Part shown: positions 1-64,000 of the stretch, in pieces
How the letters are laid out: each line of letters starts with the position of its first letter
Numbering within the stretch: the stretch's first letter is position 1
Assembly: GCA_021769885.1 (NCBI GenBank)
Contig: JAETSA010000002.1
Coordinates: 186,001 to 250,000, forward strand
DNA length: 64,000 nt
Direction: 5' to 3'
Source of the DNA: Bacillota bacterium
GTDB taxonomy: Bacteria > Bacillota > Clostridia > Oscillospirales > Acutalibacteraceae
Notes under the pieces: model-generated
Database searches by the model: none
Told to the model about the DNA's origin: nothing
The model's input: only the letters and a program-made list of their open reading frames with translations
Translations under genes and position numbers: made by a program

Positions 1-15
1 TCTCAATATCGGTAT

Positions 16-55
16 ATAAAAAGACATACCGAAACAAAATGGAATCGGTATGCCT
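16..55 (-). terminator. Intrinsic terminator of the HPr gene
   Basis: Inverted repeat with arms at 23-32 and 45-54 (ten pairs, one of them G-U), followed on the minus strand by a T run. It lies just past the HPr stop codon, so it probably ends that transcript. Confidence 0.85.
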
Positions 56-80
56 GTAAAATACACATATTTCGTTCGGT

Positions 81-344
81 TTATTCAGCGAAACCGGACT
101 CGACGAGCTTTACAAGCCCTTCCACAGCCTGCTCTTCATCCGGACCGCCTGCAATGATGCGGATTTTGGTGTCGCCCATAATACCGAGTGAGAGAACGCC
201 CAAAAGACTCTTGGCATTGACTCTTCTTTCATCCTTTTCGACCCAAATCGAAGATTTGTATTCATTGGCTTTCTGGATGAAGAAAGTCGCCGGACGCGCG
301 TGCAAACCGACCTGATTCTGAACAAGAACTTCTTTAACGAACAT
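81..344 (-). CDS. ptsH: Phosphocarrier protein HPr
   Basis: HPr carries phosphate from enzyme I to the sugar-specific EIIA domains of the PTS in the cytoplasm. In Firmicutes it also acts as a catabolite-repression signal when Ser46 is phosphorylated by HprK. The 87-aa reading used here puts the histidine of GLHARPAT at residue 15 and the serine of NAKSLLGV at residue 46, exactly the family numbering. Two ATGs lie upstream in frame (350, 359), but the GGGGAG ribosome site overlaps or abuts them; only the ATG at 344 has a normal 7-base spacing. No ptsI or hprK is in the window, and the gene is monocistronic with its own promoter and terminator. Because this is an orphan HPr, a regulatory Crh-like role is possible, but the intact His15 argues for a true PTS carrier. 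Confidence 0.93.
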   Translation of the reverse strand: MFVKEVLVQNQVGLHARPATFFIQKANEYKSSIWVEKDERRVNAKSLLGVLSLGIMGDTKIRIIAGGPDEEQAVEGLVKLVESGFAE

Positions 345-404
345 AATCATTCTCCCCATATATTATTATAGTGAAATACATTTTCCGTGTGTTTACAGTA
401 ACAT

Positions 405-432
405 ATTATACCACAAAACTTGTCCGCGTCAA
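405..432 (-). promoter_or_regulatory. Promoter of ptsH
   Basis: TTGACG (427-432), 16-base spacer, TATAAT (405-410) on the minus strand, about 60 bases upstream of the start codon. Nothing else is seen between 433 and 570. Confidence 0.75.
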
Positions 433-570
433 CGGTTAAAACACGATATATGGGGGATTTTGTGAGATTTCGGTGGGTATTCCAAAGTCGCTCGTTTTGG
501 GGTTTACTAACTTTGTGCAAAATGACAAGAAGAAAGCGTATTGTCTATGGAATATACACAAAAACAGATG

Positions 571-1572
571 TTAATTTGCCACTCTTTGGTGTGCAGGCGG
601 TGTGGATTCGGTAATCGTTGCGAATTTACAGCCTGCCGCTTTATAGTAGGCGATTACCTCGGGCAGTGCTTCGACCGTGGTGCGTTTTTCTGCGGAATCG
701 TGCATCAAAACGATAACGGAATCGCTTTTTTTCGACACCTTGCGACAATTGTTGATAATCTGCTGTGCAGTTGCGCCGCCGCGGTTGGCATCACCCGAAA
801 CAACATTCCAATCGAAATATACATAGCCCTTATCCGTGACCTGCTGTGTCAGGCGCGTCATAATACCCGGATTAAATCTGCTGACAATATTACTGCTTCC
901 GCCCGGAAAGCGAATCAAATTGGTGCGCACACCTGTTTCGCTGTACACCAAATCGGAAATTTGCTGTAAATCGGCAAAATAGGCTTCTTCCGAAGCGTAA
1001 ATCTTGTCATAATCGTGTGTATAGGAGTGTAAGGCAATCGTATGTCCTTCGGCAACAATATCCTTCATATAGTGACTGCTTTTGCCGCTGATGTGCGTCA
1101 CAAAAAACGTCGCCTTCACACCGTTGTCTCTGAGGATTTTCAAAACCTCCGGTGTGCGCGGCGACGGTCCGTCATCGAATGTCAGATAAATCGTTTTATT
1201 TGACCAATCGGGATACTCCCCGGGGGCTAAGGGCTTCGGCGCACCGGTCGCCGCTTCGGCGGCACGCTTCACGGCAAGCTGTTTATTCAAATCGGCAATG
1301 GTCTGATTGAGTGCATTTTTCTCATCGGCAAACGCGGAGGATTGCTCCCGCAGCTGATTCTGATAGGATTCCGCTTCGCTTGCCCGCGCCGCTTCCAGAC
1401 TTTCACGCTCTTCCGAGGCGCTGACCAGTGCTTCGGAAGCCGCGCTCCCGCCGTTTTTCAAATTCTTATTTTTGACGGCAGTCACACACAGCACAACGGA
1501 TAAAATCAAAATCACCGCCGCACAGCCGATTAAAATATATTTTAAAAGCTTATTTTGTTTTGCGGTACCCAT
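571..1572 (-). CDS. Membrane-anchored polysaccharide deacetylase (CE4, NodB domain)
   Basis: CE4 enzymes remove N-acetyl groups from peptidoglycan or chitin-like chains using a metal held by Asp-His-His. The protein (333 aa) has a short basic N-terminus, one hydrophobic signal-anchor (about residues 12-34), an Ala/Glu/Ser-rich stalk likely to form a coiled coil (about 50-105), then the NodB domain with TFDDGPS (the metal and base aspartates), the H-S-x-x-H pair in HSYTHDY, RFPGG and a C-terminal LMHDS. All catalytic signatures are present, so it should be active outside the membrane, probably on peptidoglycan. The start at 1572 follows AGAGG; an upstream in-frame codon at 1599 lacks a ribosome site. 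The exact substrate (GlcNAc or MurNAc) cannot be told from sequence. Confidence 0.88.
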   Translation of the reverse strand: MGTAKQNKLLKYILIGCAAVILILSVVLCVTAVKNKNLKNGGSAASEALVSASEERESLEAARASEAESYQNQLREQSSAFADEKNALNQTIADLNKQLAVKRAAEAATGAPKPLAPGEYPDWSNKTIYLTFDDGPSPRTPEVLKILRDNGVKATFFVTHISGKSSHYMKDIVAEGHTIALHSYTHDYDKIYASEEAYFADLQQISDLVYSETGVRTNLIRFPGGSSNIVSRFNPGIMTRLTQQVTDKGYVYFDWNVVSGDANRGGATAQQIINNCRKVSKKSDSVIVLMHDSAEKRTTVEALPEVIAYYKAAGCKFATITESTPPAHQRVAN

Positions 1573-1616
1573 AAAAATTCCTCTTTCGACAAAAAGCACT
1601 ATATTTCTTATCTCTA

Positions 1617-1644
1617 ATTATATAGTATCCCCGCAAAAGTGCAA
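1617..1644 (-). promoter_or_regulatory. Promoter of the polysaccharide deacetylase gene
   Basis: TTGCAC (1639-1644), 16-base spacer, TATAAT (1617-1622) on the minus strand, 45 bases before the start codon. Confidence 0.6.
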
Positions 1645-1688
1645 GTTACAAATTGTTAAAAATCGGTTACAAAGTTTTAAAAAGCGGA

Positions 1689-1717
1689 TTGCTTTGCAAA
1701 ATGAAAACTGATACAAT
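1689..1717 (+). promoter_or_regulatory. Promoter of the GH89 gene
   Basis: TTGCTT (1689-1694), 17-base spacer, TACAAT (1712-1717), giving a leader of only about 25 bases before the start at 1748. It is divergent from the deacetylase promoter. Confidence 0.65.
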
Positions 1718-1747
1718 AAAAGAAAAATGATTTGGGGAGAAAAACCT

Positions 1748-3880
1748 ATGACGGATACCGTTCTGTCGGCATTTTTACAGCGGGTCGTACCGCATACAGC
1801 CGATGCATTTCAGATTACAGTAGACACGCGCACGCCTGACGGTTACACGGTCACCTTTGCAGACGGCGCGGTGTGCATCGTTGCCGGCAGCCGTGTTTCT
1901 GCCTGCACCGCCGTTTACGACTATTTAAAGCAAATCTGCCGCGTGAATCTTTCCTGGTGCGGAAACGAGGAACTGCAGCTTGACAAAGTCGTACCGTTTG
2001 AAGGCAAGCTCAAAAAAACGATTTCACAAAAATACAGAGTCTATATGAACTACTGCACCTTAGACTACTCTATGTGCTGGTGGGATTGGGCGCGCTGGGA
2101 GCAGGAAATTGATTTTATGGCAATGAACGGCATCAATATGCCTTTATGCGTTATCGGTACGGAAGCGGTTTGGTTCGAAACGCTTTTGCAATTCGGATTC
2201 ACACAAAAAGAAGCGTTAGACACGATTTCGGGTCCTGCGTTTTGGGCGTGGCAGTTGATGACGAACATTGAAGGCTATTTGCCGCCGCAAAGCGTAGAAT
2301 ATGTGTATGAACGGCTGGCACTCGGCAAAAAAATTCTTGCACGAATGCTGGATTTCGGTATGCTGCCGATTCAGCAGGGATTCTCGGGGCACGTACCGAT
2401 GCTGCTGCGGGAAAAATATCCGAATGCACGCATTACCGCAAAGCGCGGCTGGTGCTATTTCCCGAAAACTGCGCAATTGGACCCCTTAGACCCGTTGTTT
2501 TCGAAATTCGGCACGGTATATCTCGAAAAGCTGGATGCACTGCTCGGCAATCATCATTACCTCGCCTGTGACCCGTTCCACGAGGGCACACCGCCGAAAA
2601 AAGGCTTTCTTTACTTACGGCGCGTCGGACGTGCAATCGACACGCTGTACCGCAATTTTGACGCCGATTCCGTTTGGGTGATGCAGGCGTGGTCTTTGCG
2701 CAAGCATATCGTCAAAGCCGTGCCGAAAGAAAGACTGCTTGTTTTAGACATCAATTCCGAGCGCACGCCGAAGAACCGCAATATGTGGGGCTACCCGGTT
2801 GTAGCAGGGATGCTGCACAACTTTGGCGGCAAAAACGCGATGCAGGGCAAACTGCGTCTGCACTGTAAAAATCCATATGCAGAACTTAAGACACGCGGTG
2901 CAAATGTGGTTGGCTCGGGGCTGTTTATGGAAGGCATTGAGCAGAATCCCGTGGTATACGATTTACAGTTCGAACTGCTTACAAAATCGGATTCCGTGGA
3001 TTTTGACAAATGGCTGACCGATTACATAGAACGCCGATACGGGAAATATGACCAAACGCTTCGCGCGGCTTGGGATATCCTGTTAAACACCTGCTACCGC
3101 AACGACGGCTACCAAGAAAATGAAGTCGGGTCCGTCGTGTGCGCACGTCCGCTCCCCTTTCCGAAGCGGTGCGGTCCGTGCGACGTAACGGATTTGTTTT
3201 ACGACCCGAAGGAATTGGAAAAAGCACTTGCGCTGTTTCTTTCGGTGCAGGACGAATTTAAAGAATCCGACGGATATCAGTATGATTTGTGTGACCTGAC
3301 ACGGCAAGTGCTTTCCAACCGATTCCACGTACAGCAAAAAGAATTTGCTTCTGCATTCAAGGCTTTAGACGCAACGCAAATGCGGCGTATTGCCGACGCG
3401 CAAACGGAAATGCTGTATGATTTAGATACCTTCCTTTCAAGCCGCAAAAACTTTACGCTGGCGCGTTGGGTAAACCAGAGCCACGCTTTGGGTACAACAG
3501 AAGCGGAAAAACGGTATTTCGACCAAAATGCGCGCACGCTCATCACCCTTTGGGGCGATATGTACGGCGACAACGGTATGCTGTATGATTACGCCTGGCG
3601 CGAATGGAGCGGACTCATTAAAGAATTTTATGCGGTGCGTTGGACACGCTTCTACGACGCCGCAATCGACGCCGCAAAACAGGGCAAATCCTTAGAAACC
3701 GAAAAGGGTATAAAAATCTGTGACCGTCCGCGCCCCGATGCGACCGCCTTCGGCAAAGCACTGTTCGAATTTGAAAAGCATTGGTGCGAAACCTATTCGG
3801 AATACCAAGAACCCGTGAACCGCGATGTGACCGACGCGGCACAGGCACTGTTCTGTAAATACGTCGGGAAAGATATATAA
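1748..3880 (+). CDS. Alpha-N-acetylglucosaminidase, GH89 (NAGLU family)
   Basis: GH89 enzymes release terminal alpha-linked GlcNAc, found on heparan sulfate and on gastric-type mucin O-glycans. The 710-aa protein has the three NAGLU parts in order: a small alpha/beta N-domain (about 1-90), a TIM barrel (about 95-420, starting at MNYCTLDYSMCWWDWARWE) and an all-alpha C-domain. Glu279 in DPFHEG and Glu395 in MEGIEQN match the positions of the acid/base and nucleophile of human NAGLU, so it looks catalytically intact. There is no signal peptide, so it probably works inside the cell on imported oligosaccharides. The start at 1748 has GGGGAGA seven bases upstream; the in-frame ATG at 1727 overlaps that site. 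It stands alone between its own promoter and terminator. Confidence 0.9.
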   Translation: MTDTVLSAFLQRVVPHTADAFQITVDTRTPDGYTVTFADGAVCIVAGSRVSACTAVYDYLKQICRVNLSWCGNEELQLDKVVPFEGKLKKTISQKYRVYMNYCTLDYSMCWWDWARWEQEIDFMAMNGINMPLCVIGTEAVWFETLLQFGFTQKEALDTISGPAFWAWQLMTNIEGYLPPQSVEYVYERLALGKKILARMLDFGMLPIQQGFSGHVPMLLREKYPNARITAKRGWCYFPKTAQLDPLDPLFSKFGTVYLEKLDALLGNHHYLACDPFHEGTPPKKGFLYLRRVGRAIDTLYRNFDADSVWVMQAWSLRKHIVKAVPKERLLVLDINSERTPKNRNMWGYPVVAGMLHNFGGKNAMQGKLRLHCKNPYAELKTRGANVVGSGLFMEGIEQNPVVYDLQFELLTKSDSVDFDKWLTDYIERRYGKYDQTLRAAWDILLNTCYRNDGYQENEVGSVVCARPLPFPKRCGPCDVTDLFYDPKELEKALALFLSVQDEFKESDGYQYDLCDLTRQVLSNRFHVQQKEFASAFKALDATQMRRIADAQTEMLYDLDTFLSSRKNFTLARWVNQSHALGTTEAEKRYFDQNARTLITLWGDMYGDNGMLYDYAWREWSGLIKEFYAVRWTRFYDAAIDAAKQGKSLETEKGIKICDRPRPDATAFGKALFEFEKHWCETYSEYQEPVNRDVTDAAQALFCKYVGKDI

Positions 3881-3894
3881 ACGCATATGCATAA

Positions 3895-3931
3895 AAAACA
3901 CCTTTTCCTTTGTCGGGAAAGGGTGTTTTTG
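3895..3931 (+). terminator. Intrinsic terminator after GH89
   Basis: Stem arms 3895-3908 and 3916-3929, with flanking A and T runs, so it could work in both directions. Confidence 0.85.
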
Positions 3932-3959
3932 CTTGGTGTTGGAAAACGGTGATTTTACG

Positions 3960-4265
3960 TCGGCAGGCACAAGTCCGTCATTCTAACCGCAGGCGAAGAT
4001 TTGCGCATCGCGCAAAGTGAATTGAATTTGCAAATTGTAGGGGGCGGCGTCCGCGACGCCCCGTGAAGTTAGTGCAAACTTCGGCGGGCGAACGAGTTCG
4101 CCCCTACGGGGGTTGCGCATCGCCGTTCGGTTTGTGCTTCACCGTTGGGTTGTGCAGAATCCCGCCGTGCTCGGACGGGCCGCGATGCGCACCCCTACGG
4201 GTTTTTGAACCACCATACGTTTTTTGATTTCAATGCCCCTACGGGTGATGCACATTCTGTCTGCG
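3960..4265. repeat. Modular hairpin repeat region A
   Basis: A non-coding stretch between two convergent genes (GH89 and the tyrosine phosphatase). It holds hairpin units of the form GGGCG-arm-loop-arm-CGCCCCTACGGG joined by the linker that recurs in regions B to F, such as CACCGTTGGGTTGTGCA. One clear unit here reads GGGCGAACGAGTTCGCCC. A damaged copy of the CATTCT repeat sits near 3978. No gene is seen. Confidence 0.8.
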
Positions 4266-4273
4266 TTCGTTTT

Positions 4274-4732
4274 TTAAATTCTATCTTCTAACGCAGTCAG
4301 CAGGGCACAGCATCCGTCGTAAATATCGCGGTAAGCCGTATCAAATGCACGCGTATACCACGGGTCGGCTACCTCGCCCTTTCGGTCGGTAAAATCCATC
4401 AGTTTACAAACCTTGCCGTCGGGGTCGCCGCCGAAAATCCGATGCATATTGCGGATATTCGCATTGTCCATCCCGACAAACAAATCGTATTTTACATAAT
4501 CCGATTTTTGCAGCTGTACCGCCTGCTTGCCTGCGCAGGAAATTCCGTGCTTTGCAAGCTCCGCCTTGGCGGGCGGATATACGCCGTGCCCGATTTCCTC
4601 TGTACTTGTTGCGGCAGACGCAATCAAAAACTGCTCGGCAACGCCGTTTGCTTTCACCAAATCCTTAAAAATAAACTCCGCCATCGGCGAACGGCAAATA
4701 TTGCCGTGACACACAAATAATACTTTTATCAT
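4274..4732 (-). CDS. Low-molecular-weight protein-tyrosine phosphatase
   Basis: This family dephosphorylates protein tyrosines (or arginines in the YwlE branch) through a cysteinyl-phosphate. The 152-aa protein opens with the P-loop CHGNICRSP (Cys8 nucleophile, Arg14) and carries the general-acid loop DPWY near residue 118, so it is complete and of usual length. The start overlaps the stop of the upstream truncated lipoprotein as ATGA, and a separate AGGAGA lies 9-11 bases before the ATG, so it can be translated by coupling or on its own. It is the last gene of the leftward sugar operon. The usual partner, a BY-kinase or capsule gene, is not nearby. YwlE arginine phosphatases share this fold; the choice is open. 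Confidence 0.9.
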   Translation of the reverse strand: MIKVLFVCHGNICRSPMAEFIFKDLVKANGVAEQFLIASAATSTEEIGHGVYPPAKAELAKHGISCAGKQAVQLQKSDYVKYDLFVGMDNANIRNMHRIFGGDPDGKVCKLMDFTDRKGEVADPWYTRAFDTAYRDIYDGCCALLTALEDRI

Positions 4733-5235
4733 AAATGAAATTTCTCCTGAAATACTGTATTCTGCCCGATTCTTTCCGCCGTCACGCCGTATTTCGACAA
4801 ATCTAGCACCTTGATGTTCTCCTTGTAATCCTGAAAATCCGCAGGGTCGAGCGTAAGACCGCCGTTGAGCACGGCTTCTTTTTCGGCGAAAAAGGTCACG
4901 CCGCTGTCTGCGGCTGTGAGCTTCATGGCGGTGATGGGATATTCACCGTCTTGAAGATAAATCACCTTTTCCGCCTTTTCAAGCGATCTGGCAAGCTCCA
5001 AAGCCCCGGCAATCGTTTTTACCGGCTGTGCCTTTGTGCCGGGATTTTGGTCGTTTCCGCTCGGCGAAACATAGATATCGCCCTGCTTTTGCGCCCGCTC
5101 CCGCTGTTCCATAACGGCAAGCTTTTGCGGGGAAGCCTGCTTTTCTGCCATTGTCGCAGACTTCGAGCAAGAGGCAAGTGTAAATAGAAGCACCGCAGAT
5201 AAGGCCATACAAAGTACTTTTTTTAGGGTACGCAT
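4729..5235 (-). pseudogene. Truncated lipoprotein with the start of a right-handed beta-helix domain
   Basis: The 168-aa product begins with a lipoprotein signal peptide (lipobox LASC, Cys23) followed by YVSPSGNDQNPGTKAQPVKT, the typical opening of secreted parallel beta-helix proteins (DUF1565/GH141-like). Such proteins usually run to 500 residues or more. Here the reading frame enters the first beta-helix coils, reaches LDLSKYGVTAERIG and then ends at FQEKFHL, directly on the phosphatase start codon. I infer that a deletion removed the rest of the gene and joined its 5' third to the phosphatase gene. It keeps a good ribosome site (GGAGAG) and start, so a short lipoprotein may still be made, but enzyme function is unlikely. 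Confidence 0.75.
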
Positions 5236-5266
5236 AATCGTTTCTCTCCGTTTTTATAAAATTTCG

Positions 5267-6511
5267 TTAAAAATCGAGTGCGTATTTGCCTGACGATTTT
5301 TCTGTTCTGTTTTTATATTTCCCGTTTGTGAAATCGGGGATTTCGACAGGTGCACTGCCGTTTGCAATCGACTGCTCGGAAAGGGCGGTGATACACATCC
5401 ACGCCGCCGCGTCATAGGCGTCGATTGCGGGATAGCTCTCTCCCCGCGCGGCACTGAGCATAGCCCGAAGCACCAAATAATCCATACCGCCGTGCCCGCC
5501 GGCAATCATCCCCTCGGATTTATGCTTCCAAAGGTCATTGTCATATTCCTCGCCGTATTTGTCGGCATTTTTCCAAATTTTCTGCGGGTCAACGTCAATT
5601 TCGGCAATATCTACCGTCAAATCCTTTTCGAGGAACACATAGTCGCCGTCCTCCTGATACATTCCCTTTGTGCCGTGCACGGTGAAGTTGCGGCTGTAAA
5701 TTCTGGGAAGCGTTGTGTCAAGCGTCAGGGTAACGGTTTCGCCGTTTTCGCAGGTGATGACGGTGGTAACGATGTCGCCCTGCTTAAATTCTGTGTGCAG
5801 CAGTTCAGAATCCTCAGGCTTTGTGTCGCGGATATACTGCGCGAGCCCTCGGGATTTGCTTGCCATACTCACAAGGCGCACCATACGGTTGCCGCGATTG
5901 ATACCGAGAATTTTGGCAATCGGCCCGAGTTCGTGCGTCGGGTAGTTTTCGCAGTTGTGGTGGATGTAATGCGGCAGACGGTAATGGCGGTTTTCCTTAC
6001 CAAAGGAAACCTCCTTGCGCAAATCGTGCTTATATGCACCGTCGCAGTGCACAATTTCGCCGAATGCACCCGCGCGCGCCATATTCAAACACATCAGCTC
6101 GCGGCGGCCGTAGCAACAGTTTTCGAGGAAGAAAAACGGGGTTTTGGTCTGTTCATAAGCTTCTACCAAATCAAAGCACTCCTGCAGATTGTAGGTTCCG
6201 CCGACCTCCATAGCGGCAAACACGCCGCGGTGCATCGCTTCAATGGCAATCGCAATGTGATATTCCCACGAGGTAGAAATGACGGCAACATCGACATCCG
6301 CACGCGCGAGCACTTCTTTATAATCACAGGAAGCAAAAGGAACATTCCCGTTTTCTTTCTCCACGGTTTGTGCCGCAGCAACAGTACGGTCTTCATAAGC
6401 GTCGCAGACCGCCGTGACGGTCACATCTTCCATTTTCAGCAGCGGCTCCATCAGCTGTTTGCCTCTTTCGCCCATACCGATCATAGCCACTTTGACTGTT
6501 TTTTTACACAT
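5267..6511 (-). CDS. Gfo/Idh/MocA-family protein, GH109-like (alpha-N-acetylgalactosaminidase type)
   Basis: GH109 enzymes cleave alpha-GalNAc by an NAD-dependent oxidation-elimination route and look like Gfo/Idh/MocA oxidoreductases. The 414-aa protein has an N-terminal Rossmann fold with the nucleotide loop GMGERG (about residue 12-17), the E-VGGTY segment, and the block HHNCENYPTHELGPIAKILG that in my knowledge is typical of GH109 and close relatives. No signal peptide is seen. It follows the upstream glycosidase gene after three bases, and its ribosome site AGGAGG lies inside that gene's last codons, so the two are co-translated. The substrate is inferred; a plain sugar dehydrogenase is the main alternative. 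Confidence 0.8.
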   Translation of the reverse strand: MCKKTVKVAMIGMGERGKQLMEPLLKMEDVTVTAVCDAYEDRTVAAAQTVEKENGNVPFASCDYKEVLARADVDVAVISTSWEYHIAIAIEAMHRGVFAAMEVGGTYNLQECFDLVEAYEQTKTPFFFLENCCYGRRELMCLNMARAGAFGEIVHCDGAYKHDLRKEVSFGKENRHYRLPHYIHHNCENYPTHELGPIAKILGINRGNRMVRLVSMASKSRGLAQYIRDTKPEDSELLHTEFKQGDIVTTVITCENGETVTLTLDTTLPRIYSRNFTVHGTKGMYQEDGDYVFLEKDLTVDIAEIDVDPQKIWKNADKYGEEYDNDLWKHKSEGMIAGGHGGMDYLVLRAMLSAARGESYPAIDAYDAAAWMCITALSEQSIANGSAPVEIPDFTNGKYKNRTEKSSGKYALDF

Positions 6512-6514
6512 AAA

Positions 6515-8656
6515 TCAGTTTTCCTCCTTCGGTGCGCGCAGGACATACCATTTATAGGACATCGGCGGCAGCGTTACCCGCATATGCACGTTTGCATTGG
6601 AATCAATCGTGTAAGAAACGGGATTTTCATCGTTTTCACAGAGCAGTACCGTTTTGTCGGTGGGCGTGCCCTCTGCCAAAGCAGGAATCTCCTTATCCGC
6701 CGCCTTTTCGTCGGTGATGTATGTACGGGAAGAGCCGTCACGGGCTTTGATGACCAGCGGCGCAATCTCCTCGCCGTAAAGCGGATAGGAAACATCGCTG
6801 TTTTTCGTATTTTCAAACGGTGCGGGCGGCATTTCTAAAGCGGAAAGACCTGTATAATACACGGGAAGCAAAATATCCTCAGTGCGCTCTGCATCGGTCT
6901 GGTTAAAGAACATCACAAAGCCGCGAATATCGCCTGTGGGCAGCTGATTCATAATCGCGTCTATGCAGGTGGTTCTCGTGGGATTGTCCGTATCGATGCG
7001 GGGCGGCATAAAGTGCACCGTCACGCCGTTTAAGACCTTGCGGTATTTTTTATAAACCGAAGTCCATTTTGCAAAAATCCGCTTCCCCGTTTCGGAATCG
7101 TAAGCTTTTCTGCCGCGAATGGTCGGCCACACGCCGCTTGCGACAATCTGCGCCATCGCCCAATCAAATTCAAAGGCATTCTGCTCTGTCGGGAAGAACT
7201 GCGCCGCCTTTCCGCCGCCGTGATAGACATTCAGCGGCAGAAAACCCCAGCTCTGCGAAGGATTTTTTGAAAACGTACCCTTATAATAATAAATCCGCGA
7301 GGTGACAAGCTGTTCACTGCGGCGCTCGGAAAAGGCAATTTCCTCATAGCCCACACCGCAACGGTTTATGCCGTTTAAGAAATGCCAATCCGGCGCATTG
7401 ATATATACATTCCGTTTTTTAATCTCACGGTACCAGTCCACAACCGAAGCCTTCCACTGCTTATACTGCGAGTCGGTGAAATCCTCGTGATTGTGCGTCT
7501 TGCCGCCGGAGCACATCAGCATACCGTAAGGACCGTCGATTTCAATTGCATCCGCGCCCGTGCGGTCAAGGAAGCGAAGCACGTTTTTCATATACGCCTT
7601 TGACCAGTCGGTTGCAAGACAGCGGCAGATATGACTGCCGTCGTGGTTCAGCGCCTCTGCGCCCTTGACGGGTCGGTAATCTTTCACATAGGCAAGCGTA
7701 TAAGCGCCCATACGGATGCCCTTTTCGTGACCGTAATCGTAGGCTTTTTTTATGCGGTTTAAATAGCGTTCGTTTCCGCTTTCCATATTTACGCCCGAGC
7801 CGAAGGACTGAATAATCATTTCAATGCCGAGCTCCGCACACTGGTCGACAACCTTGCGTATGGTGCGGGGCGAATTGGAAATCAAATGGAAGAATGAAAC
7901 GTTATCGGTGCACCACGGCGCAATGCGTCGGTACATCTCCTTCACCTCAATCAGACGCTGTTCATAATAGTCCGCACTGAAAAGAAGCTCAAAGGCGGCG
8001 ATGGAGTCCAAGGTTTCCCCGGGGGCAAGTTGTACGTTCATACGCTGTGCAGGGGCGACCTCCAAGGTGTCGTAATGATAGCGCGCATAGTGCTTTGCGT
8101 ATTTTTCGAAATTCAAGCCGACAAAATCCATGGTGGAGTCATAGTCGCTGTCCACAAAAAAGGCGTCGCGGTTTTCGGTGATTTTCAGTACCTCCACCGA
8201 GATATTGTCCACCGTCACGGCTTCCTCGCCGACATTTTCTACTGTGAGCAGTTTCATCATCACGGGCATACCGTCATAAATTTCATAGCGCACCTGCACC
8301 GAAGGAAGCCCTTGCGCCGCATAGTGCAGAAGCACCGCCTTGCCGGGCGGCGGATACACGCCGTCGGCGGTCATAGTTGCGGTTTTTTGAAAGTGAATCC
8401 GCTCGGCACACGGAACAAGCTCCGATTTTACAAAGCGGTAAGCATCCGCGCCGTATTTTTTGCCGCCGACGGAAATTTCAAAATCCGAAAACGGCGCGGC
8501 GATATACTGAATCCCCTTTTGCAGATTTTCGTATTGCACCGTTTTGCCGCTTTTTTCAATCACTCTGCGGATAAGACCGTTTGAAAAAACAAAGCCCGTT
8601 TCCGTTTCTTTTATCTCGGACAAATATGTATCGCCCGAAAGCACCCAATATTGCAT
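6515..8656 (-). CDS. Putative glycoside hydrolase, alpha-galactosidase-like barrel
   Basis: The 713-aa protein begins with a beta-rich N-domain (about 1-240), then a probable (beta/alpha)8 barrel: strand-like segments SFFHLISNSP, IEMIIQSFGSG, RMGAYTLAY, ADAIEIDGPYG and VYINAPDWHF come at barrel-like spacing, followed by a beta C-domain ending in YKWYVLRAP. The aspartates in EIDGPYG and NAPDW are candidate catalytic residues. The layout resembles clan GH-D (GH27/GH36) enzymes but I cannot name the family with certainty. It has no signal peptide and a clear GGAGG site before the ATG. It sits third in the LacI-led operon, next to the GH109-like gene, so a role on galactose- or GalNAc-containing oligosaccharides is an inference from context. 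Confidence 0.65.
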   Translation of the reverse strand: MQYWVLSGDTYLSEIKETETGFVFSNGLIRRVIEKSGKTVQYENLQKGIQYIAAPFSDFEISVGGKKYGADAYRFVKSELVPCAERIHFQKTATMTADGVYPPPGKAVLLHYAAQGLPSVQVRYEIYDGMPVMMKLLTVENVGEEAVTVDNISVEVLKITENRDAFFVDSDYDSTMDFVGLNFEKYAKHYARYHYDTLEVAPAQRMNVQLAPGETLDSIAAFELLFSADYYEQRLIEVKEMYRRIAPWCTDNVSFFHLISNSPRTIRKVVDQCAELGIEMIIQSFGSGVNMESGNERYLNRIKKAYDYGHEKGIRMGAYTLAYVKDYRPVKGAEALNHDGSHICRCLATDWSKAYMKNVLRFLDRTGADAIEIDGPYGMLMCSGGKTHNHEDFTDSQYKQWKASVVDWYREIKKRNVYINAPDWHFLNGINRCGVGYEEIAFSERRSEQLVTSRIYYYKGTFSKNPSQSWGFLPLNVYHGGGKAAQFFPTEQNAFEFDWAMAQIVASGVWPTIRGRKAYDSETGKRIFAKWTSVYKKYRKVLNGVTVHFMPPRIDTDNPTRTTCIDAIMNQLPTGDIRGFVMFFNQTDAERTEDILLPVYYTGLSALEMPPAPFENTKNSDVSYPLYGEEIAPLVIKARDGSSRTYITDEKAADKEIPALAEGTPTDKTVLLCENDENPVSYTIDSNANVHMRVTLPPMSYKWYVLRAPKEEN

Positions 8657-8714
8657 CCTTTTTTCCTCCGTGAAATCATTCCGTTTGCGCCGACCTTAAC
8701 AGTCGATATTCGCT

Positions 8715-10958
8715 TCATCCGTATTTTGATTTTATTACTTTAACTGTTACGCTTTTGTGTGCCGCAACCCGAACGCTTTGGAAATCCAGCATAAAGGTTT
8801 CGGAGAGCGGCTCTTTTCGCTGTGCCTCGTTTTCCGCAAAGATGCGATAGACTGCATCGTGCGCAGTCGGGTTTTCGAGCGTCAGCACCCCGTCTTGTAC
8901 ACGGCTTTTCACGTGGTCTAAATCAAAGGTAAAGCCCGTATCCGCGTTCACATAAACTGCGGGGAGCTCAAAATAGGTGAGCATGGCGGAAACCTCGCAC
9001 CAACACGAGCCGCCCGGCAGTTCGCCGACATTCGCTTTGCCCTCCCAATCGGAAAGGTTACAGCGCTCCCCCATTCTGCCCGAGGCATTGCAGAGGATGC
9101 TATAAGGCTTTTTTGTAAGCTTCGCGAGGATGCCGCCCGCTTTGTGCGCCTTTATAAGGAGCTTTGCCCACGCTGTATTCAGCTTTTTCTGTAAGTGCAC
9201 ATTTTTTTCGCTCCACACATAACTGCAATACATTGGATTTTCGGGCGTGCTGATGAACTGCGTAATGTTGTGGCCGATATCACGGCAAAGCTCCAAATAA
9301 CGTATATCGCCCGTGGCACGGAACAGTCGGAAGAGCGAAGCACCCGAAAGCGTGCAAATGCCCGGCGCAGCATGCTTGTTTTGCACGCTCGCCCAAACCG
9401 CACCCGTGGTCGCAATGCCGCGCTTATACCACTGCGTGTCTTTATCATAGGCATAGTCATAGGACACGCACCAGCTGGAGCAAAGCGAGGCGGTATCGGC
9501 GGCAAGACGCAGCCATTTTTCATCCGTTGTCACAGAATACAGGGCAACAAAGCTTTCGAGCATCCCGAATGCCGATTCACTGTCGGGGCATGCCAAGATT
9601 TCCCCCGGTCCGCCGTTTGTAAAGCCACGGCGTACATATTCGTCATAATACTTCTGCGCGATTTCGCAGGCGTAGTCAAGATATTTTTTCTCATCATAAT
9701 ACACACTGCACAGCGCAAGACCTGCGGGCGTGATTGCCGCAGAGGCTGTAAGGGGCACAAACGGCTCCATTTTATCCATATAAATAAACTGCGAAAGCTC
9801 GCCGTTTTTCTCGTAATAGTTTAAGAACGCGTCGGCAAGCTTTTGAACGCCTCCGCGCCATTTTTCGGGGACTGCTTCCCCCTTTTCCCGTAAGCACAAA
9901 AGCTGTTTTGCGAGGAAATAGAGCGCGTCGCCGTTCTTGCGGCTCATAACGATATTCGTGTTATTCACATCGGTGAAGCAATCCCCATATGCCTTACCGT
10001 CGCAAAACAGGCCGTATAAAAAGCCCGATGGGTGCTGCAATCTGTCAAACACAAAATCGAGCGTTTTTCGGCTTTTTTGCACGCTTTCCGCATTGCCGAT
10101 GAAAAGCGCGGGCAAGGTGTTCATCGTGCCGCCGACCCAGCCTGTTTGCCACTGACGGGTGACGGATTCGCCCGTTGCCTCGGAGGATTTGTAAAAGCCG
10201 ATATCCTCAACCCAATTTCTTTGATTATATTTTTCTTCGAGCAAATCAAACGCATAAGACCACGGAACGCCGTTCGGAAGCGTATGTACGAGGGATGCAC
10301 GCACGCGGTTTTTAAAAAATACATTTAAAAATTCTGTTTCGCTTTTGCAAGGAAACGCAAATTCTTCAAACGCAAACGTGAGCGTATCCCCTTTTTTAAA
10401 ATCGACACCTCGGTCATCCGACGGTGCTTTGGTTGTGCACATTGCATATTTCACAGATTCGCGCACGCACGGCGCAGAAATCGAGAAATACAGCTTCCCG
10501 CTGTCCAAATCCTCGGAAACCGTAAGACCGAAATTGCCCGCCTCGTTTTTCTGTTTCCAAAAGAGCAGGAAGCCGCGCTTTTCACACTCGGAATAAACAC
10601 CTGCACACGGCGTTGCAAGGTCGCCTGTGTTCAGCTGTGCCCTGCTGGTTCCGTCCGAAGAAAGTCTTGGGACATCGGTGATGACCGCGCCCTTTTTGCA
10701 CATTTCCAAATCTTCCCTCGTATACATCGGCGCATACGCCCGCTCCACACTGTAAAAGCGGTTGCCGTTATAGAGTGCCGCAGGGGCGAAAATATAATCG
10801 CCGCGTGTATGTCCGTCAAACGCAAACTGCACGCTGATGCCCGCCTGCTTTACTGCGCGCTTTGCGGTAAAAACAATTTCCGTTTCGGTAAAGCCATCCT
10901 TTTTCCTACGTGAAAGCCGAGTCAGCGCAAAATCCTCGCCCTGTGTTTTCTCTTCCAA
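8715..10958 (-). CDS. Putative six-hairpin glycosidase-like protein; start codon uncertain
   Basis: The 747-aa reading from TTG at 10958 has a beta-rich N-part (to about 215) and then an alpha-helical region with repeats typical of (alpha/alpha)6 barrels (WQTGWVGGTMNTLPALF, SGFLYGLFCDG, NGDALYFLAKQLL, TASAAITPAGLALCSVYYD, GGPGEILACPDSESAFGML). I cannot assign a CAZy family. The start is odd: TTG 10958 has no ribosome site, while the same open frame continues upstream to codon ATA at 11022-11024, which has GAGGGGAG four bases before it. The residues between (KTSFFVNHYKQAKLISRSAF) look like real protein. An original ATG may have mutated to ATA. It is second in the operon, 19 bases after the LacI stop if the ATA is used. 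Confidence 0.65.
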   Translation of the reverse strand: MEEKTQGEDFALTRLSRRKKDGFTETEIVFTAKRAVKQAGISVQFAFDGHTRGDYIFAPAALYNGNRFYSVERAYAPMYTREDLEMCKKGAVITDVPRLSSDGTSRAQLNTGDLATPCAGVYSECEKRGFLLFWKQKNEAGNFGLTVSEDLDSGKLYFSISAPCVRESVKYAMCTTKAPSDDRGVDFKKGDTLTFAFEEFAFPCKSETEFLNVFFKNRVRASLVHTLPNGVPWSYAFDLLEEKYNQRNWVEDIGFYKSSEATGESVTRQWQTGWVGGTMNTLPALFIGNAESVQKSRKTLDFVFDRLQHPSGFLYGLFCDGKAYGDCFTDVNNTNIVMSRKNGDALYFLAKQLLCLREKGEAVPEKWRGGVQKLADAFLNYYEKNGELSQFIYMDKMEPFVPLTASAAITPAGLALCSVYYDEKKYLDYACEIAQKYYDEYVRRGFTNGGPGEILACPDSESAFGMLESFVALYSVTTDEKWLRLAADTASLCSSWCVSYDYAYDKDTQWYKRGIATTGAVWASVQNKHAAPGICTLSGASLFRLFRATGDIRYLELCRDIGHNITQFISTPENPMYCSYVWSEKNVHLQKKLNTAWAKLLIKAHKAGGILAKLTKKPYSILCNASGRMGERCNLSDWEGKANVGELPGGSCWCEVSAMLTYFELPAVYVNADTGFTFDLDHVKSRVQDGVLTLENPTAHDAVYRIFAENEAQRKEPLSETFMLDFQSVRVAAHKSVTVKVIKSKYG

Positions 10959-11042
10959 TGGAAACGCACTGCGTGAAATCAGCTTTGCTTGCTTGTAATG
11001 ATTGACAAAAAATGAAGTTTTTATGGTACTCCCCTCTTTCCG

Positions 11043-12056
11043 TTAAATCGATTGATCCACTTTAATGGAAAGCTCGGAATAAATATCGCCGCCGAGCGGC
11101 TGCTGCAAAACTGCATTTTCAGCAATGGCTTTCACTGCCCGATAGCCCTGCTCATAGGGCTGCTGGCAAATCGTTGCCGAAATTTTGCCGTCCCGCAGTG
11201 CGGCGCGGACAACCGGGGTATCGTCAAAGGTGCAGACGGTAATCTTGCCCTTATGCTCACCGAGCGCACGCAGGGTTCCGTTTACGCCGCCCGCAGTGAT
11301 ATAAACAAAGTCCGTTTCGGGGTACTGCCGCAAAGCTTTTTTCATAGCACTGTAGGCCACTTCGTCATCATCCAAATTTTCGGAAACACCCAAAAGCCGA
11401 ACATCGGGATACGCCTGCTTGAGAACGCTTTCGATACCCTCAATTCTCTGTGCGTGCCCCTTATGGTGCACACTGCCGGTGACAATGAATAAATTCGCCC
11501 TGCCGCCTGAGAGCAGACCGACCAGACGCCCCGCAATCCTGCCGCTTTTTAAATAATCACAGCCGATATAAATGGCATTTTGCATCGACATAAGCTTCCC
11601 CGTCAGCATAACAACCTGCACGCCGTTTTCGGTAAGGCTGCGCAGCTTTTCCTCCACTCTCTCATCGGCAATCGGTGTCACGATAAGCCCGCCGATGTCC
11701 TCGGGAAGCGCATCTAAAAGGGCGAGAAGCCGCTCGGGCGCGTAACCCTTAAACTCCGTCAGTTCAAGGCTTATGCCGTAATCGGAATACGCGGACTGCG
11801 CGGCAAAAAGCCCCTTCTTCACAGCGGCAAAAAACGGATTCCCAATACTGTTTAAAATCACGGGAACCGTGAGGGATTTGCCCGCGTGCACAAGTGCTTT
11901 GCCAATCAGATTCGGCGTGTAATTATATTCCTTCGCAAGCGCCAAAATGCGCGCTTTGGTTTCAGTGCTGATGTCGGGGCGGTTTTTGAGTGCTCTGTCT
12001 ACAGTGCCTCGGCTTACGCCTGCCAGCTCTGCAAGCTCTTTCGCTGTAATGGACAT
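11043..12056 (-). CDS. LacI-family transcriptional regulator
   Basis: LacI regulators bind palindromic operators as dimers and let go, or bind, on sensing a sugar. The 337-aa protein has the N-terminal HTH and hinge helix (residues 3-50, TAKELAELAGVSRGTVDRAL) and a periplasmic-binding-protein-like sensor domain of the Peripla_BP_4 type (VPVILNSIGNPFF onwards; CDYLKSGRIAGRL; FDDTPVVRAALRDGKISATI). It is the first gene of a leftward operon with the glycosidase genes 8715-10958, 6515-8656 and 5267-6511, so it most likely controls that operon and itself. The start follows AGGGAGG. Palindromes in its own leader (12091-12104, 12117-12132) are the likely binding sites. The inducer cannot be read from sequence; the neighbouring enzymes suggest a galactose or hexosamine derivative. 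Confidence 0.92.
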   Translation of the reverse strand: MSITAKELAELAGVSRGTVDRALKNRPDISTETKARILALAKEYNYTPNLIGKALVHAGKSLTVPVILNSIGNPFFAAVKKGLFAAQSAYSDYGISLELTEFKGYAPERLLALLDALPEDIGGLIVTPIADERVEEKLRSLTENGVQVVMLTGKLMSMQNAIYIGCDYLKSGRIAGRLVGLLSGGRANLFIVTGSVHHKGHAQRIEGIESVLKQAYPDVRLLGVSENLDDDEVAYSAMKKALRQYPETDFVYITAGGVNGTLRALGEHKGKITVCTFDDTPVVRAALRDGKISATICQQPYEQGYRAVKAIAENAVLQQPLGGDIYSELSIKVDQSI

Positions 12057-12090
12057 AACTTACCCTCCCTTGTTTTTCAATGGAATCTAT

Positions 12091-12104
12091 GATACAATTG
12101 TTTC
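12091..12104. promoter_or_regulatory. Candidate LacI-type operator
   Basis: GATACAATTGTTTC is a 14-base near-perfect palindrome (one mismatched pair); symmetry extends to 12089-12106. It lies in the leader between the strong lacI promoter and its start codon, a usual place for autoregulation. Confidence 0.6.
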
Positions 12105-12116
12105 GTTACAAATCTT

Positions 12117-12132
12117 CCGTGCACGAGCACGG
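12117..12132. promoter_or_regulatory. Second inverted repeat in the lacI leader
   Basis: CCGTGC-ACGA-GCACGG lies at or just past the expected transcription start of the lacI operon. It could be a second operator or an RNA hairpin at the 5' end. Confidence 0.5.
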
Positions 12133-12141
12133 TATGTGCAT

Positions 12142-12170
12142 ATTATATAGTTTGTTCTATAATTTGTCAA
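12142..12170 (-). promoter_or_regulatory. Consensus promoter of the LacI-led sugar operon
   Basis: TTGACA (12165-12170), 17-base spacer, TATAAT (12142-12147) on the minus strand: a perfect sigma-A match. Such a strong promoter implies tight repression. Confidence 0.85.
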
Positions 12171-12198
12171 GAAAAGTATCGCAATAGTATGAACGAAA

Positions 12199-13767
12199 AT
12201 GCAAAACAGCTTCACAGAAAAAAAGGGGCTTGCGCTTGCCGAAAAAATGACGGTACGTGAGCAGATTGCCCAACTCAAGCACGCTTCAAAAGGCGTGAAA
12301 AGGCTCGGAATTTTGCCGTATAATTGGTGGAACGAGTGTCTGCACGGCGTTGCCCGCGCAGGCACTGCAACCGTTTTTCCGCAGGCAATCTGTATGGCGG
12401 CAACCTTCAGCGAAGAGCTGATTTACAAAACTGCCCGCATCATCTCAGAGGAAGCGCGCAAAATACAACAGCAGTCAGAAAAATGGCGACTACGGAATTT
12501 ACAAGGGACTTACGATGTGGTCACCCAACATCAATATTTTCAGAGATCCCCGTTGGGGTCGCGGTCATGAAACCTACGGCGAAGACCCCTATCTGACCGG
12601 ACTTTTGGGCGTTGCGTTTATCAAGGGCCTGCAGGGTGATGACCCTACCTAGCCAGGCGGCGCGAATTTGAACCCGCCTAAAACGGCGACCTTTTGCCGA
12701 TTTTCGGCTTATCGCTCTCGGTTGGCGAAAGCCAATCGTCGTGCTCTGCACCAAAAATCGGCGAAAATCTCATCCGTTTTAGGTCGCAGAGTTTTGCGGG
12801 AATAGATTTTTCCCTGAACAAGGAAAAAGCACAGCAATCCTGTCGGAATGCGAGCATTTTTGACGCCGTGCAGGGGGAAATATATCCTGCAAAACCGGGT
12901 TAAAATTTGCGCCGTCTGGCTATATACAAACTGCCGCCTGCGCCAAGCACTTCGCTGTGCACAGCGGGCCTGAGGCGAGCCGTCATTCGTTTGACGCAAC
13001 CGTGTCCAAAAAGGATATGTTTGAAACCTATCTCCCCGCCTTTAAAAAAGCTGTCGTCGACGGCAAGGTCTGCGGCGTGATGGGCGCCTATAACCGCGTG
13101 AACGGTGAAGCCTGCTGTGCCTCCGAAACGCTTATACAAAAGCTTCTGCGCGGTGCTTGGGGATTTGACGGATATTTCGTTTCCGACTGCGGCGCACTGT
13201 GTGACCTCGTAATGCACCATCACCTCGCCTCAAACCCGATTCAGGGCGCGGCACTTGCTTTAAATGCGGGCTGTACGCTGGAATGCGGAAAGATGTTTAA
13301 ATTTTTTGCCGCTTTCCTATCTTCTTCGGAAGGTCAGCCGAGAAACACTACGCGATTCGGCGGCAAGCCTTTTGGCAATTCGAAGCAGTCTCGGTATGTT
13401 CGCCGAGGACTGCCCTTATGACAAGATTTCTCCCACGCAAAACGCGACGGCAGAGCACGAAGCCTTTGCCGTAACCATGGCGGAAAAGGGTCTTGTTCTG
13501 CTGGAAAACCACGGTGCCCTCCCCCTAAAAAGGGATTCGGGAAACATCCTCGTGGTTGGCTATAATGCCGAAAACGACCTTGCCTATCTCGGAAACTATT
13601 TCGGCGACCCGACAAGCTTTCTGAAAATTCCGCAGGCCATAAGAGAAATACAGCCGCACACCGATTACGCGCAGGGCTATTCCTACAAGGCTTCGGAAAA
13701 TGTGCGCTTACAGAATGAGGCTTTGGAAAAGGCGAAAAATGCCCGCTGTAACAAAAATATATATTAA
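12199..13767 (+). pseudogene. Broken GH3 beta-glycosidase (beta-glucosidase/xylosidase type)
   Basis: Successive frames spell out a GH3 enzyme: YNWWNECLHGVARAG near 12320, then [20 protein letters not shown] (12515-12575), then AKHFAVHSGPE and GVMGAYNRVNGEACCAS (12940-13125), FVSDCGAL with the GH3 nucleophile aspartate, then LGMFAEDCPYDKI and VLLENHGALPL. It is broken four ways: a frameshift near 12454-12460 consistent with loss of one GC unit; a 269-bp MITE at 12652-12920; a second frameshift near 13320-13335; and loss of the C-terminal half, since the frame ends at 13767 after about 430 codons of a normal 700 or so. No signal peptide was present. It is divergent from the LacI operon and was probably once under the same control. 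Confidence 0.93.
12652..12920. mobile_element. 269-bp MITE with TA target duplication inside the GH3 pseudogene
   Basis: The ends are inverted repeats about 26 bases long: reading inward and including the TA, TAGCCAGGCGGCGCGAATTT on the left and TAGCCAGACGGCGCAAATTT on the right (18 of these 20 match). TA is duplicated at 12650-12651 and 12921-12922. Removing the element and one TA restores an open frame reading GDDPTYIQTAACAKH, as expected for GH3. It has no credible gene; internal inverted repeats (CCTAAAACGG and CCGTTTTAGG) are present. TA duplication points to mobilisation by an IS630/Tc1-mariner-type transposase elsewhere in the genome. Confidence 0.9.
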
Positions 13768-13802
13768 ACACAAAAGAAAAACGGATTCCTGCAAGTTATT
13801 TA

Positions 13803-13831
13803 TTGCTATTTTAAACGCGATACTGTAGAAT
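13803..13831 (+). promoter_or_regulatory. Promoter of the ABC exporter genes
   Basis: TTGCTA (13803-13808), 17-base spacer, TAGAAT (13826-13831), 35 bases before the start codon. Confidence 0.65.
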
Positions 13832-13865
13832 AAAATACAGAAAATCTTTTCAGGGAGTGTTGCAG

Positions 13866-14780
13866 ATGAAAAATGTGATTGAAATACAGCATCTTTCCAA
13901 AAGCTTCGGCGATATCCACGCCGTGCAAGATTTAAGCTTCCGCGTGAAAGAGGGCGAGCTGTTTGCCTTTCTCGGCATTAACGGTGCGGGAAAAAGCACG
14001 ACCATCTCCATTCTGTGCGGTCAACTGCCGAAAGACAGCGGCACAGTGACCATCGACGGTGCAGATTTGGACCGCAACATCGACACAGTGAAACAAAATC
14101 TGGGCGTTGTGTTCCAAAATTCTGTGCTCGATAAAGCACTCAGCGTACGTGACAATTTGAAAAGCCGTGCCGCACTGTACGGCATTACAGGTGCGGCTTT
14201 CGAAGCGCGGTTGCAGGAGCTGGCGGTGCTTTTGGATTTCAGTGACCTATTAAAACGAACCGTCGGGAAGCTTTCGGGCGGTCAGCGCCGCAGAATTGAC
14301 ATTGCACGTGCACTATTGCACAGTCCGAAAATTCTGATATTAGATGAACCCACCACGGGACTTGACCCGCAAACCCGAAAGCTGCTTTGGGATGCGGTCA
14401 CCCAGCTTCGAACCGAAAAACGTATGACTGTGTTTTTAACGACGCATTATATGGAAGAAGCGGCGGACGCAGATTATGTTATCATTCTCGACAGCGGCAA
14501 AATCGCGGCGGAAGGCACGCCCATACAACTGAAAAACGCATATACAGGAGATTTCATCACCCTTTACGGTGCAGATGCAACACAGGTACAATCACTCGGT
14601 GTGCCGTATGAAGCCCTACACGATGCCTGCCGTTTGGCGATTCCCGATACACAGACGGCAACCCGCCTGATTACGGCACATCCCGAGCTGTTTACGGATT
14701 ATGAAATCGTCAAAGGCAAAATGGACGATGTCTTTCTTGCCGTAACCGGTAAAAATCTAATGGGAGGGATTGAGGAATGA
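13866..14780 (+). CDS. ABC transporter ATP-binding protein (ABC-2 / drug-exporter type)
   Basis: This subunit hydrolyses ATP to drive export through the permease encoded next to it. The 304-aa protein has Walker A GINGAGKST (about 36-44), the Q-loop in VVFQNS, signature LSGGQ, Walker B ILILDEPTTGLDP and the H-loop TTHYMEE, followed by the roughly 80-residue C-terminal extension usual in DrrA/CcmA-like exporters. The start at 13866 has GGGAG eight bases upstream; a GTG at 13857 overlaps that site and is less likely. The stop overlaps the permease start as ATGA, so the pair is translationally coupled. Cargo is unknown: drugs, peptides or lipids are all handled by this group. Confidence 0.92.
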   Translation: MKNVIEIQHLSKSFGDIHAVQDLSFRVKEGELFAFLGINGAGKSTTISILCGQLPKDSGTVTIDGADLDRNIDTVKQNLGVVFQNSVLDKALSVRDNLKSRAALYGITGAAFEARLQELAVLLDFSDLLKRTVGKLSGGQRRRIDIARALLHSPKILILDEPTTGLDPQTRKLLWDAVTQLRTEKRMTVFLTTHYMEEAADADYVIILDSGKIAAEGTPIQLKNAYTGDFITLYGADATQVQSLGVPYEALHDACRLAIPDTQTATRLITAHPELFTDYEIVKGKMDDVFLAVTGKNLMGGIEE

Positions 14781-15667
14781 AATCGCTGAATGCACTGATT
14801 TTGCGCAATATAAAACTGTTTTTCAAAGACCGTGGGCTTTTCTTTTCGGCTTTGATTACACCGCTGATTCTGTTGGTACTGTACGCCACATTTCTCGGCA
14901 ACACCTATCGCAGCAGCTTCCTGAGCGCACTGCCCGAAGGATTTACGGTTTCTGACGATTTAATCAACGGATTGGTCGGCGGGCAGTTGATCTCCTCTCT
15001 ATTGGCGGTCTGCTGTGTAACGGTCGCTTTCTGCTCCAATATGCTGATGGTACAGGATAAAGTCACAGGTGCACGGCAGGATTTGACGGTTACGCCCGTG
15101 AAGCGCTCGGTTTTGGCGCTCGGATATTACATCGCTACCGCCGTTTCCACGCTGATTATTTTTCTGATTACGGCGTGTGCAGGATTTTTGTACCTCGCAA
15201 AAGTGGGTTGGTATCTTTCCGTAACGGATATTCTTTTGATTTTTGCAGATGTTTTTTTGTTGGTGCTGTTCGGTACGGCGCTTTCAAGCATTATCAACGT
15301 ATTTTTGACGACGCAAGGACAAATGTCTGCGGTTGGCACACTGGTCAGCGCAGGCTACGGCTTCCTTTGCGGCGCATATATGCCGATTTCCAATTTCAGC
15401 GACGGATTACAGAAGGTTCTTTCCTTTTTGCCCGGAACATACGGCACTTCGCTTTTGCGCAATCACGCAATGCGCGGCGTATTCGCGGAAATGGCGGACA
15501 GCGGTTTTCCCGCAGAAGTTGTGGAAGGGATAAAAGACAGCTTAGACTGCAATCTGTATTTCTTTGACCATACGGTGGAACTCGGCACGATGTACTGCAT
15601 TCTCAGCGGTGCGGCGGTTGCGGTGATTGTCGCGTATGTATTGATTTGCAAGTGGAAACGAACCTGA
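14777..15667 (+). CDS. ABC-2 type transporter permease
   Basis: This 296-aa membrane protein forms the channel partner of the ATPase encoded directly upstream (4-base overlap). Six hydrophobic segments can be seen at roughly 22-42, 73-95, 115-137, 148-170, 180-205 and 270-290, with a soluble loop after the first and another before the last. The ABC-2 core motif region is recognisable as LVSAGYGFLCGAYMPISNFSDGLQKVLSFLPGTYG. Length and topology are normal for the family. The substrate is not predictable from sequence. Confidence 0.9.
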   Translation: MKSLNALILRNIKLFFKDRGLFFSALITPLILLVLYATFLGNTYRSSFLSALPEGFTVSDDLINGLVGGQLISSLLAVCCVTVAFCSNMLMVQDKVTGARQDLTVTPVKRSVLALGYYIATAVSTLIIFLITACAGFLYLAKVGWYLSVTDILLIFADVFLLVLFGTALSSIINVFLTTQGQMSAVGTLVSAGYGFLCGAYMPISNFSDGLQKVLSFLPGTYGTSLLRNHAMRGVFAEMADSGFPAEVVEGIKDSLDCNLYFFDHTVELGTMYCILSGAAVAVIVAYVLICKWKRT

Positions 15668-15696
15668 CACGCAATTCTGAAAAAGGAGCAATACGA

Positions 15697-15903
15697 ATGC
15701 CAAAATATGCGGCACTTTGGGAACATATTTCCCGACAGAACACGGCGCATTTACAACTGCATTTTGCAGAAATTGAACAAATTCTCGGCTTTCCGATAGA
15801 CCACTCCTTTTTGACCTATAAAAAGGAATTGACGGCATACGGTTGGCAGGTCAGCAAAATCTCAATGAAAAATCAAACCGTAGATTTTGAAAGACTGCCG
15901 TAA
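15697..15903 (+). CDS. Small conserved protein, DUF7662-like
   Basis: A 68-aa protein with the pattern Y-x-x-LWEHI near the start, FAEIEQILGFPIDHS in the middle and a final beta segment QTVDFERLP, which I recognise as a small conserved clostridial family of unknown function. AGGAG lies before the ATG at 15697. It follows the permease stop after 29 bases and is probably in the same transcript, though a functional link to export is not implied. There is no membrane segment or signal peptide. Confidence 0.65.
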   Translation: MPKYAALWEHISRQNTAHLQLHFAEIEQILGFPIDHSFLTYKKELTAYGWQVSKISMKNQTVDFERLP

Positions 15904-15959
15904 ACAGCGGTAACCGCACAGCATAGTAAAGAATCTCACACAGCACACAGTAATTACAC

Positions 15960-16390
15960 AGACGGTAGGGCGGGAGCTTGCTCCCGCCGTTTATTTTTGC
16001 AGATGTCGACGGGCGGGCGATTCGTGAAGTGCCCCTACGGGCGTAGTGACGACCTTTGTGTCGTTCCGTTAGGGTTGCGCGAAATCCGACCGAGCTCGGG
16101 CGGATGAGGGTGCGGGTGTCCAGTGGACACCTCTAAGCGAAGCTTAGAAGCACCGACCGAGCCGGCAGGCGAGAACGGTGCCCCTACGGGTTCGGTTCAC
16201 CGTTTGGTTTATTCAGATTTTTACACTTGCTCGGGCGGGCGTGGAAACCCGCCCCTACAGGACTGCGGTTCACCGTTGGGGTTGTGCAAAAATTGACTGT
16301 GCTTGGGTCGTCGTGGACGCCGACCCCTACGGGGTTGCGTTTTGCCGTTGGGTTTATGCAGATTTTTGCGGGTGAGGCGTCCCTACTGAA
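15960..16390. repeat. Modular hairpin repeat region B
   Basis: Non-coding, between the convergent DUF7662-like gene and tuf. It contains hairpin units such as GGGCGGGAGCTTGCTCCCGCC (first twenty bases from 15965), GGGCGTGGAAACCCGCCC near 16236 and GTCGTCGTGGACGCCGAC near 16307, with linkers CGGTTCACCGTT and GGTTGTGCA. Nested inside one host hairpin is cassette 2 (16110-16174), which recurs in region F with different but still complementary hairpin arms. Confidence 0.8.
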
Positions 16391-16423
16391 TAGAATGTGT
16401 CCCTACAAAAATAGAACGCAATA

Positions 16424-16466
16424 CGAAAAATCCCCGAATCTATGCATACACATAGATTCGGGGATT
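16424..16466 (-). terminator. Intrinsic terminator of tuf
   Basis: Perfect 16-pair stem (16429-16444 with 16451-16466), 6-base loop, then a T run on the minus strand. It closes the str operon. Confidence 0.95.
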
Positions 16467-16499
16467 CTAAATTACTTTGTCAATCAGACAGGGATGTTA

Positions 16500-17702
16500 T
16501 TAGTCAGAAACCGCAACAACAACGCCTGAACCAACTGTACGGCCGCCTTCACGAATAGCGAAGCGAAGACCCTCTTCGATAGCAATCGGGGTAATCAATT
16601 CAACATTCATTTCGACGTTGTCGCCGGGCATGCACATTTCAGTGCCTTCGGGAAGGTTGATAACACCTGTAACGTCGGTGGTTCTGAAATAGAACTGCGG
16701 ACGATAGTTGTTGAAGAACGGAGTATGACGGCCGCCTTCATCTTTATTCAGGACGTAAACCTGACCCTTGAACTTGGTGTAGGGATGAATGGAACCGGGT
16801 TTGGAAAGAACCTGACCGCGTTCCACTTCAGTTCTCTGAATACCGCGAAGAAGAGCGCCGATGTTGTCGCCTGCTTCAGCATAATCCAAAGTCTTTCTGA
16901 ACATTTCGATACCGGTAACAACGGTCTTTTTCTTCTCGTCGGTCAAACCAACGATTTCAACTTCCTCACCTGTCTTGAGCTGACCGCGTTCCACACGACC
17001 GGTAACAACAGTACCACGGCCGGAGATGGTCATAACGTCTTCGATAGGCATAAGGAACGGCTGATCCGCTTTACGGTCGGGAGTCGGGATGTAGCTGTCA
17101 ACAGCATCCATCAAATCCCAAATCGGCTTGAGTTCGGGAGCGTTTATATCGCCGCCGGTGTACTCAAGAGCTTTCAGAGCAGAACCGGTGATGATCGGTG
17201 TGTCGTCGCCGGGGAAACCATACTCGGAAAGAGTTTCGCGAACTTCCATCTCAACGAGTTCAAGAAGCTCAGCATCGTCAACCTGGTCAGCTTTGTTCAG
17301 GAAAACAATGATGTAGGGCACGCCTACCTGACGAGCAAGAAGAAGATGCTCTTTGGTCTGTGCCATCGGGCCGTCGGTAGCAGCGATAACAAGAATCGCG
17401 CCGTCCATCTGTGCAGCACCGGTGATCATGTTCTTGATATAGTCCGCGTGGCCGGGGCAGTCAACGTGTGCATAGTGGCGAGTATCGGTTTCGTACTCAA
17501 CGTGTGCAGTGTTGATTGTGATGCCGCGCTCTCTCTCTTCGGGAGCCTTGTCGATCATATCATATGCTTCGAACTTTGCATAGCCCTTCATTGCGAGGGT
17601 CTTGGTGATCGCAGCGGTGAGTGTGGTCTTACCATGGTCAACGTGGCCGATGGTACCAATGTTCACGTGGGGTTTGCTACGGTTAAATTTTTCCTTTGCC
17701 AT
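16500..17702 (-). CDS. tuf: Elongation factor Tu
   Basis: EF-Tu delivers aminoacyl-tRNA to the ribosome with GTP hydrolysis. The 400-aa protein is full length with G1 GHVDHGKTT (residues 19-27), the switch sequence RGITI, G3 DCPGHADY, G4 NKAD and the C-terminal barrels ending in [12 protein letters not shown] strong AAGGAGG precedes the ATG. It is the last gene of the leftward str group and also has its own promoter in the 98-bp gap after fusA, so it can be made in excess over EF-G. Confidence 0.99.
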
Positions 17703-17756
17703 TGGAATTTTCCTCCTTTTATAAGCGCAATTTTTAACAAAATGCTATGTGCTTGT

Positions 17757-17785
17757 ATTTTACCAATAAAATAGCAAAATTTCAA
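17757..17785 (-). promoter_or_regulatory. Internal promoter of tuf
   Basis: TTGAAA (17780-17785), 17-base spacer, TAAAAT (17757-17762) on the minus strand in the fusA-tuf gap. Confidence 0.65.
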
Positions 17786-17800
17786 GTCTTTTTCAAAAAA

Positions 17801-19879
17801 TTAGTCTTTCTTTGTACGTTCGGAAATGATTTTTTCCGCAATGGACTTCGGCACTTCCTTGTAGCCGTCGGGTTCCATAACGTACTGACCGCGACCCTGG
17901 CTCTTCGAACGCAGGTCTGTAGCGTAACCGAACATCTCAGACAGCGGCACGTGTGCATTAATCTGCTTTACGCCGGTTCTGTCTTCAAAGCCCTGAATTT
18001 CGCCGCGGCGGGAGTTCAAATCGCCGATAACGTCGCCCATATATTCTTCGGGCACGATAACAACGACTTTCATAATCGGTTCAAGAAGCACGGGGTCAGC
18101 TTTTCTTGCAGCATCCTTGAATGCCATAGAACCGGCAATCTTGAATGCCATTTCAGAGGAGTCGACCTCATGGTAAGAACCGTCATACAACGTAACCTTT
18201 ACGTCAACCATCGGATAGCCTGCAAGCACACCGGACTGCATCGCACCCTGGATACCTGCATCAACAGGCCCGATGTATTCCTTCGGAATCGCACCGCCGA
18301 CAATGCTGTTGACAAATTCGTAGCCCTGGTCAACATTCGGCTCAATGTTAATCTTAACATGACCGTACTGACCTTTACCACCCGACTGACGCGCATATTT
18401 CGTATCAGACGAAGAAGGCTTACGAATGGTTTCACGGTAAGCAACCTGAGGCTTACCGACATTTGCTTCCACCTTAAACTCACGAAGCAAACGGTCAACG
18501 ATAATCTCCAAATGGAGCTCGCCCATACCTGCAATGATGGTCTGACCGGTTTCTTCATCGGTGTAGCACTTGAAGGTCGGGTCTTCTTCAGCAAGCTTCT
18601 GAAGACCGATGCCCATCTTTTCCTGACCTGCCTTGGTTTTCGGCTCAATCGCAACACGGATAACGGGATCCGGGAAGTTCATGGACTCCAAGATAACAGG
18701 ATGCTTTTCATCACAGAGTGTGTCGCCGGTTGTGGTGTTTTTCAAACCAACCGCAGCAGCGATATCACCCGCATAGCAAACCTCCAAATCCTCTCTGTGG
18801 TTTGCATGCATCTGCAAAATACGACCCATACGCTCACGGTTATCCTTTACGGAGTTGTAAACGCTGGCGCCGGCTTCTACTGTACCCGAATACACGCGGA
18901 AGTAGCAGATTTTACCGACATAGGGGTCGGTCGCGATTTTAAACGCGAGTGCTGCGAACGGCTCGCTGTCGGAAGAGTGGCGCTCTTCCTCTTCGTCGGT
19001 ATCGGGGTTTATGCCCTTAATTGCCGGAACATCGGTCGGTGCGGGCATATAATCCACAATTGCATCCAAGAGCGGCTGAACACCCTTATTGCGGTAAGAA
19101 GTACCGCAGGTAATCGGCACCATGGTGTTGTCAATGGTGGATTTGCGAATTGTTCTTTTGATTTCCTCAACGGTGATTTCTTCGCCGTTGAAGTATTTCT
19201 CCATAAGTGCTTCATCCTGATCGGCGACATGCTCAATCAGCTTTTCGCGGTATTTCTCCGCAAGCTCCTTCATATCGTCGGGGATGGGTTCGCGGCGGAC
19301 ATCTTTACCGAGATCGTCATAGTAGATTTCGGCATCCATTTCAACAAGGTCCACGATACCCTTAAATGTGTCCTCAGAGCCGATAGGCAGCTGAATCGGA
19401 ACGGGGTTGCAGTGGAAACGCTCGTCAACCATATCCAAAACGCGATAGAAGTCCGCGCCCATAATGTCCATTTTGTTGACATAAATCATACGCGGAACAT
19501 GGTATTCGTCAGCCTGACGCCAAACGGTTTCAGACTGCGGTTCAACACCGCCCTTTGCGCACAAAACGGTTACGGAACCGTCCAAAACACGCAGGGAACG
19601 CTGTACTTCAACGGTAAAGTCAACGTGGCCGGGGGTGTCGATGATATTGATACGGTGCTCCTTCCAGAAACAGGTGGTCGCCGCAGAAGTGATGGTAATA
19701 CCTCTCTCCTGCTCCTGCGCCATCCAGTCCATGGTCGCATCGCCGTCGTGGGTTTCACCGATTTTATGGTTTACACCCGTGTAAAACAAAATACGCTCTG
19801 TAGTGGTCGTTTTACCGGCGTCGATGTGCGCCATAATACCAATATTTCTTGTTTTTTCAAGAGATACCTTTCTTGGCAT
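17801..19879 (-). CDS. fusA: Elongation factor G
   Basis: EF-G catalyses translocation and, with RRF, ribosome recycling. The 692-aa protein is of normal length, with G1 [12 protein letters not shown] near residue 17, G3 DTPGHVDF, G4 NKMD, then domain II, and domains IV-V carrying [10 protein letters not shown] and the RRGEIQG segment. It lies 15 bases after rpsG with GGAGG just before the ATG, in the standard str order. The long open frame on the opposite strand over this gene is only codon-bias shadow. Confidence 0.99.
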
Positions 19880-19894
19880 AATATCCTCCGGTAA

Positions 19895-20428
<534 letters not shown>

Positions 20429-20523
20429 TCAATGCAAGAGGTCAAACTAAATATATAGTAAAACCCTGCATCGGTAAACCTCAGCAAGCAAGATTCTGTC
20501 GTTGATTGTAAGGCAAAGAAGCC

Positions 20524-20946
20524 TTATTTCTTTGCGCCTTTCGGACGCTTAGCACCGTATTTGGAACGGGCCTGCATTCTGCCGTTGACGCCCTGGGTGT
20601 CGAGTGTACCACGGATGATGTGGTAACGCACACCGGGAAGATCCTTAACACGGCCGCCGCGAATCAGAACAACGCTGTGTTCCTGAAGATTGTGACCCAC
20701 GCCCGGAATATAAGCGGATACTTCGATTCCGTTTGTGAGACGCACTCTCGCGAGCTTACGAAGTGCGGAGTTCGGTTTTTTCGGTGTGTCGGTCTTAACG
20801 ACGGTGCACACGCCTCTCTTCTGCGGAGAATTGTTATCTGTCATAACATTCTTCTTCGAGTTGAGACCTTTACCGAGAGCCGGAGCCTTCGATTTCTTTT
20901 CAAGTGTCTGTCTTCCGTTGCGAACAAGCTGATTAAATGTTGGCAA
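20524..20946 (-). CDS. rpsL: Ribosomal protein S12
   Basis: S12 (uS12) lies in the decoding centre of the 30S subunit. The 140-aa protein has the conserved [11 protein letters not shown] and [11 protein letters not shown] loops; the lysine that is often mutated in streptomycin resistance is wild type here. It is first in the str operon, with its own promoter 110-140 bases upstream. The L7Ae-like ybxF gene often found between rpoC and rpsL in Firmicutes is missing. Confidence 0.98.
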
Positions 20947-21055
20947 GTCTTTTTCCTCCTTTTTTATGATTTTGACGCGCTAAAGAACAGCATAACGTGT
21001 CAGCAAAGCAAACATCCTTTAGAAAAAGATGTTTGTTTTGCTCACACAAGCTAAG

Positions 21056-21085
21056 ATTTTAGCACTTAAAACCTTAGCTTGTCAA
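21056..21085 (-). promoter_or_regulatory. Promoter of the str operon with overlapping inverted repeat
   Basis: TTGACA (21080-21085), 18-base spacer, TAAAAT (21056-21061) on the minus strand. A perfect 10-base inverted repeat (21046-21055 with 21073-21082) spans it, and a second hairpin (21006-21016 with 21028-21038) lies in the leader. Neither hairpin has a T run, so they are not terminators and rpoC transcripts may read through. Confidence 0.65.
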
Positions 21086-21103
21086 GTGTTTTTGTAAAAA
21101 AAC

Positions 21104-24682
<3,579 letters not shown>

Positions 24683-24731
24683 CTATCAAATACCTTCTTC
24701 CTTAAAAACGAATCTTGGATTTTCGGAGGGA

Positions 24732-27700
24732 TCAAAATTCATCGTCGATCATAGCATCGATGTCGTCGAAATCTGCGTCTTCCTCTTCATCACTGAGATA
24801 TTCGTTAAAAGCATCCTCACCCAATGCGCTTTCTGCATCCGCATCGGTAACGAAACCGTCGTCCAGCGTTGCATCGTTTACAACCTCAGCCGCCACATCC
24901 GACTCGCTGAGTGCCACGCCTGCCTCGTTCGCCTCATCATCGAAGGTTTGACGAAGGTCGATTTCTTCGCCGTCCTTATCAAGCACTTTGATATCCAATG
25001 CGAGGGACTGCAATTCCTTAATCAAAACCTTAAAGGATTCGGGCACGCCGGGCTTCGGTACGTTCAGACCCTTTACGATGGATTCGTAGGTCTTGACACG
25101 GCCGACGATATCGTCCGATTTGATTGTCAAAATCTCCTGCAAGGTGTAAGCCGCGCCGTAAGCTTCCAGTGCCCAAACTTCCATTTCACCGAAACGCTGA
25201 CCGCCGAACTGGGCTTTACCGCCCAAAGGCTGCTGCGTAACAAGGGAGTACGGACCTGTGCTTCTCGCGTGAATCTTATCGTCAACCAAGTGGTGGAGCT
25301 TTAAGAAGTACATAACGCCGACGGTGATGGGGTTGTCGAATTTCAGACCCGTTCTGCCGTCTGTCAAAATGGATTTGCCGTCCTCACGGTAGCCTGCTTC
25401 GCGCAGAGCGTCACGGATATCGGACTCGTGTGCGCCGTCAAACACAGGCGTTGCAATCTTTTGCCCGAGCTTTCTGTAAGCGAAGCCGAGATGCACTTCC
25501 AAAACCTGTCCGATATTCATACGGGACGGAACGCCCAAGGGATTCAATACGATGTCCAGCGGTGTACCGTCGTCTAAGAACGGCATATCCTCCTGCGGCA
25601 AAATACGGGAAACAACGCCCTTATTGCCGTGGCGACCCGCCATTTTATCGCCGACAGAAATCTTACGTTTCTGCGCGATGTAGCAGCGGACAACCTTGTT
25701 GACACCGGGGCTCAGTTCATCGCTGTTTTCGCGTGTAAACACTTCCACATCCACAACGATGCCGTATTCGCCGTGCGGCACACGCAGAGAAGTGTCGCGC
25801 ACCTCGCGTGCTTTCTCGCCGAAGATGGCGCGGAGCAAGCGTTCCTCTGCCGTCAGTTCGGTTTCGCCCTTCGGCGTGACCTTACCGACTAAGATATCGC
25901 CCGAATGTACTTCCGCACCGACGCGGATGATACCGTTTTCATCGAGGTTTGCAAGTGCGTCCTCACCGACGTTCGGAATATCACGGGTGATTTCTTCGGG
26001 GCCTAACTTGGTATCTCTGGACTCTAACTCGTACTCCTCGATATGCACCGAGGTATAGACATCGTCACGTACCAATTTTTCATTAATCAGAACCGCGTCC
26101 TCGTAGTTATAGCCTTCCCAGGTCATAAAGCCGATGAGCGCGTTTTTTCCGAGCGAAATTTCACCGTTTAAGGTTGCGGGGCCGTCTGCGATGACCTCGC
26201 CCTGCTCGACTGTCTGCCCTTCGGCGACAATCGGACGCTGGTTAATGCAAGTTCCCTGGTTGGAACGCATAAACTTAATTAAGTCATAATGGTCAACTGT
26301 GCCGTCCGCACGTGTGATTTCAATCACATCTGCGCTGACCTTGGTGACCGTACCGGATTTTCTCGCGAGTACGACCGTGCCCGAGTCCACAGCGGCTTTG
26401 TATTCCATACCCGTACCAACAATCGGGGATTCGGTTTTCAGAAGCGGAACAGCCTGCTTCTGCATGTTTGAACCCATCAAGGCACGGTTCGCGTCGTCGT
26501 TTTCAAGGAACGGAATCATCGCGGTCGCAACGGAAACCATCATACGCGGAGAAACGTCCATATAGTCCGCTTCGCTCGCTTCGACTTCCATAAACTCGTC
26601 GCGGTAACGTACGGTAACCTTTTTGCTGAGGAAGCGTCCGTCTTCGTCGAGCGGCTCATTTGCCTGCGCGACCTTGTAGTTATCTTCCACATCTGCGGTC
26701 ATATAGGTAACTTCATCCGTCACTCTGCCGGTTTCCTTATCGATACGGCGGAACGGCGCTTCGATGAAGCCGTATTTGTTGATTTTTGCAAAGGTTGCAA
26801 GGTAAGAAATCAAACCGATGTTCGGACCTTCCGGGGTTTCAATCGGGCACATACGACCGTAGTGGCTGTAGTGTACGTCACGAACCTCGAATCCGGCGCG
26901 GTCACGGGAAAGACCGCCGGGGCCGAGTGCGGAAAGACGGCGTTTGTGCGTCAATTCCGACAGGGGGTTGGTTTGATCCATAAACTGAGACAGCGGAGAA
27001 GAACCGAAGAACTCCTTGATTGCCGCCATCACGGGACGGATGTTGATAAGTGCTGCGGGCGTGACCTTATCGGGCTCCTGTGCCTGCAGAGTCATACGCT
27101 CCTTGACCACACGTTCCATACGGGAGAAGCCGATGCGGAACTGATTCTGTAAGAGTTCGCCGACCGAACGGATACGGCGGTTGCCGAGATGGTCGATATC
27201 ATCGGTGGTGCCCACACCGTGGCCGATGCAGTTGAGATAGTTGATGGTTGCGAAGATATCGTCAATCGTAATATGCTTCGGAATCAAATCGTCGCAACGT
27301 GCCGCGAGCTCTTCCAAAAGGGCATTCTTATCGTCGCCGCATTTGTCGAGCACTTCGCGCAGTACCTCAAAGCGAACCTTTTCGTTGATGCCGACTTCCT
27401 CAAGCTCTTCGACGGTGAGCATCGGGACGTATTCGCCGATATCCACCATACCGTTGGAGAACACCTTGACCTCATCGCCCTCATTGTCGATGATGGCAAC
27501 ATTGACGCCCTCCTGCTCAATGCGGTAAGCGAGCTCTGCGGAAATGAAGTCGCCCTCATCCGCAAGGATTTCGCCGGTCAGATTGCTGATAATCGGCTCT
27601 TTCGCCTTGAAGCCCGCAATTCTGCCCGAAATGCCAAGCTTTTTATTGTATTTGTAACGACCCACGCGCGATAAATCGTAGCGGTGCGGGTCAAAGAACA

Positions 27701-28475
27701 AGCCGTCCAGATGTGCCTGTGCGGTTTCGAGTGTCGGCGGTTCACCGGGGCGCAGTTTTTTGTAGACCTCAATGAGCGCCTGCTCGGTGTTGATGGTCGT
27801 ATCCTTTTCCAAGGTTGCCTTAATGCGCTCATCATAACCGAAAAACTCTAAAATCTCCTGATTCGTGCTTAAGCCCAAAGCGCGGATAAAGGTCGTAATG
27901 AAAATCTTGCGGTTTTTATCGATGCGCACATAGAACAAATCGTTCTGATCGGTTTCATACTCCAGCCACGCGCCGCGGTTCGGAATGACCGTCGCGGTAT
28001 ACAGCTCTTTACCGGTCTTGTCATGCGACATACCGTAATAGACGCTCGGGGAACGCACCAGCTGTGAAATGATGACGCGCTCTGCGCCGTTGATGACAAA
28101 CGTACCGCTGTCCGTCATCAGCGGGAAATCGCCCATATAGACTTCGTTTTCTTTGATTTCGCCCGTTTCCTTATTAAGAAGGCGCGCGGTTACGCGCAAA
28201 GGCGCCGCATACGTTGTGTCGCGCTCCTTGCACTCTTTGACCGTGTATTTCGGGGTGTCATCCATCCTGTACCCGACAAAGCTTAAAACAAGATTGCCGG
28301 AATAGTCCGTAATGTCTGCGACATCGCGGAATACCTCTTTCAGACCCTCTTCCAAAAACCATCGGTAAGAATTCTTCTGCACTTCAATGAGGTTGGGCAT
28401 CTGCATAATCTCATTGATTTTCGAGAAGCTCATACGGGTGTTTCTTCCGAGTTTGACAGGTTTGACATTCACCAT
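24732..28475 (-). CDS. rpoB: RNA polymerase beta subunit
   Basis: The 1247-aa protein opens with [20 protein letters not shown], the usual start; an in-frame GTG at 28487 would add four residues and overlap the GGAG site. The rifampicin region reads [20 protein letters not shown], with no classic resistance change (the proline in place of the E. coli Gln510 is probably lineage normal). The C-terminus has an acidic tail. Unlike the usual rplJ-rplL-rpoB arrangement, rpoB is first in its transcript here, with its own promoter and a leader of about 165 bases. Confidence 0.99.
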
Positions 28476-28648
28476 AGGGCTTATCACTCTCCGTTCGTAT
28501 ATTTGTTCAACAAAGTTCCCGCAAAGGAACTTGGAGATTCTTGTAGAAATCGTGTGCCGAATGCTTGCTTTTCGGTATTTTTTGTGCTAAACTACCTATG
28601 TTTCAAAATGGGCAGAGATACAGCACACCATTCTAATAGCAGTTTAAT

Positions 28649-28677
28649 ATTCTACACCTGTAGAGTCCATATGTCAA
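28649..28677 (-). promoter_or_regulatory. Promoter of rpoBC
   Basis: TTGACA (28672-28677), 17-base spacer, TAGAAT (28649-28654) on the minus strand. In the leader, arms AAGTTCC and GGAACTT (around 28510-28532) can form a hairpin near the ribosome site. The rest of 28476-28760 is T-rich and holds nothing else I can support. Confidence 0.75.
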
Positions 28678-28760
28678 GGATTTTTTTGGCTGTATTCGGA
28701 TTTTTTTCGGGTTTTTTTCGGGTGTTTATTATTATAAATAGTATGGGAAGATGGCAAGAT

Positions 28761-29963
28761 ATGGAAAACTTACAAGCACTCACCGAGCGGCTGCACGCCC
28801 TGGTACTGTTTCGGGCATTGCAAAAAGACCCCGTGATTGACGCATTCTTGCAGCTCGGTGAACAGGAGGAAAAAAGTAAAACGGCGCAAATTTCTAATGC
28901 GGCGGCTTTTCTGCACGCACTGTTTCAGGAAACAGATAATCTGACCGATTATGTGATTCGGCTGGTTTCTACGGATGAAAACGCTTATCTTGTGCGTGCC
29001 GCATCGAATCGGCTGACAAAAAGCTATGAAAACGCTTTAGATACGGAACTTACCACCCTACAGGCACTCTGCGACTTCACATTCGACGATTTGCGGGCGG
29101 CTTTGGATTTTACGCTTCCCCTGCCCCCCTATGAAACGCACCCCTGTGATTTAAAAGCGATTTACGGAGAAATCTTAAAAAATCTTTCGAAAACGGGCTA
29201 CGGCATTTTTGCGCGGTATCATATGTTCTGCGTAAAAGACGGCGTGATGCTCCCCGTTAAGCACCCGGACAGCCAGCGGCTGTCGGAATTTTCGGGATAC
29301 GCACGCGAGCGCAGCTTGGTGATAGCCAATACGAAGGCTCTGCTTGCGGGTGACCCGTGCAACAACGTTTTGCTTTACGGCGATGCAGGCTCGGGCAAAA
29401 GCAGTACCGTAAAAGCCATTGCCAATGAATTTAAGAGCGAGGGCTTACGGCTGATTGAAGTCAAAAAGAACGAGCTGTTCCATTTGCCCGATATTATGGA
29501 CGCGCTGTCCGAAAATCCGCTGAAATTCATTATCTTTATTGACGATTTAAGCTTTGCGGCGGATGACAGTGATTTCGGTGCACTCAAGGCGATTTTAGAG
29601 GGCAGTGTTTCGGGCAGAAGCCGCAATATTGCCATTTATGCCACCTCGAACCGCCGCCATTTGGTCAAAGAGAATTTCTCGGATCGCGCAGGCGATGACT
29701 TACACAGACAGGATACCATTCAGGAATTGACCAGCCTTTCTGCGCGCTTCGGTTTGAAAGTCACCTTTTCGCGTCCCGAAAAGAAGCTGTATGAGCAAAT
29801 TGTATTGCAGTTGGCAAACCAGTACGGTGTAGAGATGCCCCCGGAGGAATTGTATATCCAAGCGGAGGCGCACGCCCTTCGCAACGGCGGCAGAAGTCCC
29901 CGAACCGCAAAACAGTTTATTGAATACCTCGCTTATTGTAAAAAAGATACAACGCAACCGTAA
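28761..29963 (+). CDS. DUF815-family AAA+ ATPase
   Basis: DUF815 proteins are AAA+ ATPases of unknown role common in Clostridia. The 400-aa product has a helical N-half, then Walker A GDAGSGKSS, Walker B FIIFIDDLSF, a sensor-1 region AIYATSNRRHL and a C-terminal lid with GGRSPRTAKQFIEYL. The frame is open upstream to 28503, but that part (phenylalanine-rich, over a T-rich promoter-like stretch) looks non-coding; ATG 28743 is an alternative start. It is divergent from rpoB. No terminator is obvious before the GH2 promoter. Confidence 0.87.
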   Translation: MENLQALTERLHALVLFRALQKDPVIDAFLQLGEQEEKSKTAQISNAAAFLHALFQETDNLTDYVIRLVSTDENAYLVRAASNRLTKSYENALDTELTTLQALCDFTFDDLRAALDFTLPLPPYETHPCDLKAIYGEILKNLSKTGYGIFARYHMFCVKDGVMLPVKHPDSQRLSEFSGYARERSLVIANTKALLAGDPCNNVLLYGDAGSGKSSTVKAIANEFKSEGLRLIEVKKNELFHLPDIMDALSENPLKFIIFIDDLSFAADDSDFGALKAILEGSVSGRSRNIAIYATSNRRHLVKENFSDRAGDDLHRQDTIQELTSLSARFGLKVTFSRPEKKLYEQIVLQLANQYGVEMPPEELYIQAEAHALRNGGRSPRTAKQFIEYLAYCKKDTTQP

Positions 29964-29989
29964 GTTTCTGCGGTGTAAATCAAAGTTGG

Positions 29990-33278
<3,289 letters not shown>

Positions 33279-33337
33279 AACGCGTCGGTATATAAATACA
33301 GATAAAACCAGGAACATCCCCGCGAGATAAAAACAGA

Positions 33338-33378
33338 AACACCCCGTGCACATTCCGAAAAGATGTGCACGGGGTGTT
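33338..33378. terminator. Strong hairpin after the GH2 gene
   Basis: Perfect 16-pair stem (33338-33353 with 33363-33378). The T run after it is weak (GTTTA), so it may be an end-protecting hairpin as much as a terminator. Confidence 0.65.
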
Positions 33379-33414
33379 GTTTATGCTAAATCGCCCCTAT
33401 CCCCTACAAGGTTC

Positions 33415-34075
33415 ACATCCATCCTGTCATTCTGAGCGGAGCGAAGAATCGCACGCAGAACGAAGTGAATTTGGTGCACGCGTAGGGGTCGGCGTCCTCG
33501 ACGACCCGAAAAATTCGCAGAATGTAAATTTAATAGTCCACCTTTGTGTCGTTCCGCAAATTTCATCAGACTTCGGCGAGCGCGCAATACACGCCCCTAC
33601 GGGCTGCGTGTTATTTTACCACGCATCGTAGGGACGCCCTTGTGGCTGTCTGTTTTTCATAGCACAATGTGCATTGGATGCACGCGTAGGGACGGACATC
33701 CTTGTCCGTCCGCGGGCGGGTGCAGAGATGCACGCCCCTACGGGATTTTTGTCATTCTGAGCGCAGCGAAGAATCTCACACAGCACAACGTAAATTAGAT
33801 TCACGCGTAGGGACGGACGAAGATTTCCCTGTCAGGGAAAATGTCGCGAAGCGACAAAAGGGTAATGGCGTAGCCGTAACCCGTCCGTCCGCGGGCGATT
33901 CGTGAATCGCCCCTACAGGGTTGTGCATCACCGTTAGATTTCTGCAGAAATTTGACCGTACTCGGGCGGGCGTGGAAACCCGCCCCTACGGGTTTGTGTT
34001 TCGACGTTTGGTTGTTCTGATTTTTCACTTGCTCGGGCGCTTCGTGAAGCGCCCCTACGGGGTTCTGCGAAACAC
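33415..34075. repeat. Modular hairpin repeat region C, with two CATTCTGAGCG repeats and nested cassette 1
   Basis: Non-coding gap between the convergent GH2 and ABC permease genes. It holds two copies of the GTCATTCTGAGCG-AGCGAAGAATC repeat (33426 and 33751), units such as GGGCGATTCGTGAATCGCCC (33894), GGGCGTGGAAACCCGCCC (33966) and GGGCGCTTCGTGAAGCGCCC (34035), and cassette 1 at 33820-33880 enclosed by host arms GGACGGACG (33811-33819) and CGTCCGTCC (33882-33890). Confidence 0.8.
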
Positions 34076-34111
34076 AAAAAAGCAATCCGAAGCGAACAGG
34101 CTTGGATTGCT
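34076..34111 (-). terminator. Terminator of the HlyD/MacB-like operon
   Basis: Stem arms 34081-34088 and 34104-34111 with a T run on the minus strand. The plus strand also has a T run, so it may serve both directions. Confidence 0.8.
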
Positions 34112-34195
34112 TTTTTTGGATTGCTTTTTATTGTAATTATTTCGGATGTTTCGTTAGTTCTTCCGGGTGTTCCATTCGTTGTTTTGGCTGTTCCG

Positions 34196-35437
34196 TTAAT
34201 CTCTTCGCAGGGCTTCAATGGGGGGCATTTTGGCGGCTCTGCGGGCGGGGTATACGCCGAACACAACGCCGATTGCCGTTGAGAAGCCGACAGCAATCGC
34301 AACAGTAGTCGGTTTTACCTCTAAGGGAATATTCATAATATGCGACACGACTGCCGCGCCGAATACACCGATTAACAGACCAATCAAACCGCCGATTAAG
34401 CAGAGAATGATGGATTCAGTTAAGAACTGGAACAAAATGGTTGAGGTTTTTGCGCCGAGAGCTTTTCGAATACCGATTTCACGTGTGCGCTCGGTAATCG
34501 ACACAAGCATAATGTTCATCACGCCGATGCCGCCGACGACCAACGAAATGGCACTGACTGCCGCAATAAAGATCGTAAATATATTGATTACGGTATCGAG
34601 CAAATCGATATACGTTGCCATATTGGTAACCACATAGCAATCACGGTCACCGTTGTTGTGCCGCGCACGCAAACGGTTGAGTGCCGCACTGCCTGCCCCG
34701 TCTAAATCATTCTCGTCATTTGCCATAATGTAAATCGTATCAAAGCTGTCCAGAGAACCCATTACCTGGGAGGAAAGCGTAGAGGGCACCATCAGCATAC
34801 CGCCGGACATCTGCGCCCCGCCCATTGCCTGCATCGTATCCATCATCTCTTCGGAATCCATACCGAAAGAACCTGCAAGGTCAGTCACGCCGATAATCTT
34901 GATACGTGTAACCACATCATTATACGTAAAATTCACATATTGACCGACGACGTTGGCTTTGCCGAACAGTTGGCGCGCACTGGTTGCGTCAATCACGCCG
35001 ACAGGTCTGCCTGCGGTATACTCCGCCTCGTTAAAAAAGCGTCCGTACACGCAGTCACCGCTGGTTACAAACCGTAAGTCCGTATTGCCGCCGATGAGAA
35101 TGCCGATTGCACCTTTGTCCTCCACATTTAAAGCACCCATCGTCATCACATAGGGCGATACGTGCTCCACGGTATCGAGTGCCTTAATTGCCTCAATATC
35201 CTCCATGGTAATGTAATCGGACGGCTGTGCTTTATTGGAATCCACCATAATGTTAATCGCACTGTTGCCCATATCGCGAATCATACCGATAATGTAATCG
35301 CGGCTGCCGTTGCCGACGGTAATGATGGCAATGACCGAGGCGACACCAATGATAATGCCGAGCATTGTCAACAGCGAGCGCATTAAATTGGTTCGGATGC
35401 TGAAAATGGCTATGCGTATGTTTTCACGAATATCCAA
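34196..35437 (-). CDS. MacB-like ABC transporter permease (FtsX domain)
   Basis: MacB/YknZ-type permeases do not form a channel but move a periplasmic or extracytoplasmic domain by mechanotransmission. The 413-aa protein has one N-terminal membrane segment (about 20-42), a long outside MacB_PCD domain (about 45-275) and three C-terminal segments with the FtsX block IGVMNIMLVSITERTREIGI and the ending ARRAAKMPPIEALRRD. It lies 12 bases after the HlyD-like gene, as in the yknXYZ arrangement. The ATP-binding subunit normally encoded between them is absent from this window, so it must borrow one from elsewhere or be inactive. Confidence 0.9.
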   Translation of the reverse strand: MDIRENIRIAIFSIRTNLMRSLLTMLGIIIGVASVIAIITVGNGSRDYIIGMIRDMGNSAINIMVDSNKAQPSDYITMEDIEAIKALDTVEHVSPYVMTMGALNVEDKGAIGILIGGNTDLRFVTSGDCVYGRFFNEAEYTAGRPVGVIDATSARQLFGKANVVGQYVNFTYNDVVTRIKIIGVTDLAGSFGMDSEEMMDTMQAMGGAQMSGGMLMVPSTLSSQVMGSLDSFDTIYIMANDENDLDGAGSAALNRLRARHNNGDRDCYVVTNMATYIDLLDTVINIFTIFIAAVSAISLVVGGIGVMNIMLVSITERTREIGIRKALGAKTSTILFQFLTESIILCLIGGLIGLLIGVFGAAVVSHIMNIPLEVKPTTVAIAVGFSTAIGVVFGVYPARRAAKMPPIEALRRD

Positions 35438-35449
35438 TCTGCCACCGCC

Positions 35450-37036
35450 TTATTGCACAGCGATCTTGTCGCCGTCCTGCAAAGCGGTTTTCGGATTCAT
35501 AACAACCTGTTCCCCGCTCTTTATGCCGTCGAGCACCTCATAGACCGTATCCGACCCGATTCCCAAGGTGACTGCACGCTTGGAAACCGTTTTCTTCTCT
35601 GCATCGTAAACGAAAACATAATTCTCACCCGCATCGGTAAACACCGTTTCCACGGGGATGGTCAGCACGTTTTCAATCTTTTCGGTGTTAATCTGAATAT
35701 CGACATCAAAGCCAATGACAATTTTTTCATCGGGATTTTTGATTTTCACTTTGACAGGCGCACTGCTGGAGCTGCCTGTACTGCCGCCTGTCAGGGACGA
35801 GGTAATCGAGCTGATGTCAAGCCCCGAGGAAGCACTCGCGGTTGCGCTGACATAGCTGACTTCTGCATCATAAATTTTATCCAGCGAGGAAACCATAGCA
35901 GGCTGACCGACCTTTAAATCGAGCAAATCATATTTGCCGACGGTGAAGCTTGCGTAAAATTCACCGTAATTCTCCACCACGATGCCTGCTCCGACAGCCG
36001 TATCCGCACCGCTTGTAGAGGAGAAAATATCGGTAAGCGTTGCCGCAACATCACTGTTGCCCGACGCCATATTCATCAGCGCAGAAAGATCCATACCGCC
36101 CGACTGCTGTACCTTCGGCGTAAAAATCTCGCCCGCGACCAAATTCTGCTCGGTCACGATGCCGTCTGCCGCCGCAAACCAGCCGTTTTGGAGAGAATCC
36201 ACAAGGGCTTTATAGCTTTCATATTCTTTGGACTTTTGCTCCATAACGGATTTGTAAAGCTCCGTGACGGTTTCGTCGGTCTGGGCTTCATAAACAGACT
36301 TCTGCGCTTCCAAAGCCGACAGCTGCGCCTGCTTTTGTGCAAGCTCCGCCTTTTTAGCGGCAACGGAATTTCGCACCGCCGCTTCAACATCCACAGAACC
36401 GACCTGCTGCTGTACTGCGGTGACAATCTCTTGAATCTGCGCTTCGGTCATACCGCCCCCACGTAGCTGTTCCGCTAAAGCACGAAGCTCCGCCTCGGAA
36501 TACGTCGGCGTGTTGGGCGCGGTGACCTTGGTATTCTCCGCCGCCGCAATCTCCGACTCCAATGCGCTGATTTCACGCTGTAAGGTCGGGATTTGCGCAT
36601 TCACACTGCCAAGCTCCCGTTTTGCGTCGGACACGGAGTTTGCTGATTTTGTATAAGAGGCTTTTGCCTTGTCAAAAGCAGACTTGTAAGCATTTAACTG
36701 CGCCGTGAGTGTGGAAGTGTCAAAGGTCGCGAGCTGCTGCCCTGCCGTTACGCGGTCGCCTACAGAAACATAAACCGCTGTGACCCGAACGCCGCTTGCC
36801 GCATTAAAGCTTTCGGTACTGCCCGACTCCACCGTGCCTTGTGTATCAAAGGTGGACTGTATGTCGCCGATTTTCACCTCTGCAAGGCTGTAGGCGGGAA
36901 GCTCTTCCGGCTTAAAATTTGCATACAGCACAATGGCGACCAGTGCCGCCAGCACAACCGTTATGACAGCAACCGTAATTTTTTTCTTTCGGGGCCAATT
37001 CTTTGTTTTCTTAAACAAATCATCACCGCTTTCCAT
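35450..37036 (-). CDS. HlyD/YknX-like membrane-fusion (adaptor) protein
   Basis: Adaptors of this family link ABC permeases of the MacB/YknZ type to the cell wall side. The 528-aa protein has a basic N-terminus and one membrane anchor (about 22-43), a lipoyl half-motif near 70-105, a long coiled-coil hairpin (about 120-285) with an unusual insert containing YSEAELRALAEQLRGGGMTE, the second lipoyl half, and a C-terminal beta-barrel with a low-complexity Ser/Gly patch (about 415-430). It is encoded first in a two-gene operon with the permease. I see no clear ribosome site before the ATG at 37036, so the start is less sure. Confidence 0.88.
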   Translation of the reverse strand: MESGDDLFKKTKNWPRKKKITVAVITVVLAALVAIVLYANFKPEELPAYSLAEVKIGDIQSTFDTQGTVESGSTESFNAASGVRVTAVYVSVGDRVTAGQQLATFDTSTLTAQLNAYKSAFDKAKASYTKSANSVSDAKRELGSVNAQIPTLQREISALESEIAAAENTKVTAPNTPTYSEAELRALAEQLRGGGMTEAQIQEIVTAVQQQVGSVDVEAAVRNSVAAKKAELAQKQAQLSALEAQKSVYEAQTDETVTELYKSVMEQKSKEYESYKALVDSLQNGWFAAADGIVTEQNLVAGEIFTPKVQQSGGMDLSALMNMASGNSDVAATLTDIFSSTSGADTAVGAGIVVENYGEFYASFTVGKYDLLDLKVGQPAMVSSLDKIYDAEVSYVSATASASSGLDISSITSSLTGGSTGSSSSAPVKVKIKNPDEKIVIGFDVDIQINTEKIENVLTIPVETVFTDAGENYVFVYDAEKKTVSKRAVTLGIGSDTVYEVLDGIKSGEQVVMNPKTALQDGDKIAVQ

Positions 37037-37148
37037 TCAACAAGAGTATTTCAAAAATAAAACAGACTAATTGTATAATATTTTCGCGCAGATTGCCATA
37101 TATTTTTGTAAAGAAAATATGAATAAAACATTAACAGGAAGAGGATTT

Positions 37149-37670
37149 ATGAAAATTATGAAGCGAATTACCGCCGTACTGCTGTTTATCTGCGTTTTGC
37201 TGTGCGGATGCACAAAGCAAAGAAATATGGATCACGCCGAATTTTGCAAACGGCTGAACGCCTTACAGCAGAGCGAAACACTCTCGGCAGAGGCGTTTTT
37301 CAAAGAGAACACACCGAACACGAATGAATTAAACACTTCCCTGCCGTTTGGCGACGGCGAAACCGCACTTTTAACGCTGACCACAGACACGGCAGGCACG
37401 GTAACGGCTTTTCAGCTGACCGCCGTCAGTTCCGATATGCAAAACACGCCTGAAGCCTTCGGGGCATTGTATGAAACCTACTTACAGCTTGTGACGGTTT
37501 TAACGGTTCACGAAAGCACCGAGGACAGCGAAGTGCTCGTACAAGAAGCCGGTATTTTACCCGAAAGCCTCGGATTCACCGATTTCGGCTTCGTCGGTGA
37601 GGCAAACGGTCACCGATTTTCTGTTTTTTCGGGCGAAATGTATATTTCTATGTTTTGTGAACGGGTTTAA
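37149..37670 (+). CDS. Hypothetical lipoprotein
   Basis: A 173-aa protein with a lipoprotein signal peptide: basic MKIMKR, hydrophobic core and lipobox LLCGC with Cys19 or Cys20 region as the lipid site. I do not recognise the mature part, which looks like a compact alpha/beta domain without repeats. AGAGG precedes the ATG at 37149. It is transcribed away from the HlyD-like gene and converges on the patatin gene so tightly that both stop codons share the bases TTAA at 37667-37670. Its role is unknown. Confidence 0.75.
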   Translation: MKIMKRITAVLLFICVLLCGCTKQRNMDHAEFCKRLNALQQSETLSAEAFFKENTPNTNELNTSLPFGDGETALLTLTTDTAGTVTAFQLTAVSSDMQNTPEAFGALYETYLQLVTVLTVHESTEDSEVLVQEAGILPESLGFTDFGFVGEANGHRFSVFSGEMYISMFCERV

Positions 37671-38803
37671 TTTCGCGTCGTGCGTTTTGCCGGACTGTGT
37701 GCCGTTCTGAACAAATCGAGTGCCGCGGCGGCTTCACTCAGCTTTGCCGCTTTGCGCGGCGTCCGAATCTTTTTAACAATCTCCTCCGATGCTTTTTCGA
37801 GAATCGGCTTTGCGACTTTTAAAATCGGATTTTCGGCAGACTCCTTACGCTCGGCTTCCGCCGTTTCCTCGGCGGCAACTAAGGCGCGCATAAATTTGTG
37901 ATGCGTATACACGGTCAGCCGTTCCACACCGTACTGCGCGGCGAGAATCTCCAATTCCGATACCGCCTTGTAGCCGTATTTTTGCTGCATCAGTTTGTAT
38001 TCCTTCGGCTGGAAATAATAGTTTTGTCCGCTCAAAAGTCCGAAAGCCTTTTTGGTATCCAAATAACCCATTTGCATACGCTTTTCGGTCATAGCTTTAT
38101 CAAATTCAAAGGATTCTCCCAATTCTTTCGGGTCATTCGGGCGGATATAGATGATATCCGCGCAGGAAAGGTCATCCTTGTGCCCGATGCCCTTCATATT
38201 GGAAATATCCACCACAATAAACCGATTGATGCCGCGCTGACGGAGCATTCGGACAGGCGTATTGTCATACACGCCGCCGTCCAAATATTTCGCGCCGTCG
38301 GGACTTTGGTTGTGAAGCCCCGGAAAACGGGCGGACAGCATCAAATAATCCACCAACAACCCTTCCTGCATATCCTCGACAAACAGTTCAACCGGTTTTA
38401 AGGAAGAAAGCTGAAAGGTCACAAGCCCGAGCGGAATGCCCGACGCACGCACTTTTTCTTCATCGACATATTTTGCGACCAGATTGCGCGCAGGGGTTAC
38501 ATCGACCCCGCCGTTTTTGATGACCTCGTGAAAAATCTGCGGCAGATTTGAAAAGCTGAACAGATTTTCGGGAGCTTTCAGCTGGGCTTCCATTTGGATG
38601 CCGTCTTTCACCTCAATACTGCTCCACAGCTCAACGGTGCGGTCAAAATCGCCCTGCGCAATCAGCGCACCGTTGATTGCGCCGATGGATGCACCCGCAA
38701 TCATTTCAATATCTACGCCGATTTCACGCATCGCTTTCCAGGCACCGATTTGATAAGCGCCTTTCGCGCCGCCGCCTGCCAAAACCAAACCGTAAGGTCT
38801 CAT
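37667..38803 (-). CDS. Patatin-like phospholipase
   Basis: Patatin-type acyl hydrolases use a Ser-Asp dyad to cut fatty acids from phospholipids. The 378-aa protein has the oxyanion loop GGGAKG (10-15), the nucleophile elbow GASIG with Ser39, and the catalytic Asp in YLDGGVYDN. A C-terminal helical tail rich in Lys/Arg (from about 330) is extra. The start at 38803 has AAGGAG eleven bases before it. The frame continues open upstream, but that stretch translates repeat region D and should be left out. No signal peptide, so it probably acts from the cytoplasmic face. Confidence 0.9.
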   Translation of the reverse strand: MRPYGLVLAGGGAKGAYQIGAWKAMREIGVDIEMIAGASIGAINGALIAQGDFDRTVELWSSIEVKDGIQMEAQLKAPENLFSFSNLPQIFHEVIKNGGVDVTPARNLVAKYVDEEKVRASGIPLGLVTFQLSSLKPVELFVEDMQEGLLVDYLMLSARFPGLHNQSPDGAKYLDGGVYDNTPVRMLRQRGINRFIVVDISNMKGIGHKDDLSCADIIYIRPNDPKELGESFEFDKAMTEKRMQMGYLDTKKAFGLLSGQNYYFQPKEYKLMQQKYGYKAVSELEILAAQYGVERLTVYTHHKFMRALVAAEETAEAERKESAENPILKVAKPILEKASEEIVKKIRTPRKAAKLSEAAAALDLFRTAHSPAKRTTRN

Positions 38804-38839
38804 ATTTTGAAATGCTCCTTTCATAGGAAATATAAAAAA

Positions 38840-39290
38840 GATGTCGAGTAGTTGGGTCGTGATGACCCCTACGGGGTTGGTGCGTAGGGCGGGGGCTTGT
38901 CCCCGCCGTTTGTTTGCGTTGATTTTGCGGGCGCAACGCGCAAGCGCCCCTCGGGGTTTGTGCCGCGCCGTTGGGATTGTGCAAAATCCAACCTTGCTCG
39001 GGGCGCCAAGTCGGCGCCCCCTACGGGCGTAGGGAACAGCCTCTGTGTTGTTCCGCAAAATTCATCAGACTTTATCGGGCGGATGAGGTTACGGCTTCGC
39101 CATTACCCTTTTGTCGCTTCGCGACATTTCCCCTAATAGGGGAATCTTCATCCGCCCCTACGAATTGCAAACGCCTGTCATTCTGAGCCGTAAGGCGAAG
39201 AATCTCTTTTTGTGCAGGGCTCGTTCTGACGGAGATCCTTCGCTATCGCGCAGGATGACAGTACGGGCGGGCGTGGAAATCCGCCCATAT
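38840..39290. repeat. Modular hairpin repeat region D with nested cassette 1
   Basis: Non-coding, upstream of the patatin gene and downstream of the Rrf2 gene. Units include a GGGCGGGGGCTTGTCCCCGCC hairpin (first twenty bases counted from 38887), GGGGCGCCAAGTCGGCGCCCC-type arms near 38999, and a CATTCTGAGC repeat at 39180. Cassette 1 lies at 39087-39147 inside host arms GGGCGGATGA (39077-39086) and TCATCCGCCC (39148-39157), in the opposite orientation to the copy in region C. It is the only region of the six not in a convergent gap. Confidence 0.8.
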
Positions 39291-39298
39291 GAAGGTAT

Positions 39299-39736
39299 TT
39301 AAATTATATAGTCCATTCCGTTGCTTTGCAGTACGCGGTCGGCAAGGTCTGCGAGGGTGGTTTTGTCCACCACGCCGCGAACCGCGTCGTAAAGCTCCTG
39401 CCAAAAGCCGAGGGTTGCGCAGGTTTCGGCGCGCGGACAATCGTTTTGCGGACTGTCCAAGCACGCCACAGGGGCAAGACTGCCCTCTGTTACGCGCAAA
39501 ATATCGCCGACGGTATACTGCTCGGGGGACTTTGTCAGCTTGTAGCCCCCAGAAGGACCGCGCACGCTTTTGAGCATACCCGCTTTGGAAAGCACAGACA
39601 CAATCTGCTCCAAGTATTTTACGGAAACCTCCTGCCGTGCGGAAATATCCTTTAATGTAATATATTCACCGCTGTTGTGCAGTGCCAAATCCAGCATCAT
39701 ACGCAGGGCGTATCTGCCTCTGGTTGAAATTCGCAT
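39299..39736 (-). CDS. Rrf2-family transcriptional regulator (IscR-like)
   Basis: Rrf2 proteins are dimeric winged-helix regulators, many holding an Fe-S cluster to sense iron-sulfur or redox state. The 145-aa protein has the winged HTH (RISTRGRYALRMMLDLA; ISARQEVSVKYLEQIV; VRGPSGGYKL) and three cysteines in the pattern C-x7-C-x5-C (CLDSPQNDCPRAETC), as in IscR/CymR-like members that bind a cluster. GAGG precedes the ATG. It is last in a tight leftward cluster with ispE and a small membrane gene. No isc or suf genes are nearby, so its target is unknown. Confidence 0.92.
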   Translation of the reverse strand: MRISTRGRYALRMMLDLALHNSGEYITLKDISARQEVSVKYLEQIVSVLSKAGMLKSVRGPSGGYKLTKSPEQYTVGDILRVTEGSLAPVACLDSPQNDCPRAETCATLGFWQELYDAVRGVVDKTTLADLADRVLQSNGMDYII

Positions 39737-39739
39737 AAG

Positions 39740-39871
39740 CTACCTCGATTGTACATATTCAGACGGTGTGTGCGGCTGTACACGTTCCCCCTGAAAAACG
39801 GAAAATAGGAATAATAACGCAATAACGAGCAACGCAAACGCCAATAGTCCTGCGGCAAACCGATTCTTCAC
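39740..39871 (-). CDS. Small single-pass membrane protein (43 aa)
   Basis: The GTG start at 39871 overlaps the ispE stop as GTGA, and the TAG stop is three bases before the Rrf2 ATG. The peptide is NRFAAGLL followed by one clear hydrophobic helix (about 8-26) and a short polar tail. The exact packing between two real genes and the single membrane helix argue that it is translated; I know no family for it. A longer reading that starts inside ispE is less likely. Confidence 0.55.
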   Translation of the reverse strand: MKNRFAAGLLAFALLVIALLFLFSVFQGERVQPHTPSEYVQSR

Positions 39872-40737
39872 GGCTCGACCACTTCGATTCCGCTTGCAGC
39901 GGTTTTGCACAAATGCACCTCGCGAAATTGGGTATGTAATACATCCGCACATTTTTGCGCCGCCGCTTCGTCTGAAAACAGACCGTACACCGTCGGCCCG
40001 CTGCCGCTCATCAAGGTTAAATCCGCACCGTGTGTGCGCATAATCCCTTTAATGACGGGGCGTTGAGGCACTTCAATCACCTGTTCAAACACATTGCCCG
40101 CCTTTTCACACAGCAAGCGGTAATCGCCGTTGTGTGCGGCATACAGCATTGCATTTTTATCCATATGGCGAATCCGTTCGGCTTCGTCTATTTTTTTGTA
40201 TGCACCCACGGTGGACACATCCATATCGGGCTTGCAAAGCACAACAGATTTTCCCGAAAGCGGCTGTAAAGGCGCAATCACGCCGCCCTTATCCATACAA
40301 AGTGCTGTACCGCCTGTCAGAGAAAACGGCACATCCGCACCGACACTTTCGCCGATTTTTAAAAGCCGCATTTCGGAAAGCGGTGCACCGAACAAACGAT
40401 TCAGGCAGAATAAAACGCCTGCCGCATCGGCACTGCCGCCCGCAAGCCCTGCCGCCATCGGAATGACTTTCTCGATTTTGATGGATATGCCTGTATTTTC
40501 GCATTGTGTGCCCGCAAAAAATGCCGCCGCCGCTTTATAAGCGATATTTTTTTCATCCGTCGGCACGCGCGGATTATCGGTCAGGATTTCGATTTTCCCG
40601 CTGTTCGTACGCTCCACGGTAACGGTATCGTAACAGCTCACAGACTGCATCAGCATAAACAGGCTGTGATAGCCGTCAGGCAAAGTTCCCAGAACATCCA
40701 GCATTAAATTGATTTTTGCTGCTGCTTTTACTTTCAT
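39868..40737 (-). CDS. ispE: 4-diphosphocytidyl-2-C-methyl-D-erythritol kinase
   Basis: IspE phosphorylates CDP-methylerythritol with ATP, the fourth step of the MEP route to isoprenoids. The 289-aa protein has the substrate motif KINLMLDVLGTLPDGYH near the start, the GHMP-kinase ATP loop PMAAGLAGGSADAA (about 92-105) and the C-terminal MSGSGPTVYGLF. The start at 40737 has GAGG nine bases upstream; an ATG at 40752 overlaps the stop of the PHP gene and is less likely. It sits between the PHP phosphatase gene and the small membrane gene in one transcript. Confidence 0.96.
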   Translation of the reverse strand: MKVKAAAKINLMLDVLGTLPDGYHSLFMLMQSVSCYDTVTVERTNSGKIEILTDNPRVPTDEKNIAYKAAAAFFAGTQCENTGISIKIEKVIPMAAGLAGGSADAAGVLFCLNRLFGAPLSEMRLLKIGESVGADVPFSLTGGTALCMDKGGVIAPLQPLSGKSVVLCKPDMDVSTVGAYKKIDEAERIRHMDKNAMLYAAHNGDYRLLCEKAGNVFEQVIEVPQRPVIKGIMRTHGADLTLMSGSGPTVYGLFSDEAAAQKCADVLHTQFREVHLCKTAASGIEVVEP

Positions 40738-40748
40738 AGATTTTTTCC

Positions 40749-41561
40749 TCATTCAATCGGCATTTTTAAGGGCGTGCGCTGTTGGAACAGGGTCAACTCC
40801 GTAAAGCCTGCCGCAAGCATCGTATCGTAGGCTTCCTGCATTCCTTTGCCGACGTCGTCTGCAAAGTGTGCGTCTGAACCGTAGGTTACAAATTCACCGC
40901 CCAGCTCGTGAAAGCGTTTAACAGTTTCAAATTCGGGCGAAAGTTTGCCGATGGGCTGACGAAGTCCCGCCGTATTGATTTCGAGCGCCTTGCCCTTTTC
41001 GGCAGTCAGCTTTAGGATTTCATCGACTTGGCGCTTGTAATCTGCCAAATCTACCGTAATGCCCGATTTCGTGAAGAAATAGCGGCACGGATACGTCAGG
41101 TGCGCCAAAATGTCGAAATTTCCCCAGTCGAGCATCTGTAGGATTTCGTCAAAATATTCGGTCATCAAGGCTTTGACGCTGTCAGCCGTGAAATTCTCCA
41201 TAAAATAGAAATCCTCGCGCGCCCGCAGATTGTGCACCGAGCCGATGACCTCATCATATTCGCGCTTCGAAAGGATTTCTTCGGCGGTCGCTTTGTCATA
41301 ATGCGGCTGTCCGAGCTCCACGCCGCGCAGAACGAGCACCTTGCCGCAAAAGGCGGACTGCGCCTTGGACGCTTCAAAATACGCCTGGCGCACACGTTTG
41401 TCGTAATGCTCGGATTTATAGGTATCGACCTCACAATGGTCTGTCAGCGCAATCGCGCGCATCCCGCTGAGCTCCGCACGTTCGCAAATAAACATCGCGG
41501 AATGGTTGCCGTCCGGTGAATTGTCCGTATGCACGTGCAGGTCTAATTTTCTTTGATACAT
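40749..41561 (-). CDS. PHP-domain phosphatase, histidinol-phosphatase HisJ type
   Basis: PHP phosphatases use three metals held by His and Asp; HisJ/HisK members dephosphorylate histidinol phosphate. The 270-aa protein has DLHVHTDNSPDG (first metal ligands), ALTDHCEVD, GVELG, GSVHN and the late GSDAHFADDVG, so the whole metal site is present. The length is that of HisJ. No other histidine genes are nearby, so a different phosphate ester is possible. It is the first gene of the cluster with ispE; GGGGAA precedes its ATG. A clear promoter was not found in the AT-rich gap 41562-41680. Confidence 0.86.
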   Translation of the reverse strand: MYQRKLDLHVHTDNSPDGNHSAMFICERAELSGMRAIALTDHCEVDTYKSEHYDKRVRQAYFEASKAQSAFCGKVLVLRGVELGQPHYDKATAEEILSKREYDEVIGSVHNLRAREDFYFMENFTADSVKALMTEYFDEILQMLDWGNFDILAHLTYPCRYFFTKSGITVDLADYKRQVDEILKLTAEKGKALEINTAGLRQPIGKLSPEFETVKRFHELGGEFVTYGSDAHFADDVGKGMQEAYDTMLAAGFTELTLFQQRTPLKMPIE

Positions 41562-41683
41562 CGAAATTCCCCGCTTTACAAAGATTTATTTATAAATATA
41601 ACAGTATAATATCATATTTTTTTGGTATGGAATACAGTTTTTTGAAAAAAAGTAAAAAATCTCTGTAATTTTTTTGGGGTTTA

Positions 41684-41692
41684 TGCTATTAT
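41684..41692 (+). promoter_or_regulatory. Extended -10 element upstream of the ACT gene
   Basis: TGCTATTAT (an extended -10) at 41684-41692, 41 bases before the ACT-domain start. The -35 is weak. Confidence 0.4.
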
Positions 41693-41732
41693 GTTTATGC
41701 GATTATAATGCTATTTTTTCGGAGGTTATCTT

Positions 41733-42002
41733 ATGCGCGCAATTCTTACCGTTGTCGGTCACGACACTGTCGGCATTCTTTCGAAGGTTTCCGCAATGTG
41801 TGCCGAGCACAACGTCAATATTATTGAGGTTTCGCAAAGCATTTTACAGGATATGTTTTGTATGATTATGCTGGCGGACGTTTCCGAGTGCACCATTCCT
41901 TTCACCGCCTTTGCAGATAAGGCGCAGGCACTCGGCGAGGAAATGAACCTTTCGGTGCACGCGATGCACGAGGACATTTTCAATTCCATGCACAGAATCT
42001 GA
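41733..42002 (+). CDS. ACT-domain protein, UPF0237 type
   Basis: An 89-aa protein consisting of one ACT domain (AILTVVGHDTVGILSKVSAM) plus a short helix, resembling the GcvR-like UPF0237 family. ACT domains usually bind amino acids to control partner proteins. GGAGG precedes the ATG. The next gene begins 15 bases downstream and encodes UPF0210; the two families are neighbours in many Firmicutes, so they probably act together. The ligand is unknown. Confidence 0.92.
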   Translation: MRAILTVVGHDTVGILSKVSAMCAEHNVNIIEVSQSILQDMFCMIMLADVSECTIPFTAFADKAQALGEEMNLSVHAMHEDIFNSMHRI

Positions 42003-42017
42003 CGAGGTATTTTGACT

Positions 42018-43373
42018 ATGATAAACACACAGGATATTTTAGAAACCATCAATATGATTCGTGCGGAAAACCTCGACATCCGCACCATTACGATGGGAAT
42101 TTCCCTTTTGAGCTGTGCCGATTCGGACATTCACACCTCCTGCGATAAGATTTACGAAAAAATCTGCCGTCAGGCGGAGCACTTGGTCAAAACCGGGGAA
42201 AATATCGAAAAGGAATACGGGATTCCGATTATTCACAAGCGTATTTCCGTTACACCGATTGCCATGCTCGCGGCGGCAAGCGGCGGCGACCCCGTGCTCT
42301 ATGCAAAGACCTTGGAAAGAGCCGCACAGACGGTCGGCGTAAATTTCATCGGCGGCTATTCGGCGTTGGTACAAAAGGGCTTTGCGGCGGGTGACGAGGC
42401 TTTGATTCAGAGCATTCCCGAAGCCCTCGCTGAAACGGAGCACATTTGCTCGAGCGTCAATATCGGCTCGACAAAGGCAGGCATCAATATGGACGCGGTT
42501 GCCACGATGGGGCAGATTGTGCGCAAGGCGGCAGAGATTACGGCAGATAAAGGCTGTATCGGTCCTGCGAAGCTGGTCGTATTCTGCAATGCGCCTGAGG
42601 ACAACCCGTTTATGGCAGGTGCATTCCACGGCGCAGGCGAAGCCGACTGCGTCATCAACGTCGGCGTTTCGGGACCAGGTGTGGTACGTGCGGCGCTCGA
42701 AAAAATCCCCGACGGCAACATTACGGATGTTGCCGACACGGTGAAAAAGACCGCGTTCAAAATCACACGTGTCGGGCAGTTGGTTGCGAAAGAAGCGGCG
42801 AAGCGCTTGGGCGTGCCGTTCGGGATTGTGGATTTATCCCTCGCCCCCACCCCCGCTGTCGGCGATTCCGTCGCGCACATTTTAGAGGAAATGGGCTTGG
42901 AGCAGTGCGGCGCGCACGGCACAACGGCTTGTCTTGCGCTCCTCAATGATGCAGTCAAAAAGGGCGGCGTAATGGCGTCCTCGCACGTCGGCGGACTTTC
43001 GGGCGCGTTCATCCCCGTTTCCGAAGACGCAGGTATGATTGCGGCGGCGGAAAACGGCACACTCTCGATTGAAAAGCTAGAGGCGATGACCGCCGTCTGC
43101 TCGGTGGGTCTCGATATGATTATCATTCCCGGGGACACAAGCGCGGAAGTGATTTCGGGCATTATCGCAGACGAGGCGGCAATCGGTATGATTAACTCCA
43201 AAACCACCGCCGTCCGCGTGATTCCCGCCATCGGCAAAAATATCGGCGACACGCTCAATTTCGGCGGGCTTTTGGGCTACGGCCCTGTGATGAAGCTCAA
43301 CACCGCTTCGCCCGCAAAGTTTATTCACCGCGGCGGCAGAATCCCCGCCCCGATTCAGAGTTTGAAGAACTGA
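42018..43373 (+). CDS. UPF0210 (PFL) family protein
   Basis: This 451-aa cytoplasmic family has a barrel related to pyruvate formate-lyase/DUF711 proteins but no proven reaction. Conserved features are [60 protein letters not shown] and the glycine-rich [11 protein letters not shown]. The start at 42018 has GAGG nine bases upstream; a TTG at 42012 is not needed. It is paired with the ACT gene and closed by a hairpin at 43396. It has no PFL glycyl-radical motif, so a radical reaction is not implied. Confidence 0.93.
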
Positions 43374-43395
43374 AAAGCAACCTGCCAAAAGATAC

Positions 43396-43436
43396 AGCAC
43401 CTGCCCGTAGTTTAAAACTGCGGGCAGGTGCTTTCG
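43396..43436 (+). terminator. Terminator after the UPF0210 gene
   Basis: Stem AGCACCTGCCCG (43396-43407) with its complement at 43421-43432, followed by a short T run. Confidence 0.75.
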
Positions 43437-43479
43437 GTTTAGGGAAAACGCACACAAAATCAGTGTTATACATAGAAAA

Positions 43480-43830
43480 CGACCTTAAGCGTCATACCGC
43501 AAGGTTTCTGCAAAATTTGGCGGGTCGTCGAGGTCGTAGGGACAGCCCTCGCGGCTGTCCGTTTTCGGGCGAACACAGTTCACCCTTACGATGTAGGGAA
43601 CAACCTATGTGTTGTTCCGCGGAATTTTCATCGGACTTCGGCGGGCGCGCAATGCGCGCCCCTACGGGGTTGTGCATCACCGTTGGAGTTACGCAAAATC
43701 CAAACTTGCGCGGGCGCTTCGTGAAGCGCCCCTACGGGGTGTGCACCACCGTCTGCTTGTTCTGATTTCACAGGTGAACACAGTTCGCCACTACGGGTAG
43801 TGCGTTGCCGTTGGGTTTGTGCAAATTTTC
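43480..43830. repeat. Modular hairpin repeat region E
   Basis: Non-coding gap between convergent genes. Units include GGACAGCCCTCGCGGCTGTCC (first twenty bases from 43540), GGAACAACCTATGTGTTGTT (43598), GGGCGCGCAATGCGCGCCCC (43642) and GGGCGCTTCGTGAAGCGCCC (43710), each followed by CTACG. Linkers TTTTCATCGGACTTCGGCGG and TTGTGCATCACCGTT match other regions. Confidence 0.8.
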
Positions 43831-43833
43831 CGC

Positions 43834-45126
43834 TCACTTGAAATCCCTTGCTATGTCATACAGCACAACGCCTTTGCTTTCGTACTCGCGAAGCAGTTCT
43901 TCTGTCAGCGGTACAAAACAGATATGCAGTTCGAAGCCGTTTATGACATAGGCATAGATTCCGACACTACCTTGGTAACACAGTACTTTGACGGCACCAC
44001 CGGGTACAGCATTCTCAAAATTCGAGCACGAATTGTTGTATGCGGATGCGGTTAAGGTTCGGTAAATATCGTCACGCGCCAAATATACTGCATTGTTGTT
44101 CTTAAAAAGCGCATACAGCGTGTATTTAAACATATCTTGCTGTAACGTCCACATTTCCTGCGAATCGTAAGAATCGTCATAACAGATTTCAATTCGCCGT
44201 ACAGCCTGGTCTGCACCCGCCGTATAAACAGACAGCTTGGGGCAAGAGGCGTCATATGTATCTTCCGTAAAATAATAATGTATCAACTGCGGTTCGTTGC
44301 GCGCGGACACATCATAGCGATAGCCGTACCACTTTTCAAGCTTTGGAAAATAGCGCATATACTTTTCCGCATAAAAAATCCCGTTATAGCTGTCAATATA
44401 CTTAGCGGGCGGTGACGCAAAAGTCAGAATGCCGGATTGTTCCTCTCGCTTCACACGAGTGTTAAAGTCCCCCGCGCCCGCAAATGCCTGCATTTCGGGG
44501 TCGGACAAACGCTTTTCCGCTTTCGCACCGTAGATGCTTGTGTCGGCGCGCGGTCCGTAATCCAACATATTACCGTCTAAATCATAAAACATCCAGCTTT
44601 TCGGCTCTAAGGGGGGCTCCGCGTCCAAAGGGTCGCTCCCGCCGCTGCCGTACCACTCGTGCCCTAAGCTTTTGCCATAGAAAAGCGAATTTTTATATAC
44701 ATAGTAATCCACATTCTTATCTAAAAAGCTGTTGACGCGCGCAACCATTTTGATGCCGTTTTTTTCGACGACGTGCTCGGGCGTATGGGCAAACCCCATC
44801 AAAATAAAAAAGTAAAACCCGAGCACAAGCACGCCCGCTATAGACACAAGGTGCAGAACATTGCGCACAATACAAAGCCAAAACGGCTTATTTTCCCGTT
44901 TCTTCGTCATCTGCCAAAGCTTTACATTTACCCACAGCAGGAAAGTAACGATACCGATTGCGCCGAACACGCATAAGATTTCGCGGGGAACCGTGCGCAA
45001 AGTCCAGCCCGTTACAGCCTGCAATATGCCGAGAACCGCGCCCGCCATCACAACGCTGCAAAGCGGTACAAAGCCCCAATATCGTTTACAAATATTTTGA
45101 AAAGCGGTTCGCTTAAAACGGTGCAT
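43834..45126 (-). CDS. Membrane protein of unknown function
   Basis: The 430-aa product has three N-terminal hydrophobic segments (about 17-38, 50-70 and 88-112) and then a long soluble domain of about 310 residues without cysteine pairs or a motif I recognise. The soluble part is probably outside the membrane. GGGAGAGG precedes the ATG. It is last in a leftward cluster with DUF2975, XRE and DUF4173 genes, 55 bases after the DUF4173 gene, and may be part of the same membrane system. It has no obvious transport or enzyme signature. Confidence 0.7.
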   Translation of the reverse strand: MHRFKRTAFQNICKRYWGFVPLCSVVMAGAVLGILQAVTGWTLRTVPREILCVFGAIGIVTFLLWVNVKLWQMTKKRENKPFWLCIVRNVLHLVSIAGVLVLGFYFFILMGFAHTPEHVVEKNGIKMVARVNSFLDKNVDYYVYKNSLFYGKSLGHEWYGSGGSDPLDAEPPLEPKSWMFYDLDGNMLDYGPRADTSIYGAKAEKRLSDPEMQAFAGAGDFNTRVKREEQSGILTFASPPAKYIDSYNGIFYAEKYMRYFPKLEKWYGYRYDVSARNEPQLIHYYFTEDTYDASCPKLSVYTAGADQAVRRIEICYDDSYDSQEMWTLQQDMFKYTLYALFKNNNAVYLARDDIYRTLTASAYNNSCSNFENAVPGGAVKVLCYQGSVGIYAYVINGFELHICFVPLTEELLREYESKGVVLYDIARDFK

Positions 45127-45181
45127 TTTCCTCTCCCTCCGTCTGCGCCCACCTGTTCATACAGGCAGGCGGGCTTTTTGG

Positions 45182-47176
45182 TTATCTAGCATAAACCGCT
45201 GAAAGCCAATATTTACCGGCGGCGGTTTTGCAAAGGCGATATTTTTCGCTCCCCTCCCGCGGCAATTCGACCTCGGACGGGATTTCGTGCGATGTACCGT
45301 CCTGCAAAACCACGCTGTAGCGAATATATATATCCTGGGGAGTTATCTCGGAAAGATTGTATTTCGACAAATAAATCGAATGGGATGCCAATTCCCCTCC
45401 GCCGAAACGGATGCCGTCGGCGCAGGAGATTTCGCCGCTTTCGAGCACCGTGCCGTTTGCACAGAGTATATAATTCAAGCACTGCACCTGATTTTCCAGG
45501 GATTCATCAAACAGGATTTCCACGGAATAGGACCGCATTTTTTCCGAATCCAAATCGGGAAGCTCGGCGCATATGCGTGCGGCGCGCAAACTGTCCGCCG
45601 TTTTCGATTGCCACGGGGCAGAAGATATATCCGACTCCAGCATATTTAACGAATGCTGTAAATCGCCGTTCCAATATTCCGTATTTTCCAGCGCACACAG
45701 CGCGGGTGCGGAAGCGGGCAGCAGGCTTTTCAGGTACTGAATATCCAACTGAATTTCTGCGTCTGCCTGCGTTTGAGCTTTCCAACGCTCTACATTATAT
45801 TTCGGAACCGTGTAGCCGAGGTCGGCGCTGTTCAGTGCCAACACGCACAAGAGCACCACAAGCACCACATAGCGCATCAGCGGGAAATTCCGCCGCCAAA
45901 TCTGCACAAGCACGCCGAACAAAATCAGCAAAAACACCGCCATCAGCCAGCAAACCGCGACGCGCTTGACCGTAAGTGCACACGCGCCGATATACATAAA
46001 CATACGGTAATAGGCCGAAGCAAACATCAGGCATACGCATCCCGAAAAAACGGTCAAAAGCACACGCACAGACAGCGGAATTTGGTTGTCACCGTCTTTT
46101 TTCCGCACCAGCAACGCGGCAAGAAAGATTAAAAAGATGGTCAAAAGCGTTGCGGCGGCGATTTCAAAAAATCCGCTTCGCGCATAGTCGGCATACGTTT
46201 CCCCCTCAGGCAAAGTACCGAGATTCAAAAACAAATATTTAATTTGAATGCCTCCGAAATACATCTCTAACGCGATGAGCACCGCCAAAAATGAGGAAAC
46301 CGCCTGCGCAGGCAAAATCCCGTTAAAATGCGTCTGCCTTGCCGCTTCCGCTTCGCTGTCACGCAGTACGAAGCTAAGCGCGGCGAGGTAAATCGCCGCA
46401 GCCGTGCCGACAAGCACCGCCCCAATCCATTTGCCGACACTGAATATACCGATATACTGTAAAAGATTGTAGAGGCTTTGTGCAAATGCGTCGTCGCCGC
46501 GGGCGAACAAAAATCCGAAAAGCAGTACAAACGGCACGGTGCATAAAAGCCCCAGCAAAGTATAAACAAAACCGTTTCCGCGTTTTTTCAACCCGCCCGC
46601 CGTTTTTAGGAACGGAATTTTCAAAGCGGAAAACGTCTTTGGAAAAATGCAGGAAAGTGTCTGCCGAAGCGCGAACACACTCCCCTTTTGCAAATCACTT
46701 TTCCCACTGCACAGCATCAAATGTATCGGCGCGGCGGCAAGCAGGGTTAGGAAGGTCACCTTATTTGTAATCGGTTCTTCGTTCAGTAAAAAACCAAAGG
46801 ATAAAAGGACAATCAGGATAAGCATACTGACGGTTTCCGAAGTAAACCGCAGTTTTTTTCGACCGAAGAAGGCGAAAAAAATCAGATACAGACCCACTGT
46901 TGTCATCGGAATCCACAGACCGTGCAAGCCTCCCGTGAACAAGGTATTTGCCGAAAAGATGCCGAATATCCAAAGCACAAGCATCCACACGGTATCCTTC
47001 GGCGTGCTCGGTGCGTCAAAAAGCTGTTGCTGCAAAATCTTTTTCGGCGATATATAAGGACTTGCCGGCGGGACTATTGTCGGCGGCACTGCTGTCGGCT
47101 CTACTGTCGGTGCGACGGTATTCTGTTCGCCGTTTTCTTTGATTTCGGATTGCACGTTTTTCTCAGGTGTTTCCAT
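45182..47176 (-). CDS. DUF4173/DUF4153-like multi-pass membrane protein
   Basis: The 664-aa protein starts with a soluble, proline-rich N-tail (PTVEPTAVPPTIVPPASP, about 25-45), then about twelve hydrophobic segments between residues 70 and 470, then a soluble C-terminal domain of about 190 residues. The membrane part resembles DUF4153/DUF4173 proteins, a family of unknown function often linked to regulators. The start at 47176 is six bases after AGGAGG and lies inside the end of the XRE gene (14-base overlap), so the two are translationally coupled. Confidence 0.75.
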   Translation of the reverse strand: METPEKNVQSEIKENGEQNTVAPTVEPTAVPPTIVPPASPYISPKKILQQQLFDAPSTPKDTVWMLVLWIFGIFSANTLFTGGLHGLWIPMTTVGLYLIFFAFFGRKKLRFTSETVSMLILIVLLSFGFLLNEEPITNKVTFLTLLAAAPIHLMLCSGKSDLQKGSVFALRQTLSCIFPKTFSALKIPFLKTAGGLKKRGNGFVYTLLGLLCTVPFVLLFGFLFARGDDAFAQSLYNLLQYIGIFSVGKWIGAVLVGTAAAIYLAALSFVLRDSEAEAARQTHFNGILPAQAVSSFLAVLIALEMYFGGIQIKYLFLNLGTLPEGETYADYARSGFFEIAAATLLTIFLIFLAALLVRKKDGDNQIPLSVRVLLTVFSGCVCLMFASAYYRMFMYIGACALTVKRVAVCWLMAVFLLILFGVLVQIWRRNFPLMRYVVLVVLLCVLALNSADLGYTVPKYNVERWKAQTQADAEIQLDIQYLKSLLPASAPALCALENTEYWNGDLQHSLNMLESDISSAPWQSKTADSLRAARICAELPDLDSEKMRSYSVEILFDESLENQVQCLNYILCANGTVLESGEISCADGIRFGGGELASHSIYLSKYNLSEITPQDIYIRYSVVLQDGTSHEIPSEVELPREGSEKYRLCKTAAGKYWLSAVYAR

Positions 47177-47387
47177 CGTCATCCTCCTCAACAAACTCCA
47201 AAATGTCAGACGGCTGACAGTCGAGCGCGCGGCAGATTGCGTCCAGTGTGGAAAAGCGAATCGCCTTTGCTTTGTTCGTCTTTAAAATGGACAGGTTCGG
47301 CAGTGTGATGCCGATTTCCTCCGCAAGGCGTGTCGCGCTGATTTTCCGCTTTGCCATCATCACATCTAAATTTACAATGATTGCCAT
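47163..47387 (-). CDS. XRE-family helix-turn-helix regulator (YozG-like)
   Basis: A 74-aa Cro/CI-type regulator that is nearly all HTH: KRKISATRLAEEIGITLPNLSILKTN and ALDCQPSDILEF. Such small proteins are commonly encoded directly after DUF2975 membrane proteins in Firmicutes, as here (11-base gap), and may work with the membrane partner as a sensor-regulator pair. The ending EEDDDGNT overlaps the next gene's ribosome site and start. What it regulates is unknown; its own operon is the first guess. Confidence 0.9.
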   Translation of the reverse strand: MAIIVNLDVMMAKRKISATRLAEEIGITLPNLSILKTNKAKAIRFSTLDAICRALDCQPSDILEFVEEDDDGNT

Positions 47388-47398
47388 TTCGTGTCTCC

Positions 47399-47875
47399 TT
47401 ATACCGTCAGTTCATTTTCTTCGCGCAGTTCAATCGCACGTGCTAAAAGCTGGTCGAGCACGGCGCACAGCAAGGAGAAAATCAGCGCACAGCAGGTTAC
47501 CAACACTCCGACCACATAAATAATCGGACGCTCCACGCCGAGCCCGAGCACCGTGAGCGTACCCGCCAAATACCAAACCGACACCGTCAGCGCGCAAATC
47601 CCTGCCCGCCGAAAGGCTGTGCGGTTGCGCACGGAAAACGGTTCGCTGTCTAAAATCGAACCGCAAATCTGCACGCCCTCGTGCAAAGCCACGTAGAACG
47701 GCACAGCACTCAAATACACAAAAATCAGAATCGGAATTTTTAAATAGGAAAGCTCCGTGTAATGCCGCGCGGCAAGCTCGGCAAAATGCGGCAGTAAAAA
47801 CACAGCAAAGGCGGCAAGCCCCGCGCCAAATAAAACCAAAACTGCTCTTAAAAAACGAACATATCGAGTATGCAT
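47399..47875 (-). CDS. DUF2975 membrane protein
   Basis: A 158-aa protein with four hydrophobic segments (about 8-30, 43-65, 92-115 and 120-145), typical of DUF2975. The family is of unknown function but is nearly always followed by a small XRE regulator, as seen here. GGGAGG precedes the ATG at 47875; an upstream in-frame start is not needed. It is the first gene of the four-gene leftward cluster. Confidence 0.88.
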   Translation of the reverse strand: MHTRYVRFLRAVLVLFGAGLAAFAVFLLPHFAELAARHYTELSYLKIPILIFVYLSAVPFYVALHEGVQICGSILDSEPFSVRNRTAFRRAGICALTVSVWYLAGTLTVLGLGVERPIIYVVGVLVTCCALIFSLLCAVLDQLLARAIELREENELTV

Positions 47876-47916
47876 AAAAGTTCCTCCCTTGGATTCTTTT
47901 GCAGGATTGCACCTAT

Positions 47917-47945
47917 GTTTTATCATATTATTTATCGTTTGTCAA
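47917..47945 (-). promoter_or_regulatory. Promoter of the DUF2975-XRE cluster
   Basis: TTGACA (47940-47945), 17-base spacer, TAAAAC (47917-47922) on the minus strand. Confidence 0.6.
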
Positions 47946-47997
47946 TAAATATTTTATGTTTTTTTATAAATTATCAAAGAATACGCTTGCTGTGCAA

Positions 47998-48031
47998 GAC
48001 AAAAAATCGGCGGCAGAAAAATCTGCCGCCG
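47998..48031 (-). terminator. Terminator of the dockerin gene
   Basis: Stem CGGCGGCAGA (48008-48017) with TCTGCCGCCG (48022-48031), followed by a T run on the minus strand. Confidence 0.92.
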
Positions 48032-48061
48032 TGCGTGTTTACAACAAAATCTTTAATATTG

Positions 48062-49060
48062 TTACCATTCCACTGAAAAATTCTTTTCCAACCCAAAGGG
48101 GATAGAAATCTGCATACTCAATGCAGTTAGAGACATCTCCCAAACAAAGAAATAGTCCGCTGTCAGCACTTGCCCTGTCGTGCTGTCCACCGTAACCCGC
48201 ACCTTGCCGTCACGGTGTGCAATCTGCACATTGCGAATCATTGTCGCGGCAGATCCTGCATTGTCCGTAATCACAGACGGTGAAATCACAGAAAACACCT
48301 TGCCGTTGTGCCCGAACCCTGCACCTGTATTTGCACTCGGCGCATCGGGCTTTACCAAAATTTCAATGGTGTAAATGCCGTTTGCCTCGGTAAGCGTTGC
48401 CGAAAGAATATCTTCTTCCGTCAAACGGCTCGACCAATTTGTGTTTTCCACCGGGAACATCGCATTTTTCTGCGCGACAGTTGCCGCGTTCACGAGCGCG
48501 GGGTCAAGCGTAGACAGGTCTTTTTCGCCCATATTGGACGCGATTAAGCTTTTTGCCAGACCGCGCATACTTTCCGGCAAATCGCCGCTGATTTCCCCGG
48601 CAGTGCTGTTTATTTCGTGCAGTAATCTGACACGCTTCGCATTCGGCTTCACATCGTTGATCGCCGCATTAAAATACGCAAGAATTTCCGCCTGTGTGGT
48701 AGGTATTTTGCGTACTTCCGCAGTAATCTCGCCTGTCTGTGTATTCAAAATTTGCTTTGCGCGCATACCTGAAGCCATTTGCAGTGCATAGCGTGCGTCC
48801 ACCGCCGTAATGCGTCCGTCCCGATTCAGGTCTGCAATGTCAGTCAGCTGTGCGGACAAGCTTCTTACGCCGGAAGCCGTCTGCAAAATCCAGCGTGCAT
48901 CCACTGCCGTAACTGCACCGTTTGCGTCTGCATCGCCGAGATACACACAATACGGCTCCAATCCGTTTTGCGGCGTTTGTGCAAACGCAGGAACTGCAGT
49001 GCAAAAAAGCAACACCACACAAAGTAAAAACGCCACTTGTTTTTTCAGACTTTTTTTCAT
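48062..49060 (-). CDS. Secreted protein with an N-terminal dockerin-like domain
   Basis: The 332-aa protein has a signal peptide (MKKSLKKQVAFLLC, cleavage likely after PAFA near residue 27) followed at once by two calcium-loop repeats of the dockerin I type: GDADANGAVTAVDARWILQ and DLNRDGRITAVDARYALQ. Dockerins bind cohesins on scaffold or surface proteins. Most are at the C-terminus; here the domain leads and is followed by about 230 residues I do not recognise, with a beta-rich end (TGAGFGHNGKVFSVISPSVI). No cohesin gene is in the window, so the domain may instead act in calcium-dependent folding. It is divergent from the GH95 gene. Confidence 0.85.
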   Translation of the reverse strand: MKKSLKKQVAFLLCVVLLFCTAVPAFAQTPQNGLEPYCVYLGDADANGAVTAVDARWILQTASGVRSLSAQLTDIADLNRDGRITAVDARYALQMASGMRAKQILNTQTGEITAEVRKIPTTQAEILAYFNAAINDVKPNAKRVRLLHEINSTAGEISGDLPESMRGLAKSLIASNMGEKDLSTLDPALVNAATVAQKNAMFPVENTNWSSRLTEEDILSATLTEANGIYTIEILVKPDAPSANTGAGFGHNGKVFSVISPSVITDNAGSAATMIRNVQIAHRDGKVRVTVDSTTGQVLTADYFFVWEMSLTALSMQISIPFGLEKNFSVEW

Positions 49061-49082
49061 ATTAACCGCTCCTCTCAAAAAG

Positions 49083-49111
49083 ATTGTAACAGAAACAGAA
49101 ATTTTTGTCAA
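49083..49111 (-). promoter_or_regulatory. Promoter of the dockerin gene
   Basis: TTGACA (49106-49111), 17-base spacer, TACAAT (49083-49088) on the minus strand. Confidence 0.75.
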
Positions 49112-49115
49112 TTTG

Positions 49116-49144
49116 TTGTCAAATTATTGTACATATGTTACAAT
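49116..49144 (+). promoter_or_regulatory. Promoter of the GH95 gene
   Basis: TTGTCA (49116-49121), 17-base spacer, TACAAT (49139-49144). Its -35 is only four bases from the -35 of the divergent dockerin promoter. Confidence 0.7.
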
Positions 49145-49174
49145 GTATCTAATTATAGAAAAGGAATATCGTGT

Positions 49175-51571
49175 ATGAAGATTTTTTTTGAAAAGCCTTA
49201 CCAAAAACTTAGATTAAAATGGAATCCGCGCCAAAACACCGCCGATTCCGTTTGGGAACAGGCCGCACTGCCGATTGGCAACGGTTCTTTGGGGCTGTCG
49301 GCACTCGGCGGTATCAAACAGGAATCTGTAACAGTCAACTGCAAATCCTTCTGGACGGGCGGACCGTCCCCGAAGCGTCCGAATTACTGCGGCGGCAATA
49401 TCTGCGGCACAGATGAAAACGGCAAAACGCGTGCGGACTACTTCGAAGCCGCGCGTGCCGCTTTTGCCGCGGGAGAGGAAGCCGAGGGCAGCCGCCTTTG
49501 CGACAAATTGGTCGGCGGGCAGGACGGCTATGGGGCATATCAATGCTGCGGAGAAATTCAAATTGATTTTGATTCCCCCGCATTTCGTGCCAATGCCTAT
49601 CACCGCGAGCTGGATTTGGATACAGCCGTATCGACTACGGAAATCCGATGGAAAAAATCGGGCAAGACTGTAAAAGAAACCCGTACCTATTTTGTAAGCT
49701 ACCCGGATAACGCCGCCGTACTGCAAATACGCCGTGAGAACGCCCCCTTAAATCTTACCGTGCGCTATCCGTCGCATCACGGTGCAAAGGTCACGGCAGA
49801 CCGAAACGGGTTGTCGCATTTCGGCGTGTTAGAGGACAACGGCTTGGTCTTTTGCGCACGGTTGGAGGCGGAATGTGACGGGACAGTCACGCCGAACGGC
49901 GACGCACTGCGTGTGGAAAATGCAAGCTGTTTGACCCTGTATTTCGCGTTGGATACCGATTATCTCGACAATTACCCCGTCTACCGCAGCGGGGAAAGCC
50001 CGGAGGAAGTGGCTTCCCGCGTGGAAAACACGGCAAAGGCGGCAAAAGCTGTCGGATTTTCCGCAGTATTGGAGCGGCATATTGCAGATTACCGTGCACT
50101 ATATACGCGCACAACGCTCTCCTTGGGCGGCGGTGCAGAAATCCCGACCGACAAGCTGGTGCGCACCTACAATAAATCAGGCTGTGATGCGCGTACCAAG
50201 CGCACACTCGAAGAACTGCTGTATCAGTACGGCCGCTATTTAACGATTGCCTCCTCGCGGGAAACAAACCAAATGCCCTCAAATTTACAGGGCATTTGGA
50301 ATCACTCAAACGCACCTGCGTGGAGCTGTGACTACCACTTAAACATCAATCTGCAAATGAACTACTGGCCGACCTTTACGGCAAATCTCGCAGAATGCGC
50401 AAAACCGCTTCTGCGCTATGTGCAGTCACTGTGTGCCCCCGGACGCGTCACGGCGGCGGTGTATACAGGGCGCGAAAGTCACGGAGACGAGAAAAACGGC
50501 TTCCTTTTCCATACGCAAAACACGCCGTTCGGCTGGACGTGCCCCGGCTGGGATTTCTCCTGGGGATGGTCGCCTGTGGCGGTGGCGTGGATTCTGCACA
50601 ACGTGTATGAGATTTATGAATACACCTGTGACAAAACCGTTTTAAAAGAAGAAATCTACCCGATGCTCGACGAGGCGGCAGACTATTTTGAATCCTTGCT
50701 TTTAGAAAAAGACGGGCGGCTCGTTACCTCCCCCTGCTTTTCGCCCGAACACGGTCCGCGCACCGCAGGCAACACCTACGAGCAATCTATGGTATGGCAG
50801 TTGTTCCACGATGCCGTGCAAGCCGCCGAAGCGCTCGGCGAAGATGCGGAAAAATGCGCACACCGCAAATCGGTTCTCGAAAAACTGCGTCCGATTGAAA
50901 TCGGTGAAAGCGGGCAAATTAAAGAATGGTATCACGAAACAACGCTCGGCGAAATCGGGCAAAAGCACCATCGGCATTTGTCGCATCTTTTGGGGCTGTA
51001 TCCCGGAAATCTGATTGACCGCCGAAAGAATCCCGAGCAAATTCAAGCGGCAATCGTTTCCTTAAACGACCGCGGCGACAAATCCACAGGCTGGGCAATG
51101 GCACAGCGCATTTGCTCGCGCGCACGCACCTGTGAGGGCGACCGTGCCTTACAGCTGATGGGGATGCTGATTCGCTACGGCATTCACGTAAATCTTTGGG
51201 ATGTGCACCCGCCGTTCCAAATTGACGGCAATTTCGGATTCACGGCGGCGGTGGCAGAATTGCTGATGCAGAGCCACACCTCGGGCATAGATTTACTGCC
51301 CGCACTGCCGAGCGCCTGGCAAAACGGCGAAATCTGCGGACTCGTGGCGCGCGGGAATTTCGAACTGCATCTGATTTGGGCAAACGGCCGTCTGCAAGCT
51401 GCTGAGGTTCTCTCCCGTGCGGGACAGACCTGCCGAATTGCGGCAGCAAACGGCACACTGCACCACGACCCGCAAAACGGCTGTGCAGACACGTATTCCG
51501 AGGACGGCTTCCTCGTATTCCCGACAGAAGCAGGCAAAACCTACAAGCTGTTTCCGACCTATGAAAAGTGA
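49175..51571 (+). CDS. Alpha-L-fucosidase, GH95
   Basis: GH95 enzymes remove alpha-1,2-linked fucose (some act on L-galactose) by inversion. The 798-aa protein has the N-terminal beta domain with LPIGNGSLGLSALGG, the (alpha/alpha)6 barrel with NLQGIWN, WSCDYHLNINLQMNYWP (carrying the two asparagines that activate water), CFSPEHGPRT with the acid candidate, and HHRHLSHLLGLYPG, followed by HPPFQIDGNFGFTAA and a C-terminal beta domain. No signal peptide is seen, so it is probably cytoplasmic. The start at 49175 has AAAGGA; upstream ATGs lie in the promoter. It is intact and of family length. Confidence 0.94.
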   Translation: MKIFFEKPYQKLRLKWNPRQNTADSVWEQAALPIGNGSLGLSALGGIKQESVTVNCKSFWTGGPSPKRPNYCGGNICGTDENGKTRADYFEAARAAFAAGEEAEGSRLCDKLVGGQDGYGAYQCCGEIQIDFDSPAFRANAYHRELDLDTAVSTTEIRWKKSGKTVKETRTYFVSYPDNAAVLQIRRENAPLNLTVRYPSHHGAKVTADRNGLSHFGVLEDNGLVFCARLEAECDGTVTPNGDALRVENASCLTLYFALDTDYLDNYPVYRSGESPEEVASRVENTAKAAKAVGFSAVLERHIADYRALYTRTTLSLGGGAEIPTDKLVRTYNKSGCDARTKRTLEELLYQYGRYLTIASSRETNQMPSNLQGIWNHSNAPAWSCDYHLNINLQMNYWPTFTANLAECAKPLLRYVQSLCAPGRVTAAVYTGRESHGDEKNGFLFHTQNTPFGWTCPGWDFSWGWSPVAVAWILHNVYEIYEYTCDKTVLKEEIYPMLDEAADYFESLLLEKDGRLVTSPCFSPEHGPRTAGNTYEQSMVWQLFHDAVQAAEALGEDAEKCAHRKSVLEKLRPIEIGESGQIKEWYHETTLGEIGQKHHRHLSHLLGLYPGNLIDRRKNPEQIQAAIVSLNDRGDKSTGWAMAQRICSRARTCEGDRALQLMGMLIRYGIHVNLWDVHPPFQIDGNFGFTAAVAELLMQSHTSGIDLLPALPSAWQNGEICGLVARGNFELHLIWANGRLQAAEVLSRAGQTCRIAAANGTLHHDPQNGCADTYSEDGFLVFPTEAGKTYKLFPTYEK

Positions 51572-51589
51572 CCGTTTTGTAATGGAATC

Positions 51590-51611
51590 TCACAAGGCTT
51601 TGTGATATACT
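51590..51611 (+). promoter_or_regulatory. Probable promoter and operator of the two-component genes
   Basis: Inverted repeat TCACAAGGCTTTGTGA (51590-51605) directly before TATACT (51606-51611), with TGA in front of the -10. The -35 is poor, which suggests an activator, possibly the response regulator itself. Confidence 0.5.
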
Positions 51612-51634
51612 CTTTTTAAAGTGAGGTGCGGCAG

Positions 51635-52318
51635 ATGGATATTTTGGTATTAGAGGACGACGACGCAATTGCGCTGGGTCTTTCCTACTCTTTAAAAAGC
51701 GAGGGTTTCACGGTGACCGTCTGCAAAACGGTTGCCGAAGCCTTGAAAACAATTGCCGAAAAAGATTTTGCACTGCATATTCTCGACCTGACTCTGCCCG
51801 ACGGCAACGGCTACGATGTGTGCCGCGCGGTCAAGGAAAAAGGCGATTTACCCGTGATTTTCTTAACGGCGTTTGACGATGAGGTCAATGTCGTTATGGG
51901 ATTGGAATTGGGCGCGGACGACTATATTTCTAAGCCGTTTCGCGTAAAAGAGCTGTTGGCGCGCATCAAAAGCGTCTTGCGCCGTTACAGGGCAGACAAT
52001 CCCGACGGCGTGATTCGCCTGCGGAATTTAGAAATCCATACAAATGAAGCCAAGGTCTGCAAAAACGGCAAGGATGTCTTTCTCACAGCGATGGAATACC
52101 GCCTGTTGCTCATCCTGTTAAACAATCGCGGGCATATTTTGACACGCACACAGCTTCTGGAGGAGATTTGGGACGTCAGCGGCGATTTCGTCAACGACAA
52201 CACGTTGACCGTCTACATCAAACGCCTGCGGGATAAAATTGAAGAGGAGTCCGACGAGCCTGTCATTATCAAAACGGTGCGCGGACTCGGGTATGTGATT
52301 GACGATGCAGAACAATAA
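51635..52318 (+). CDS. Response regulator, OmpR/PhoB family
   Basis: A 227-aa DNA-binding response regulator. The receiver domain has the acidic pocket EDDD (7-10), phospho-acceptor Asp51 in ILDLTLPDG, Thr in FLTAFDD and Lys in YISKPF. The C-terminal winged helix ends in DNTLTVYIKRLRDKIEE and TVRGLGYVI. ATG 51635 follows GAGG; the GTG at 51626 is an alternative. The kinase gene begins inside its last codons (14-base overlap), so the pair is made together. No target gene is obvious in the neighbourhood; the palindrome at 51590 suggests autoregulation. Confidence 0.95.
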   Translation: MDILVLEDDDAIALGLSYSLKSEGFTVTVCKTVAEALKTIAEKDFALHILDLTLPDGNGYDVCRAVKEKGDLPVIFLTAFDDEVNVVMGLELGADDYISKPFRVKELLARIKSVLRRYRADNPDGVIRLRNLEIHTNEAKVCKNGKDVFLTAMEYRLLLILLNNRGHILTRTQLLEEIWDVSGDFVNDNTLTVYIKRLRDKIEEESDEPVIIKTVRGLGYVIDDAEQ

Positions 52319-53303
52319 AGAATTTCGAAATACCGTCATTTTGAGCGTGACGATTACGTGCATTGCGGCAATCATTTGTGCATTTTTGCATCTGCTTTGC
52401 GCACTGATTGTGCTCTTAGCGGGCACAGGGGCTTTGCTTTGCTATGTGCTTTACACAAAGCGGCGGTATCGGGAGATAGAACAGCTGAACAACTACCTGA
52501 TGCGCGTGTGTGCAGGCGAATACGATTTGGACGTGCAGGACAACACCGAGGGCGAACTGTCGATTTTAAAGAATAACCTTTACAAAATCATTCTTCTGCT
52601 TCGCTCGCAGAATGCAGCACTGCAAAAAGAAAAAACGGGACTTGCGGATTCTTTGGCGGATATTTCGCATCAGTTAAAAACGCCGCTTGCCGCGCTGACG
52701 GTGATGACGGATTTACTGAAAGCAGAAACGGATGCAGAAAATCGGGAAAAATTTTTGCGCATTATTGAGGCGCAAACCGAAAAGATGAACTGGCTGATTG
52801 TAACGCTGTTAAAGCTCTCTAAATTAGATGCGGGCACAATCGAGTTAGAGGAAAAAGCCGTATCGGTGGCTTCGGTTGCACAAAAAGCGGCGGCGCCGTT
52901 TCTCATCACTGCCGACCTGCGGAATATCACGCTGGATTTTTCACTTCTCCGCGATTTCACATTTACAGGCGACTACAACTGGAGCGCGGAAGCCATCGGC
53001 AATATTGTAAAAAACTGCTTGGAGCACATCGAGGACGGCGGCAAAATTGTATTTTCAACAGAAGAAACCAATGTTTACGATATGCTGTGCATTGCGGATA
53101 ACGGGTGCGGGATACCGGAAACGGAACTGCCGCACATTTTCGAACGCTTTTACCACGGCGAGGGTGCCGCGGAAAACAGCGTCGGCATAGGGCTTGCGCT
53201 TTCCAAAACAATTTTGGCACGTGAACACGCCACTATTGAAGCCAAAAGCCGCGTCGGCGAAGGCACGGCATTTTATATTAAATTTTATAAGGTGATTGTA
53301 TAA
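52305..53303 (+). CDS. Sensor histidine kinase
   Basis: The 332-aa kinase has two membrane helices close together (about 11-28 and 31-50) with almost no outside loop, then a HAMP-like linker, HisKA box ISHQLKTPL with His122, and the HATPase domain with NIVKNCLEHI (N box), ADNGCGIPETELPHIFERFY (G1/F boxes) and GIGLALSK (G2). The lack of a sensor loop is typical of intramembrane-sensing kinases of the VanS/BceS-like group, which usually sense cell-envelope stress. It is partnered with the upstream response regulator and followed by a strong terminator. No ABC transporter lies next to it. Confidence 0.94.
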   Translation: MQNNKEFRNTVILSVTITCIAAIICAFLHLLCALIVLLAGTGALLCYVLYTKRRYREIEQLNNYLMRVCAGEYDLDVQDNTEGELSILKNNLYKIILLLRSQNAALQKEKTGLADSLADISHQLKTPLAALTVMTDLLKAETDAENREKFLRIIEAQTEKMNWLIVTLLKLSKLDAGTIELEEKAVSVASVAQKAAAPFLITADLRNITLDFSLLRDFTFTGDYNWSAEAIGNIVKNCLEHIEDGGKIVFSTEETNVYDMLCIADNGCGIPETELPHIFERFYHGEGAAENSVGIGLALSKTILAREHATIEAKSRVGEGTAFYIKFYKVIV

Positions 53304-53341
53304 GAACCGCCGCGCAAAAAATTGCGCGGCGGTTGCTTTTT
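53304..53341 (+). terminator. Terminator of the two-component operon
   Basis: Stem AACCGCCGCGCA (53305-53316) with its complement at 53323-53334, followed by a T run. Confidence 0.92.
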
Positions 53342-53344
53342 GGG

Positions 53345-54170
53345 TTTTGTCGTTCTGATGTTTTGCATTCTGCGCGATAGCGAAGAATCTCACATAGCAC
53401 AACGTGAATTATATAATCGGTAGGGCGGGGTGCGGGTCTCCAGTGGAGACCTCTGCATACGGAAGTATGCAGAAGCACCGACCGAGCCGGCAGGCGAGAC
53501 CTTGCTCCCGCCGCAGGATCCCACACAGAACAGCGTGAATTTGATTCCCGCGTAGTGGCGGGCTTCCACGCCCGCCATTTGGACTGTGCAAAATTCGACC
53601 GTCCGCGGGCGAACGCAGTTCGCCCCTACGAGTGTAGGGAACAACCTCTGTGTTGTTCCGTGGAGTTTCATCTGACTTTACGGGGCGCCGAGGTCGTCGC
53701 CCCCTACGGGTTGCAGTTCACCGTTAAGGTTTCATAAAAACCAACCGTGCTCGGGCGGGCGTGGAAACCCGCCCCTACGAAGGTTGCGCTTCGCCGTTGT
53801 GTTGTTCTGATTTTGCGGGCGCTTCGTGAAGCACCCCTACGGGTGTAGGGCGGGGGCTTGCTCCCGCCGTTTTTTCGTTCGCGCGGGCGGATGAAGACAT
53901 CCGCCCCTACGATGTAGGGAACAACCTCTGTGTTGTTCCGTAAATTTTGCACAGCAGAAATTCGGTTTGCGCGTAGAGAATGGGCATTGCCCATTCCGCG
54001 GGTGCTTCGTGAAGCGCCCCTACACGATTGGTGTGTTGTTCTGCGCACCGTAGGGACAGCCCGGGCTCGCTGTCCGCAGGCGAACACAGTTCGCCCCTAC
54101 GAAGTGTGCTTCACCGTTTGGTGGTTCTGATTTTACGGGCGATTCGTGAATCGCCCCTACGATTGACATG
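53345..54170. repeat. Modular hairpin repeat region F with nested cassette 2
   Basis: The longest of the six regions, in the convergent gap between the kinase and queH genes. It begins with a worn CATTCTG-AGCGAAGAATC repeat (53365). Cassette 2 lies at 53430-53499 inside a GGGCGGG/CCCGCC host hairpin. Later units include GGGCGAACGCAGTTCGCCCC (53608), GGGCGGATGAAGACATCCGC (53885), GGGCGTGGAAACCCGCCC (53756) and GGGCGATTCGTGAATCGCCC (54137). No gene is seen. Confidence 0.82.
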
Positions 54171-54213
54171 CTCTCCTTTACGGGGCAATCAACCGCCGAA
54201 AATCGCACAGACA

Positions 54214-54822
54214 TTATTCCTCCCGCATAGAATACACACATCCGCAATAATCCTGACGGTACAAGTCATACGCCTTGGATAAACGGATGGACTCCTTGTA
54301 TCCCTCTTTTTTCTTGAAATCCGACGGCAAAAACTTCACGCCGTATTCTTCCCCCAGCGAAAGGCCGATTTCGTTCAAAACCGCCGCATTTTTATGGGGA
54401 CTGACAGTCAGCGTGGTGGTGAAATAATCAAAGCCCAAAGCCTTCGCCTGCTTTGCGGTCTCCCGAAGCCGCAGGCGGAAGCACTCCGTACAGCGCGCGC
54501 CGCCCTCAGGCTCTGTCTCCAGTCCCTTAGCCGCCGCAAAAAAATCCTCAGGCACGTACGGTGCTTCCAACACCTTCACAGCATCTCCGTATTCTGCGCC
54601 CGCAAACAGCTTCGGCAGCTGTGCAAGGCGTTTTTCGTATTCCGCTTTAGGGTGGATATTCGGATTGTAAAAATAGACTGTCACATCAAAATGCGGCACA
54701 AGCACTTCCAACACCGCACTGGAGCACGGTGCACAACAGCATTGCAATAACAGACGCGGACGCACCCCTGCCTCGAATGCCGCAATCTCTTCTTCCATTT
54801 TTCTTTGATAGTTGATTTTCAT
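54214..54822 (-). CDS. queH: Epoxyqueuosine reductase QueH
   Basis: QueH makes the last reduction of epoxyqueuosine to queuosine in tRNA, replacing the unrelated QueG. The 202-aa protein has the cysteine set of the family: QCCCAPCSS (about 27-35), CTECF and YCGCVYS near the C-terminus, which bind an Fe-S cluster and a second metal. Length and layout are normal. GGAG is placed eight bases before the ATG. It is monocistronic with its own promoter; no other queuosine gene is in view. Confidence 0.93.
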   Translation of the reverse strand: MKINYQRKMEEEIAAFEAGVRPRLLLQCCCAPCSSAVLEVLVPHFDVTVYFYNPNIHPKAEYEKRLAQLPKLFAGAEYGDAVKVLEAPYVPEDFFAAAKGLETEPEGGARCTECFRLRLRETAKQAKALGFDYFTTTLTVSPHKNAAVLNEIGLSLGEEYGVKFLPSDFKKKEGYKESIRLSKAYDLYRQDYCGCVYSMREE

Positions 54823-54845
54823 AAAACAAACTCCATTCTGCCTTT

Positions 54846-54874
54846 ATGGTAACCGCCTGATGTGAAAATGTCAA
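54846..54874 (-). promoter_or_regulatory. Promoter of queH
   Basis: TTGACA (54869-54874), 17-base spacer, TACCAT (54846-54851) on the minus strand. Confidence 0.6.
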
Positions 54875-54930
54875 GCTGCAATGCCTTTTAGAATCACAAA
54901 AACAAACCGTTTTTCTAAAAAAATGTGCAC

Positions 54931-54987
54931 AAAAAGTAAATCTACGTTCACTTTTTAGTTGAATTCATAAAAAAAGTATGCTACAAT
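54931..54987 (+). promoter_or_regulatory. Promoter and possible operator of the epimerase gene
   Basis: TTGAAT (54959-54964), 17-base spacer, TACAAT (54982-54987). Just upstream, AAAAAGT (54931-54937) and ACTTTTT (54950-54956) form an inverted repeat that could bind a regulator. Confidence 0.6.
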
Positions 54988-55072
54988 ACATATTATCAGC
55001 GGGAAAATTTGGTGTGCTCGGCGCGTACACAGGCTTTTCTGCTCTTTGAATGTAAAAATTGGAGGTAGATGT

Positions 55073-56092
55073 ATGAAAGTATTTATGATCGGCGGCACGG
55101 GTCTTCTCGGCTGCGAAGCTGCCCGCATCCTGATTGAGAAAGGGCACGAAGTCAAGAGCGTTGCGCTCCCGCCCCTTCCCGAAGGCGCTCCGATTCCGAA
55201 GGAAATGGAGCTCATCTTCAAAAACATCAACGATATGACCGATGAGGAGATTCTCGGTATGCTGGACGGCTGCGACTGCTTTGTTTTCGCGGCAGGCGTT
55301 GACGAGCGCGTAGAATTTAAAGCACCCGTTTACGATTCTTATTACAAATTCAACATTGCGCCGCTCGAAAGAATCCTTCCCCTTTGCAAAAAAGCAGGCT
55401 TAAAGCGTGCAGTCGTGCTCGGCTCTTACTTCAGCTGGCTCGCAAAAGAGCGTCCGGATATGCCGATTTGCGAAAAGAACCCCTACATCAAGAGCAGAAT
55501 CGATCAGGAAAAGGTTTGCGAAAAGTATGCGGACGATTCCTTCGATGTTTCCGTTTTGGAGCTTCCCTATATCTTCGGCACACAGCCCGGCAGACGCCCT
55601 GTTTGGGTTATTCTGATTGAGCAGATTGCGTTTATGGATAAGTGGCCCTTCACCATGTATCCGAAGGGCGGCACCACCATGCTGACTGTTCGTCAGGTCG
55701 GTCAGGCAATCGCAGGTGCGGTTGAAAAAGAAGTCGGCGGCTTCAGAGCATTCAAGATTGGTATGTATAACCTGACTTGGAACGAGTTCCTTGCCATCGT
55801 CTATGAGGCACGCGGTATGAAGGGCAGAAAAGTGCTCGGCGTTGCACCCTGGATGATGAAAATGGGTATGGGCAAGGTCGTAAAGGACTATGCCGCACGC
55901 GGTATTGACAGCGGTATGGATCCGATGTATCTCCCCTACATTATGGATGTCAACATCTTCACCGAGCAGAAGGATTGCTTGGAGCTCGGCGTAACCGAGG
56001 ACGACATCAAAGCGGCTATCTTTGATTCTATCAAGGTCAGCGAAGACGCTTACAACGGCAAGGTTAAGCTTCTCGAAATGAAAGGCGAATAA
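55073..56092 (+). CDS. NAD(P)-dependent epimerase/dehydratase family protein (extended SDR)
   Basis: A 339-aa Rossmann-fold protein with the nucleotide loop GGTGLLG (7-13), FAAGVDERV, the SYFSW segment at the position of the catalytic Ser, and a C-terminal substrate domain with the NLTWNEFL segment. The usual YxxxK is seen only as NPYIKSRIDQEK, so the active site may be reduced. GGAGGT precedes the ATG. It is a single-gene unit with a good promoter and terminator and strong codon bias (few rare codons), which suggests high expression. The sugar substrate is unknown. Confidence 0.85.
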   Translation: MKVFMIGGTGLLGCEAARILIEKGHEVKSVALPPLPEGAPIPKEMELIFKNINDMTDEEILGMLDGCDCFVFAAGVDERVEFKAPVYDSYYKFNIAPLERILPLCKKAGLKRAVVLGSYFSWLAKERPDMPICEKNPYIKSRIDQEKVCEKYADDSFDVSVLELPYIFGTQPGRRPVWVILIEQIAFMDKWPFTMYPKGGTTMLTVRQVGQAIAGAVEKEVGGFRAFKIGMYNLTWNEFLAIVYEARGMKGRKVLGVAPWMMKMGMGKVVKDYAARGIDSGMDPMYLPYIMDVNIFTEQKDCLELGVTEDDIKAAIFDSIKVSEDAYNGKVKLLEMKGE

Positions 56093-56117
56093 GCCGTACA
56101 TAAAGTATAAAGCAAAG

Positions 56118-56162
56118 AACCGAGCGTATGGATTTTATATCCGTACGCTCGGTTTGTTGTTT
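56118..56162 (+). terminator. Terminator of the epimerase gene
   Basis: Stem arms 56118-56132 and 56140-56154 (one mismatch or wobble), followed by TGTTGTTTT. Confidence 0.88.
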
Positions 56163-56185
56163 TGGCGCTTATTTATCCACAGCGA

Positions 56186-57673
56186 TCATATATATGTTAA
56201 TAACCGATTTCCGTCCATATCGATAAAGTAATTACAATCTCTAATATAACCACTATGCCATTTCATCTCTCTATAGTCTTTTACTGCTGTTACTTCAAAA
56301 TCCTTTACTGTTATTTCACCTGTAGTTGCATTGATAAATGCATTTCGGTTACAGGTTTCACCATTGACGTTTTGTTCAACCTTAACCGCAATCAAATTTG
56401 TTTCTACATCAAAATTTATACCGGTAGCCTTAACAGGCTCATATAAGGATTCACCCGCTGTATTGATAGTCGTTATATATCGTCCATCGTTTCCAGCAAT
56501 TTCAATTACAGCATTCCCATTAATAAATTGATAGAAACCTGTGTCAGTTTCTCGCCAATCAAATGCCCCAGTGAATCTATATCGGGTAACATCTATTATG
56601 CTATTACCATTCATATCGAAAAATTTCGAAACAAACACGCTTTTAGGAATATCATAAGCACTATAGGTTTGAGATAAATCACGACACTCTATTCCGAAAA
56701 TCAAGCCCTCGCTTACAATAGGACAAGAAGCCAGGTCTAATCCATCTTGACTCCCCCATCCATTCCAAGCAACATTTGAAAATAAATGTTGTAATTGAAA
56801 ATTTATATGGTCTATAGAATAAATTTCAGTTCCGCTCATATAATTATCATCTAATAGCGGTGAAGTTTTATATAAAAGTGCCTTCCCATCTGAAAAACCA
56901 GACAACATTTTCACATCCGGATATTCAACATAAGTATTTGTATCTACATTAAACAAATCAAGCCAACATCCTGCATAAGATAGCTCATCATCATATCTGT
57001 TATATGTAAAAGAAAAAACATGTTCTCCAAGATATTCACAGTCCGCTTCCCACAATTTAATATTAGTTGAGTAATAATTGCTTGGATCAGATAAAGGACA
57101 AACCCATTCACCATTATAGTTAATAACACCTATATTGGCTGTTCCATATGCTGTCATAGTGCTTTTTGTTTCTTGCTTTACTAAGTAGAGTCCATCGCCG
57201 CCGCATAATATAGTATAATCTGCATCTAAAGGGGAAATCGCAGTAATGTTACCATCTGTATCAAATATTACGAATCGCTCATATGTAGTGCTTAAATCTG
57301 AAGCTTTATCCGTATAATCTATAAATGCATATCCATCTGTAAACGTACTCCAATTACTTGGTGTTGCAATTAAGTCCTTGTCATCTTTTTCAGGAAGAAT
57401 CGTAATAAATATATCTTTCAGAACAGATATCTCTCCATCGGTATTCAATACACCTGCATTGCAATAATTTTCGCCGTCTGTATTTTTAAACAGAACGACA
57501 GACTTGTTCTCCGAAAAGTCTGTTGCATTATACAATTCAACCTCTGTTTTACTACTCGGGAAATCAAACTGTGGTTTATGATTTGATTCATCGTTTTTGC
57601 ATGCCGAAAAAGACAAAACTGCAATACTTAATACTAAAAACCAAACAACGATTTTTTTAACTAGTGCTTTCAT
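56186..57673 (-). CDS. Low-GC lipoprotein of unknown function
   Basis: A 495-aa protein with a lipoprotein signal (MKALVKKIVVWFLV; lipobox LSFSAC, Cys near residue 26). The mature part has repeated short beta segments such as AGVLNTDGEISVL, FVIFDTDGNITAI, GVINYNGEWVCPL, FFDMNGNSIIDV and YFIDMDGNRLL, resembling WG-repeat or beta-propeller blades that read a value and its setting. GGAGG is placed seven bases before ATG 57673. Base use (many AT-ending codons) differs strongly from its neighbours, suggesting recent acquisition. Its leader carries a large foldback element and a terminator right before the ribosome site. Confidence 0.75.
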   Translation of the reverse strand: MKALVKKIVVWFLVLSIAVLSFSACKNDESNHKPQFDFPSSKTEVELYNATDFSENKSVVLFKNTDGENYCNAGVLNTDGEISVLKDIFITILPEKDDKDLIATPSNWSTFTDGYAFIDYTDKASDLSTTYERFVIFDTDGNITAISPLDADYTILCGGDGLYLVKQETKSTMTAYGTANIGVINYNGEWVCPLSDPSNYYSTNIKLWEADCEYLGEHVFSFTYNRYDDELSYAGCWLDLFNVDTNTYVEYPDVKMLSGFSDGKALLYKTSPLLDDNYMSGTEIYSIDHINFQLQHLFSNVAWNGWGSQDGLDLASCPIVSEGLIFGIECRDLSQTYSAYDIPKSVFVSKFFDMNGNSIIDVTRYRFTGAFDWRETDTGFYQFINGNAVIEIAGNDGRYITTINTAGESLYEPVKATGINFDVETNLIAVKVEQNVNGETCNRNAFINATTGEITVKDFEVTAVKDYREMKWHSGYIRDCNYFIDMDGNRLLTYI

Positions 57674-57691
57674 TTCCATTCCTCCGTAAAA

Positions 57692-57723
57692 TAAAAAAAT
57701 GCGCCAACCGAAGTCAACGCATT
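57692..57723 (-). terminator. Leader terminator (attenuator candidate) before the low-GC lipoprotein
   Basis: An 11-pair stem (57713-57723 with 57698-57708, some G-U pairs on the RNA) closed by a UUCG loop and followed by seven U. It ends only about 10 bases before the ribosome site of the gene it precedes. Confidence 0.8.
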
Positions 57724-57746
57724 GAAAAACGCAAACCCCGATTGTC

Positions 57747-57901
57747 GCCAAACAAATTTAAATAGAATTAGAGCATCGCTGCCATAACTATCTAATGGAA
57801 TTTACGTTTTTACCAAATTCAAAAAGATTATGGCAGAAAAGAGGTATAACTTTCCATAAAGAAAAAGACACCACTAATTCTATTTATTAAATTTGTTTGG
57901 C
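57747..57901. repeat. 155-bp foldback element
   Basis: Terminal inverted repeats GCCAAACAAATTTAA-ATAGAATTAG (57747-57771) and their complement with three extra bases (57874-57901). A nested pair, CTGCCATAA and TTATGGCAG, lies inside. No coding capacity. Either a MITE without a clear target duplication or a long RNA hairpin in the leader of the adjacent gene. Confidence 0.75.
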
Positions 57902-57907
57902 AGAATT

Positions 57908-57936
57908 AGTATATCACTTTTTTATTGGAAATTCAA
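57908..57936 (-). promoter_or_regulatory. Promoter of the low-GC lipoprotein gene
   Basis: TTGAAT (57931-57936), 17-base spacer, TATACT (57908-57913) on the minus strand. The expected start coincides with the outer end of the foldback element, giving a leader of about 230 bases. Confidence 0.55.
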
Positions 57937-57978
57937 TAAATTTTCTACAAGTTAAAAAGGAATGCAATATGTAAAACT

Positions 57979-58020
57979 ATAAAAACCTCGAGCATATGGA
58001 CAGAAGTCCGCTCGAGGTTT
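57979..58020 (-). terminator. Terminator of the GH25 gene
   Basis: Stem AAACCTCGAGC (57983-57993) with GCTCGAGGTTT (58010-58020), T-rich on the minus strand after it. Confidence 0.85.
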
Positions 58021-58030
58021 GTTTTGTTAT

Positions 58031-58786
58031 TCAGTTTTCCAACCGAACCCGCGGATATGCCTGAAATTCTTCCGCTGTACCGCAAAAGACATTCACATCG
58101 ATATACTTTTCTTGCCCGGTATATCCCGGGAACTGTTCTCGGTTGGTGAACTGCCAAAATGTCCACGCCCGCCCGTCTGACAGCTTCGGTTTCGTCCAAA
58201 CATTCCGAATCCAAATATCATACTGCGCATATTCGCCTGAAAGATAAAGTGCATAGGACTTTTCCGTCGCATAAATAATCGGCTTTACGCCATAGTGCTG
58301 TTCAAGAGCGTCCAGCATCGCCTGCAACTCGCCCGTCACACATTCTCGGCTCGGCGGATTTTTCACATATTCACCGTAAAACTCCAAATCAATCACCGGC
58401 GGGAGCATCCCGTCAAAAGGGGCTACGGTATCAATATAGTGCTTCGCCTGCGATTCTCCTCTGCTGTCATAGCTGAAGAAATGATATGCCCCCACTGAGA
58501 GAGACTGTTTTTGCGCTTCGGCACAATTATAGGCAAAGCACGAATCCACAAACGAGCTTCCCTCCGTCGCTTTGATAAATGCAAAATCAATGCCTTGCGC
58601 CGAAAGCGTCTGCCAATCCACAGTCCCCTGATAAGCAGAAACGTCCACGCCACGTACAGGGTATTCGGATTCCGACGGATTGTTCAGCAAAACCACACCG
58701 CTATACACAAGACCGATTGCAGTCGCGGTCAAAATCAAAAACAGCGCACAAAGAATCCCTATCCGCCGAATATATTTGGAGCGCAT
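58031..58786 (-). CDS. GH25 lysozyme (muramidase) with N-terminal membrane anchor
   Basis: GH25 enzymes cut the MurNAc-GlcNAc bond of peptidoglycan. The 251-aa protein has one N-terminal hydrophobic segment (about 9-30), then the catalytic barrel from GVDVSAYQGTVDW, with FIKATEG, GAYHFFSYD and the catalytic pair in PVIDLEFYGE, ending in a final strand KYIDVNVFCG. No wall-binding repeats follow. ATG 58786 is chosen because the longer open frame upstream translates the hairpin array. The ribosome site (GGGG) is close to the ATG, so translation may be weak. Confidence 0.9.
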   Translation of the reverse strand: MRSKYIRRIGILCALFLILTATAIGLVYSGVVLLNNPSESEYPVRGVDVSAYQGTVDWQTLSAQGIDFAFIKATEGSSFVDSCFAYNCAEAQKQSLSVGAYHFFSYDSRGESQAKHYIDTVAPFDGMLPPVIDLEFYGEYVKNPPSRECVTGELQAMLDALEQHYGVKPIIYATEKSYALYLSGEYAQYDIWIRNVWTKPKLSDGRAWTFWQFTNREQFPGYTGQEKYIDVNVFCGTAEEFQAYPRVRLEN

Positions 58787-58832
58787 CCCTACCCCGCCTG
58801 CCTTCTGTCGTAATCTCTGCTTTATAAATGAA

Positions 58833-59038
58833 ATATTGCTGCGCAATATGAAAGAATCCTTACGGATTGTGAAATTTTCTGCTTCGCAGAAAGTGAAATA
58901 AGAACCTGACTTCGTCAGAACCTTGTTATTCGTTACACTCATAATAAAATTCGTTCTATCATATGCCGCAGGCATATTTCACATTTGCGAAGCAAATATT
59001 TCATATCAAAGATATTTCACTCGTTCCGTAAGGAACGA
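58833..59038. repeat. Array of eight short hairpins spaced by TTTCA/TGAAA
   Basis: Eight different small palindromes follow one another: 58833-58849, 58855-58868, 58876-58892, 58906-58918, 58961-58977, 58983-58997, 59003-59015 and 59021-59038. Arms differ in every case (for example ATTTGC-GAA-GCAAAT and TCGTTCC-GTAA-GGAACGA), while most spacers are forms of GTGAAAT or ATTTCA. It is non-coding and lies between the lysozyme gene and tRNA-Val. Confidence 0.8.
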
Positions 59039-59047
59039 ATTTCATTG

Positions 59048-59073
59048 AAAAAAGCACGCTTTCGCGTGCTTTC
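59048..59073 (-). terminator. Terminator of the tRNA-Pro/yjbR/tRNA-Val unit
   Basis: Stem AAAGCACGC with GCGTGCTTT, loop GAAA on the minus strand, followed by a T run. Confidence 0.88.
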
Positions 59074-59076
59074 TTA

Positions 59077-59143
<67 letters not shown>

Positions 59144-59153
<10 letters not shown>

Positions 59154-59518
59154 GAATGATTCAGTTTTTTCTGTATGTATTTCGGCAATTTTCCGACAAC
59201 TGTACGATAACTCAAATCAATCATTTCTGTGACCGTGTCGTCGGTAAGTGCCCCGTTTAAAGGGAAAGTATTGAAATAAGGCTGCTGCACGGGCGGGCAA
59301 TGCCAACCGCGTACGACAATCTCGGGGTATGTCTGCCGATAGAATTGCCCCGAAACAGCATCACAGTTTACCGTGCAGGATTCTTGTCCGTGCAATTGAA
59401 AAAACTGCGCAAAAATGCGTTTCTCCACCTTGAGAATCGTAGATTCCAATCCAAACGGATGGTCAACATATGCGCCGGGTTTTGAAAGACAATATGCAAT
59501 CCAATCTTCCGTTGTCAT
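59144..59518 (-). CDS. MmcQ/YjbR-family protein
   Basis: A 124-aa protein of the MmcQ/YjbR (CyaY-like fold) family, some members of which bind DNA; the true role is unknown. It shows the family pattern: short helix MTTEDWIAYCLSKPGAY, then DHPFG, KVEKRIFAQF, the GQFYRQTYPEIVVRGWHCPP region and a closing helix. The start at 59518 is chosen because further upstream lies tRNA-Pro. Its last codons and TAG stop are bases 1-10 of the tRNA-Val gene. It must be co-transcribed with the flanking tRNAs from the promoter at 59703-59731. Confidence 0.82.
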
Positions 59519-59542
59519 AGCCGCACCGTATTTCTTCAAAAG

Positions 59543-59618
59543 TGGTCCGAGTGACAGGATTCGAACCTGCGGCCTCATGGTCCCAAACCACGCGCGCTAC
59601 CAGCTGCGCTACACCCGG
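59543..59618 (-). tRNA. tRNA-Pro (TGG)
   Basis: Acceptor CCGGGTG paired to CACTCGG, anticodon stem CGTGG/CCATG, loop TTTGGGA giving anticodon TGG, T arm with GGTTCGAATCC, encoded CCA. Confidence 0.95.
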
Positions 59619-59702
59619 ATATTGAGAGGGAGACGAGCTATGCCGCCGAAACCTATTTCGAATACCGTAACTGCAAACAGGCATACTTTCTATTGCTTAG
59701 GT

Positions 59703-59731
59703 ATTATACATCACGCAAACGGATTTGTCAA
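59703..59731 (-). promoter_or_regulatory. Promoter of the tRNA-Pro (TGG) unit
   Basis: TTGACA (59726-59731), 17-base spacer, TATAAT (59703-59708) on the minus strand, perfect consensus. Confidence 0.88.
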
Positions 59732-59829
59732 ATAAAATCTGCATTATCTGAATTATTTTCTGCTTTTCCGCTTTTTCAGAATTATTGGTGAATTATTTTA
59801 AAAAAATACGAAAAAATACAAATTTATAC

Positions 59830-59858
59830 TTGCAAAATTCCGAATCTTATGCTAATAT
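59830..59858 (+). promoter_or_regulatory. Promoter of tRNA-Pro (GGG)
   Basis: TTGCAA (59830-59835), 17-base spacer, TAATAT (59853-59858), 42 bases before the tRNA. Confidence 0.6.
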
Positions 59859-59900
59859 ATTCGAGCAGTTTGTTTCGACGCATTCTGCACAATCAAATAT

Positions 59901-59976
59901 CCGGGTGTGGCGCAGCTGGTAGCGCGCTTGACTGGGGGTCAAGAGGCCGTGAGTTCAAGTCTCGCCACTCGGACCA
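59901..59976 (+). tRNA. tRNA-Pro (GGG)
   Basis: Acceptor CCGGGTG paired to CACTCGG, anticodon stem CTTGA/TCAAG, loop CTGGGGG giving anticodon GGG, encoded CCA. It is divergent from the tRNA-Pro (TGG) gene, with matching acceptor stems. Confidence 0.95.
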
Positions 59977-60013
59977 AAAACGACAATTTTCGGTAAGAAA
60001 GTTGTCGTTTTTT
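59976..60013 (+). terminator. Terminator of tRNA-Pro (GGG)
   Basis: Stem AAAACGACAA with TTGTCGTTTT (60002-60011), then T. Between here and 60218 I see no gene or clear signal. Confidence 0.85.
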
Positions 60014-60218
60014 GATACCTTTCTCTTTTTTCTAAAAAGAAAATTCCGTCACGGCGACAAGATAGATGAGCGGACAAAAGGGAAAAGGTAGCTTTACTTT
60101 GCAAATCGTGGATTATAAAAAAATGATTTTTGATACAATTTGCAAAGAGATCATGCTAATGAACCGTCTATTACTTGATAAATCATAGAAAGTTTTTAAA
60201 GCTTTTTAAAAAAACATC

Positions 60219-60247
60219 TTGACAGAAATTAACTCATTTGCTATAAT
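60219..60247 (+). promoter_or_regulatory. Promoter of tRNA-Leu
   Basis: TTGACA (60219-60224), 17-base spacer, TATAAT (60242-60247), perfect consensus. Confidence 0.88.
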
Positions 60248-60281
60248 AACTACCGTTGCGAAAGCGACAGCAATCAAATAT

Positions 60282-60365
60282 GCGAGCGTGGCGGAATCGG
60301 CAGACGCGCACGTTTGAGGGGCGTGTGGTAATCCCGTATGGGTTCAAGTCCCATCGCTCGCACCA
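60282..60365 (+). tRNA. tRNA-Leu (GAG)
   Basis: An 84-base class II tRNA with a long variable arm; acceptor GCGAGCG paired to CGCTCGC, anticodon loop TTGAGGG giving GAG, T arm GGGTTCAAGTCCC, encoded CCA. The conjugative-element genes begin downstream, so its 3' end is a candidate attachment site. Confidence 0.94.
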
Positions 60366-60396
60366 TCAAATGGATACAAAAAAGATGTATCCCGAA

Positions 60397-60423
60397 AAAA
60401 CCTCGGTGTTACCGAGGTTTTTT
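60397..60423 (+). terminator. Terminator of tRNA-Leu
   Basis: Stem AAAACCTCGG with CCGAGGTTTT around a 5-base loop, then a T run. Confidence 0.9.
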
Positions 60424-60484
60424 GCTGTCTGTAGGGCAGTTTTCAGCAGTTAAAATCCGTAGATGTAAAATGGCTGTTCCCCCT

Positions 60485-60513
60485 TTGCGGGCAGAGTTGA
60501 ACTCTCGTACAAT
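60485..60513 (+). promoter_or_regulatory. Candidate promoter and operator of the conjugative-element operon
   Basis: TTGCGG (60485-60490), 17-base spacer, TACAAT (60508-60513). The spacer holds a perfect palindrome AGAGTT-G-AACTCT (60493-60505), well placed for a repressor. Confidence 0.5.
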
Positions 60514-60530
60514 TGAATATTGTTAAAATC

Positions 60531-60568
60531 AGGCAGATAGAAATTGAAAAATCTATCTGCCTTTTTTT
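60531..60568 (+). terminator. First leader terminator of the element operon
   Basis: Stem AGGCAGATAGA (60531-60541) with its complement (about 60552-60562) and seven T. It is about 20 bases after the expected transcription start. Confidence 0.85.
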
Positions 60569-60580
60569 GTATATATACAT

Positions 60581-60614
60581 AGCCAATCGTTTGAAATATA
60601 ACGGTTGGCTTTTT
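60581..60614 (+). terminator. Second leader terminator of the element operon
   Basis: Stem AGCCAATCGTT (60581-60591) with AACGGTTGGCT (60600-60610), one mismatch, then TTTT. The ribosome site of the first gene follows 20 bases later. Confidence 0.7.
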
Positions 60615-60648
60615 CCATTTTAAAATCAAAAAAAGGAGATGTAAGATT

Positions 60649-60945
60649 ATGAACAAATTTGAATCAGAAAGAAGATTTGCCGAGCGTATGAAAAGGTGTT
60701 ATCCGCCGGGCACGAGATTATTGCTTTTAAGTATGGATGATCCTTATGCCCCAATAGAGTGTGGAACGAAAGGCACAGTTGTCCATGTTGATGATGCAGC
60801 TCAAATTCATATGAGATGGGATAACGGAAGAACTCTTGCTATTGTTCCCGGTGAGGATTCATTCAGAAAATTAACCGATGAGGAACTTGCGGAAGAACAA
60901 AATGATGAAATGGACGAGGACAATACTCCTGCCCTCGGAATGTGA
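60649..60945 (+). CDS. DUF4314 protein of a conjugative element
   Basis: A 98-aa protein with the DUF4314 pattern PPGTRLLLLSMDD, GTKGTVVHVDDAAQIHMRWDN and VPGEDSFR, a small beta-barrel family found in conjugative elements of Firmicutes. The C-terminus is acidic. AAGGAG precedes the ATG. It is the first gene after two leader terminators and lies 42 bases before the methyltransferase gene. Its function is unknown. Confidence 0.88.
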   Translation: MNKFESERRFAERMKRCYPPGTRLLLLSMDDPYAPIECGTKGTVVHVDDAAQIHMRWDNGRTLAIVPGEDSFRKLTDEELAEEQNDEMDEDNTPALGM

Positions 60946-60987
60946 GGTGATACGAAAAATATATAAATAAAGGCAGTCGGATTTGTT

Positions 60988-62256
60988 ATGGCAATCCGAT
61001 TTTTTGATATGTTCGCAGGAATCGGTGGTTTCCGTTCAGGGTTTGAAGCTGTGGGCGGATTTGAATGCATCGGTCACTGCGAAATAGATAAATATGCAAA
61101 TCAGGCGTACAACGCTATCTACCAACCGAAAGGAGAGATATTTTTTGAAGACGCAAGAAAAATCGACCCGAAAGACTTGCCTGATATTGACCTTATTTGC
61201 GCGGGTTTTCCCTGTCAGAGCTTTTCAATCGCAGGACTGCGAAAAGGATTTAAAGATGACGCAAGAGGAACTCTCTTTTTTGAAATCGCCCGAATTGCCG
61301 CCATTAAAAGACCATCATTTCTGCTTCTTGAAAATGTTCCCGGATTGCTTTCGCATGACAAAGGCAGGACTTTTGCGACAATCCTCAATACGTTGGATGA
61401 ATTGGGGTACGATGTCGCATGGCAAGTGCTTAACAGCAAGAATTTCGGAGTCCCCCAATCCCGAAAGAGAGTGTATATTATCGGATATCTTAGAAACAGA
61501 TGTGCCGGAGAAATATTATCTTTCACAGAAGCAAATGGAACGCCTGTTATTCAAATCATTCCCGGAACACAGGGAGAGCGTGTCTACTCAGACAGCGGAG
61601 TCGGAATCACCTTAACAAGCGGTGCAGGCGGTTTCGGCGGTAAATGCGGTCTGTATAAAGTCGAGTTACCCGTTAAAGTGAAAACCAAAACAGGATATCA
61701 GATGGCGCATCCCGGTGACAGCATTGACCTTGCATATCCAAGCCTTGATTCAAGACGCGGCAGAGTCGGCGATAATATCGCACATACCGTAACGCCCGGA
61801 AATACGCAAGGATATTTTTTCATTGATATGAACGAGGATGCAAAGCTGACGGATACCGCCCGTTGCATTACTGCAAGGCAGGACAGTGGCATCAGCAAGC
61901 ACAAAGGCGAACATTCCGGTGTCTTTATAGAATCCGAACCGAGAGCTGTTCTGACTCCCGAAAAAGAATTCGTCCGTCAGCAAGGCAGACGCATCAAAGA
62001 GCCGAATGAGCCTATGTTTACGCTCACCGTTCAGGACAGGCACGGTGTTGTTCATTACGGCAGAGTGCGTAAGCTTACGCCGAAAGAATGCTGGCGTCTG
62101 CAAGGCTTCACCGATGAACAATTTAATAAGGCACAGGCTACGGGTCTGAAAGACGGTAGGTTATATAAAATGGCGGGTAATGCAGTGAGCGTTCCCGTCA
62201 TTTCTGCTTTAGGACAGAAAATTAAAGAAATATATTATGAACAGGAGATAGGATAA
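60988..62256 (+). CDS. DNA (cytosine-5) methyltransferase
   Basis: Methylates cytosine C5 in DNA with S-adenosylmethionine. The 422-aa protein has motif I FDMFAGIGGFRSGFE (6-20), motif IV FPCQSFS with nucleophile Cys76, motif VI ENVPG, motif VIII QSRKRVYIIG, a target-recognition part (about 190-330), then ECWRLQGF (IX) and GNAVSVPV (X). No restriction enzyme gene is next to it, so it is likely a solitary methylase that protects or marks the element. No ribosome site is evident, and the ATG lies in the loop of a 7-pair hairpin (60977-60983 with 60993-60999). Its stop overlaps the next gene start. Confidence 0.95.
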   Translation: MAIRFFDMFAGIGGFRSGFEAVGGFECIGHCEIDKYANQAYNAIYQPKGEIFFEDARKIDPKDLPDIDLICAGFPCQSFSIAGLRKGFKDDARGTLFFEIARIAAIKRPSFLLLENVPGLLSHDKGRTFATILNTLDELGYDVAWQVLNSKNFGVPQSRKRVYIIGYLRNRCAGEILSFTEANGTPVIQIIPGTQGERVYSDSGVGITLTSGAGGFGGKCGLYKVELPVKVKTKTGYQMAHPGDSIDLAYPSLDSRRGRVGDNIAHTVTPGNTQGYFFIDMNEDAKLTDTARCITARQDSGISKHKGEHSGVFIESEPRAVLTPEKEFVRQQGRRIKEPNEPMFTLTVQDRHGVVHYGRVRKLTPKECWRLQGFTDEQFNKAQATGLKDGRLYKMAGNAVSVPVISALGQKIKEIYYEQEIG

Positions 62257-62996
62257 TGCCAAATCATGTTGAAAATATCATTACCTTAAAAGGCGATGAA
62301 AAGAGAATCCGTGAAATGCTTGAAGCAATCAAAAATGATGACTTCGGTTTAGGGACATTGGATTTTAATAAAATTATCCCGATGCCTAACAGTCTCAACA
62401 TTGAAGCAGGCAGCAGAACGGACAAAGGACTTAAAGCATACAGCGATTTTATTGATGTATATGTTTTCGGCAGAAATGCTGAAGATGCATTAAATGCAAT
62501 TCAAAATATACCGAAAGAAATCGAAGATGCATTTTTAAAGCAAAGAAAAGACGCTATGCTATTTAACATCCTGTCTTTCATGAGCAATCAGCTTCTCGGC
62601 AAGGGAAATACAGCGGCAAGCATTGATGAGCTGTACCTCTTCCTCACGAACATGACGGCAATCGAATATATCCGCAATGCTATGAAGCGTGTGCGTAAAA
62701 AAGATTCCTCGATCATTCTGGCAAGTCAGAATATCGAGGATTTTTTGATACCGTCTATCCGTGAGTTCACAAAGCCGCTGTTTTCTATCCCGACGCATCA
62801 GTTCTTGTTCAACGCAGGTCAAATCAATCCTAAGGAGTATATGGATGCCTTACAGATTGAGCCGAGCGAATTTGAACTGATCAAGTATCCCGAAAGAGGA
62901 ACCTGTCTGTACCGTTGCGGAAACGAACGATATCTGCTTCAAGTCATTGCTCCCGATTACAAATCTGCGCTGTTCGGAAAGGCAGGCGGGCGTTAA
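62256..62996 (+). CDS. Chimeric gene: DUF1281-like N-terminus fused to the C-terminal end of VirB4 (CD1110 type)
   Basis: Residues 1 to about 82 (MPNHVENIITLKGDEKRIRE; IIPMPNSLNIEAGSRTDKGL) match a small ferredoxin-like DUF1281/Api92-type protein of mobile elements. From about residue 98 onward the sequence changes to what I recognise as the end of the VirB4-like transfer ATPase of Tn1549-type elements: FNILSFMSNQLL, Walker-B-like SIDELYLFL, ILASQNIEDFLIPSIREFTK, FSIPTHQFLFNAG and KYPERGTCLYRCGNERYLLQ. The Walker A part of VirB4 (normally hundreds of residues) is missing. I infer a deletion that joined two genes in frame and removed the transfer genes between them. Start overlaps the methylase stop; stop overlaps the next start. 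Confidence 0.75.
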   Translation: MPNHVENIITLKGDEKRIREMLEAIKNDDFGLGTLDFNKIIPMPNSLNIEAGSRTDKGLKAYSDFIDVYVFGRNAEDALNAIQNIPKEIEDAFLKQRKDAMLFNILSFMSNQLLGKGNTAASIDELYLFLTNMTAIEYIRNAMKRVRKKDSSIILASQNIEDFLIPSIREFTKPLFSIPTHQFLFNAGQINPKEYMDALQIEPSEFELIKYPERGTCLYRCGNERYLLQVIAPDYKSALFGKAGGR

Positions 62997-64000
62997 TGAG
63001 TGCGACTGTTGCCGCCGCACTAAAAAAAGTCGCGGTATATGTTCTTACTGATAAAAAAGCGTTAAAAACCGTACTTGGTATTGTGCTTGGGATTATTATT
63101 ATCATCATTATGCCGATTGTTGCGGTAGTCTCTATATTCAACGGTAACATTGAAATAGACACCGACCGACTGCAAACAATGGTAGTGCAGAATTTATCTG
63201 CTGAGGAGAAATCAAAACTGCAATTCGTTGAAGATACAATGAACAGTATTGATGAAAAAATGAAAGCCGCAGGGTTTGACGGCAGAGTAAAAGAAGCGCA
63301 GGTGCTTTATGTACTTGCGCTTTTCGATTTTTCTCACAATCCCGATTTTGCAGATAAGTTAGTCAGTTGCTTTCAGGAAAATCAGACGGACGAGCAGTTA
63401 ATTGCTGCTGTTAATTCCGCATTCGGCACACAGCTTACCGCCGAAGATTTCGGAAAAGTTATGGGCAACATTCGTTCTTTGTATATTGATATTTCTGACT
63501 ACACCGATCCGAAAACGAAAAACAATCTTGATCTTGTAAAATGGGCAAAACACGCACAGGAAAATGGTTGGGGATATGTTTGGGGTTCACACGGAAATCT
63601 GCTTGACAAAACCGAGCTGGAACGACTTGAATCCGTATTCGGCAGTCATGTTACCGATTACGATGATTTTATCCGTCATAACTGGATCGGTAAGCGAACA
63701 GCAGACTGCGTTGGTTTAATCAAAGGCTACGGATGGTATGATACCGAAAGCGGAAAAATCACTGTTGGCTCAAACGGTATGCAGGATGTAACCGCTGACG
63801 GAATGTTCTCTGCTGCAACAGAAAAAGACACGATTGATACCATTCCCGAAATTCCCGGTATTGCCGTATGGCATGAAGGACATATCGGTATTTATATCGG
63901 AGGCGGCGAAGTCATTCATGCCGCCAATACAAAAGCAGGTGTAATACGCACACCAATCGGTCAAAGCGGCTGGACGCACTGGCTTAAAGTGCCGTATATC
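62996..64000 (+). CDS. NlpC/P60-type cell-wall hydrolase of a conjugative element (CD1108-like), partial
   Basis: The frame is open from ATG 62996 to the window end (335 codons seen), so the 3' end is missing. One membrane helix (about 24-50) anchors it, followed by a helical stalk and lysozyme-like region (about 60-185), then a C40 peptidase domain with Cys238 in TADCVGLIKGY and His296 in EGHIGIYIGGG. In Tn1549-like elements such a protein follows VirB4 and opens the wall for the mating channel. Its start overlaps the previous stop by one base (TAATG). The gene looks intact as far as seen, although the upstream VirB4 is a remnant. Confidence 0.87.
   Translation, partial: MSATVAAALKKVAVYVLTDKKALKTVLGIVLGIIIIIIMPIVAVVSIFNGNIEIDTDRLQTMVVQNLSAEEKSKLQFVEDTMNSIDEKMKAAGFDGRVKEAQVLYVLALFDFSHNPDFADKLVSCFQENQTDEQLIAAVNSAFGTQLTAEDFGKVMGNIRSLYIDISDYTDPKTKNNLDLVKWAKHAQENGWGYVWGSHGNLLDKTELERLESVFGSHVTDYDDFIRHNWIGKRTADCVGLIKGYGWYDTESGKITVGSNGMQDVTADGMFSAATEKDTIDTIPEIPGIAVWHEGHIGIYIGGGEVIHAANTKAGVIRTPIGQSGWTHWLKVPYI

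Follow-up and report, generated by a model that had tools for sequence, protein, structure and literature searches.

Few of the DNAs presumed mobile in bacteria are as small as REPs, and IS1397 is a mobile element that inserts into the REP loop. Other small non-coding modular repeats, such as BOX elements, cyanobacterial small dispersed repeats and MITEs, are at times nested as well. The closest described systems, judging from the available parts of PMC3733652 and PMC6006769, are the GTAG REPs and REPtrons, which are characterised by a GTAG foot, stems of mostly 6-9 bp, short loops, high copy number, dimers and repeat-specific RAYTs. The REP palindrome is the target of IS1397, ISKpn1, IS621 and ISPpu9 (PMC1525189, available part), and REPs nested in other palindromes are exemplified by the GTAG-15 dimers of A. 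variabilis and by GTAG-23 of T. roseum (PMC3733652, available part).

The host hairpins of the locus analysed here resemble, as far as those texts go, the GTAG-tagged REPs and REPtrons in foot, stem, short loops, copy number, dimers and RAYTs. As with the four insertion sequences, a presumably mobile element has the REP palindrome as its target, but those elements bring their own transposase, whereas the cassette described below is only 61 nt long and non-coding. The palindrome-in-palindrome arrangement of A. variabilis and T. roseum is likewise found, with the difference that the REP is the inner partner there and the outer one here. A conserved multi-hairpin cassette in loops common to several REP classes is not described in the available parts of PMC3733652 and PMC6006769; the words Firmicutes and Clostridi both score 0 in the main text of PMC3733652, and the titles and abstract openings covered by a literature search describe no REP-loop cassettes.

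Our reading has two layers. The first, that the hosts are REPs, several classes of which match a RAYT-type HUH/Y1 transposase gene carrying the same internal hairpin, is well supported. The second is that two cassettes were inserted at the REP apex; the insertion is supported, and its mechanism is what we infer. It appears probable, if some way from certain, that both cassettes, the first of 61 nt and the second of about 70 nt, represent non-autonomous mini-elements, non-coding and made up of several hairpins, which enter REP hairpins at the tip. The host stem would then close a multi-branched structure, and filled REPs would subsequently spread either because REPs are mobile or through recombination between copies.

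Two cassette copies in one window

Cassette 1 occurs twice in the window, i.e. the whole stretch of 64,000 nucleotides analysed (Table 1). The initial annotation had reported this repetition correctly, with coordinates right to within one base, and had also recognised that each copy lies in the loop of a different hairpin; the arms belong to class B in copy 1 and to class A in copy 2. The 13-nt core GTCGCGAAGCGAC has no other exact match in the window. One small hairpin was said to have altered on both arms together, and indeed copy 1 has TTTCCCTGTCAGGGAAA as hairpin 1 where copy 2 has TTCCCCTATTAGGGGAA, a T-A pair having given way to C-G. The 'opposite orientations' of the two copies, by contrast, concern the strand only, because each cassette is inverted along with its own host hairpin and the cassette-to-foot orientation is identical. 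Over the 40 nt running through the start of the left arm, copy 1 is 85% identical to the empty class-B REP in the same array, and GCGGGCG comes after both.

Table 1. REP hairpins, cassettes and repeat arrays in the window (gene products flanking the arrays are named from a reading of the ORFs)
Feature	Position	Strand	Details
Filled class-B REP, cassette 1 in loop	33807..33890	+	GTAG foot 33807-33810; arms GGACGGACG (33811-33819) and CGTCCGTCC (33882-33890)
Cassette 1, copy 1	33820..33880	+	61 nt, AAGATTT...GTAAC; three hairpins
Filled class-A REP, cassette 1 in loop	39077..39161	-	GTAG foot 39158-39161; arms GGGCGGATG/CATCCGCCC (39149-39157 and 39077-39085)
Cassette 1, copy 2	39088..39148	-	61 nt
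Empty class-B REP	33686..33711	+	GTAGGGACGGACATCCTTGTCCGTCC
Empty class-D REP	33482..33507	+	GTAGGGGTCGGCGTCCTCGACGACCC
Empty class-A REP	53885..53910	-	plus-strand letters GGGCGGATGAAGACATCCGCCCCTAC
Repeat array around copy 1	33425..34061	.	between beta-galactosidase-like gene (+) and ABC permease-like gene (-)
495-nt gap with REP array around copy 2	38804..39298	.	between Rrf2-like and patatin-like genes
Partial cassette-2 copy in REP with two-class arms	16146..16174	-	
Partial second cassette-2 copy	53471..53499	-	CTAC on right

Host hairpins and RAYT genes

That the host hairpins are GTAG-footed REPs, a kind already known, is well supported, and the earlier impression that no named element was involved must be revised, since GTAG-tagged REPs with RAYT transposases are such an element. 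They are mostly palindromes of 8-10 bp with a GTAG foot, a loop of 2-6 nt and many arm classes; GTAG stands at the foot of the palindrome in 40 of the 41 listed filled copies as well as in empty hairpins. The copy number is high: in a 464-kb sample of the genome, 175 GTAGGG hairpins with a loop of at most 10 nt were counted, all classes pooled, with 43 different 7-nt arm starts (the census criteria being lenient, only these short-loop hairpins were used).

Seven RAYT loci occur in the genome, all of them with GTAG hairpins within the coding region. Their assignment to RAYT/TnpAREP is a prediction from HUH and Y motifs and from similarity to NCBIfam REP_Tyr_transpos, a model matched by every locus, with L259 at 81 bits (cut-off 80), and other whole RAYTs (48-69 bits) and fragments of broken genes (18-53 bits) below the cut-off. 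Pfam Y1_Tnp scores above its cut-off in two of four RAYT proteins, and HxH and Y..N(P) motifs are present in ten aligned proteins, of which L096 is incomplete at its end. In-frame REPs inside the gene are a reported feature of TnpAREP subclass 2.4 that recurs here; in that subclass they generally lie between HUH and Y (PMC6006769, available part), whereas here one REP of each in-gene pair precedes HUH. Two loci carry the hairpin class of a cassette host, namely class B in L259 and class C in L257. No RAYT matching classes A and D, which account for 22 of the 41 listed copies, was found in this genome, and this counts against the favoured reading. Cleavage by Group 3 TnpAREPs requires REP loop sequence, according to the available part of PMC8266576, and filled REPs may therefore be poor RAYT substrates, a further point against that reading.

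Cassette 1 across the genome

A search of the 2.32-Mb Clostridia-type genome, in which 40 of 72 candidates were scored, revealed at least 41 copies at 86-100% identity; five further cassette cores outside the 41 listed copies turned up in the 464-kb sample. More than one type of host hairpin is occupied, there being four main arm classes (A-D) here and other classes in relatives. In 40 of the 41 listed copies a GTAG lies 5' of the cassette at a distance of at most 18 nt, and since just 0.12% of the 464-kb sample falls in the loops of short-loop GTAGGG hairpins, this placement is beyond chance. The single exception (L030) has GTCG instead, and its right side is ended by the contig end.

The initial proposal that modules enter hairpin loops while base pairing is kept can be extended to four classes, to covarying hairpins within the module and to a second module behaving alike; its second half holds for most copies only. 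Mean arm pairing amounts to 8.34 bp for true pairs and 8.76 bp after swapping within a class, falling to 5.36 bp after swapping between classes. However, the right arm is lost in L008 and L037 and the left arm shortened in L006 (3 of the 41 listed copies, likewise counted against the favoured reading), an arm is damaged at L224, and arms are mixed in some copies of cassette 2. Among copies caught by arm patterns (15 filled ones of class A, 4 of B, 8 of C and 5 of D), each of the four classes has empty as well as filled forms, and the junction always falls at one and the same position of the apex. Inspection by eye shows two apex bases replaced and none duplicated at the junction, no target-site duplication, and no terminal inverted repeats at the ends AAGATTCC and GCCGTAAC; these features, together with the hairpin-tip location, set cassette 1 apart from MITEs, BOX elements and the cyanobacterial repeats. 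At 61 nt it is too short for a transposase gene of its own, unlike an IS element.

Nor was a transposase linked to cassette 1, or any enzyme for it, found, which weighs against the favoured reading. Could loops instead be copied between hairpins by replication template switching or single-strand annealing, without a dedicated enzyme? The missing transposase would fit, as would the broken and mixed arms, but such copying is highly improbable, the least probable of the alternatives considered, given that four classes share one junction, that arms match in most copies and that hosts with differing arms carry identical cassettes.

A more substantial alternative is that only REPs move. The cassette would then be a passenger whose entry into a REP happened on one or a few occasions; filled REPs would be mobilised whole, and new arm classes would arise by compensatory change or by arm exchange between filled and empty forms. 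Cassette subtype does track host class, the nearest-neighbour cassette sharing the class in 0.69 of cases versus 0.28 after shuffling (0 of 2000 shuffles as high), and the orientation relative to the GTAG foot is the same in 40 of the 41 listed copies. In the favoured reading, class-linked subtypes would follow from the spread of filled REPs. Against the passenger model, identical 59-nt cassettes are found in B and C hosts, and also in A and C hosts, which makes it unlikely that the filled classes descend from a single filled ancestor by drift of the arms (class and identity comparisons cover 38 of the 41 copies, leaving out two of unclear class and one of other length). On this and the cassette 2 evidence, we consider the passenger model rather unlikely.

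Cassette 2

Cassette 2, about 70 nt long and unrelated to cassette 1, also occupies REP loops. In 19 copies with arms read by eye, it has hosts of at least five arm classes and occurs in both orientations to the foot. Arms of two classes flank 2-3 of the 19 copies, as the passenger model would allow; speaking against that model are the opposite foot orientations, seen for cassette 2 and, in other genomes, for cassette 1, and a cassette-2 copy in the loop of a REP within a RAYT gene, this REP being empty at 5 of 6 paralogous loci.

Fold and covariation of cassette 1

Cassette 1 folds into three hairpins, with fold z values of -6.7 and -6.9. Two positions that the search pattern did not constrain form Watson-Crick pairs in 108 of 109 contexts, in agreement with the covariation anticipated initially; column pairs with a double change, on the other hand, number 2 against 2.0 in shuffles, and this lack of excess, obtained with 62 distinct 40-nt cores hand-picked from 119 unique ones (other lengths, registers and some others omitted), is held against the favoured reading. 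The strong fold and the covariation could also mean that selection maintains the cassette as a structured RNA, regulatory or stabilising, with a REP as its closing stem by coincidence. This is very doubtful, and a known RNA family was rejected, as Rfam covariance models gave no match in the window at gathering cut-offs and none for copy 1 at E values up to 1. A sense RNA element was set aside too, the strand bias towards the upstream gene not being clear with crude ORF calls (17 versus 13 of the 30 copies having an upstream ORF, among 32 at loci L001-L030). A phage origin was likewise set aside, since viral contigs contain no exact match to the one 28-nt core form scanned (TTTCCC type).

Proposed mechanism and implications

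Insertion at the apex is supported by the arm-swap pairing, by the same junction in four classes and by identical cassettes across classes, as well as by covariation, fold z values, the presence of cassette 2 in at least five classes and in a RAYT-internal REP, and the array of copy 2 that two relatives lack between the corresponding genes (see below). What, then, might carry a cassette from one host to another? Candidate movers are a recombinase acting in trans, or RAYT acting on folded single strands. A bolder and tentative version, which we would not yet call probable, takes the cassettes for minute mobile elements of 60-75 nt, geneless and without terminal repeats, whose target would be the folded hairpin tip and not a sequence, spread Clostridia-wide in REPs and other palindromic repeats and moved by a putative hairpin-tip recombinase.

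The cassettes would represent a second tier of elements, around 60 nt long, living in REP loops, keeping their own fold and passing between REP classes. If so, they would offer a test of which REP parts RAYT needs, a means to follow REP class switching and a lead to an enzyme that inserts DNA at the tips of hairpins; a further role may be to explain part of the mosaic intergenic repeats in Clostridia genomes.

Other genomes and site comparisons

Nesting is less clear in genomes other than this one. In a crude test, an outer stem of at least 7 bp was found in 36 of 143 contexts from other genomes, the controls giving 9% (swapped flanks) and 10% (shuffled flanks). In the own genome it was found in 30 of 45 contexts, against 39% and 4%, respectively; here the sharing of one class by many copies inflates the swapped control, which is why the class-wise arm-swap test was run. 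Taken over all genomes the outer-stem test is weak evidence, and its result in other genomes counts against the favoured reading, together with the inspected copies from G055, G001 and G002, which have no GTAG host, and with the fact that no strain pair was found with one site both with and without cassette 1. Comparison of the copy-1 site is only partly informative because neighbouring genes differ between genomes. For the copy-2 site, four relatives were examined, of which L269 and L270 did not show the gene pair; in the two that keep it, the genes are separated by repeat-free gaps of 57 and 21 nt, and this absence of the whole array also argues against the structured RNA.

Host hairpins and RAYT genes

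The hairpins that host cassette 1, a 61-nt repeat (AAGATT...GTAAC), are REPs. The initial annotation knew of no named element behaving like the nested modules, but the host hairpins are of a named kind, with a GTAG foot and with loci for REP-associated transposases (RAYTs, TnpAREP) in the same genome. A 464-kb sample, comprising the window and 20 further stretches of the genome, contains 303 GTAGGG sites that yield 271 hairpins under lenient criteria, 175 of them with loops of at most 10 nt and 43 different arm starts. The RAYT search returned 12 rows that resolve into seven loci (L254-L260), some rows being pieces of a single gene, an antisense echo or weak; L250-L253 denote L260, L256, L254 and L257 again. 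All seven are matched by the NCBIfam model REP_Tyr_transpos (cut-off 80 bits), with 81.2 bits for the class-B RAYT L259, 48-69 bits for L260, L254, L255 and L257, and piecewise matches in the broken genes L256 and L258.

GTAG hairpins lie within the coding region of all seven loci. They form an inverted pair with a spacing of 183-199 bp in five, and the spacing of 261 bp in L256 arises because cassette 2, a second module, lies inside. Internal REPs have already been reported for subclass 2.4 TnpAREP genes in an excerpt of PMC6006769. Among 12 loci from relatives, the inverted pair recurs in L096, L097, L099 and L100; L095 carries two hairpins, of which one lies at the frame edge, and L090 a single one. 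The internal REP class differs in nearly every gene across these four loci and the seven, and several internal classes match REP classes dispersed in the genome. No RAYT for host classes A and D was found among the seven.

Features, positions and hairpin arms
Feature	Position	Arms or internal hairpins	Cassette 1 copies (of 41)
Cassette 1, copy 1	33820-33880 (+)		
Cassette 1, copy 2	39088-39148 (-)		
Host class A		GGGCGGATG/CATCCGCCC	16
Host class B		GGACGGACG/CGTCCGTCC	7
Host class C		GGCGGG/CCCGCC type, one GGCGCG/CGCGCC	10
Host class D		GGGTCGGCG/CGACGACCC	6
Host class unclear			2
RAYT L254		GGGGCGACGA, and one GGGCGAAC near the gene start	
RAYT L255		GGGCGCGC	
RAYT L256		GGGACGATG	
RAYT L257		GGGCGGGGGC (host class C)	
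RAYT L258		GGGCGAAC	
RAYT L259		GGACGGACG (host class B)	
RAYT L260		GGAACGACC, three hairpins	
Cassette 2, window sites	16099-16173; 53424-53498		
Cassette 2 within a RAYT-internal REP loop	L256:1412-1502	GGGGCGATG/CATCGCCCC, 9 bp	
Dispersed repeat (TGTCATTCTGAGC...GCGAAGAATC and following part), interwoven with REP arrays	33425-33475; 33750-33800; 53379-53414		
Rfam Gut-1 RNA match (63 bits), adjoining a tRNA-Val gene	58951-59047		

Cassette 1 in empty and filled REPs

Both window copies lie where first described, to within one base. A whole-genome search of the 2.32-Mb draft gave at least 41 matches at 86-100% identity, a lower bound with 40 of 72 candidates scored, and five more cores occur in the 464-kb sample; hairpin 2 is longer in three of these, and the third hairpin is different in the other two. 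The layout with flanks, which covered all 41 copies, distributes all but two of them over four arm classes and so bears out the proposal that the cassette occupies more than one type of host hairpin. GTAG lies at most 18 nt upstream in 40 of the 41 (the exception by its letters is L030, which is truncated where its contig ends) and CTAC in the right flank of none, so that the opposite orientations claimed for the window copies reduce to strand. True arm pairing averages 8.34 bp and reaches at least 8 bp in 26/41 copies; arm-swap controls gave 8.76 bp within and 5.36 bp between classes. The right arm is lost in L008 and L037, and the left arm is shortened in L006.

All four host classes exist both filled and empty (by pattern, 23 empty copies for A, 15 for B, 20 for C and 10 for D). 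Judged by eye, filled REPs of each class carry the cassette at the apex in place of two bases (CC, TC or GC), with the bases that follow kept. The cassette is common to different REP classes, identical 59-nt versions being found in six pairs across B/C and A/C hosts, although overall cassette subtype tracks host class (same-class nearest neighbour 0.69 versus 0.28 shuffled, 0/2000 as high). The 495-nt interval between the Rrf2-like and patatin-like genes holds an array and copy 2, and since two relatives keep this gene pair without a repeat (57 nt in G016, 21 nt in G007), the array is lineage-specific, which does not thereby demonstrate the arrival of cassette 1 alone.

The cassette may have been inserted by an enzyme, and filled REPs might still be mobile; according to an excerpt of PMC8266576, group 3 TnpAREPs require the loop, which speaks against easy co-mobilisation. 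IS elements that target REPs and REPs nested within other palindromes are already known (excerpts of PMC1525189 and PMC3733652, respectively), and no REP-loop cassette of this kind appears in the titles and abstract openings of the literature searched.

Fold and covariation

In both window copies cassette 1 folds into three hairpins, with the host stem closing a multi-branched junction (z -6.7 and -6.9). For hairpins 1 (TTCCCC/GGGGAA) and 2 (TGTCGC/GCGACA), 62 hand-picked distinct cores gave 98.3% paired cells versus 94.2 shuffled and 42-60 slid, and 40 cells changed on both sides versus 11.0 shuffled, these changes being confined to two column pairs, a number not above shuffles. A cleaner test used a search pattern that left two facing positions free: they form a Watson-Crick pair, of all four kinds, in 108/109 contexts (the exception is A-C), which upholds the suggestion of pairing-preserving change, although copies within one genome are related and the contexts are therefore not 109 independent events.

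Distribution beyond this genome

Cassette 1 matches occur in 17 of 98 genomes, this one included, and 3 of 54 genera (E <=0.01). The core is present in at least 109 stretches of a genome collection; the core matches listed are titled Clostridia, Clostridiales, Ruminococcus, Oscillospiraceae, Eubacterium, Pseudoflavonifractor, Lawsonibacter and similar, or bacteria without a closer name. One of these records, SVOB01000002.1 (Oscillospiraceae bacterium SIG554), is a contig from G033, a genome of the same genus. In same-genus genomes such as G011 and G033, GTAG hairpins with other arms hold the cassette. At greater distance the hosts vary: by pattern, the 109 contexts have GTAG on the left in 9 (background 3.1%), CTAC on the right in 9 (background 5.4%) and a CTCC/GGAG repeat-like host in 20. 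Nesting in hairpins is thus firm here but less so in other genomes, since no GTAG host surrounds the copies shown from genomes G055, G001 and G002 and the outer-stem test is only weakly positive (at least 7 bp in 36/143 contexts outside this genome, swapped 9%). On some Ruminococcus- and Clostridia-titled contigs (L103, L111, L162, L164, L175) a CTTCCC/GGGAAG-type repeat encloses the same core and has a layout similar to the core's own.

Cassette 2

Cassette 2, unrelated in sequence to cassette 1, occurs 19 times in the 464-kb sample: 11 copies have GTAG on the left (hosts A, D, GGGGCGACG, GGGTCGCTG and others), seven have CTAC on the right and one has neither, and two to three combine arms from two classes. 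At its window sites, both arms of its hairpins are changed together in the variants TCTAAGC/GCTTAGA versus TCTGCATAC/GTATGCAGA and GGTGTCC/GGACACC versus GGTCTCC/GGAGACC. The REP site matching its insertion in L256 is an empty REP in five of the six other RAYT loci (L260 has none), and the L256 reading frame is terminated by a TAA inside the cassette 2 copy.
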